Positions 1 to 33,923 of a stretch of 33,923 nt of DNA are shown here, piece by piece. The stretch's first letter is position 1; the number at the start of each line of letters is the position of its first letter. Made by a program: the position numbers and the translations under genes. The stretch comes from Candidatus Delongbacteria bacterium (GTDB lineage Bacteria; JAGOEH01), in NCBI GenBank assembly GCA_017997825.1, contig JAGOEH010000011.1:1-33923 (forward strand). Reading direction: 5' to 3'. The notes under the pieces are model-generated. The model did not search any database. It saw only the letters and a program-made list of their open reading frames with translations, and was not told the DNA's origin.

Positions 1-538
<538 letters not shown>

Positions 539-1138
539 TTATTCCTGTAGGGCTTTGGTAATGATTTCTTCCAGCGTGGCCGGCTGGTATTTTTTAATAA
601 CGGCCTGGATTTTCTTTTCGGCCTGGTTTTTAGCTAATCCCAGACTGATCAGGGCCAATTCGGCTTCCTCCAGAATTCCGGCCTGGCTGATGGGGGAAGC
701 AGGAATACCGGGTATCCGGATTTCGTCTTCGTCCGAGTGTTTCCAACTGTCTTTGAGTTCGACGATCAGACGGGCGGAGGTTTTTTTACCGATTCCATGG
801 ATGGAACTGAGTTTGGCAAGATCCTCTGTCTGAATCAGATGTTTGAGATCCTGAGGAGAAACACTCGATAGAATGGTTTGAGCGGATTTGGGGCCGATCC
901 CGCTGACCCCGATTAGTTTTAGAAAGGCCTCTCGCTCGGCCCGGGTGTAAAAACCATACAGGGTTATACCATCCTCTTTGACGTGGAGATAGGTATACAG
1001 TTGCATTGATTGTTCCAGCTCGGGCAAATGGCGGGATGTTTCGACCGATATGTTCAGGCTATAGCCGATTTGGCCGGCTTCGATCACTGCCAGGGTCGGT
1101 TTTTTTTCTTTTAGGATACCTTTTAGGTAAGCAATCAT
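539..1138 (-). CDS. ruvA: Holliday junction branch migration complex subunit RuvA
   Basis: RuvA binds four-way DNA junctions as a tetramer and loads the RuvB motor during recombination and repair. The 199-residue length is normal. The N-terminal OB-fold domain (about 1-63) includes YGFYTRAERE. Two helix-hairpin-helix motifs follow: IGVSGIGPKSA (76-86) and IHGIGKKTS (113-121). A linker and the RuvB-binding domain III (about 150-199, AELALISLGL) complete it. A purine-rich AAGGAC lies before the ATG. It sits 24 bp downstream of recG, so two branch-migration enzymes are co-transcribed. ruvB and ruvC are not in the window. Confidence 0.97.
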   Translation of the reverse strand: MIAYLKGILKEKKPTLAVIEAGQIGYSLNISVETSRHLPELEQSMQLYTYLHVKEDGITLYGFYTRAEREAFLKLIGVSGIGPKSAQTILSSVSPQDLKHLIQTEDLAKLSSIHGIGKKTSARLIVELKDSWKHSDEDEIRIPGIPASPISQAGILEEAELALISLGLAKNQAEKKIQAVIKKYQPATLEEIITKALQE

Positions 1139-1162
1139 GCTTGTCCTTGTCAGTTATAAGGG

Positions 1163-3235
1163 TTAACCGATATCCAGAAATTGGATTTTGTCCTGGAAAC
1201 GGGCAAACAGTTCGTCGCGAATCAAACGGTTTTCGGCCAGCAGTAGGTGGGAGTCTCGGCTCAAAATCTGGAGGACTTTCTGCCGGCAAAACTGCATCAG
1301 TTCCTGGTCAGTCAGGATCTCGATCATCTTAATGGGAGGCAGGCCGGCCTGTTGGATGCCCAATAATTCACCGGGTCCACGCAGTTTCAGATCCTCTTCG
1401 GCGATTTTGAATCCGTCCAGTTGCTGGGTGATCACGCTCAGGCGCTGTTTCCCTTCCTGTGTCAGCCGAGGCGATGACACAAAGAAACAGTAGCTCTGGC
1501 GGGTGCCCCGTCCGACCCGTCCCCGGAGCTGATGGAGCTGGGCTAATCCGAAGCGTTCGGCATGCTCGATGATCATGGTGGTCGCATTGGGAACATCGAC
1601 CCCGACCTCAATGACGGTGGTTGAAACCAGAATCTGGATCCGGTTGCTCTTGAAATCGGCCATAATCTGGTTTTTCTGCTCCGTTTTCATTTTGCCGTGC
1701 AATAACGCGGTTTGAGATGATGGAAAACGCTGCTGAATTTCCTGATAAGCGATCTGGGCAGCTTTCAGGTCACTCTTTTCCGATTCCTCAATCAGAGGAT
1801 AGACAAAGTATATCTGAGTTCCCAAGTGGATCTGTTGGTCGACGAAATCATAGATTTCCGGCATCTGATGCTGGAGAAGCCATCGGCTGATGATCGATTT
1901 GCGTCCAGTCGGCAATTCATCCAGAACCGAGACATCCATATCACCGTAAACACTCATTGCCAGGGTGCGCGGAATGGGGGTTGCCGTCATGATCAGAATA
2001 TCCGGGAATTCCCCTCTCGAGGGGAGTATTCCCCGTTGAATCACTCCAAACCGATGTTGTTCATCGATGACGACCAGGCCCAGCCGGGAAAACTGAATGG
2101 GATCCTGAATCAGGGCATGGGTGCCGATGATGATGGCCGGTGTGACTGACGCCATTTGGGAAATAGCCTCCAGTTTGGATTTGGATTTCATGCCCGAGGT
2201 CAGCAGCCAAGGCTCGATATCGAATGCCTGAGCGTAATGACGGATATTATGGTAGTGCTGTTCGGCCAGAATTTCGGTCGGTGCCATCAAGACCGCCTGA
2301 TAACCGTTTTCATAAGCCAACAACATGGCCAGCAGGGCTACGATGGTTTTGCCTGATCCCACATCGCCCTGGAGCAGCCGGTTCATCTGATGCGGTGCGG
2401 TCATATCCTGGTAAATCTCACGGATGACCCGTTTCTGGGCCTGGGTCAGACTGAAGGGAAGTTTGTTGAGAAGATTCCGCAGCAATCCCTGACTGGGATT
2501 GAATCTGATTCCCGGCCGCCGTTGATTGGCCTGATACCGGATTTTCAACAGCAACTGTAGATAAAAACCCTCTTCAAACATCAATCGATGTCGAGCCTTT
2601 TCCAACTGATCCATCGATTCCGGGAAGTGCATCTGCCGGATCGCATCCTGCAGCGGCATAAATCCACCTTCCTGCATCAGCCATTCAGGAAGGGTCTCCC
2701 GATAATCCAGCTCCTGTTCAAACAGAAGCTGATAAATGATCTTCCGAAACATACTCTGACTCAACTGCCCCTTTTCCAGATCCTTGCTCCAGGGGTAAAT
2801 CGGAATGATTCGGGAGAGTTGAGCGATATCGGAATTTTCCCCGATAATCTGATACTCCGGATGGATCCATTGTTTGCCGTTATAGAATGTCACTTTCCCG
2901 CTCAGGAAAAGGATTTGCCCGACCTGGAAGTATTTCTGGAAAAATGGAATGCGGTTAAAGAAAATGCAGCGAATCGTCCCGGTGTTGTCGGCCACCGTGA
3001 CGGTCAGTCTTTTTTTTCCGACCGGGACGGTTTTAATCTGGATGATCCGCGCAATACAGGTTACCTCTTGATTCAGAGGCAGATGACTAATGGGTAGGAT
3101 TGTGCTGCGGTCGACATACTTCCTCGGAAAATAACTTAAAAAATCCCCGATCGAGTGAATACCAATCTCGGTCAGTGATGCGGCCCGCTGAGGCCCTATC
3201 CCTTTCAGATACTGGATGGAATCATTCAGGTTCAT
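1163..3235 (-). CDS. recG: ATP-dependent DNA helicase RecG
   Basis: RecG remodels stalled replication forks and Holliday junctions. The 690 residues begin with the wedge/OB region (KGIGPQRAASL near the N-terminus, then an OB fold about 50-140). The SF2 motor carries Walker A GDVGSGKT (290-297), the DEQH box (391-394), TATPIPRTL (417-425) and RGRVGRG (571-577). The reading frame is open for 33 more codons upstream, but those lie inside the end of glgC. MNLNDSIQYLKGIG matches the normal RecG start and gives the usual length, so ATG 3235 is chosen. It has little Shine-Dalgarno character and starts 16 bp after the glgC stop, which suggests translational coupling. Confidence 0.97.
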   Translation of the reverse strand: MNLNDSIQYLKGIGPQRAASLTEIGIHSIGDFLSYFPRKYVDRSTILPISHLPLNQEVTCIARIIQIKTVPVGKKRLTVTVADNTGTIRCIFFNRIPFFQKYFQVGQILFLSGKVTFYNGKQWIHPEYQIIGENSDIAQLSRIIPIYPWSKDLEKGQLSQSMFRKIIYQLLFEQELDYRETLPEWLMQEGGFMPLQDAIRQMHFPESMDQLEKARHRLMFEEGFYLQLLLKIRYQANQRRPGIRFNPSQGLLRNLLNKLPFSLTQAQKRVIREIYQDMTAPHQMNRLLQGDVGSGKTIVALLAMLLAYENGYQAVLMAPTEILAEQHYHNIRHYAQAFDIEPWLLTSGMKSKSKLEAISQMASVTPAIIIGTHALIQDPIQFSRLGLVVIDEQHRFGVIQRGILPSRGEFPDILIMTATPIPRTLAMSVYGDMDVSVLDELPTGRKSIISRWLLQHQMPEIYDFVDQQIHLGTQIYFVYPLIEESEKSDLKAAQIAYQEIQQRFPSSQTALLHGKMKTEQKNQIMADFKSNRIQILVSTTVIEVGVDVPNATTMIIEHAERFGLAQLHQLRGRVGRGTRQSYCFFVSSPRLTQEGKQRLSVITQQLDGFKIAEEDLKLRGPGELLGIQQAGLPPIKMIEILTDQELMQFCRQKVLQILSRDSHLLLAENRLIRDELFARFQDKIQFLDIG

Positions 3236-3251
3236 GGTTATGCCGGATATC

Positions 3252-4508
3252 TTAGATGATGGTGCCGGCTGGGATAATCGTGTCTTTGGGAATGACCACC
3301 AGTCCATCCCTAATATAATACAAGGGGCCGTCAAAATGATCCAGATTATTCCGGTTGGTAATTACTGTTCCGTCACCGATCTGAACATTCTTATCGATAA
3401 TACTGTTGCTGATGATACAGTTTTTCCCGATGCCCGGATAGTGATCGGGAATCAGGCTGGAGGATTGCTGGATCAGCTTTTTGGGGTAATAATCAGCACC
3501 CATGACAATCGAATCGGAAATCCGGGTTCCGGTATCGATAAAGCTGCGCAGGCCGATAATGCTATGGCTGATTTCCGACTGGTTCACGATCGCTCCTTCC
3601 CCGATGATACTGGTGCTGATATGTGCCTGGCCGACCATTTTAGCCGGCGGCAGATGCCGCTGATTGGTATATAGGGGATGAAGAGAGTCATAAAGTGAAA
3701 AGTCGGGTTTCAGATCGGTGAATTTCAGGTTTTCGTCATAAAAACTTCTGATGGTTCCGATGTCGCTCCAGTAACCCTGAAAGATATAGCCAAAGGTTTT
3801 ATAGTTTCCGATCGAAGAGGGAATCAGGTGTTTGCCGAAATCGGTTCGGTCATCGTTCATCAGGATTTCCTCCAGGATCTCATACCGGAACAGGTAAATC
3901 CCCATTGAGGCCAGATAGGGTTTTTCAAAACTGGATGGAAAGCTGGTCAGCTCCGGCAGATTTTCGGGAGTTGGTTTTTCCATGAAATTGACGATTTCCG
4001 AGTTTTTATTCAACTGCATAATGCCGAACTGGGGAGCTTCGTCCGGAATGACCGGCAGAGTGCAGACCGTGATATCGGCATGCTTCTTTTTGTGATAGTC
4101 CAATACTTCATTGAAATTCATATGGTAAAGCTGGTCACCGGACAGGATCAGGACATAGCGGGGTTTGAACGTATTGATATGGCGCAGGGATTTGCGGACG
4201 GCATCGGCGGTTCCCTGGAACCAATCGTTGTATTCATAGCTTTGCTCGGCGGCGATCAGGGAAACAAATCCGCTGGTGAAGCTGTCGAATCGATAGGTCA
4301 TCAGGATATGCCGGTTGAGCGATTCGGAGTTGAACTGGGTTAAAATATAAATTTTTTTGATATCGGAGTTTATGCAGTTCGAGACCGGGATATCAATCAG
4401 TCGGAATTTTCCTCCCAGGGGAACCGCTGGTTTGGATCGGGCCATCGTGAGAGGAAACAGTCGGGTTCCTTTTCCGCCCCCCATGATTACCGCAATGATT
4501 TCAGCCAT
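3252..4508 (-). CDS. glgC: Glucose-1-phosphate adenylyltransferase (ADP-glucose pyrophosphorylase)
   Basis: GlgC makes ADP-glucose from glucose-1-phosphate and ATP, the committed step of bacterial glycogen synthesis. The N-terminal nucleotidyltransferase domain shows GGGKGTRLFPLT, KPAVPLGGKFRLIDIPVSNC, SGDQLYHMNF and the sugar-phosphate-binding NFMEKP. The C-terminal third has left-handed beta-helix hexapeptide character (ISNSIIDKNVQIGDG). Length is 418 residues, as expected. Two adjacent ATGs are possible. The one at 4508 is six bases from AGGAGG, while 4511 is only three away, so 4508 is preferred. It is the first gene of an operon with recG, ruvA and aroB; no other glycogen gene is in the window. 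Confidence 0.95.
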   Translation of the reverse strand: MAEIIAVIMGGGKGTRLFPLTMARSKPAVPLGGKFRLIDIPVSNCINSDIKKIYILTQFNSESLNRHILMTYRFDSFTSGFVSLIAAEQSYEYNDWFQGTADAVRKSLRHINTFKPRYVLILSGDQLYHMNFNEVLDYHKKKHADITVCTLPVIPDEAPQFGIMQLNKNSEIVNFMEKPTPENLPELTSFPSSFEKPYLASMGIYLFRYEILEEILMNDDRTDFGKHLIPSSIGNYKTFGYIFQGYWSDIGTIRSFYDENLKFTDLKPDFSLYDSLHPLYTNQRHLPPAKMVGQAHISTSIIGEGAIVNQSEISHSIIGLRSFIDTGTRISDSIVMGADYYPKKLIQQSSSLIPDHYPGIGKNCIISNSIIDKNVQIGDGTVITNRNNLDHFDGPLYYIRDGLVVIPKDTIIPAGTII

Positions 4509-4539
4509 CATTTTCCTCCTGTCCGTTTTATTTATTCCT

Positions 4540-4567
4540 ATTATAATCAAAAAAACAGGAGGTACAA
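4540..4567 (-). promoter_or_regulatory. Sigma70-type promoter of the glgC operon
   Basis: Read on the minus strand, TTGTAC (4567-4562) and a perfect TATAAT (4545-4540) are separated by 16 bp. The predicted transcription start is near 4533, giving a leader of about 25 nt that carries the AGGAGG of glgC. Confidence 0.75.
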
Positions 4568-4635
4568 GTAAAAAAAATGATATGGGGTGAAATAAAAATG
4601 GAATCAGCTAATGAGGGGAACTCAACAGAATGGAA

Positions 4636-4661
4636 CCGATTGGGGATTGGGGATCAATCGG
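4636..4661 (-). terminator. Possible weak hairpin at the end of ftsK
   Basis: A 7-bp inverted repeat CCGATTG/CAATCGG (4636-4642 and 4655-4661) overlaps the ftsK stop codon, with a 12-nt loop holding a GGGATT repeat. The downstream minus strand is only moderately T-rich and has no real T-run, so this is at best a weak terminator between ftsK and the glgC promoter. Confidence 0.3.
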
Positions 4662-7089
4662 AATTCAGGGTGTCGACATAGGACATATCAACCAGAACTT
4701 CCCTGGCTTTGGATCCGTCATTGGGGCCGACGATACCGGCTTCCTCCAGCTGATCGACAATTCGGGCCGCCCGGGCATAACCGATTTTCAAACGCCGCTG
4801 AAGTAGCGAGGTTGAGCCTTGCTGGTGCAGAATCACCAGTTTGGCGGCTTCGATAAAGAGTGAATCGCGATCGCCGGTGCTGATCGGACCTTCACCCAAT
4901 TCATCGTTTTCATCGAAGATGCTTTCATATTGGGGCATGAATTTTTTCCATTGGTTGACCAGGGATTCGGTTTCTTCGGTGGAAATAAAAGCGCCGTGGA
5001 TCCGATAGGGCATCGGTTTGCCGGGAGGGAGAAACAACATGTCGCCCCGTCCCAGCAACTGCTCGGCACCGTTCATGTCCAGAATGGTTCGGGAATCATT
5101 GCGCTGAGCCACCTGAAAAGCAATTCGGGTCGGGAAATTTGCCTTGATTACCCCGGTGATGACATTGACCGAGGGCCGCTGTGTGGCCAGTATTAGATGG
5201 ATACCAACCGCCCGAGCCATTTGGGACAACCGGGTCACCGATTCCTCAATCTCACCGCTGGCCGTGATCATCAGGTCGGCAAACTCATCAATAATTACCA
5301 CAATATAACTCAGTTTTTCCAGTTCGCTTTCCTGGCGATGATCATGCAGCAACCGATCGACCTTCTGATTGTAATCACTGATATTGCGAACCCCGATTTT
5401 GGCTAACATTCGATAGCGATCCTCCATCTCCGTCACGGTCCATTTCAGTGCTCCCACGGCATTCTTGGGATTGGTCACCACCGGAGTCAGCAAATGGGGA
5501 ATATCATTATAAATACTGAACTCGATCATTTTGGGATCGATCAGAATCAAACGCAGTTCTTTGGGAGACATCTTGAATAAGAAGGAACATAGGATGGTGT
5601 TCAGACAGACGCTTTTCCCGGAACCGGTCGAACCGGCAATCAGGAGGTGGGGCATATTGGCCAAACTGGTACTGAAGGGCTCGCCGGAAGCCGTTTTGCC
5701 CAGTCCCAGCATTAATGGTTTGTCGTTGGCCTTGAAATCGTTGGATCGGATGATCTCTTTGAAATAGACGATCTCCGGATTACGGTTGGGGACCTCGATT
5801 CCGATCGAATCCTTGCCGGGCAGAGGGGCGATAATCCTTACCCGTCGGCCCAGCAGAGCCATGGAGAGGTCGTCCACCAGCCCTAAGATTTTATTGACTT
5901 TGACCCCGGGTGCCAGCTTGATTTCGTAAAGGGTTACAATCGGTCCGGGGCTGACGGTGACCACCCGGCTTTCGATTCCAAATTCCTTGAGCTTGGATTC
6001 CAGCTTGCCCGAGGTATCATGAATTTCAATTTTGGAAATGGGTTTTGATCCACCCGGGGGATCGGGAATGATATCGATCTGAGGAATACTGTAAACCGGG
6101 TTTTCGCTTCCGATAGATTCCGGAATAACCGGGCTTGATTCTTCCTGTTTAGGGGCGGATGGGGGAGCGGGTCGAGGGGATGGATGTTGAACGGGTGATG
6201 AGATCGGAGCCGGTTTGATTTCAAAATTCGGCAGAATTTCTTCGTCATCCGGCTGAGCCGAGTTTTCCATGGCCCGATTCAGATCAGCCGCCATGGATCC
6301 TCCTCGAACAATGGGGGGAATACTTTCCTCATTATCGTTGAGTGCCGGTATAGGCCTTGGGGGAGTTGGGACAGGAGATTGGTCATCCTCGATCGATGGT
6401 GTTACCGGTCGATTTTTTTTTTTTTCGTCTTCGAAGTTGAAGATCTTGATGGGCGGGTCCGATTTGGAAGGCAAATCCGATACGTTTCGGACTTTTGGAG
6501 GATGATCCCGTTCCGTCTTGATCCATTGTCCCAGTTCGGTTAAGGTGGAATGGATCGAATTGGCCAGCCACTCGATGATTCGCCATTCGGTCAGGAATAC
6601 GATGGCCAGCAGAATGATGGCCAGCAGGATCAAGTAACTGCCGACCGGACCGAAAACCCCGATCATCAGTTTGGCCGGGTGGTGAAAGATCTTACCCCCG
6701 GTATGGAAATGAGAGCCCGGAACCAGGCCCTGATAGAGATGGATCTCGATCAGGTTAACCAGCAGGCAGGTGACCATCAGAAAAATACCGATGAAGGTGA
6801 ATACCCGTCTTTTTTTGTGCCGGATGGGGGCGATCAGATTGTAGCAGCAAAGGCTGAACAGAAGCAGGACGACCAGAAAAGCGGGATATCCGAGTCCCTG
6901 GAACAGCCAATAGGATATCCAGGCTCCCAGACTGCCGGCATAATTATGGTAACTGCTGTAGAACAAACCGTTGCTTTTAAAGAGAGCATAATCGTTCAGG
7001 GTATAGCTGGCCAGACTGATTAGAACGAAAAGGGCGGAAATAAGCTGGATGACTCCCCAGACATGATACTTGCGGGAATCTTGGGGCAT
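4654..7089 (-). CDS. ftsK: DNA translocase FtsK/SpoIIIE family
   Basis: FtsK is a septal membrane protein that pumps chromosomal DNA through the closing septum and activates XerCD recombination. The 811 residues contain four N-terminal membrane segments (about 10-31, 61-88, 95-116, 140-168), a proline- and glutamate-rich linker (about 200-345), the alpha/beta motor with Walker A GSTGSGKS near 482-492 and Walker B VVIIDEFADLM near 596-606, and the winged-helix gamma domain that reads KOPS sites (about 738-805, LQRRLKIGYARAARIVDQLE). The ATG shares one base with the gcvT stop (TGATG), so translation is probably coupled. A run of 13 A in the linker codes for EKKKN and could slip (see findings). 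Confidence 0.97.
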   Translation of the reverse strand: MPQDSRKYHVWGVIQLISALFVLISLASYTLNDYALFKSNGLFYSSYHNYAGSLGAWISYWLFQGLGYPAFLVVLLLFSLCCYNLIAPIRHKKRRVFTFIGIFLMVTCLLVNLIEIHLYQGLVPGSHFHTGGKIFHHPAKLMIGVFGPVGSYLILLAIILLAIVFLTEWRIIEWLANSIHSTLTELGQWIKTERDHPPKVRNVSDLPSKSDPPIKIFNFEDEKKKNRPVTPSIEDDQSPVPTPPRPIPALNDNEESIPPIVRGGSMAADLNRAMENSAQPDDEEILPNFEIKPAPISSPVQHPSPRPAPPSAPKQEESSPVIPESIGSENPVYSIPQIDIIPDPPGGSKPISKIEIHDTSGKLESKLKEFGIESRVVTVSPGPIVTLYEIKLAPGVKVNKILGLVDDLSMALLGRRVRIIAPLPGKDSIGIEVPNRNPEIVYFKEIIRSNDFKANDKPLMLGLGKTASGEPFSTSLANMPHLLIAGSTGSGKSVCLNTILCSFLFKMSPKELRLILIDPKMIEFSIYNDIPHLLTPVVTNPKNAVGALKWTVTEMEDRYRMLAKIGVRNISDYNQKVDRLLHDHRQESELEKLSYIVVIIDEFADLMITASGEIEESVTRLSQMARAVGIHLILATQRPSVNVITGVIKANFPTRIAFQVAQRNDSRTILDMNGAEQLLGRGDMLFLPPGKPMPYRIHGAFISTEETESLVNQWKKFMPQYESIFDENDELGEGPISTGDRDSLFIEAAKLVILHQQGSTSLLQRRLKIGYARAARIVDQLEEAGIVGPNDGSKAREVLVDMSYVDTLNSD

Positions 7090-8204
7090 CAGGATTTACT
7101 CTGTTTCCGGTAAAAAGGGATACTCTGTTTGGCGGCTTCGACGATGTTATCGCGGATTTTGATGCCGAATGTTGTTAATTGATCGGCTTCCGGCAGATCA
7201 ATATAGCCCATCCCGATCGATTTTTCCAGTATCGGAGAGAAACACCCGCTGGTGACATGACCGATTTCTTGGCCGTCCGGAGCCACGATCGGATAATGAT
7301 GCCGTGGGATCAGTCGGTCAAGATAGCTGAAAGCGATCAGTTTGCGCTTTAAACCCGCATTTTTTTGGTTGATCAGGGCGGTTTGACCGGTAAAGGGAGT
7401 CTCCTTTTTCAGCTTGACGATCCAGCCTAGTCCGGCTTCCAGAGGGGTCGTTGTTTGGTCGATATCATTTCCATAGAGGGCATATCCCATTTCCAGCCGG
7501 AGCGAATCCCGGGCTCCCAATCCGCAAAGCTTGAGACCGAATGGTTGACCGGCCTTAAGCAGTTCGTTCCAGATGGTGACGGCCGCTTCGGGATTCCGGA
7601 TATAGAGTTCAAAACCGTCCTCACCGGTATAACCGGTACGGGAAATCATGATTTCGATGCCGCAGACCGGTCCTTCCGCAAAATGATAATACTGAATCGG
7701 GGAGAGATCGACCGGGGTCAGGCGGCTCAGAATGTCGGCTGATTTCGGCCCCTGTAGGGCAATCAAAGAATAGAGGTCGCTCTGGTCTTCAAGAGTGACG
7801 TTATATGACCCCAGCTGAGATCGAATATGGTTGAAATCTTTTTCGATATTGGAGGCGTTGACCACCAGCATCAGGTGTTCGGAACTGTATTTGTAAACCA
7901 GCAGATCATCCACAATGGTTCCCTCCGGATAGCACAGGGCACTGTATAGCGCAGCATACGGCTGGAGTTTTGACAGATCGTTGGTGATGACCGAATTGAT
8001 GAATCGTTCGGCGTCGGGGCCTTTAACGATAAACTCTCCCATATGGCTGACGTCAAAGATTCCGGCTGCTAATCGTACCGCTTTATGCTCGGCGATGATT
8101 CCTTCAGGATACTGAACCGGCATCTCATATCCGGCAAACGGAACAATTTTGGCATTGGCTTTCAGGTGCTCCTGATAAATAGCGGTTCGTTTCAGCGGGC
8201 TCAC
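7089..8204 (-). CDS. gcvT: Aminomethyltransferase, glycine cleavage system T protein
   Basis: GcvT transfers the aminomethyl carbon from lipoylated H protein to tetrahydrofolate and releases ammonia. The 371 residues match the family throughout: VPFAGYEMPVQYPEG near the start, FDVSHMGEF, the conserved acidic TIVDDLLVY (Asp99/Asp100), SRTGYTGEDGFELY, and GLGARDSLRLEMGYALYG followed by the C-terminal beta domain. The start codon is GTG at 8204, seven bases after AAGGAG. No gcvH or gcvP is nearby, so the rest of the system must be elsewhere. Its own strong promoter makes it the first gene of a gcvT-ftsK transcript. Confidence 0.96.
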   Translation of the reverse strand: MSPLKRTAIYQEHLKANAKIVPFAGYEMPVQYPEGIIAEHKAVRLAAGIFDVSHMGEFIVKGPDAERFINSVITNDLSKLQPYAALYSALCYPEGTIVDDLLVYKYSSEHLMLVVNASNIEKDFNHIRSQLGSYNVTLEDQSDLYSLIALQGPKSADILSRLTPVDLSPIQYYHFAEGPVCGIEIMISRTGYTGEDGFELYIRNPEAAVTIWNELLKAGQPFGLKLCGLGARDSLRLEMGYALYGNDIDQTTTPLEAGLGWIVKLKKETPFTGQTALINQKNAGLKRKLIAFSYLDRLIPRHHYPIVAPDGQEIGHVTSGCFSPILEKSIGMGYIDLPEADQLTTFGIKIRDNIVEAAKQSIPFYRKQSKS

Positions 8205-8363
8205 GATAACTCCTTTCTGAATTCGTTAACAGATCAAGGAGAGGGAAACGGATAATCCCTGAGATTTCCTTGGGGCATCGGCCCGGAGCAATCAATCGTA
8301 GGGTCCGGTTTGGGATTGCTGAATGGACGAATTCCGGGGGGATGACCGGTAATTGTAGCTTAC

Positions 8364-8392
8364 AATATAAAAGGAAAACCTGAAAATGTCAA
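8364..8392 (-). promoter_or_regulatory. Near-consensus sigma70 promoter of gcvT-ftsK
   Basis: On the minus strand TTGACA (8392-8387) and TATATT (8369-8364) are exactly 17 bp apart. The predicted start is near 8357, leaving a leader of about 150 nt (8205-8357). I could not recognise a glycine, TPP, SAM or cobalamin riboswitch in it. The -35 box contains the TGA stop of the upstream glycosyltransferase gene. Confidence 0.8.
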
Positions 8393-9528
8393 GATTGAAA
8401 TGTGAGACATTCTTGAAAAATCCGATGATGAATCGGGAGGGTCTGGGCATAGCTGAAGGATCGGCAAATCCGTATTCTCAGATTTTTTCCCATCTGCGAG
8501 GCCGATGATGGGTTTCGGATCAGTTCCAGTATATAAGAGGTGGTTTGAAGCGGGTTTTCCGCCGGAACCAGGTAGGAGTTTTGGGTATGCTCCACCACAT
8601 CCCGGTTTCCCCGGATATTGGAAACAATACAGGGGATTTCCATCAGGCCGGCTTCCAGCAGACTGCGGGGCAATCCCTCCTGGAGCGACAATAACACAAA
8701 AATATCGGCCATTGCCAGCCAAGGCCTGATATCCGCCTGCCAACCGGTTAAGCGAAACATGGAATTTAATCCGGCCTGCTCGATCTGAAGGGTTAGGGAT
8801 TGTTCTAATGGGCCGGTTCCAATGATGATCCATAAAAAATCCTGTTCCAGTCCGGACAGGGCTTGAGCGCATTGGATGATCATGTCCAGTCGTTTCCTGG
8901 GAATGAAATCGGCGATGGTGATCATAACCGGAAGGGTCTCGGGAATCTGATGTTCGCGCCGTAACCTTGACCGGTCATAATTCTCCGGCCGGTAATAATC
9001 CGGGTCGATGCCGATTCCGGGGGAGTGATAGATGTGGGTTGCGTGCATCCATTGTTTGGCTTGGCGATAATCATCCGTATTGATGGTGATGATGCCCCGG
9101 GTATATCCTGATAAAAAGCTTTCCATCCACCGGTAAATCCGATTCATGACCGGATTTCCGTATTGATGAAAGTGGAATCCATGAACCTCATACAGTATGG
9201 GGACCGGAGAACCGGCCAGGCGTTTGGCGATCCGGATCAGCGCCGATGCGATCGGGGTATGAGTGTAGATCATAGCGTAGCGGGTTTTGCGCAGGCAAAT
9301 AACCAGCCGGATCAGTACGATCAGATTGAAGGGATGAAACAGACTTCGGGTGAACGGGAAATGACGGCGTATAATATCCGCCGGCATCCGGTTCCAGTCG
9401 GCCTTCCAATTAGCGGCTACCTCAACCGGGTATCCCATTTCCTGCAGGTGACGGATATAGGGTAAAAGAAAGGCCTCGGTTGTATAAGCCAGGGTTGAAA
9501 CCACCATGATCGGGGCTGGAGTCTGCAT
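8389..9528 (-). CDS. Glycosyltransferase, GT4 family
   Basis: A GT-B fold sugar transferase, probably for cell-surface polysaccharide; the acceptor and donor cannot be told from sequence. The N-terminal domain (about 1-180) has the acceptor-side features STLAYTTEAFLLPYIRHL and YEVHGFHFH. The C-terminal nucleotide-sugar domain shows FIPRKRLDMIIQ, IIGTGPLEQ and the EX7E motif (Glu284 and Glu292 in EGLPRSLLEAG). The 379-residue length is normal. The ATG at 9528 has no Shine-Dalgarno sequence and falls where the -10 box predicts transcription to begin, so the mRNA looks leaderless. It stands alone and ends inside the gcvT promoter. Confidence 0.9.
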   Translation of the reverse strand: MQTPAPIMVVSTLAYTTEAFLLPYIRHLQEMGYPVEVAANWKADWNRMPADIIRRHFPFTRSLFHPFNLIVLIRLVICLRKTRYAMIYTHTPIASALIRIAKRLAGSPVPILYEVHGFHFHQYGNPVMNRIYRWMESFLSGYTRGIITINTDDYRQAKQWMHATHIYHSPGIGIDPDYYRPENYDRSRLRREHQIPETLPVMITIADFIPRKRLDMIIQCAQALSGLEQDFLWIIIGTGPLEQSLTLQIEQAGLNSMFRLTGWQADIRPWLAMADIFVLLSLQEGLPRSLLEAGLMEIPCIVSNIRGNRDVVEHTQNSYLVPAENPLQTTSYILELIRNPSSASQMGKNLRIRICRSFSYAQTLPIHHRIFQECLTFQS

Positions 9529-9534
9529 GAGTCA

Positions 9535-9563
9535 AATATATGAATAATGTCCGGTTTTTGCAA
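9535..9563 (-). promoter_or_regulatory. Promoter of the GT4 gene, leaderless geometry
   Basis: Minus-strand TTGCAA (9563-9558) and TATATT (9540-9535) are 17 bp apart. Only six bases separate the -10 box from the A of ATG 9528, so the start site is expected on or next to the start codon. The -10 region also reads TATATTTG, matching the TAnnTTTG box of Bacteroidota promoters. Confidence 0.7.
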
Positions 9564-9587
9564 TAGAATTCTCCGGATATTTTGAGC

Positions 9588-9616
9588 TTGACAACCTGGT
9601 CCATTTCATATATTAT
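9588..9616 (+). promoter_or_regulatory. Sigma70-type promoter of the DHODH-like gene
   Basis: TTGACA (9588-9593), 17 bp, TATTAT (9611-9616). It is back to back with the GT4 promoter, the two -35 boxes being 24 bp apart. The predicted start near 9623 leaves a leader of about 178 nt. Confidence 0.75.
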
Positions 9617-9622
9617 AAACAG

Positions 9623-9800
9623 GTATCCTTTTTTTAATCCGGGGCGTTGCTGCCGGCAACGGGTTTGATTTTATCCGATCACCAGGGGATGTAAGCCGGT
9701 CCGGTTACCGCCGCGCGGGGGGGTATTCGGCAACTGATCCCGGCGATGACGGGAAACAAATCGAATCGAGAATAGAAATTCATCCGAAAGGAGTTGTCCC
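9623..9800 (+). other. Long GC-rich structured leader of the DHODH-like gene
   Basis: This untranslated leader holds CGTTGC-N5-GCAACG (9645-9661), a GC-rich hairpin around ACCGCC/GGGGGT (about 9707-9724) and CCCG/CGGG (about 9739-9753), then AAAGGAG seven bases before ATG 9801. I do not recognise a known riboswitch class. The first hairpin is followed by GGTTTGATTTT, which is a poor T-run for a terminator. Confidence 0.45.
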
Positions 9801-10784
9801 ATGGCTGATCTATCGACGACCTATTTGGGGTTGAATCTGAAGAATCCGATCATCGTGACCAGCAGTAGTCTGGTCATGACCGAGGAAGGAATCCGCAAGT
9901 GCCAGGATGCGGGTGCTGGGGCCGTCGTCCTCAAATCGCTGTTTGAAGAGCAGATCCTGCTGGAACGAGAGAAAGTGGAAGCCCAGGCTTCCTATGACTG
10001 GCATAGCGAGGCGTATGAGTATATCAGTAAGATGAGTATGGAATTTGGACCGGAGTCCTATCTTCGTTTGATCGAATCGTGCAAGAAGAATCTGGAGATT
10101 CCGGTGATTGCCAGTCTGAACTGCGTGAACAGCCGCTGGTGGGGCGATTATGCCCGCAAGATTGAAGCGGCCGGAGCGGACGCGCTTGAGCTGAATGTGG
10201 CCTATTGGCCTTCGGATTCGACTCAGAAAGCCGAGGAGGTCGAACGGGTCTACCTGGAAATTTTGGACAAGGTCAAACAGAGCGTCAAGCTTCCGATTGC
10301 CATGAAAATCGGCCCCTATTTGTCGTCATTGGCCCATCTGGTCCACCGAATCGATCAGCAGGGCGTGAACGCTCTGGTCTTGTTCAACCGTTTTTACCAG
10401 TTCGATTTGGACCCTGAAAAAATGGAATTGGTTCCGGGGTATCTGCTAAGTACCCGGAATGAGGCGCATTTGCCGCTGCGTTGGATATCCATGCTTTCCG
10501 GCAACGTCAAGTGTGATCTGGCTGCCTCGACCGGAATCCACGATGGAATGGACGTGGTCAAACAGATCCTGGCAGGAGCCATGGTAACCGGCGTCTGCTC
10601 AACCCTTTTTATCAATGGAGTCGATTATATCCGAAGTATGCTGACCCAATTGGAATCATGGATGAATCATCATCATTACACCCGGCCGGATCAATTCAGA
10701 GGGAAACTGAGCCGGGCCGTCAGTCGGGTGCCTGAGGATTATGAACGTCTCCAATACATCCAGGCCTTGGTCGGCGTCGAATAG
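9801..10784 (+). CDS. Dihydroorotate dehydrogenase-like FMN-barrel protein, catalytic motif lost
   Basis: A TIM-barrel flavoprotein of the PyrD superfamily. The start MADLSTTYLGLNLKNPIIVTSS and later stretches (EAAGADALELNV, AMKIGPYLSS, AASTGIHDGMDVVKQILAGA, then the FMN-phosphate loop region VTGVCSTLFING) match the DHODH fold over 327 residues. Where class 1A enzymes have NxSCPN with the catalytic Cys, this protein reads NVAYWPSD, so the normal dihydroorotate chemistry is unlikely. Similar DHODH-like proteins occur in Bacteroidota and relatives with no settled function. The gene has a strong promoter and Shine-Dalgarno site (AAAGGAG) and ends 8 bp from a convergent gene. No pyrimidine gene is close. 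Confidence 0.85.
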   Translation: MADLSTTYLGLNLKNPIIVTSSSLVMTEEGIRKCQDAGAGAVVLKSLFEEQILLEREKVEAQASYDWHSEAYEYISKMSMEFGPESYLRLIESCKKNLEIPVIASLNCVNSRWWGDYARKIEAAGADALELNVAYWPSDSTQKAEEVERVYLEILDKVKQSVKLPIAMKIGPYLSSLAHLVHRIDQQGVNALVLFNRFYQFDLDPEKMELVPGYLLSTRNEAHLPLRWISMLSGNVKCDLAASTGIHDGMDVVKQILAGAMVTGVCSTLFINGVDYIRSMLTQLESWMNHHHYTRPDQFRGKLSRAVSRVPEDYERLQYIQALVGVE

Positions 10785-10792
10785 GTTTCGAA

Positions 10793-12256
10793 TCAGGGGG
10801 TGACGCTTGAATCCCTTGACCAAACCAGCCGGCCGGCACTCCAAATTGCCCGCAGTTCTCCCTTTTCATACCAACTGAAATCAGCCGACCGGCGAATACT
10901 GAATCGGAAAGGTGAAGAATCCGGAGCTATCAACGTAGCGGTCGGGGAGATAAGGGAGGGTAGGGCAGTCAGCAGTCGGTTCGATCCCTGTCCGGTTTGG
11001 ATCGCATGATAACCGGTACGCCATAGATGGATGAGCGAATCCTGAGTTTCCGACAATCGTCGGCTGCGAATCGGATCGGTCTCCAATGGGATGCCGGGAT
11101 AGATATCCCCTCGTTGGGCATCGATTTCAGTGATTCCGCAATAGGTGGACAGATCGCCGATTTCCTGAATCATTCCTTTACAATATCGGGGCGGGTGGAC
11201 CGAATAATCGATCTGCAAATTAATTCCCAGATCGGCTTGATAGCTGAGCGTGTCAAGGTGAAGCGTGGCATTGCGGATGATCAGATCCATCATTCTCGAC
11301 TGGTTGAAAGGAATGGATTCATAGATGGTGATGGGCGTTGTGATCGTTTCGGTGGCGATCGCATGCAGGACCGCCGCCAGAGCTAAGGTGTGATAGCGGC
11401 GGATCAGGTTTTTCTCCGGATCATGCGGCCATCCGCCGGATTCGATCAGAATGGTGCTGCTTCCCCAGTACTGGATATTATCTCCAAAGGCCCGGGGTTC
11501 AAACTCGTCATCGTAGCGGGCGATATGGCCCGGAATGGATTCCGAAAGAAGCTGATGGAGATATCCGCAAACCCGTTTCGCCTTGTCACGGACCGCATTG
11601 TCGGATTTTTTCTCATCAAAGGCAGGAGCCAGTAGGGCAAAAGCAGCGATCTGCTTGGAGTTCCCTACCGAATTGTATGCGGTTTGGTCATGGAGATTGA
11701 AGGCGTATTCCGGCTGATACCGCTCCTGGAGTGATTTTAGTAATCGACCCTCGGGTGTCTGCAGGCGTCGCGCATCGCGATTGATATCGATATCCTGGGC
11801 GTTGCGGCGCTGATTTTTCTCCGCTCCGTCCGGATTAAGCATTGGTACAATCAACACCTCGAGATTGTTCCAAATCGGATCCAACCAGCTTTGATCCGGG
11901 TGAGCCTTGATATAGGCCAGAATATCCAAGATTGCCAGCGTGGCCGTTGGTTCATCGCCATGCATCTGAGACCACATCAAAACCCGGTGCGATCCTTGTC
12001 CGAAACGGATCAGGTGGATGGAACGTCCCTCCAGTGAGTATCCGATGGTATCCCATCGGATCGGTTTAGGGAATCCGGTTAAAAGAGAGTTTAATTGTTC
12101 GTGGAGCTCCCGGTGTCGAATGGCGGTTGTTCCAACCTCGACAGCCTGGTAAGTCTTGAGAAATTCATGACGCCAGGGAGGTAAATCCACCGGTTCGGCG
12201 GTTAATGATTCCAGTAACAACCATAATCCCGCTATCCATCCATTTCTGATTCTCAT
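10793..12256 (-). CDS. M14-family zinc carboxypeptidase, secreted
   Basis: A periplasmic or secreted zinc metallopeptidase that removes C-terminal residues from peptides or possibly cell-wall fragments. Residues 1-20 form a Sec signal peptide (cleavage likely after SLTA). Zinc ligands are visible as MHGDE (His99, Glu102) and LHD (His189). NPDG (141-144) and DINRDAR (157-163) form the substrate pocket, and the catalytic Glu is Glu272 in ILIESGG. The 487 residues include about 180 C-terminal residues beyond the peptidase domain with no clear motif. GGAGGT lies a few bases before the ATG. The gene is convergent with the DHODH-like gene. Exact specificity is unknown. Confidence 0.9.
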   Translation of the reverse strand: MRIRNGWIAGLWLLLESLTAEPVDLPPWRHEFLKTYQAVEVGTTAIRHRELHEQLNSLLTGFPKPIRWDTIGYSLEGRSIHLIRFGQGSHRVLMWSQMHGDEPTATLAILDILAYIKAHPDQSWLDPIWNNLEVLIVPMLNPDGAEKNQRRNAQDIDINRDARRLQTPEGRLLKSLQERYQPEYAFNLHDQTAYNSVGNSKQIAAFALLAPAFDEKKSDNAVRDKAKRVCGYLHQLLSESIPGHIARYDDEFEPRAFGDNIQYWGSSTILIESGGWPHDPEKNLIRRYHTLALAAVLHAIATETITTPITIYESIPFNQSRMMDLIIRNATLHLDTLSYQADLGINLQIDYSVHPPRYCKGMIQEIGDLSTYCGITEIDAQRGDIYPGIPLETDPIRSRRLSETQDSLIHLWRTGYHAIQTGQGSNRLLTALPSLISPTATLIAPDSSPFRFSIRRSADFSWYEKGELRAIWSAGRLVWSRDSSVTP

Positions 12257-12362
12257 TTTACCTCCGGATTTTTCAGTACAGGGTTAATCGGGGTCAGCCA
12301 TCGCCGTAATTCAGGTCGCGGTATGGATGCTTGCCTTGATTAGGCCTATGATCATGGAAATT

Positions 12363-12391
12363 ATATTAAATCGATTACACGGTATTGTCAA
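12363..12391 (-). promoter_or_regulatory. Near-consensus sigma70 promoter of the M14 peptidase gene
   Basis: Minus-strand TTGACA (12391-12386), 17 bp, TAATAT (12368-12363). Predicted start near 12356, about 100 nt before the ATG at 12256. Confidence 0.78.
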
Positions 12392-12420
12392 GATAAATTT
12401 CAGCTTGGCCGGAACTTTTC

Positions 12421-12492
12421 AGGTGAGACAAAGTTAGAGTATAGACGGATTTATAAGACCGCGATTTTAAACCATCCGGTCCTTGTTCACCT
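12421..12492 (+). other. Nested inverted repeat before the S41 protease gene
   Basis: AGGTGA-g-ACAA (12421-12431) can pair with TTGT-TCACCT (12483-12492), ten base pairs with one bulged G. Inside it CGGAT (12446-12450) pairs with ATCCG (12474-12478). It ends about 20 nt before the start codon at 12514, so it may be a leader RNA structure or an operator. I could not find a convincing promoter upstream of it. Confidence 0.4.
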
Positions 12493-12513
12493 TTAAACGT
12501 AGGATTATCGATT

Positions 12514-14559
12514 ATGAAATGGTTTACTCTTTTCCTGGCTGTTCTGTTACTGTTTCTGACGGTTTCCGCTAAACCCACTCCGATTCAGAGCAAATTTACC
12601 CGGGATTCCATTCCGGTGCTGGCGCCCGAACCTCAGCATCAGACGGTACAACGAATTGTCGCCCAGCTGATCTCACGTAATCATTATGAGAAGGTTGCCT
12701 TGGACGATAGTCTATCACGCCAGATTTTTGATAACTACCTGGAGATTTTGGATTATAACCGGATCTATTTTCTCCAATCGGATATTGACCGTTTCAGGGG
12801 GTATCAGCATAGAATCGATGATTTCTTGAAAAGCGGCGATGTTTCGGCGGCTTATGATATATTCAATGTTTATTCCGAGCGTCTCAATCAGCGGATGAGT
12901 TATGTTTTTAAGCGGTTGAATCAGGGATTCGATTTTACCCGCGATGATTATTTTGAACCGGACCGCAAACAGGCTCCCTGGCCGGAGAGTGAAGCCCAAC
13001 TGGATAGTATTTGGAACAAGCGATTGACGAATGAGGCCCTGAGTTTGAAGCTGCAGAAAAAGGATTCGCCGGCCATGATCAGCAATCTGGAGAAGCGGTA
13101 TCAGAATACGCTGAAACAGTTTCGAAAATATCAGAGTGAGGATGTGTTTCAGTTGTGGATGAATGCCTTTGCGACCGTGGTCGATCCCCATACCAATTAT
13201 TTTTCGCCCAAGACGGCGGAGGATTTCAAGATCAACATGAGTTTGTCGTTGGAGGGGATCGGGGCCATGCTACAGAATGACAATGATTATATCAAGATTG
13301 TGGAGATTGTACCGGGAGGACCGGCCGACAAGAGCGGGCAGCTTCATGCCAATGATCGGATTGTGGGAGTCGGCCAGGGCGATGATGACGAGATGGTCGA
13401 TATTTATGGATGGCGGGTCGATGATGTGGTTCAGTTGATTCGGGGCCCCAAGCAGAGTGTTGTCCGGCTCAATATTCTAAGGGCTGATGCCGACGCGTAT
13501 GCTCCGCCTCAGATGATCCGTCTGGTCCGGGATAAGATCAAACTCGAGGATCGGGCGGCGAAAGCGGATACCCTGGATGTTGAGTGGAATGGGAAGAAAT
13601 ATACCATTGGTGTGATCGATGTTCCGACTTTTTATTTAGATCAGGATGCCTTTCGGAAAGGAGATCCCAATTATAAAAGTACCAGTCGCGATGTGGCTGC
13701 TTTGATTCAAAATCTTAAGCAGGCCGGGATGAAAGGGTTGATCATTGATCTGCGCCGCAACGGCGGAGGTTTTCTGGAAGAAGCGGTGAATCTGGCCGGA
13801 CTCTTTATTTCTCAGGGGCCGGTCGTCCAGGTCAAGGATGCTTCCGGCCGGATCAGTGTTGAACATGACCAGGATCCGGGAGTGGCGTATGATGGACCCC
13901 TGATGGTACTGGTTGATGAATTCAGCGCCTCGGCTTCGGAAATATTCGCAGCCGCCATGCAGGATTATAAGCGGGGAATTATCGTCGGAAATCAGACTTA
14001 CGGAAAGGGCACAGTCCAAAATGCCATTTCTTTGGATCGATTCATGCCGACCTACGATAAAAAACTGGGCCAGGTTAAACTGACGATTGCTAAATTTTAT
14101 CGGATCAATGGCGGGAGTACCCAGCACCTGGGAGTCGTTCCGGATATCTCGATGCCGACCCGGTTCACCAGTGATGAGGTCGGAGAAAGTTCTCAAAAGC
14201 ATGCCCTGCTATGGGATCAGATCCCTCCGGCGGGTTACCCGGTGATTGATCCCGGATTGGACAACCTGATCCCCTCGCTGAAAAATAGCCACCTGAAACG
14301 GATCGAAGCCAATCAAGAATTTCAGCGTTTGGTTGAGGATTATGAACAGTACCGGAAAAACCGGCTGGAAAAACGGATTTCACTGAATGAAATCAAGCGC
14401 AAGGAACAACTGAAGCTGGATGGGGACCCAAGCGATGACGAGGATAACCAAGCCGAATCCGAAGCCTCCCGGACTAAATCCCCGAAAAAAGATCCGATTT
14501 TAGCTGAAACATCGGCTATTTTGGCTGACTATATCAGCTTGATGAATCGCAGTAAGTGA
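12514..14559 (+). CDS. prc: Carboxy-terminal (tail-specific) processing protease, S41 family
   Basis: A periplasmic serine protease of the Prc/Tsp type, which degrades proteins with apolar C-termini and trims envelope lipoproteins and cell-wall hydrolases. It has a signal peptide (1-19), the long N-terminal helical domain typical of Prc (NRIYFLQSDIDRF, DPHTNYFSP), a PDZ domain (about 245-330, EIVPGGPADKSGQL), and the S41 catalytic core. The Ser-Lys dyad is Ser473 in SASASE and Lys498 in TYGKG, 25 residues apart as in characterised family members. A C-terminal helical tail (about 560-681) is present. Translation has only a weak AGGA site. Pyruvate kinase follows 28 bp downstream. Confidence 0.95.
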   Translation: MKWFTLFLAVLLLFLTVSAKPTPIQSKFTRDSIPVLAPEPQHQTVQRIVAQLISRNHYEKVALDDSLSRQIFDNYLEILDYNRIYFLQSDIDRFRGYQHRIDDFLKSGDVSAAYDIFNVYSERLNQRMSYVFKRLNQGFDFTRDDYFEPDRKQAPWPESEAQLDSIWNKRLTNEALSLKLQKKDSPAMISNLEKRYQNTLKQFRKYQSEDVFQLWMNAFATVVDPHTNYFSPKTAEDFKINMSLSLEGIGAMLQNDNDYIKIVEIVPGGPADKSGQLHANDRIVGVGQGDDDEMVDIYGWRVDDVVQLIRGPKQSVVRLNILRADADAYAPPQMIRLVRDKIKLEDRAAKADTLDVEWNGKKYTIGVIDVPTFYLDQDAFRKGDPNYKSTSRDVAALIQNLKQAGMKGLIIDLRRNGGGFLEEAVNLAGLFISQGPVVQVKDASGRISVEHDQDPGVAYDGPLMVLVDEFSASASEIFAAAMQDYKRGIIVGNQTYGKGTVQNAISLDRFMPTYDKKLGQVKLTIAKFYRINGGSTQHLGVVPDISMPTRFTSDEVGESSQKHALLWDQIPPAGYPVIDPGLDNLIPSLKNSHLKRIEANQEFQRLVEDYEQYRKNRLEKRISLNEIKRKEQLKLDGDPSDDEDNQAESEASRTKSPKKDPILAETSAILADYISLMNRSK

Positions 14560-14587
14560 TCAAGGAAACGGGAGGAGGATAAGGATT

Positions 14588-16018
14588 ATGTTCTGTCGGA
14601 CAAAGATATTAGCAACCTTAGGCCCTGCCACTCAGAACCCGGATATGATCCGTCAATTGGTCAGACAGGGGATGGATGCGGTCAGACTGAATTGTTCCCA
14701 TGCCGCCCCTGAAGAATTAAAGGATTACATCCGGATGGTCAGAGCGGTGGCGGAAGAAATGGAAATTGCCCTACCGATTCTCTTGGATCTTCAGGGCCCT
14801 AAAATCCGAACCGGTTTATACCGGGATGGAATCAAGAGCATCAGGCTTAATCCGGGTGAAATGGTTTTGCTGACGGCTGATCCGGAACCCGGTGATACCG
14901 GCCGAATCAGTATCAGTCCCGGCTCTCTGGTGGCGGAGCTGGAAGTTCAGGACCTTGTAAAAATGAAGGACGGACTGATTTTGCTGAGAGTCAGCGGTAT
15001 TGATGAATCCGGAGCCTGGGCGGAGGTGATCTATGGGGGAGACCTTCCCGAACGCCAGGGAGTCATCGTCCCTGGAAAAGGCCGCAGCATCCCATCCATT
15101 ACCCCTCGAGACCGGTGCTATATTGAACTGGCGGCTGAAACCAATATCGATTATATCGGTTTATCGTTTGTCAGAGATGCCCAGGATATTCATGAATTGA
15201 AGGGTATTCTGAAGACTATGAAGGCCGGTATCCCCGTTATCGCCAAGATTGAGACCCTGGACGCTGTCCATGCGATCGGCGATATTCTCAAAGAATCGGA
15301 GGGCATCATGGTAGCCCGTGGGGATCTGGCAGTGGAACTCTCTTTCCCGCAGTTGCCCTGGGTTCAGAAACAACTGGTGGCGGAAGCTGGAAAAGCAGGG
15401 AAGCTGGTGATTGTAGCGACTCAGATGTTGGAAAGTATGATCCAGAATCCCCAGCCGACCCGGGCAGAAGCCATGGATGTGGCTAACGCCATTTTTGACG
15501 GCGCCGATGTCGTGATGCTTTCCGGCGAAACATCGGTCGGACGCTATCCGGTGGAAACCGTCCAGATGATGAACTCTATCAGCTCAGAATCGGAAGATGT
15601 TCTGGAGCTGATGCGCGCTTCCTTTATGAAACCGGCGACTCAGGCCCAATCGCTGGCCCTGGCCTGCATCACTATCGCCGCGGAGATGCATTGCAGCGGT
15701 ATCATTGCCCTGACTCAATCCGGACTTACCGCTCAATATCTATCCAAATTCAAACCTTCAGTCCCTATCTTTGCCTTTACCGATCAGGCCGGAGTTTATA
15801 ACCGGCTGAATCTTTACTGGGGCGTGATCCCTCTTTTACTTGCCCACCATACTATCATCCCCGGATCCTCTCCGATGGATCAGCTCGAATCAATTATCCT
15901 TAAAAAAATGGATGGCTTCGGCTTTTCTTTGCCTGCCCGATTCTGCCTGATCGGTGGAATGCCGTTAGGGATCGGCCAACCAACCAATTTCATAAAAATC
16001 ATCAGTCTGGATCATTAA
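14588..16018 (+). CDS. pyk: Pyruvate kinase
   Basis: Pyruvate kinase converts phosphoenolpyruvate and ADP to pyruvate and ATP, the last step of glycolysis. The 476 residues carry TKILATLGPA, VRLNCSHA (usual Phe is Cys), DLQGPKIRTG, the signature IAKIETLDAVHAIG with the catalytic Lys, GIMVARGDLAVEL and ATQMLESMI, then MLSGETSVGRYPVE and a C-terminal regulatory domain. In the DLQGPK segment the residues equivalent to muscle positions 113, 114 and 117 are Leu, Gln and Lys, the pattern of potassium-independent enzymes. GGGAGGAGG precedes the ATG by about nine bases. Probably co-transcribed with the S41 protease; no other glycolytic gene is near. Confidence 0.95.
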   Translation: MFCRTKILATLGPATQNPDMIRQLVRQGMDAVRLNCSHAAPEELKDYIRMVRAVAEEMEIALPILLDLQGPKIRTGLYRDGIKSIRLNPGEMVLLTADPEPGDTGRISISPGSLVAELEVQDLVKMKDGLILLRVSGIDESGAWAEVIYGGDLPERQGVIVPGKGRSIPSITPRDRCYIELAAETNIDYIGLSFVRDAQDIHELKGILKTMKAGIPVIAKIETLDAVHAIGDILKESEGIMVARGDLAVELSFPQLPWVQKQLVAEAGKAGKLVIVATQMLESMIQNPQPTRAEAMDVANAIFDGADVVMLSGETSVGRYPVETVQMMNSISSESEDVLELMRASFMKPATQAQSLALACITIAAEMHCSGIIALTQSGLTAQYLSKFKPSVPIFAFTDQAGVYNRLNLYWGVIPLLLAHHTIIPGSSPMDQLESIILKKMDGFGFSLPARFCLIGGMPLGIGQPTNFIKIISLDH

Positions 16019-16070
16019 TCCAATACCGACATCCCTGGCCTCCTGTTTATCTCCGGATTTGTCATTCTAT

Positions 16071-16157
16071 TAGCATTTGGTCAATTTGAACCATTCGATT
16101 CCTTGTATCTGCCATATCGGCAAGAATGTGCAATTGGTGACAAAATTGGAAATGCTA
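16071..16157. repeat. Inverted repeat TAGCATTT / AAATGCTA upstream of dnaK
   Basis: An 8-bp inverted pair at 16071-16078 and 16150-16157 lies 30-120 bp upstream of the dnaK promoter element. The spacing (about 71 bp) is too wide for a CIRCE operator. It could be paired binding sites for an activator, which would suit a sigma54 promoter, but that is inference. Confidence 0.35.
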
Positions 16158-16182
16158 TGGGGTGTAATGAGATATTAAATAA

Positions 16183-16210
16183 TTGGGGTTGGCATGACAC
16201 CTGCTATATA
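16183..16210 (+). promoter_or_regulatory. dnaK promoter: sigma54-like -24/-12 element overlapping an extended -10
   Basis: TTGGCATGACACCTGCT (16189-16205) matches the sigma54 consensus yTGGCAyGrNNNTTGCw at every fixed position but one, with GG (16191-16192) and GC (16203-16204) ten bases apart. The same segment can be read as TTGGGG (16183-16188), 16 bp, TGC-TATATA (16205-16210), an extended -10 sigma70 promoter. Sequence alone cannot decide. Either way the start is near 16216-16217, with a leader of about 69 nt. Confidence 0.6.
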
Positions 16211-16284
16211 AAGGTGATCGACTGAAACGAGATTATGAAACTGGAAACGAAAGACTGAACCATACAAACAAGGAGGAAGTGATC

Positions 16285-18219
16285 ATGAGCAAGATTATAG
16301 GTATAGACTTAGGGACGACTAATTCGTGTGTATCGGTGATGGAGGGGGGAGAGCCGGTGGTGATTCCCAATAGTGAGGGGGGTCGGACGACTCCGTCGGT
16401 GGTGGCGTTCACCAAGACGGGAGAGCGGTTGGTCGGGCAGGCGGCCAAACGGCAGGCCATCACTAATCCGACCAATACCATTTACTCGATCAAGCGCTTT
16501 ATGGGACGGCGTCATGATGAGGTGAACAGCGAATTGCACATTGTTCCGTATGATATTGCGCGGGGACCGAATGACCAGGCTCAGGTGAAAATCGGAGATC
16601 GCTTGTATTCTCCTCCTGAGATATCGGCCATGGTTTTGCAGAAGATGAAGCAGACGGCGGAGGATTATCTGGGGCAGAAGGTAACACAGGCTGTGATTAC
16701 GGTTCCGGCCTATTTTAATGATTCGCAGCGTCAGGCCACCAAGGATGCGGGCAAGATTGCCGGGTTGGAAGTATTAAGAATCATTAATGAACCGACGGCC
16801 GCCGCTTTGGCCTATGGACTGGACAAGAAAAAGGATGAGAAGATAGCTGTCTATGATCTGGGCGGCGGAACCTTTGATATTTCGATTCTTGAGATTGGCG
16901 ACAACGTAGTGGAAGTGCTTTCGACCAATGGCGACACCCATTTGGGCGGGGATGACTTCGATAAGCGGATCATGGACTGGCTGGCGGACGAATTCCTGCG
17001 GCAGGAAGGGATTGATTTGCGGAAGGATCCGATGGCGCTGCAGCGTTTGAAGGAAGCGGCCGAAAAGGCCAAGATCGAGCTGAGCGGGTCGATGCAGACC
17101 GAAATCAATTTACCCTTTGTGACAGCGGATGCCAATGGTCCCAAACACCTCAATGTGACCCTGACTCGTTCCAAATTTGAACAGTTGGTGGATGATCTGA
17201 TCCAGAGAACACTGGGACCCTGCCAGAAAGCCCTGCAGGATGCCAAATTGACCCCCTCGGAAATTGATGAAGTGGTATTGGTGGGGGGCTCGATCCGGAT
17301 TCCCAAGGTCCAAGAACTGGTGAAGACTTTTTTTGGGCGTGATCCTCACAAAGGGGTTAATCCCGATGAGGTGGTGGCGGTCGGGGCTGCCGTACAGGGG
17401 GGGGTGCTGGCGGGAGAAGTGAAAGACATTCTGTTGCTGGATGTTACCCCGCTGTCGATGGGGATTGAGACCCTAGGTGGTGTTTTTACCCGCCTGATTG
17501 AGCGGAACACCACGATACCCACCCGCAAGGCCGAAGTATTTTCAACTGCCGCCGACAATCAGTCCTCGGTCGAGATCAATGTGTTGCAGGGTGAACGCCA
17601 GATGGCTTCGGATAACCGCTCCCTGGGACGTTTTGTCCTGGATGGCATTCCACCGGCCCCGCGCGGTGTTCCTCAGATCGAGGTTACCTTTGATATCGAT
17701 GCCAATGGAATTCTGCATGTCACCGCCAAAGACAAGGCCACTAATAAGGAGCAGAGTATCCGGATTGAGGCTTCTTCCGGTCTGAATGATTCCGATATTG
17801 ACCGTATGGTCCGGGAAGCCAAGGATCATGAGAATGAGGACAAACAGAAGAAAGAGCAGATTGAGACCCATAATCGGGCGGATCAATTGGTATATGAAAC
17901 GGAGAAAAATTTACGGGATATGGGTGCCAAGATCGATCCGGAGCTCAAGAATAAGCTGGAGGCCAGTGTCGGCCGTTTGAAAGAAGCCAATAAAACGGAT
18001 AATATCGATGATATTAAGCAGGCCATCGATCAGGTCACCCAGGTCTGGCATACTGCCGCCTCGCAGATGTACCAGCAGCAGGGCCAGCCGAATGGCGGTC
18101 CCACTTCCGGCGAATCCCAGCCCGGCCCTGAAGCTCAGGCCAATCCCGCAGGCAACGGCAGTCAGAAATCCAAATCCGATGGTAATGCGGTAGATGCCGA
18201 TTATGAGGTGATCAACTAA
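16285..18219 (+). CDS. dnaK: Molecular chaperone DnaK (Hsp70)
   Basis: DnaK binds exposed hydrophobic peptides and cycles with ATP, helped by DnaJ and GrpE. The 644 residues show [53 protein letters not shown] and [14 protein letters not shown], then the substrate-binding domain (about 390 on, [16 protein letters not shown]), the helical lid, and a Gly/Pro/Gln-rich tail ending DADYEVIN. The adenosine-binding motif reads GGSIRIP with Ile337 where Thr is near-universal. ATG 16285 is eight bases from AGGAGG; an in-frame GTG at 16279 is only two away and is rejected. grpE follows; dnaJ and hrcA are absent from the window. Confidence 0.98.
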
Positions 18220-18272
18220 ATCACCCCGATCGTGTCTGCGTTATCGATGATCTTCACCAACCATTCACATCC

Positions 18273-18308
18273 GCATAACCGGCAAGGTAATCGCCTTGCC
18301 GGTTATGC
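18273..18308 (+). terminator. Perfect 15-bp hairpin between dnaK and grpE
   Basis: GCATAACCGGCAAGG (18273-18287) is perfectly complementary to 18294-18308 with a 6-nt loop TAATCG. No T-run follows on either strand, so it is not a standard intrinsic terminator. It could stop or pause RNA polymerase, protect the 3' end of dnaK mRNA, or mark an RNA cleavage site that makes dnaK more abundant than grpE. Confidence 0.7.
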
Positions 18309-18338
18309 ACGGATTTGACTATAAAAAACGAGGAAGCG

Positions 18339-18983
18339 ATGAAAAAAATGGAACCCCAACCCGAACAAAATCCTGCACCGGTGGAGGAAACCCGGAACGA
18401 ACCGGGACTCGAATCCGAAATGAATCAGGCTGAAGCCCCCCCCCGGAGTTCTTCCGGTCAAGAAGCGGAACCCAAAATACAGGATTATATCATTCATTTA
18501 CAACGGCTTCAGGCCGAATTTGATAATTATCGAAAACGGGTCAACAAGGAAAAAGAAAGCTGGGAAAAGCAGAGTGTCGGCGATTTTATCAAAAAGCTGC
18601 TGCCGATTCTGTCGGATATGGAGCGGGCTTTTTCTCAATTGCCGGAGCCCCAGAGCGAAGTGGAAAAAGGACTAAAACTGATTTTTATAAAATTTCGTGA
18701 GATTCTCCAAAAAGAGGGATTGAGTGAAATCAAAACTCTGGGAGAACCCTTCGATCCCCACCTGCATGACGCTATTATGATTCAGCCGGTGGAAGAGGGC
18801 GAGGACAATCGGGTGATCAATGAGTATGAGAAGGGGTATCTCTTTCATGATACCGTTCTCCGCCATGCCCGCGTCGTGGTCAGCCTGCGTCAGCCGGCTT
18901 CCCCCTCCAAATCGATCCCCTCAGACTCCTCTCCGGATGAGACGGCCAAATCGGCTTCCCCATCCTTCGACCAAATGGCTTAA
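18339..18983 (+). CDS. grpE: Nucleotide exchange factor GrpE
   Basis: GrpE is the dimeric thermosensor that releases ADP from DnaK. The 214 residues have an acidic disordered N-terminus, a long coiled coil (LQRLQAEFDNYRKRVNKEKE, about 55-75) and the beta-wing domain with GEPFDPHLHDAI and VINEYEKGYLFHDTVLRHARVVV. The frame is open further up to a TTG at 18315, but the ATG at 18339 has GAGG five bases before it and is preferred. A run of nine C (18436-18444) sits in the N-terminal coding part. It lies 119 bp after dnaK across a strong hairpin and 13 bp before the FmdB-like gene. Confidence 0.95.
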   Translation: MKKMEPQPEQNPAPVEETRNEPGLESEMNQAEAPPRSSSGQEAEPKIQDYIIHLQRLQAEFDNYRKRVNKEKESWEKQSVGDFIKKLLPILSDMERAFSQLPEPQSEVEKGLKLIFIKFREILQKEGLSEIKTLGEPFDPHLHDAIMIQPVEEGEDNRVINEYEKGYLFHDTVLRHARVVVSLRQPASPSKSIPSDSSPDETAKSASPSFDQMA

Positions 18984-18996
18984 GGAGGAAAGATTA

Positions 18997-19302
18997 ATGC
19001 CTACCTATGAATACCGTTGTCAGGATTGTAATTACCAATTCGAAAAATTTCAATCGATCACCGATTGTCCGCTGGATGTATGTCCCAAATGCGGCGGACA
19101 TATCAAACGTGTGATCAGTGGCGGTTCAGGACTCATTTTCAAAGGCTCCGGTTTTTATATCACCGATTATAAAAAAAGTAGTACCTCTCCGGCTTCCCAG
19201 AGCGATACCTCATCCTCCAAGAAAAACGGATCATCACCATCCGCCGAATCATCTAAATCGGCCTCGGTTCCTACTGCTTCCAAACCTGCCGATAAAGCCT
19301 GA
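18997..19302 (+). CDS. FmdB-family zinc-ribbon protein
   Basis: A 101-residue protein of the FmdB/putative regulatory protein family. MPTYEYRCQDCNYQFE with Cys8 and Cys11, and CPKCGG with Cys29 and Cys32, form a four-Cys zinc ribbon. It is followed by the family's typical GSGLIFKGSGFYITDY. The last 45 residues are a Ser/Lys/Pro-rich disordered tail. The family's function is not established; members often sit near chaperone or stress genes, as here after grpE. AAGGAGG lies six bases before the ATG. The same reading frame is open upstream inside grpE, but no start there has a ribosome-binding site. Confidence 0.9.
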   Translation: MPTYEYRCQDCNYQFEKFQSITDCPLDVCPKCGGHIKRVISGGSGLIFKGSGFYITDYKKSSTSPASQSDTSSSKKNGSSPSAESSKSASVPTASKPADKA

Positions 19303-19345
19303 GTTTTTCTATGTCAATGAGCCTAATTTTCAGGGAAATCATGGT

Positions 19346-19351
19346 TATAAT
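19346..19351 (+). promoter_or_regulatory. Possible -10 box for trxB-trx
   Basis: A perfect TATAAT lies 40 bp before trxB in an AT-rich gap after the FmdB-like gene. No good -35 hexamer is found at 16-18 bp, so this is weak support for an internal promoter. Confidence 0.3.
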
Positions 19352-19391
19352 ATTTGATAATGATAATAGTTGCCAATAACAAGGAGGAGCT

Positions 19392-20384
19392 ATGGCTGAT
19401 ATGTTATCGGTGAATCATTCTTCCAATCCGGATTCTTTCCAGGGCTCAGCCGAGGATACACTCGATCTGGCGATTATCGGAGCAGGTCCCGCCGGTCTCA
19501 CGGCGGGCATGTACGGTGCGCGCTCCCGATACCGGACTTTTATTTTCGAGAAGATGGCAGCCGGCGGTACCATCACCATCACCGAGTGGATCGAGAATTA
19601 CCCGGGTTTCCCAGAGGGAATTTCCGGATATGAATTGGCCTCCAAAATGGAAGAACAGGCCCTCCACTTTGGAGCCCGCCTGGTCCAGGAAGAAGTAGTG
19701 AAGATAGAACGGGATGGTCCCTATAAAATTATTTATACCGATCAACGGCAGTACCGGGCCCGGGCTTTACTCCTGGTGACCGGAACCAGTCTAAAAAAGC
19801 TGGGTGTCTCTGGTGAAAAGGAGTATACCGGCCGCGGGGTTTCCTACTGCGCCACTTGTGACGGCGCGTTTTATAAAGACAAAGTGGTGGTGGTGGTTGG
19901 AGGCGGAGACAGCGCGGTGGAAGAAGGGATCTATCTGACTAAATTTGCCCGCAAGGTGATTCTGATCCATCGCCGCGACCAGTTGCGGGCGGCTAAGATC
20001 GTTCAGGAACGTGCTTTCACCAATCCCCGGATGGAATTTATCTGGGATAGTGTGGTCGAAGAGATCAAAGGGGAAAGCAAGGTGACCCATGTCGTTTTAC
20101 GTAATCTCAAAACGGAGGTGCGATCGGTTCAGAATACTGACGGTGTGTTTGTATTTGTCGGGCAGATTCCCAATAATCAGTTGGCCCAATCCTTAGGTCT
20201 GCAGCGGGATGACCGGGGATTCGTGATAACCGGCAGTGATATGCAGACATCGGAGCCCGGGATTTGGGCGGCCGGGGATATTCGGAGTAAATCCCTGCTA
20301 CAGATTGCGACGGCTGTCGGTGAAGGTGCGCAGGCCGAGTTCTCGGCTGAAAAGTATCTGGAAGCTTGGCAGGAAGGAGCTTGA
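19392..20384 (+). CDS. trxB: Thioredoxin reductase
   Basis: TrxB uses NADPH and FAD to reduce thioredoxin. FAD-binding GAGPAGLTAGMYGAR starts at residue 30. The redox-active disulfide is Cys153-Ala-Thr-Cys156, and the NADPH site shows VGGGDSAVEEGIYL and HRRDQLRA (193-200). A C-terminal FAD motif reads GIWAAGDIRSKSLLQIATAVGEG. The 330 residues include an extra polar N-terminal stretch of about 22 residues before the Rossmann fold, and the start is supported by AAGGAGGAG six bases upstream of the ATG. Thioredoxin follows after one base, a clear functional pair. Confidence 0.97.
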   Translation: MADMLSVNHSSNPDSFQGSAEDTLDLAIIGAGPAGLTAGMYGARSRYRTFIFEKMAAGGTITITEWIENYPGFPEGISGYELASKMEEQALHFGARLVQEEVVKIERDGPYKIIYTDQRQYRARALLLVTGTSLKKLGVSGEKEYTGRGVSYCATCDGAFYKDKVVVVVGGGDSAVEEGIYLTKFARKVILIHRRDQLRAAKIVQERAFTNPRMEFIWDSVVEEIKGESKVTHVVLRNLKTEVRSVQNTDGVFVFVGQIPNNQLAQSLGLQRDDRGFVITGSDMQTSEPGIWAAGDIRSKSLLQIATAVGEGAQAEFSAEKYLEAWQEGA

Positions 20385-20385
20385 T

Positions 20386-20751
20386 ATGACCGAATCAATT
20401 CCCTTGCGGTTGGACATTTTACCGGATCAGCCGTTACAAGTTCTACATCTGAATGGGGATAATTTCAGTCCGGCGCTGGAAAAGTATCCGCTAATCCTGC
20501 TGGATTTTTGGGCGGAATGGTGTCATCCATGCCGGATGCTGGGGCCGGTATTGGAGGAGCTGGCTCTGGAATACCAAGGGCGTGTTGTGATCGCTAAAGT
20601 CAACATCGATCAGGATCCGGATTTGGCCCAATCCTATCAGGTGGAATCTATTCCAACCATCATGATACTCAAGCAAGGGAATCCGGTTGAGCGTTGGGTT
20701 GGCTTTCGTACAAAAAGCGAGATCAAAACCCTGCTAGTGCCCTATCTTTAA
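20386..20751 (+). CDS. Thioredoxin with CHPC active site
   Basis: A 121-residue thioredoxin-fold protein. FWAEWCHPCRMLGPVLEELA carries the active site Cys46-His47-Pro48-Cys49, and the cis-proline is Pro90 in ESIPTIMILK. Ordinary thioredoxins have CGPC, so Gly is replaced by His, which in other oxidoreductases raises the redox potential. The N-terminal extension of about 20 residues before the fold is short and has no signal peptide, so the protein is cytoplasmic. The start ATG follows the trxB stop (TGA-T-ATG) and has AAGGAG six bases before it, so it is translated with trxB and is presumably its substrate. Confidence 0.92.
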   Translation: MTESIPLRLDILPDQPLQVLHLNGDNFSPALEKYPLILLDFWAEWCHPCRMLGPVLEELALEYQGRVVIAKVNIDQDPDLAQSYQVESIPTIMILKQGNPVERWVGFRTKSEIKTLLVPYL

Positions 20752-20841
20752 TTTTTAACGGCTAATTCGAGCCGGTTTTCCGGATGATGATAGTCCGGCA
20801 TTAAGCGGGAGATCATTGGATTATAGAAGAGGGAGGATTCT

Positions 20842-21273
20842 ATGACGGAGAAAACCAAAACTCACGCTATCGTCCAACGGGTTGACGGGCTGACATTCGC
20901 CGCCCGTTCCAATTCCAACCACTGGGTCATGATGGATACCAGCCGGGAGTTCGGCGGGGCTGGAGCTGGATCGACCCCGATGGAATTGATTTTGATGGCG
21001 CTGGGGGGGTGCACCGGGATGGATGTATTATCGATTCTGCAAAAAAAACGCCTGAAAGTGACCGATTTGAGGTTGGAACTGGAGGGCGAAAAATCCACTG
21101 ACTACCCCATGGTTTATACCCATATTACCATCACCTACCATGTTTATGGTCATGGCATCAAGGAGGAGGATGTCAAGCGGGCGGTGGAATTGTCTGAAAG
21201 CAAGTACTGCAGTGTCCAGGCTATGCTGCGGCAATCCTGTCCGATTACATTAAACTATCAGATTTATGACTGA
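20842..21273 (+). CDS. OsmC/Ohr-family peroxiredoxin-like protein
   Basis: A 143-residue OsmC-family protein of the YhfA-like branch. Members of the family reduce organic hydroperoxides with two cysteines. FGGAGAGSTPMELILMALGGCTGMDV holds Cys57 in the conserved helix, and SKYCSVQAMLRQSCP holds Cys123 and Cys133. Cys57 and Cys123 are the likely pair. GGGAGGATTCT precedes the ATG. It is 90 bp downstream of thioredoxin, so a trxB-trx-osmC thiol-peroxide group is plausible. Its last 29 bp overlap the end of the histidine kinase gene on the other strand. Substrate is unknown. Confidence 0.9.
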   Translation: MTEKTKTHAIVQRVDGLTFAARSNSNHWVMMDTSREFGGAGAGSTPMELILMALGGCTGMDVLSILQKKRLKVTDLRLELEGEKSTDYPMVYTHITITYHVYGHGIKEEDVKRAVELSESKYCSVQAMLRQSCPITLNYQIYD

Positions 21274-23029
21274 TGATCGGATCGTGATGCGGTTTTTTTG
21301 ACTGGGGCTGATCCTGGGGAATAACGATTGTGATAGTCGCTCCTAGCCCGCGGCCTTCACTTTCGGCCTGAATCGTTCCGCCCATGCTGTTGACGGCATT
21401 GGCACACGAATGCAGTCCGAATCCATGTCCTGAGTTTTCCCCTTGCTTGGTGGTAAACCCCCAAGTGAACATGTGGTCCAGATCCTCTTTCGAGATTCCA
21501 CACCCGGTATCCCGAACCTGGATCATGGCTGAATTCTCCCGGACCTGGGTGCTGATGTAAACCCGTTTATGATTTCCATCTCCCATTTGAATGGCTTCAA
21601 TTGCATTTTTCCCAACATTGACCAGGACCTGGTGGAGTTTAATCCGTTCCAGTTTCAACATCGGCATTTTGAGATCGTAATTCTCGACCAGTTCGATACC
21701 CAGGCGGTCAATCTTATCCTTGAAGATGCTGACGGAGTCCCGAATCAGCTGTGCCAGATCAACCTGTTCGATTACGTTCATCCCGGCATAGCGCTGCTGG
21801 GTATTCAGGATGTCCGTAATCAGTGATATTCGGCCCAGCAGATAATTCATGTGGTTGGAAAACTCGTGACTTTGCTGTTCCATAAAGCTGATATAGCTTT
21901 CAAAATACTGGATAAATTTCTCACCTTTCGGATCCTCCTGGAGAAACCGATCCAGCTGGCCTCGCTTATCCTTGATCAACTGGAGTATCTTTTGCAGTTT
22001 GGTTACATTCGGCATGGTGTCCTCACGGGATAACAGGCTAAGCCTAACATTGATGCTGGTGATGACATTACCGATGTTATGCAGCACGGAGGAGGCCAGT
22101 TCGGCTTTTCCGGCCTGATGGGCGGATTCTACCAGTTCCTCCTGGGCTTTTTTTAATTCCTCGGTTGTTCGGCTCAGATTGGCGTTTTTTTCCGCCAGTT
22201 CCGAGGTTCGTTGTTCAACCTGATCCTGGAGCTGTTTGGTATTGTTTTCGATCCAGCGGCTGATGGCGATGATTTCGTCCCCGTATCCGATCAAGGCTTT
22301 GATTTCCTCATCCGAAAGCTTGTAATCACGGGTTGAGATATTACGGATTTTGTCGACCAATGCTTCCAAGGGGTGGATGATATTGCGATTGATTAAAAAA
22401 TAGGCGGCTGTAAATCCGATGATGAAGGCCAGCGCGCTCAGGTAAAGAATCTGGTGCAGCATGGCCTTGATTTCCCGTTCCAGACTCTGGAAAGAATAAT
22501 AAAAGATAATATTGGCCGTATGACGGTTGAAGAAGTCATAATAGGGGATCAAGACCGCCATGATTTGTTTGGAGGGGCGGCCGGACTGGATGGTGGAGAA
22601 GATCTTTTTGGCTCTCATGGCATTCAGAATGGTTTCATCCTGGACGATTCGACGGCTTCCCCGGTATTTTCCATCATTGAACTCTTCGGTGCTGAAGGCT
22701 ATGATTCCACTGGTGTCTGTGATTTCAACCCGTTCCAAATCCCGGTTCAGGTCGAAAACCCTGGACTGGATCTCGCTTTTCAATGTGGCGAACGCATTGA
22801 CATAGTTGGCGGAAAACAGATTCACCATATGCAGGCTGGATTGGGACGAGAACGCTATGTTGCTTTCTTGGAAACGGATATGTTTTTCGTTCTTGTTGGT
22901 CAGATAGATATAAGAAAAGGAAAGTACCAGCAATATAGAATAAAGGATTCCAAAAATCACGGATAAACGCAGCTTCAGCGAAATTCTGCTAAAACGAGTC
23001 ATTTCGGATTCAAGGTTCATACCATCCAT
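21245..23029 (-). CDS. Membrane histidine kinase paired with a periplasmic binding protein
   Basis: A 594-residue sensor kinase. Membrane segments at about 23-45 and 193-215 enclose a periplasmic sensor of about 145 residues. A HAMP-like stretch and a coiled coil (about 262-310) lead to the H-box SVLHNIGNVITSINV with the likely phosphorylated His317. The ATPase domain has NVGKNAIEAI (Asn475), RDTGCGIS (about 506-513) and GHGFGLHSCANAV. The LHNIGN type of H-box differs from the classic HExxxP. It starts inside the last 20 bp of the solute-binding protein gene, implying coupled translation. No response regulator is next to it; the GGDEF regulator 8 kb away is the only one in the window. Confidence 0.93.
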   Translation of the reverse strand: MDGMNLESEMTRFSRISLKLRLSVIFGILYSILLVLSFSYIYLTNKNEKHIRFQESNIAFSSQSSLHMVNLFSANYVNAFATLKSEIQSRVFDLNRDLERVEITDTSGIIAFSTEEFNDGKYRGSRRIVQDETILNAMRAKKIFSTIQSGRPSKQIMAVLIPYYDFFNRHTANIIFYYSFQSLEREIKAMLHQILYLSALAFIIGFTAAYFLINRNIIHPLEALVDKIRNISTRDYKLSDEEIKALIGYGDEIIAISRWIENNTKQLQDQVEQRTSELAEKNANLSRTTEELKKAQEELVESAHQAGKAELASSVLHNIGNVITSINVRLSLLSREDTMPNVTKLQKILQLIKDKRGQLDRFLQEDPKGEKFIQYFESYISFMEQQSHEFSNHMNYLLGRISLITDILNTQQRYAGMNVIEQVDLAQLIRDSVSIFKDKIDRLGIELVENYDLKMPMLKLERIKLHQVLVNVGKNAIEAIQMGDGNHKRVYISTQVRENSAMIQVRDTGCGISKEDLDHMFTWGFTTKQGENSGHGFGLHSCANAVNSMGGTIQAESEGRGLGATITIVIPQDQPQSKKPHHDPIISHKSDSLM

Positions 23030-24284
23030 TTTGTTCTACCTTTTTATGAATCGTTTCCAGGTTGGCTTCCAACAGATCGGATTTATACTCCAGGCTTATG
23101 ATTTTCTGCAGGGTTTCCAGGGCCAGATAATTATAATCATGGCTGATATTCTCATAGCCCCATCCGAAGAGTAGGGTTGGTTTCCGGTTCAACAGGTCAT
23201 AAATCATTCGGCTGTTGGGAGAGAGTGATTGGATGTCGGTCGTACGGATTCCGGAAAGCCGTTTAACTTCCCGGTTCCAGCGGTTGATTTGCCGGGTATT
23301 TAATAAACTCTTCAGGAACTGAACTGCTTCGGCTTTATGAGGAGATTTTTCGTAGATGCATAATCCGTTGTTCAGTTCGATGAACAGGTAGTGATCACCG
23401 ATCGTGGTGGTCTGGTTCAGATTGAACATGGGCAGGATACCCATGTCGGAGGGCTGGAAGGGAGAAGAGAGGTAGGCGGTGCTGCTGATATACATTCCGG
23501 CCCGTTTTTCACTAAATCGCTGCTGGGCTTCCAGATCGGATATATTCTGAAAATCTCCTTCATTATAAGGTCGGTAGGTGGCAATAATGGTCTGGTAGAC
23601 CTTGAAGGAGGTAATCAATTCCCGGTCATTCCAGGGAAGACGCCCCGAAAGAAACTGATGCATTTTATCCGGCCCCAGGCGCCGCAGCATGATGTGAAAC
23701 AGAAAGGTAGCCCCTTTCAGAAAATCATCCCCCTTCATCCCAATCACCAGCGGTGAAAAATTACTGATTCTCCGGCTTTTCAGATTCTTGCAAATGATCG
23801 AGAATTCACTCAGAGAAAAATTTTCCGAGGAGGGGATGGGAATTCCAAGCTCATTAAACAGGCGTTTATTGTAGAATATGACGAAGGTCGATATCTCCAG
23901 CGGGAACAGATTGAGATGGTTCTGCTGGAGATGCTTGACGATCACCGGCTGAAAATAGGTTCTGAAATCGAAATACCGGGAAAGCGGTTCCATAACGGAT
24001 AACCGATTATTTTTAATATTGTCGGTCGGAACAAATATATCGGGGGCATTCGGGGCTTCCGGTAAAAGAAATTTAAACTCCACCTCTCTGGAGAACTGCA
24101 GCGGATCACTGGCATGACAGATTTGAATCGTGGTTTGGTTCTCCCGGTTATAATCAGCTACCAGGGTATCAATATAGGATTTAAGGCTGGTATTGGTTCC
24201 CCAGTTGGTGGTTATCATCAGAGATTCAGCCATACTGTAGCTGGATAACAAGAGAAAAAAGAGTATGAGGTGAAGTTGTTTCAT
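23010..24284 (-). CDS. Periplasmic solute-binding protein (ABC sugar type), orphan from its transporter
   Basis: A 424-residue extracellular solute-binding protein of the sugar/family 1 type. Residues 1-19 form a Sec signal peptide (cleavage near SMAES) with no lipobox Cys, so it should be soluble in the periplasm. Supporting features are NWGTNTSLKSYIDTLVADYN near the N-terminus, PNAPDIFVPTDN, FVIFYNKRLFNELGI and the hinge-side EKSPHKAEAVQFLKSL. No permease or ATPase gene is adjacent. Its end overlaps the histidine kinase start by 20 bp, which suggests it presents a ligand to that kinase. The ATG has no Shine-Dalgarno site and lies at the predicted transcription start. The ligand is unknown. 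Confidence 0.88.
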   Translation of the reverse strand: MKQLHLILFFLLLSSYSMAESLMITTNWGTNTSLKSYIDTLVADYNRENQTTIQICHASDPLQFSREVEFKFLLPEAPNAPDIFVPTDNIKNNRLSVMEPLSRYFDFRTYFQPVIVKHLQQNHLNLFPLEISTFVIFYNKRLFNELGIPIPSSENFSLSEFSIICKNLKSRRISNFSPLVIGMKGDDFLKGATFLFHIMLRRLGPDKMHQFLSGRLPWNDRELITSFKVYQTIIATYRPYNEGDFQNISDLEAQQRFSEKRAGMYISSTAYLSSPFQPSDMGILPMFNLNQTTTIGDHYLFIELNNGLCIYEKSPHKAEAVQFLKSLLNTRQINRWNREVKRLSGIRTTDIQSLSPNSRMIYDLLNRKPTLLFGWGYENISHDYNYLALETLQKIISLEYKSDLLEANLETIHKKVEQNGWYEP

Positions 24285-24291
24285 TTAAACT

Positions 24292-24320
24292 ATGATATAT
24301 CAAGTCATCGGGTTTGTCAA
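24292..24320 (-). promoter_or_regulatory. Promoter of the binding protein-kinase pair, leaderless geometry
   Basis: Minus-strand TTGACA (24320-24315), 17 bp, TATCAT (24297-24292). The -10 box ends 7 nt before ATG 24284, so transcription should start at 24285 or 24284. Confidence 0.75.
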
Positions 24321-24371
24321 TACAATTTTCCTGTTTTTTTATGGGAGTCATCCGGGCGGATCAAAATATTA

Positions 24372-24399
24372 TTGACTTTTCAATGGTTTTAGATATATT
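24372..24399 (+). promoter_or_regulatory. Promoter of the flavodiiron-rubrerythrin operon
   Basis: TTGACT (24372-24377), 16 bp, TATATT (24394-24399). Predicted start near 24406, leader about 130 nt. It is divergent from the binding-protein promoter; the two -35 boxes are 51 bp apart. Confidence 0.68.
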
Positions 24400-24536
24400 A
24401 GGTGGAACAAAGAATCCTTGTAATTATTTGAATCCAGCCCCGGTATCATGGCGGATGAATGGATGGCTGAAGTGCATCGATGCGGCGGTCCCTGAACCGG
24501 ACTATGATGACGGGGTGATTAAGAAAAGGAGCCAGT

Positions 24537-25700
24537 ATGTTGCCTGTCAAACTTAATGACGATATTTACTGGGTTGGAGGGATTGATTGGGATTTGAGAA
24601 ATTTTCACGGGTATCTGACCCAGCGGGGATCGACCTATAATGCCTATTTGATCATGGATGAGAAGATTACGCTGATCGATACGGTCAAGCATTATCTGGC
24701 CGATGAATTGCTGGAACGGATATCGCACGTTGTGGATCCGGCCAGGATCGATCTGGTGATCAGTAATCATGTGGAGATGGATCACTCCGGGAGTTTACCC
24801 CGGATTATGGACCTGCTTCCCCAGGCCCAATTGGTAACATCGCCGAGTGGTGAAAAAGGGTTACGCGCCCACTACCGGAAGGACTGGAATTTTAAAATAG
24901 TCAAGAGTGGAGAGTCGGTCAATCTGGGTAAACGGAGTATTCAGTTTGTTCATACTCCGATGGTTCATTGGCCGGATAATATGGTCAGTTATTGTCCCGA
25001 GGAGAAGATTCTATTTTCCAACGATGCCTTTGGACAGCATATTGCCTCCAGTGAGCGGTTTGATGATGAATTGCCGTTGGATATGGTGATGGGTGAAGCG
25101 CGGAAATACTATGCCAACATCGTACTGCCTTATGGTGAACAGGTCCAGAAAGCCCTGGGAGCGTTGGCTGGAATTCCGATCGATATGATTGCCCCCAGTC
25201 ATGGGGTGATCTGGCGCCGCCATATACCGGCTATTTTGGAGGAATACCGACAATGGTCCACCCATCAGACCCAGAATCGGGCCCTGATCATTTACGATAC
25301 CATGTGGGGATCCACTGAAAAAATCGCTTATGCCATCCAGCGGGCCTTTGAAAGCCGCGGATTATCAACGGCGATGCTGACGTTGAGGAATAATCATATT
25401 TCCGATATCATGACGGAGGTCTTGACAGCCCGCTATCTGATGATCGGATCGCCGACGCTCAATAATACCATGCTGCCGACGGTGGCTTCTTTTCTGACCT
25501 ATCTGAGAGGATTGGCTCCGAAAAATCGTAAGGCGGCTGCGTTTGGTTCTTACGGCTGGAGCGGGCAGAGCATCGCTCAAGTGGAAGAGATTCTTAAGGC
25601 CTGCAATTTTGATATCATGACCGATATGATCCGGGTTAAGTATATCCCGGATGCTCAGGAGTTAAAATCCATCGAAGACAAGATTGTGAGCTGTTTGTGA
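24537..25700 (+). CDS. Flavodiiron protein (oxygen / nitric oxide reductase)
   Basis: A 387-residue class A flavodiiron protein that reduces oxygen to water or NO to N2O in the cytoplasm of anaerobes. The beta-lactamase-like domain holds all diiron ligands: SNHVEMDHSG (His78, Glu80, Asp82, His83), His144, Asp163 and His222. A flavodoxin domain (about 249-387) has the FMN phosphate loop YDTMWGSTEKIA and SPTLNNTM. No rubredoxin or flavin reductase is fused or adjacent, so the electron donor is elsewhere. AAAGGAG lies five bases before the ATG. The rubrerythrin-like gene follows 28 bp later. Sequence alone cannot tell an O2 preference from an NO preference. Confidence 0.95.
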   Translation: MLPVKLNDDIYWVGGIDWDLRNFHGYLTQRGSTYNAYLIMDEKITLIDTVKHYLADELLERISHVVDPARIDLVISNHVEMDHSGSLPRIMDLLPQAQLVTSPSGEKGLRAHYRKDWNFKIVKSGESVNLGKRSIQFVHTPMVHWPDNMVSYCPEEKILFSNDAFGQHIASSERFDDELPLDMVMGEARKYYANIVLPYGEQVQKALGALAGIPIDMIAPSHGVIWRRHIPAILEEYRQWSTHQTQNRALIIYDTMWGSTEKIAYAIQRAFESRGLSTAMLTLRNNHISDIMTEVLTARYLMIGSPTLNNTMLPTVASFLTYLRGLAPKNRKAAAFGSYGWSGQSIAQVEEILKACNFDIMTDMIRVKYIPDAQELKSIEDKIVSCL

Positions 25701-25728
25701 ACCCCTCAAACCGCAAGGAGAGTGAACA

Positions 25729-26181
25729 ATGGATCATGAGAAACTGGATAGTATCATTCGGTTTGCGATCGACCGTGAGCAGGAGGCGGTCAATTTCTAT
25801 CAGGAGTTGCAGACCAAAACCAAGTTCAGCGGAAAAAAAGAATTCCTAAATAGCCTGGAGATGATGGAAAAGGGACATATCGAGATTCTGAGGCATATTC
25901 AGCGTCAGACTGTATCACAACTGGATATCCCGGCCGTTGCGAACATGAAGATCAGCGACTACCTGGTGCCGGCCCAGAGCGAAGGTGAGATGAGCTACCA
26001 GGATATCATCATTACCGCCATGAAACGGGAAGAAGCGTCTTATAAACTATACAGTATGCTGGCCGGCAATTTTCAGGATGCCGATACCCGAAAACTATTC
26101 GAAAAACTGGCATCGGAAGAGGCTCAGCATAAATCACGCTTCGAAGAGATCTATGATCAGGAAATTCTGAAGGAAAACTGA
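25729..26181 (+). CDS. Rubrerythrin-like ferritin-superfamily diiron protein
   Basis: A 150-residue four-helix protein with the diiron pattern of rubrerythrins: Glu19 in REQEAVNFY, Glu47 and His50 in EKGH, Glu102 in KREEASYKLY, and Glu131 and His134 in EEAQH. It lacks the C-terminal rubredoxin domain of full rubrerythrins. The likely role is peroxide reduction or iron handling under oxidative stress. It follows the flavodiiron gene by 28 bp with a good AAGGAG site, so the two form an oxygen-defence operon in which peroxide and O2 are removed together. It ends 33 bp from the convergent GT2 gene. Confidence 0.9.
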   Translation: MDHEKLDSIIRFAIDREQEAVNFYQELQTKTKFSGKKEFLNSLEMMEKGHIEILRHIQRQTVSQLDIPAVANMKISDYLVPAQSEGEMSYQDIIITAMKREEASYKLYSMLAGNFQDADTRKLFEKLASEEAQHKSRFEEIYDQEILKEN

Positions 26182-26214
26182 CCGAAGGTCTGAGATCGGA
26201 TCTGAAACGAGGGA

Positions 26215-27081
26215 TTACCCCTTTTGTTTCTTCGATCGATCCAAAACGATTTCCATGTCAATGGCATGGCGTTGCATGATGGGACTGATCTGCCCCAGCA
26301 TGGTTTGGTTATGGTGTTTAACGGAGCCCGTCCTGACAATCCGAAGTTTTTGAGTCAGGATGCTGAGGGCCGCCTGATGCTGTTCCGGATTCAAGAGGCC
26401 GGAATCCAGTAGGCGGTCCAGTGATAGGATCCGATAATAGTCCATGACCGGCAACTGTTTGGATAATTGGTCACCGTGTCCTCCCCGTTTATAAACCAAA
26501 GGCTTGGGATCGAACCAGACCGGATAGCGGCAGGTTATCCTCAGCCATAGATCGTAGTCTTCGCATACCGGCATGGTTTCGTCAAACAGGCCGACCTGTT
26601 CCAGAACCCCTCGATCGATCAGGATGGAGGATGGGCTGATCAGGCATAGATTTAAACTTCGATAGAACATATCACCGCTGAATTTCTGATGATGCTTGTG
26701 CTGATTGATCGGCCGCCCGTTCAGCAACCAGATCTCGTTGGTGTAGGCAATCCGTATCTCAGGATGCTCGTCCAGAACCCGGAGTTGTTCCAGCAGCTTA
26801 CGGGGATGCCACCAGTCATCCGAATCGAGGAAGGCGAGGTAGTGCCCGCCGGCTCGCCTGATACCGATGTTCCGGGCGGCACTGACACCGCGGTTGGGTT
26901 GCCGGATCCGGATAATCCGATTACCATAATTGACCCGAAGCATTTCCCAGGTTTCATCATCGGAACCGTCATCGACAATGATCAATTCATCCGGGGGATA
27001 CTCTTGAAGCAGAACCGAATCGATAGCCCGGTTCAACAAGGAATATCGGTTATAGGTCGGAATGATGACGGATACCTTCAT
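26215..27081 (-). CDS. Glycosyltransferase, GT2 family
   Basis: A GT-A fold inverting glycosyltransferase of 288 residues, likely acting at the cytoplasmic face of the membrane on surface glycan. The N-terminus MKVSVIIPTYNRYSLLNRAI, IIVDDGSDD (about 34-42), the metal-binding FLDSDDWWHP (Asp86-Ser-Asp88) and VCEDYDLWLR (the acceptor-side ED motif) are all typical. No membrane segment is seen. The frame allows a GTG six bases further up, but the ATG at 27081 gives the usual start and is preferred with a weak AAAGG site. It is a single-gene unit with its own promoter. The sugar and acceptor cannot be inferred. Confidence 0.9.
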   Translation of the reverse strand: MKVSVIIPTYNRYSLLNRAIDSVLLQEYPPDELIIVDDGSDDETWEMLRVNYGNRIIRIRQPNRGVSAARNIGIRRAGGHYLAFLDSDDWWHPRKLLEQLRVLDEHPEIRIAYTNEIWLLNGRPINQHKHHQKFSGDMFYRSLNLCLISPSSILIDRGVLEQVGLFDETMPVCEDYDLWLRITCRYPVWFDPKPLVYKRGGHGDQLSKQLPVMDYYRILSLDRLLDSGLLNPEQHQAALSILTQKLRIVRTGSVKHHNQTMLGQISPIMQRHAIDMEIVLDRSKKQKG

Positions 27082-27087
27082 AATCAC

Positions 27088-27432
27088 TCTGCCTTTGAAC
27101 GGTGGGGAATGAATGCCGATCTGCGGACTGTTGATTCCATCTGGTTGGAACTGTCCGGGAATGATGGTCTATCATACGGATTGATCGATCCGATGTCAAG
27201 GAAATTATTCTTATTATGAATTGAAATTGGAATGGGGAATTCTTCAGCCAGGGTCCGGGTGAGGAGGTTCATTCAGATTTCATTGTCTAGGTATGAGAAG
27301 GACCGATGATCCGTCGTAACGGATTTGGTGTGCGTGATCATTTCGTTGTATGTAATTTCGGGGAATTTCGGCTACACGCCGATTGAATCCCGGTGGTTTG
27401 GGTGCTAATTCGTTAATCCAGAGAGGTAATCA
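27088..27432. other. Intergenic region between divergent GT2 and GH16 genes
   Basis: About 345 bp without a gene. It holds the GT2 promoter and, toward GH16, a small hairpin ATCCG-N6-CGGAT (27309-27324). I found no convincing GH16 promoter; TTGGTG at 27325 with TATGTA at 27349 is a poor candidate. Confidence 0.6.
27171..27199 (-). promoter_or_regulatory. Near-consensus sigma70 promoter of the GT2 gene
   Basis: Minus-strand TTGACA (27199-27194), 17 bp, TATGAT (27176-27171). Predicted start near 27164, about 80 nt before ATG 27081. Confidence 0.75.
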
Positions 27433-28269
27433 ATGGCACGGTTGTTTTGGCTGGCAGGATCATGGGTTTGTGTTTTGATGCTTTGTATTACGGCAGGTGA
27501 TTTGGAAAAAAACGGCTGGAAATTGATCTGGCAGGATGAATTCAATGGAAAGAAACTGGATGGAAAGAAATGGAATGTTTTACTGCGGGAACAGAGTAAG
27601 CATAATGAGCTGCAGTATTATGTTCCGGATGAGGTTTATGTGGAGAATGGGTATCTAAGGATTCGAAGCCGGATTCGTACTTACGGGTCGATGGCCTATA
27701 CCAGCGGTCGGTTGGATACCCGGGATAAGTTTTCACCGGTTTACGGCCGGTTTGAAATCAGGGCCAAGCTCCCGGGCGGCCAGGGATTATGGCCGGCGCA
27801 CTGGCTTTATCCCCAAAAGCGTAATTGGGAGATGGAGTATATTATGGGACAAGCCGTGGCTGAAGGATTGGAACGATTAATTCCTGAAGAACGCCCCTGG
27901 TATACGGAAATTGATATTATGGAATTTCTGGGCCACCAACCCAATACCCTTTACGGAACCCTTCATTATTGCGGATATGACGGACAGCGTAAAAACAGTT
28001 CGGGGACATGGAACGGGACGTGCGATTATACCCGGGATTTTCATGTTTATGCTCTGGAGTGGGAACCGGATTCGATCCGCTGGTATGTCGACGACCGTTT
28101 AATCCATGCCACCACTTTGGGAATTCCCCATACACCCCATTATCTCATTCTGAATACGGCGATTGGAGGCAGTTGGCCGGGTAATCCGGATTCAACAACT
28201 GTTTTTCCCCAGTACCATGATGTTGATTATGTGAGGGTTTACCAAAAAGCGGCCTACTTTAAGCCGTAA
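27433..28269 (+). CDS. Glycoside hydrolase family 16 (laminarinase-like beta-glucanase), secreted
   Basis: A 278-residue GH16 enzyme that hydrolyses beta-1,3 or mixed-linked glucans. Residues 1-21 form a signal peptide. WQDEFNGKKLDGKKWNV, GRFEIRAKLPGGQGLWPAHWL and the catalytic EIDIMEFLG (nucleophile Glu159, acid/base Glu164) define the family, and HVYALEWEPDSIRWYVDD follows as expected. Between PAHWLYP and the catalytic strand there is an acidic stretch of roughly 15 extra residues (about 130-156), longer than usual for laminarinases. GAGAGGTAATCA precedes the ATG. It is alone, without a sugar transporter or other glycanase, and ends 7 bp from the convergent fumarase gene. Confidence 0.92.
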   Translation: MARLFWLAGSWVCVLMLCITAGDLEKNGWKLIWQDEFNGKKLDGKKWNVLLREQSKHNELQYYVPDEVYVENGYLRIRSRIRTYGSMAYTSGRLDTRDKFSPVYGRFEIRAKLPGGQGLWPAHWLYPQKRNWEMEYIMGQAVAEGLERLIPEERPWYTEIDIMEFLGHQPNTLYGTLHYCGYDGQRKNSSGTWNGTCDYTRDFHVYALEWEPDSIRWYVDDRLIHATTLGIPHTPHYLILNTAIGGSWPGNPDSTTVFPQYHDVDYVRVYQKAAYFKP

Positions 28270-28276
28270 AAGGGGA

Positions 28277-29125
28277 TTATTCGGGCCATTGGAGTGAGAA
28301 CTGACGGTGGGAATGACAGTTGAGATTGACGGCTACCGGCAGAGAGGCAATATGACAGGGCGCAGCCATAATAAAGAGGCGCAGGACACTGGTCGATCCT
28401 CCTAATCCCTGGACTCCTACTCCGGATTGATTGAGAGCCTCCAGCCATTCGGTTTCCAGGTGGCGGTAGAACGGATCAGGGTGTTCGGAGAGCAGGGGGC
28501 GGAATAGGGCTTTTTTGGCCAGCAGGGGCGCCGTTTCAAAATTGCCGCCAAGTCCGACTCCTACCATCAGAGGCGGACAGGCTTCTCCTCCGGCCAGGCG
28601 GATGGTTTCCACCAGAAAATCTTTGATATTATCCGGTTGAGCCGTCGGATTGAACATCTTGATCCGGCTTTTGTTTTCGGCACCTCCCCCCTTGGCACAA
28701 TAGCGAATTGTCAAGGTTTTACCTGGAATCAGATGGGTATGGATGATCGCGGGGGTATTATCACCGGTATTGATCCGCCGGAAGGGATCGCTGACGATCG
28801 ATCGGCGAAGGTACCCGATCCGATAAGCCTCTTCGACCGCCTGATTCAGGATTGTTTCCCAATCTCCATGATCCAATCGGAGCTCTTGCCCGATTTCAAG
28901 ATCAAAAACCGCCGTTCCGGTATCCTGGCACAACGGCAGATGATCCTGGGCGGCAATTTCCGAATTGCGGATGATCAGGCCCAGAATAGCACGGGCCGAC
29001 GGCAGGCTTTCCTGATCCCGATAGCGATGAATCAGGGTTAGCCAATCCGGGTCGACCTGAAAATGAACCCTTAAAATCTCATGAACCAGACGATGACGGA
29101 GCGGGTCGGCATCAATAGGGAACAA
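28277..29125 (-). CDS. Fumarate hydratase class I, alpha subunit, TTG start
   Basis: The alpha subunit of the oxygen-sensitive 4Fe-4S fumarase (TtdA/FumA N-terminal type), which interconverts fumarate and malate. Over 282 residues it has PLCQDTGTAVF (Cys66), KGGGAENKSRIKMF, GGEACPPLMVGVGLGG (Cys183) and PVAVNLNCHSHRQF (Cys270), the likely three cluster ligands. No Met codon fits the N-terminus. TTG 29125 lies exactly six bases after AGGAGG, overlaps the end of murB by 14 bp and gives the normal length. The usual beta subunit gene does not follow; the next gene is convergent. Tartrate dehydratase alpha is the alternative identity. Confidence 0.9.
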   Translation of the reverse strand: MFPIDADPLRHRLVHEILRVHFQVDPDWLTLIHRYRDQESLPSARAILGLIIRNSEIAAQDHLPLCQDTGTAVFDLEIGQELRLDHGDWETILNQAVEEAYRIGYLRRSIVSDPFRRINTGDNTPAIIHTHLIPGKTLTIRYCAKGGGAENKSRIKMFNPTAQPDNIKDFLVETIRLAGGEACPPLMVGVGLGGNFETAPLLAKKALFRPLLSEHPDPFYRHLETEWLEALNQSGVGVQGLGGSTSVLRLFIMAAPCHIASLPVAVNLNCHSHRQFSLQWPE

Positions 29126-30020
29126 CGATGACCTCCTGCTCCAGCCGGGTATGATAGTGCTGTTCAATCCGGGTCCGGACCATATCGATCAAGAAGCGGA
29201 CATCCTCCGATTTTCCGGTACCGTGATTGATGAAAAAATTAGCGTGGCAGGTATAGATCTCAATATCATTCCGCCGGTACCCTTTAAGTCCCAGTTCCTC
29301 AATCAGTTTTCCGGAGGGAATTCCAAGGGTGTAATTGTTTTTGAAGATACAACCGGCACTGGGGTATTGAAACTGATTTTTTTGCTCTCGATCGTGGAGA
29401 TTGGCTTCGGTTTTAGCCTTGACTAGATCCGGACGATTCGGGGTCAGGCTGAGTCGGCATTCCAGGATGATAGCCTGGTTGTGTTGAAAAACAGAATCTT
29501 TATAATCAAACCCGCACTCCGGGTGAGTATAATCGAGCCACTGACCCGAAAGATCGAGAGCGGTGATATGATTGACGATTTGAGAGAATTCGCCGCCGTA
29601 ACAACGGGCATTCATTGTGACGGCTCCTCCCAGGCTGCCGGGCAGACCCCCGGCGAATTCCAATCCGCTCAAGCCATGGCGGGAGCAGTAATGAGTCAAT
29701 TGGTCCATCCTACATCCGGACTGAACCAAGATGGAGTCTCGGGTGGAGCTGATCCGATTGAGCCGGTAAGTGGAAATTACGATTCCACGGAATCCCCGGT
29801 CGTCAAACAGGACATTACTGCCGCCGCCCAACAGAAAAAAGGGGATTTGATTTTCCCGGATCAAGAGGATCAGGCTGTAGATTTGATCCGGATTCTCAGG
29901 GAAGACCATGAATTCGGCCGGTCCGCCGATTTTATAGGTGCAGTAGTCCCGAAGCGGAACCTGAGATTGATAAGGAATGTGGTGCTGATGGAAGAAGATT
30001 TCTATTTGTGGATTGAGCAT
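29112..30020 (-). CDS. murB: UDP-N-acetylenolpyruvoylglucosamine reductase with Cys at the catalytic Ser position
   Basis: MurB uses NADPH and FAD to make UDP-N-acetylmuramic acid for peptidoglycan. The 302 residues show YCTYKIGGPAEFMVFP, LGGGSNVLF (64-72), LPGSLGGAVTMNARCYGGE and the active-site loop YPSAGCIFKNN, then FINHGTGK and the C-terminal LEQEV with the conserved Glu. In the loop, the Ser that protonates the substrate in characterised enzymes (GSxFKNP) is Cys224 here. The gene starts 7 bp after the cNMP-binding protein gene with a poor ribosome-binding site, so it is probably coupled. A fumarase subunit gene begins inside its last codons. Confidence 0.95.
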   Translation of the reverse strand: MLNPQIEIFFHQHHIPYQSQVPLRDYCTYKIGGPAEFMVFPENPDQIYSLILLIRENQIPFFLLGGGSNVLFDDRGFRGIVISTYRLNRISSTRDSILVQSGCRMDQLTHYCSRHGLSGLEFAGGLPGSLGGAVTMNARCYGGEFSQIVNHITALDLSGQWLDYTHPECGFDYKDSVFQHNQAIILECRLSLTPNRPDLVKAKTEANLHDREQKNQFQYPSAGCIFKNNYTLGIPSGKLIEELGLKGYRRNDIEIYTCHANFFINHGTGKSEDVRFLIDMVRTRIEQHYHTRLEQEVIVVPY

Positions 30021-30027
30021 CGAAGCG

Positions 30028-30459
30028 CTATTGCTCCAACTCGAGATTGCTTTTACGGATCATGCCGCTGATATGAACCAACAGATTTTCCAGTAAGCGG
30101 AGGTACAAATCTCGATCTTCCGTTTTGAGTCGATCGAAATTCTGTCGGCTGATGTATAAGAATTTACAGTCGGTATGACATAGCGCGGAAGCAGATCGGG
30201 ACAACTGGTCGATAAAGGAGAGTTCCCCCACCAATGCCACTTCCCTTAGAACCGGGAGTGATCGTTTGGAATAAGGGGTTTCAATCTGAATGCGGATTTC
30301 ACCCTCGATCAGGATATAGATTTCCGTCGATGTGTCGCCCTGACGAAACAGAAAATGGTCGGCATGGACGGTTTTGGATTCCAGCATCTGATGGATTCTG
30401 GTGAGCTGTTCAGGGGTGAGGGAGGTGAACCAGGGGCATTTTTTAAGCGGATGCGGCAT
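30028..30459 (-). CDS. Single-domain cyclic-nucleotide-binding protein
   Basis: A 143-residue protein made only of a cNMP-binding (CRP/PKA regulatory-like) domain. The beta-roll shows LFRQGDTSTEIYILIEGEIRIQI and the phosphate-binding cassette VGELSFIDQLSRSASA, with Glu and Arg at the places that hold the cyclic phosphate. There is no DNA-binding helix-turn-helix, so it cannot act as a CRP-type transcription factor by itself and may be a regulatory partner. It lies 14 bp after the GGDEF response regulator gene and 7 bp before murB in one operon. The ligand and partner are unknown. Confidence 0.88.
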   Translation of the reverse strand: MPHPLKKCPWFTSLTPEQLTRIHQMLESKTVHADHFLFRQGDTSTEIYILIEGEIRIQIETPYSKRSLPVLREVALVGELSFIDQLSRSASALCHTDCKFLYISRQNFDRLKTEDRDLYLRLLENLLVHISGMIRKSNLELEQ

Positions 30460-30473
30460 GGGAGAATCCTTTG

Positions 30474-31685
30474 TTAACCGTTCTGATTTCCGGACCAGAT
30501 CAAGATGGAATCCTTACCGGAGCGTTTGACTCGGTACAGGGCCGAATCGGCTCGTTTGATGACATCCTGAAGATGGAGTCCATGAGAGTACTCGGCGATT
30601 CCGATCGAACAGCGGACCGGATAATAATTCTCCGGTTCCAGCTCGATTCGTTTTAGGATTTCATCGATATTTTCCTGATTATCCAAATTGGTCAGCAAAT
30701 CCCGAACTTTGACGGCGGTGAGCATTTGCTCGCCGATCCTCCGGCAAATGGCGGCGGCATTGGGGGCCGGGCAATCCACATAAATCATGGTGAATTCGTC
30801 ACCTCCATAGCGGGCTACCACATCGATATCCCGGCAGTTCTTTTTCAGGATGCCGGCGATAGCTTGGAGAACCGTATCACCGTTTAGATGCCCAAAGGTA
30901 TCATTAATGACCTTGAAATTGTCAATATCCAGGATCGCCAGTGAGAAGGTATAGGTGTTCGGATTGTAATGGCGTTCCGAAAAGCGTTCAATGCGTGATA
31001 TCTCCAGTTCCATCTGTTTCTGAAATTTTCTGAAATTGAACAACCCGGTCAAAGGATCGGTATTGGACAGAATTTCCAGCTTTAGAACCAGTTCTTTGAG
31101 CTGTTCGGTTCGCTCCGAGACCTCTTGCTCCAGTTTTTGATTATAGTTTTTTAGTTCGGCCTCAGCCCGATTTTTCTGGTCATTCAGGTTCCATTTTTCG
31201 GTCAGTGCCAAGGCAAATTGTTTGATTTCATCGATGTCAAACGGTTTTTTCAGGAAAAGGATTTTGCTGGGAGTGCCGACTTCATGGATGATATCCTTGC
31301 GGTTATGGTCTGAATAGGCCGTCACGATCACAATTTCGATATCCTTGTCCAAGCGTCGGATCTGTTTGGCGGTTTCTTTCCCGTCAATTCCCGGGGGCAT
31401 CCTCATATCAATAAAAGCAACAGCAAAAGGCTTATTTTCATGCCGGGATTTGACAACCTCCTCAACCCCAATCTGACCCTGAGTGGCATAAACTACGTCA
31501 TAACACTCGTCATCCGCGAAGCTGAGATTGGGGTGGGGGGATGAAATCGGCCCATCGCCGAAAACGTCGTCTTCCAGGGCGTTCAGTTTGAGTCTGGATT
31601 CATCCTGTAAAGGCTCCAGAATAGTCCGATAGACATCCAGAACTTCCTTTTGATCGTCAATCACCAAAATTCGGTTATTGTACAT
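30474..31685 (-). CDS. Response regulator with GGDEF (diguanylate cyclase) output
   Basis: A 403-residue regulator predicted to make cyclic di-GMP when phosphorylated. The receiver has the acidic pair Asp10/Asp11 (VIDDQKEV), phosphoacceptor Asp93 (FIDMRMP), Thr122 and Lys146/147 (FLKKPFD). Asp93 is about 40 residues later than usual because of an insertion (about 27-65) before strand 2. A coiled coil (about 165-205) leads to the GGDEF domain with DIDNFKVINDTFGH, active site GGDEF (294-298) and the inhibitory RDID site five residues before it, so product feedback is likely. ATG 31685 is chosen because an upstream start would lie within the promoter. No Shine-Dalgarno sequence is visible. Confidence 0.93.
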   Translation of the reverse strand: MYNNRILVIDDQKEVLDVYRTILEPLQDESRLKLNALEDDVFGDGPISSPHPNLSFADDECYDVVYATQGQIGVEEVVKSRHENKPFAVAFIDMRMPPGIDGKETAKQIRRLDKDIEIVIVTAYSDHNRKDIIHEVGTPSKILFLKKPFDIDEIKQFALALTEKWNLNDQKNRAEAELKNYNQKLEQEVSERTEQLKELVLKLEILSNTDPLTGLFNFRKFQKQMELEISRIERFSERHYNPNTYTFSLAILDIDNFKVINDTFGHLNGDTVLQAIAGILKKNCRDIDVVARYGGDEFTMIYVDCPAPNAAAICRRIGEQMLTAVKVRDLLTNLDNQENIDEILKRIELEPENYYPVRCSIGIAEYSHGLHLQDVIKRADSALYRVKRSGKDSILIWSGNQNG

Positions 31686-31717
31686 AATAGTATTGACTTT
31701 CGTATTAGTTTTGTTTA

Positions 31718-31745
31718 AATATAATCGAAATCTGTCGTTTGTCAA
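31718..31745 (-). promoter_or_regulatory. Promoter of the GGDEF-cNMP-murB-fumarase operon
   Basis: Minus-strand TTGACA (31745-31740), 16 bp, TATATT (31723-31718). Predicted start near 31711, 26 nt before ATG 31685. Confidence 0.72.
31720..31725 (+). promoter_or_regulatory. Possible -10 box of the patatin gene, overlapping the divergent promoter
   Basis: A perfect TATAAT on the plus strand shares four bases with the minus-strand -10 box of the GGDEF operon. Its nearest -35-like hexamer, TTGACT at 31693, is 21 bp away, which is too far, so this promoter would be weak or need an activator. Confidence 0.4.
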
Positions 31746-31766
31746 GCCATTTTTCGAGATAAACTT

Positions 31767-33923
31767 ATGATGATAAAAAAAGCGGTATTCCTTTGGTTAT
31801 GGTGGGTTATCCCTCTTTTATCCTATCCGATCCGCCTCAATTTTGAGGAGCGTCCCTGTATCAATTATCTGCCGCATCGGGAACGGGTTCTGGCTCAGCC
31901 CCGAGTCGGTTTGGTTCTGAGCGGGGGTGGTGTTCGGGGATTGTGTCAGATTGGGGTGATTCGCGTATTGGAAGAGAATGGGATCCCGATCCGATATATT
32001 GCCGGCACCAGTATCGGGTCGATGATTGGGGGATTGTATGCCGCGGGAGTCCCGATCGACAGCATCCAGCGGATAGCCGTTACCGGAGTGTTGGACTGGA
32101 AAGAGCTGTTTTTTTCCGACAATCGGGAAAACCGGTATTATTATTATCAACGCAACATGGCCGACAAGCATATCATTGGTTTTCGATTCCGGGGATGGGA
32201 TATCCAGAAGCTTCAGGGGATCAGCTATGGGCAAAACCTTTTGAATCTTATTTTTCGCTATACCCTGCAGAATAATGTAGCAGCCGGACTCAATTTTGAC
32301 CGCTTGATTATCCCGTTCCGTTGTGTTGCCACCGACCTGATCAACGGCCGTCCGGTGGTTTTCGATCACGGGTTTCTCTCGGATGCCATCTTCGCTTCAG
32401 CCAGTGTTCCCACGGTCATCTTCCCCTATATGGTCGATTCGGCGTACTGCATCGATGGAGGTATTCTGAATAATATCCCGGTGGATGTCATTCAGTCATT
32501 CAATCCCGATTTGATAATTACGGTGGATAATTCCAGTCCCCTTCGGAATGAATCCAATCTGAATACCGTGTTCGATATTTTTGATCAGATTACCACCATT
32601 ACTGCCCTGGATAAGAATCAGCAGCAACGGGATCAGTCTGATATCCTGATTTCTCCGGATCTGTCCGGGATCAGTTCCAGCGATTTCAATCAGATCGATT
32701 CCATCATTCAGTTAGGCTACCAGGCCGGGATTCGAAAGATTGCACAGATCAAGCGGATGGTTCAGGAACAGAAGCTAAGCCAACTGCCGGATACCTCCTT
32801 TTTCATTTCCGAAATCCGATGTCCGGATTCCCTACTGCGCGCGACATTGCCCTATATGATGGTTCCCGGACGATTTTCCCATCGTGAACTTTATTTGATC
32901 CTGGAACATGCTTATCGGTCCGAACGTTTCAGTGATATCCGGATCGATATCCATCAGGAGGAATCCCGGACAGTTGCGGAATTCAGCGGTGACCGCAATC
33001 GGTTCATCAAGACCATCAACTGTGAGTATAAACCGGCCAAATGGTCGTCCCGTGATCTTTATTCCATCCTGTATCATTATGAGAATCGGAATTATTCCCC
33101 GGCCGTGATTGATAGTTTAATCCGAAACGTCAATCAGTTCTTTTCCAATAGTGGCTACACCCTTTATTTTGTCGATGATTACCATTTTGATCCGGCTGAC
33201 AGCGCCCTGTTCCTCCGGATTCATGCCGGCCGGATCGATTCAATCAGTTTCAGGGGCCATCAGACGGTTCATCCGAGCTATCTGGCTAAGCAAATATCGT
33301 TCAAGAAAGGTGATGGATTCAACTCCATGACCCTGGATCAGTCGATGGAACGCATTTACAATACCGGCCTGTTCAATCGGGTCAGCTACCGGATCATACC
33401 CGAATCCAATGAATGGTATCATATCATGATCCAGACTGAGGAGAAACCGATGGGGATCATCCGGATGGGCTATCAATACAATAATTATGAGCGATTGCTG
33501 GGGTATTTCCAGATCGGCTATGACTATACCCGTCTGGTGGGCAATGCGGTTTATCTCAGTTCGGTCATCGGGAAGAGGAATTCGCTGACCCTGACGCTGC
33601 AGGCGGATGAGGTTATGGCGACCAATCTGGGGTATCGGATCAATCTGAGCATCACCGATCAGCCCCGATACTGGTATCAATCGAATCAGCCACGAATCGA
33701 TTACCGTCAGCAACGGCATACCTATTCGTTTTCTATTTCCGGCAATTACCTGAAACGGATCGGTGTCTCGATGCTATCCTTCGACTATGTCACAGCCGAC
33801 AATTACCGGGCGGTGGATTATCCGGAGCATCGGGCCAATTACTACTATTCCTATTGGAGTGTCGGTAATGTTATCGATTCTAGGGATCATCTGGTGTTTC
33901 CGTCGCGCGGAATCCTCTTTTAT
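31767..33923 (+). CDS. Patatin-like phospholipase fused to POTRA and BamA-type barrel (partial)
   Basis: A predicted type Vd-like outer-membrane protein that carries a lipase domain through its own barrel; 719 codons are visible and the end is cut off. After a signal peptide (about 1-22) the patatin domain has the oxyanion loop SGGGVRG (52-58), nucleophile Ser82 in GTSIGS and the catalytic Asp230 in DGG. Then come POTRA-like segments at about 345-400 and 490-545 (ISFRGHQTVHPSYLAKQI), possibly a third between, and barrel strands from about 555. Characterised PlpD/FplA proteins have one POTRA, so this one looks longer. ATG 31767 and 31770 are both possible; there is no clear Shine-Dalgarno site. 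Confidence 0.92.
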   Translation, partial: MMIKKAVFLWLWWVIPLLSYPIRLNFEERPCINYLPHRERVLAQPRVGLVLSGGGVRGLCQIGVIRVLEENGIPIRYIAGTSIGSMIGGLYAAGVPIDSIQRIAVTGVLDWKELFFSDNRENRYYYYQRNMADKHIIGFRFRGWDIQKLQGISYGQNLLNLIFRYTLQNNVAAGLNFDRLIIPFRCVATDLINGRPVVFDHGFLSDAIFASASVPTVIFPYMVDSAYCIDGGILNNIPVDVIQSFNPDLIITVDNSSPLRNESNLNTVFDIFDQITTITALDKNQQQRDQSDILISPDLSGISSSDFNQIDSIIQLGYQAGIRKIAQIKRMVQEQKLSQLPDTSFFISEIRCPDSLLRATLPYMMVPGRFSHRELYLILEHAYRSERFSDIRIDIHQEESRTVAEFSGDRNRFIKTINCEYKPAKWSSRDLYSILYHYENRNYSPAVIDSLIRNVNQFFSNSGYTLYFVDDYHFDPADSALFLRIHAGRIDSISFRGHQTVHPSYLAKQISFKKGDGFNSMTLDQSMERIYNTGLFNRVSYRIIPESNEWYHIMIQTEEKPMGIIRMGYQYNNYERLLGYFQIGYDYTRLVGNAVYLSSVIGKRNSLTLTLQADEVMATNLGYRINLSITDQPRYWYQSNQPRIDYRQQRHTYSFSISGNYLKRIGVSMLSFDYVTADNYRAVDYPEHRANYYYSYWSVGNVIDSRDHLVFPSRGILFY

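Follow-up and report, generated by a model that had tools for sequence, protein, structure and literature searches.

A solute-binding protein gene overlapping an LHNIGN-type histidine kinase gene: a predicted transport-independent sensor with candidate output to c-di-GMP

The window, i.e. the whole stretch of 33,923 nucleotides analysed here, carries a solute-binding protein (SBP) gene that overlaps a histidine kinase (HK) gene and, at some distance, a gene for a receiver-GGDEF protein (Table 1). As both the SBP and HK frames are full-length with significant family matches, their arrangement is more than an accident of the open reading frame list, and the overlap suggests coupled expression. 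An in-frame ATG further downstream, if used as HK start, would shrink the overlap to 11 bp. The promoter-like element upstream of the SBP gene would, if real, give a leaderless transcript, yet it is a weak candidate, since seven such sites were found versus 6.8 expected in shuffled sequences. An earlier note on this DNA had reported a 20 bp overlap of the SBP gene with a two-TM kinase gene, an LHNIGN H-box, and no permease or ATPase nearby. All three observations hold: the overlap follows exactly from the reading frames, the H-box histidine is residue 317 of the kinase, and inspection of all genes on the 33.9 kb contig revealed neither permease nor ABC ATPase genes. The pair is not “fused”, as the note put it; these are two separate overlapping genes, and there is no fusion protein.

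Table 1 Features of the SBP-kinase locus and of the candidate response regulator (window positions)
Feature	Positions	Strand	Description
Histidine kinase (HK) gene	21245..23029	minus	ORF of 594 aa; two TM segments, LHNIGN H-box, HATPase_c
SBP 3' end / HK 5' end overlap	23010..23029	minus	exactly 20 bp
SBP gene	23010..24284	minus	ORF of 424 aa; exported, SBP_bac_1, oligosaccharide-type fold
Promoter-like TTGACA-17-TATCAT	24292..24320	minus	ends 7 nt before SBP start codon; 11/12 matches
Insert-type receiver-GGDEF (diguanylate cyclase) gene	30474..31745	minus	candidate cognate response regulator; GGDEF at aa 314

The two TM segments of the kinase (aa 20–38 and aa 195–213) are separated by about 155 residues, and the extracytoplasmic sensor domain spans about aa 39–194. 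The codon of the H-box histidine is found at about 22081–22079, and the HATPase_c domain (E 2.2e-21) features DTGCG at aa 507 and GHGFGLH at aa 534. The H-box histidine together with HATPase_c and its N, G1 and G2 motifs identifies the protein as a histidine kinase, and the LHNIGN-type H-box combined with core similarity from end to end assigns it to the LHNIGN-type group. It is the only kinase of this type found in its own genome, a draft of 93% completeness. The sensor domain is less tractable. Its structural model is poor (pLDDT 62.5, pTM 0.42; best Foldseek match E 5e-3, VIA-align Z at most 7.5) and leans weakly toward a PAS/CACHE-like shape, and profile comparison with the sensors of SBP-linked relatives gave no reliable similarity. 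For these reasons, no fold is named for it.

The SBP starts with a signal peptide (aa 1–19, MKQLHLILFFLLLSSYSMA|E, cleavage SMA|E) and looks soluble. It matches the SBP_bac_1 profile PF01547 with E 3.2e-8 (34.4 bits against a gathering cut-off of 26), and its nearest sequence in the PDB is the chitin-oligosaccharide binding protein 7ehp (E 6e-7). An AF2 model built from 20 aligned SBPs (pLDDT 74) retrieved xylan- and chitin-oligosaccharide SBPs as best Foldseek matches (4g68, E 3.8e-18; 7ehp, E 6.9e-18), and superposition with 4g68 (TM 0.71–0.76) places the protein among the two-lobed SBPs of family 1. Based on these matches the ligand is probably an oligosaccharide, the identity of which cannot be read from the fold alone. 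A gene for a GH16 glucanase is located 3 kb away. Scans of genome-contig and viral-contig collections returned no direct relatives of the SBP. A search of 192 genomes gave two weak matches, in both cases without a kinase gene in the stretches examined (L010, L011). In addition, two long SBP_bac_1 frames were checked as potential SBP-kinase fusions; the first is an SBP-permease fusion (L214) and the second an over-extended SBP frame adjoining a permease (L201).

The genomic context of the SBP differs from that of its counterparts. Four SBP_bac_1 proteins are encoded in the genome, three of which (contigs C73, C108 and C222) have BPD_transp_1 permease genes close by on the same contig; the window SBP is the only one without a permease on its own contig. 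By contig content it does not qualify as part of an ABC importer, although a transporter may be encoded elsewhere, and the arrangement of an SBP gene adjoining a kinase gene, with no transporter, is that of a three-component system. Gene context thus sets the pair apart from transport, and a sensing-dedicated SBP is the best reading given that the other three proteins accompany permeases. The earlier note had named homologous SBPs lying mostly beside permease genes as an observation that would speak against a sensory pair. Such neighbours are indeed the rule for SBP_bac_1 proteins in general, but the window SBP departs from it, as do the SBPs found next to related kinases and described in the following.

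An alignment of LHNIGN kinases, used as the query, retrieved 80 relatives from Acidobacteriota, Desulfobacterota-type bacteria, Gammaproteobacteria, Planctomycetota, Verrucomicrobiota, Balneolota, and others. The SBP-HK pair of the window itself was not found in any other genome searched, its own genome being the only one from its phylum. Related kinases, however, adjoin orphan SBPs of other families. At least six SBP families, orphan from transport, are found upstream of LHNIGN kinases: Peripla_BP_6 (L061), ABC_sub_bind (L075), SBP_bac_8 (L078), a phosphonate-binding type (Phosphonate-bd, L079), Bmp (L138), and an Acidobacteriota family that is distantly related to ABC_sub_bind (hhalign E 2e-6; L064, L066, L088, L095 and L122). 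No ABC transporter genes adjoin these SBPs in the stretches examined. Other loci feature YfiR-like (L074, L080, L082, L108, L136) or FIST (L073, L117) accessory proteins. The excess of SBPs beside LHNIGN kinases (10 of 80 versus one of 45 control kinases) is not significant (p 0.10), and the loci are related to one another; a claim of enrichment was therefore dropped, and the argument for SBP input rests on the diversity of families rather than on frequency. The SBP-linked kinases do not form a single clade on a tree of the kinase cores.

Two of these loci are particularly informative. By core score, the L061 kinase is closest to the window kinase (40% identity over 301 aa), and its gene row reads SBP-HK-insert receiver-HD-GYP, pairing an SBP with a c-di-GMP phosphodiesterase as output. 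Of the relatives compared, this row offers the closest counterpart to the window. L061 and L078 stem from one Desulfobacterales genome, and their kinases share 80% identity in the core (72% across the final 400 aa), whereas the sensor domains cannot be aligned and the SBPs belong to unrelated families. With a near-constant core and different sensors and SBPs, the SBP and the sensor appear to vary together, as expected if both work as one unit.

These comparisons bear on the possibility that the kinase senses a ligand of its own via the outer domain, the SBP being merely co-transcribed as a bystander or as the leftover of a lost transporter. Transport is the usual role of SBPs, PAS/CACHE-like domains, toward which the weak sensor model leans, often bind ligands directly, and the Pseudomonas aeruginosa kinases AgtS and AruS do not bind the SBPs encoded next door (PMC11113362), which illustrates that an SBP and a kinase encoded side by side need not work together. 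Conversely, the recurrence of varied orphan SBPs at related kinases without transporters, the joint divergence of sensor and SBP in L061 and L078, and the overlap of the two genes all argue against a bystander. We consider an own-ligand kinase unlikely. The reading with the best support is an SBP that is devoted to sensing and acts via the kinase, as the protein is orphan from transport here and related kinases stand beside varied orphan SBPs.

The operon itself contains no cognate regulator gene, and the nearest candidate is the receiver-GGDEF gene, which has the same orientation as the SBP gene and is separated from it by 6.2 kb (6–10 kb from the pair). Its receiver has the phospho-Asp within FIDMRMPP and, as placed from the sequence, about 45 extra residues that follow the first helix and precede the second strand. 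Together with the GGDEF motif and an I-site (RDID at aa 305), these conserved features suggest that the protein should be an active, feedback-inhibited cyclase. Exactly two such insert-type receivers are found in the genome, the window copy and a paralogue on contig C16. Each of them is a receiver-GGDEF protein without a kinase gene next to it; given the draft status, the assembly may lack a third insert-type receiver or a further LHNIGN kinase.

The association of this receiver type with LHNIGN kinases is pronounced. An insert-type receiver, matching end to end with the insert included, is present at 44 of 80 LHNIGN loci but was not seen at any of the 40 loci of control kinases (Fisher p 6e-11). 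When 386 genomes were searched with both proteins, seven of eight LHNIGN genomes had the receiver compared to none of the 378 others (p 3e-14), where three candidates were scored per genome and the eight LHNIGN genomes represent a lower bound. In the six receiver-bearing genomes besides the one studied here, the receiver and LHNIGN kinase genes are neighbours. The only LHNIGN genome without a receiver at threshold encodes a diverged HNAGN kinase, which is adjoined by a weaker copy. From this association, the window receiver-GGDEF, its C16 paralogue, or both are the likely partners of the kinase. Likeness to the window receiver tracks kinase likeness poorly (rho 0.23, p 0.10) and likeness to the C16 receiver does so better (rho 0.52); picking one partner by this correlation failed, and the two were not distinguishable. 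The earlier note had stated that the kinase lacks an adjacent response regulator. This is literally correct, but as a description of a kinase without a regulator it is probably wrong, because a receiver of the matching type, fused to GGDEF, is encoded on the same contig.

The output may alternatively bypass c-di-GMP, with another, ordinary response regulator of the genome as the target. The lack of a regulator in the operon would agree with this, as would the outputs among relatives, where 17 of 46 insert-type receivers carry c-di-GMP domains and 29 of 46 carry kinase or other outputs instead. Weighed against the very strong association between kinase type and insert receiver, and considering that both insert-type receivers of this genome carry GGDEF, we regard an ordinary regulator as rather improbable. 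It is still less probable that the SBP serves an importer encoded elsewhere and the kinase regulates that importer, in the manner of ChvE-VirA or of CuaDSR with its separate transporter operon: SBPs acting in trans exist and the genome has 14 BPD_transp_1 matches, but the permeases examined gene by gene, those of C73, C108 and C222, have in each group an SBP_bac_1 gene of their own, and in phmmer searches the window SBP is no more than distant kin of those on C108 (E 0.67) and C73 (E 4.6).

In summary, we favour as reasonably probable that the SBP and the kinase form a transport-independent sensor that signals via an insert receiver-GGDEF to c-di-GMP. The signal peptide predicts export of the SBP, which, going by its fold, would bind a solute from outside the cell, most probably an oligosaccharide. 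It would then act via the extracytoplasmic domain of the kinase, as the gene overlap, the orphan state and the relatives imply. In turn, the kinase may alter the phosphorylation of an insert-type receiver, with the receiver-GGDEF protein of the window, its C16 paralogue, or both as the most likely target, and the GGDEF output, with its motifs intact, would shift c-di-GMP synthesis. The gene pair is real and well-formed, and the c-di-GMP output predicted for it had been missed by the earlier note. More speculatively, LHNIGN kinase and insert receiver may constitute a widespread module with interchangeable SBP-sensor cassettes, in which unrelated SBPs gate c-di-GMP or other outputs; this generalization is tentative, and equally so the role of the window pair as its family-1 (sugar-type) example.

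If this chain is right, c-di-GMP could be controlled by solutes outside the cell, with a free SBP as input and a dedicated pair of kinase and receiver as relay. For orphan LHNIGN-type kinases, the receiver insert would then allow regulators to be predicted genome-wide. The L061 and L078 kinases offer a natural domain-swap case for the unity of SBP and sensor. A review of c-di-GMP sensing names SBP_bac_3 as the only member of the periplasmic-binding-protein clan studied in such networks (PMC8846402).

The earlier note's proposal of an “undescribed sensory system” is too strong, as CuaDSR, XylFII-LytS, LuxPQ and TorTS already define sensing by SBP and kinase. The closest of these is CuaD-CuaS-CuaR of Ruminiclostridium cellulolyticum, where likewise a family-1 SBP gene adjoins a two-TM kinase gene; CuaD binds the outer domain of the kinase CuaS with or without ligand and serves sensing only, not transport (PMC10384115). 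However, CuaD is a lipoprotein, the outer part of CuaS comprises 266 aa, and the AraC-type DNA-binding regulator CuaR is encoded in the operon (PMC10384115), whereas the window SBP looks soluble, its operon has no regulator gene, and a receiver-GGDEF protein is the probable partner of the kinase. LuxP-LuxQ, TorT-TorS and XylFII-LytS, for which SBP-kinase complexes have been solved (PMC6321045), resemble the proposal made here in that a dedicated or signalling SBP acts on the outer domain of a kinase. They differ in SBP family and kinase type, and their outputs are not known to pass through an insert-type receiver-GGDEF.

On the output side, NosP-NahK-NarR of Legionella pneumophila provides the counterpart, with a separate sensor-protein gene in an operon with the kinase and a c-di-GMP enzyme as the regulator of that kinase (PMC11237717, PMC8846402). 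The likeness is drawn from published descriptions of these proteins. In a Legionella locus (L130), the neighbour of an LHNIGN kinase is an insert receiver-PAS-GGDEF-EAL protein, and another gene row (L117) reads FIST-LHNIGN kinase-insert receiver-PAS-GGDEF-EAL. The kinases of both loci have no predicted TM segment, in contrast to the two of the window kinase, and NosP, a FIST protein for NO, resides in the cytosol, unlike the exported SBP. In the open literature searched, no description was found of an SBP feeding a receiver-GGDEF via an LHNIGN-type kinase. The parts are known and their proposed combination is new: a CuaDSR- or LuxPQ-like input placed on a NahK-NarR-like kinase and receiver.

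Only 7 nt separate the end of the -10 box of a near-consensus promoter-like site from the start codon of the SBP gene, which encodes an exported SBP_bac_1 protein, and no Shine-Dalgarno sequence was found at the start of this gene. Based on these two features of the sequence, the SBP mRNA is possibly leaderless. A GH16 glucanase is encoded at a distance of 3 kb from the SBP, for which a beta-glucan oligosaccharide may be guessed at as the ligand.

Features in the surroundings of the SBP and receiver-GGDEF genes
Feature	Window position	Strand	Remark
Promoter-like site	24292-24320	-	
GH16 glucanase gene	27433-28269	+	secreted product
Cyclic-nucleotide-binding domain protein	30028-30459	-	stand-alone, 143 aa
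Patatin + POTRA domain frame	31767-33923	+	open-ended, truncated by contig end

The receiver-GGDEF gene, a candidate partner of the LHNIGN kinase, is followed after 14 bp by the start of the cyclic-nucleotide-binding gene on the same strand, and the patatin/POTRA frame is oriented divergently from it.

Elsewhere in the same genome, accessory protein genes overlap or closely precede five further kinase genes (L158, L161, L170, L172, L175); the accessory types are caspase/PEGA, YfiR-like, GH2-like beta-sandwich, SBP_bac_3 and FIST. Among the relatives of the LHNIGN kinase, five Acidobacteriota loci (L064, L066, L088, L095, L122) carry an SBP-like gene preceding the kinase; the start of the SBP-like gene is overlapped by an extra gene of ~230-250 aa, and most of these extra proteins have a signal-peptide-like start. 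In Planctomycetota and Desulfatirhabdium, a YfiR-like periplasmic protein is encoded immediately upstream of the LHNIGN kinase (L074, L080, L082, L108, L136); YfiR itself is a periplasmic regulator of a cyclase.
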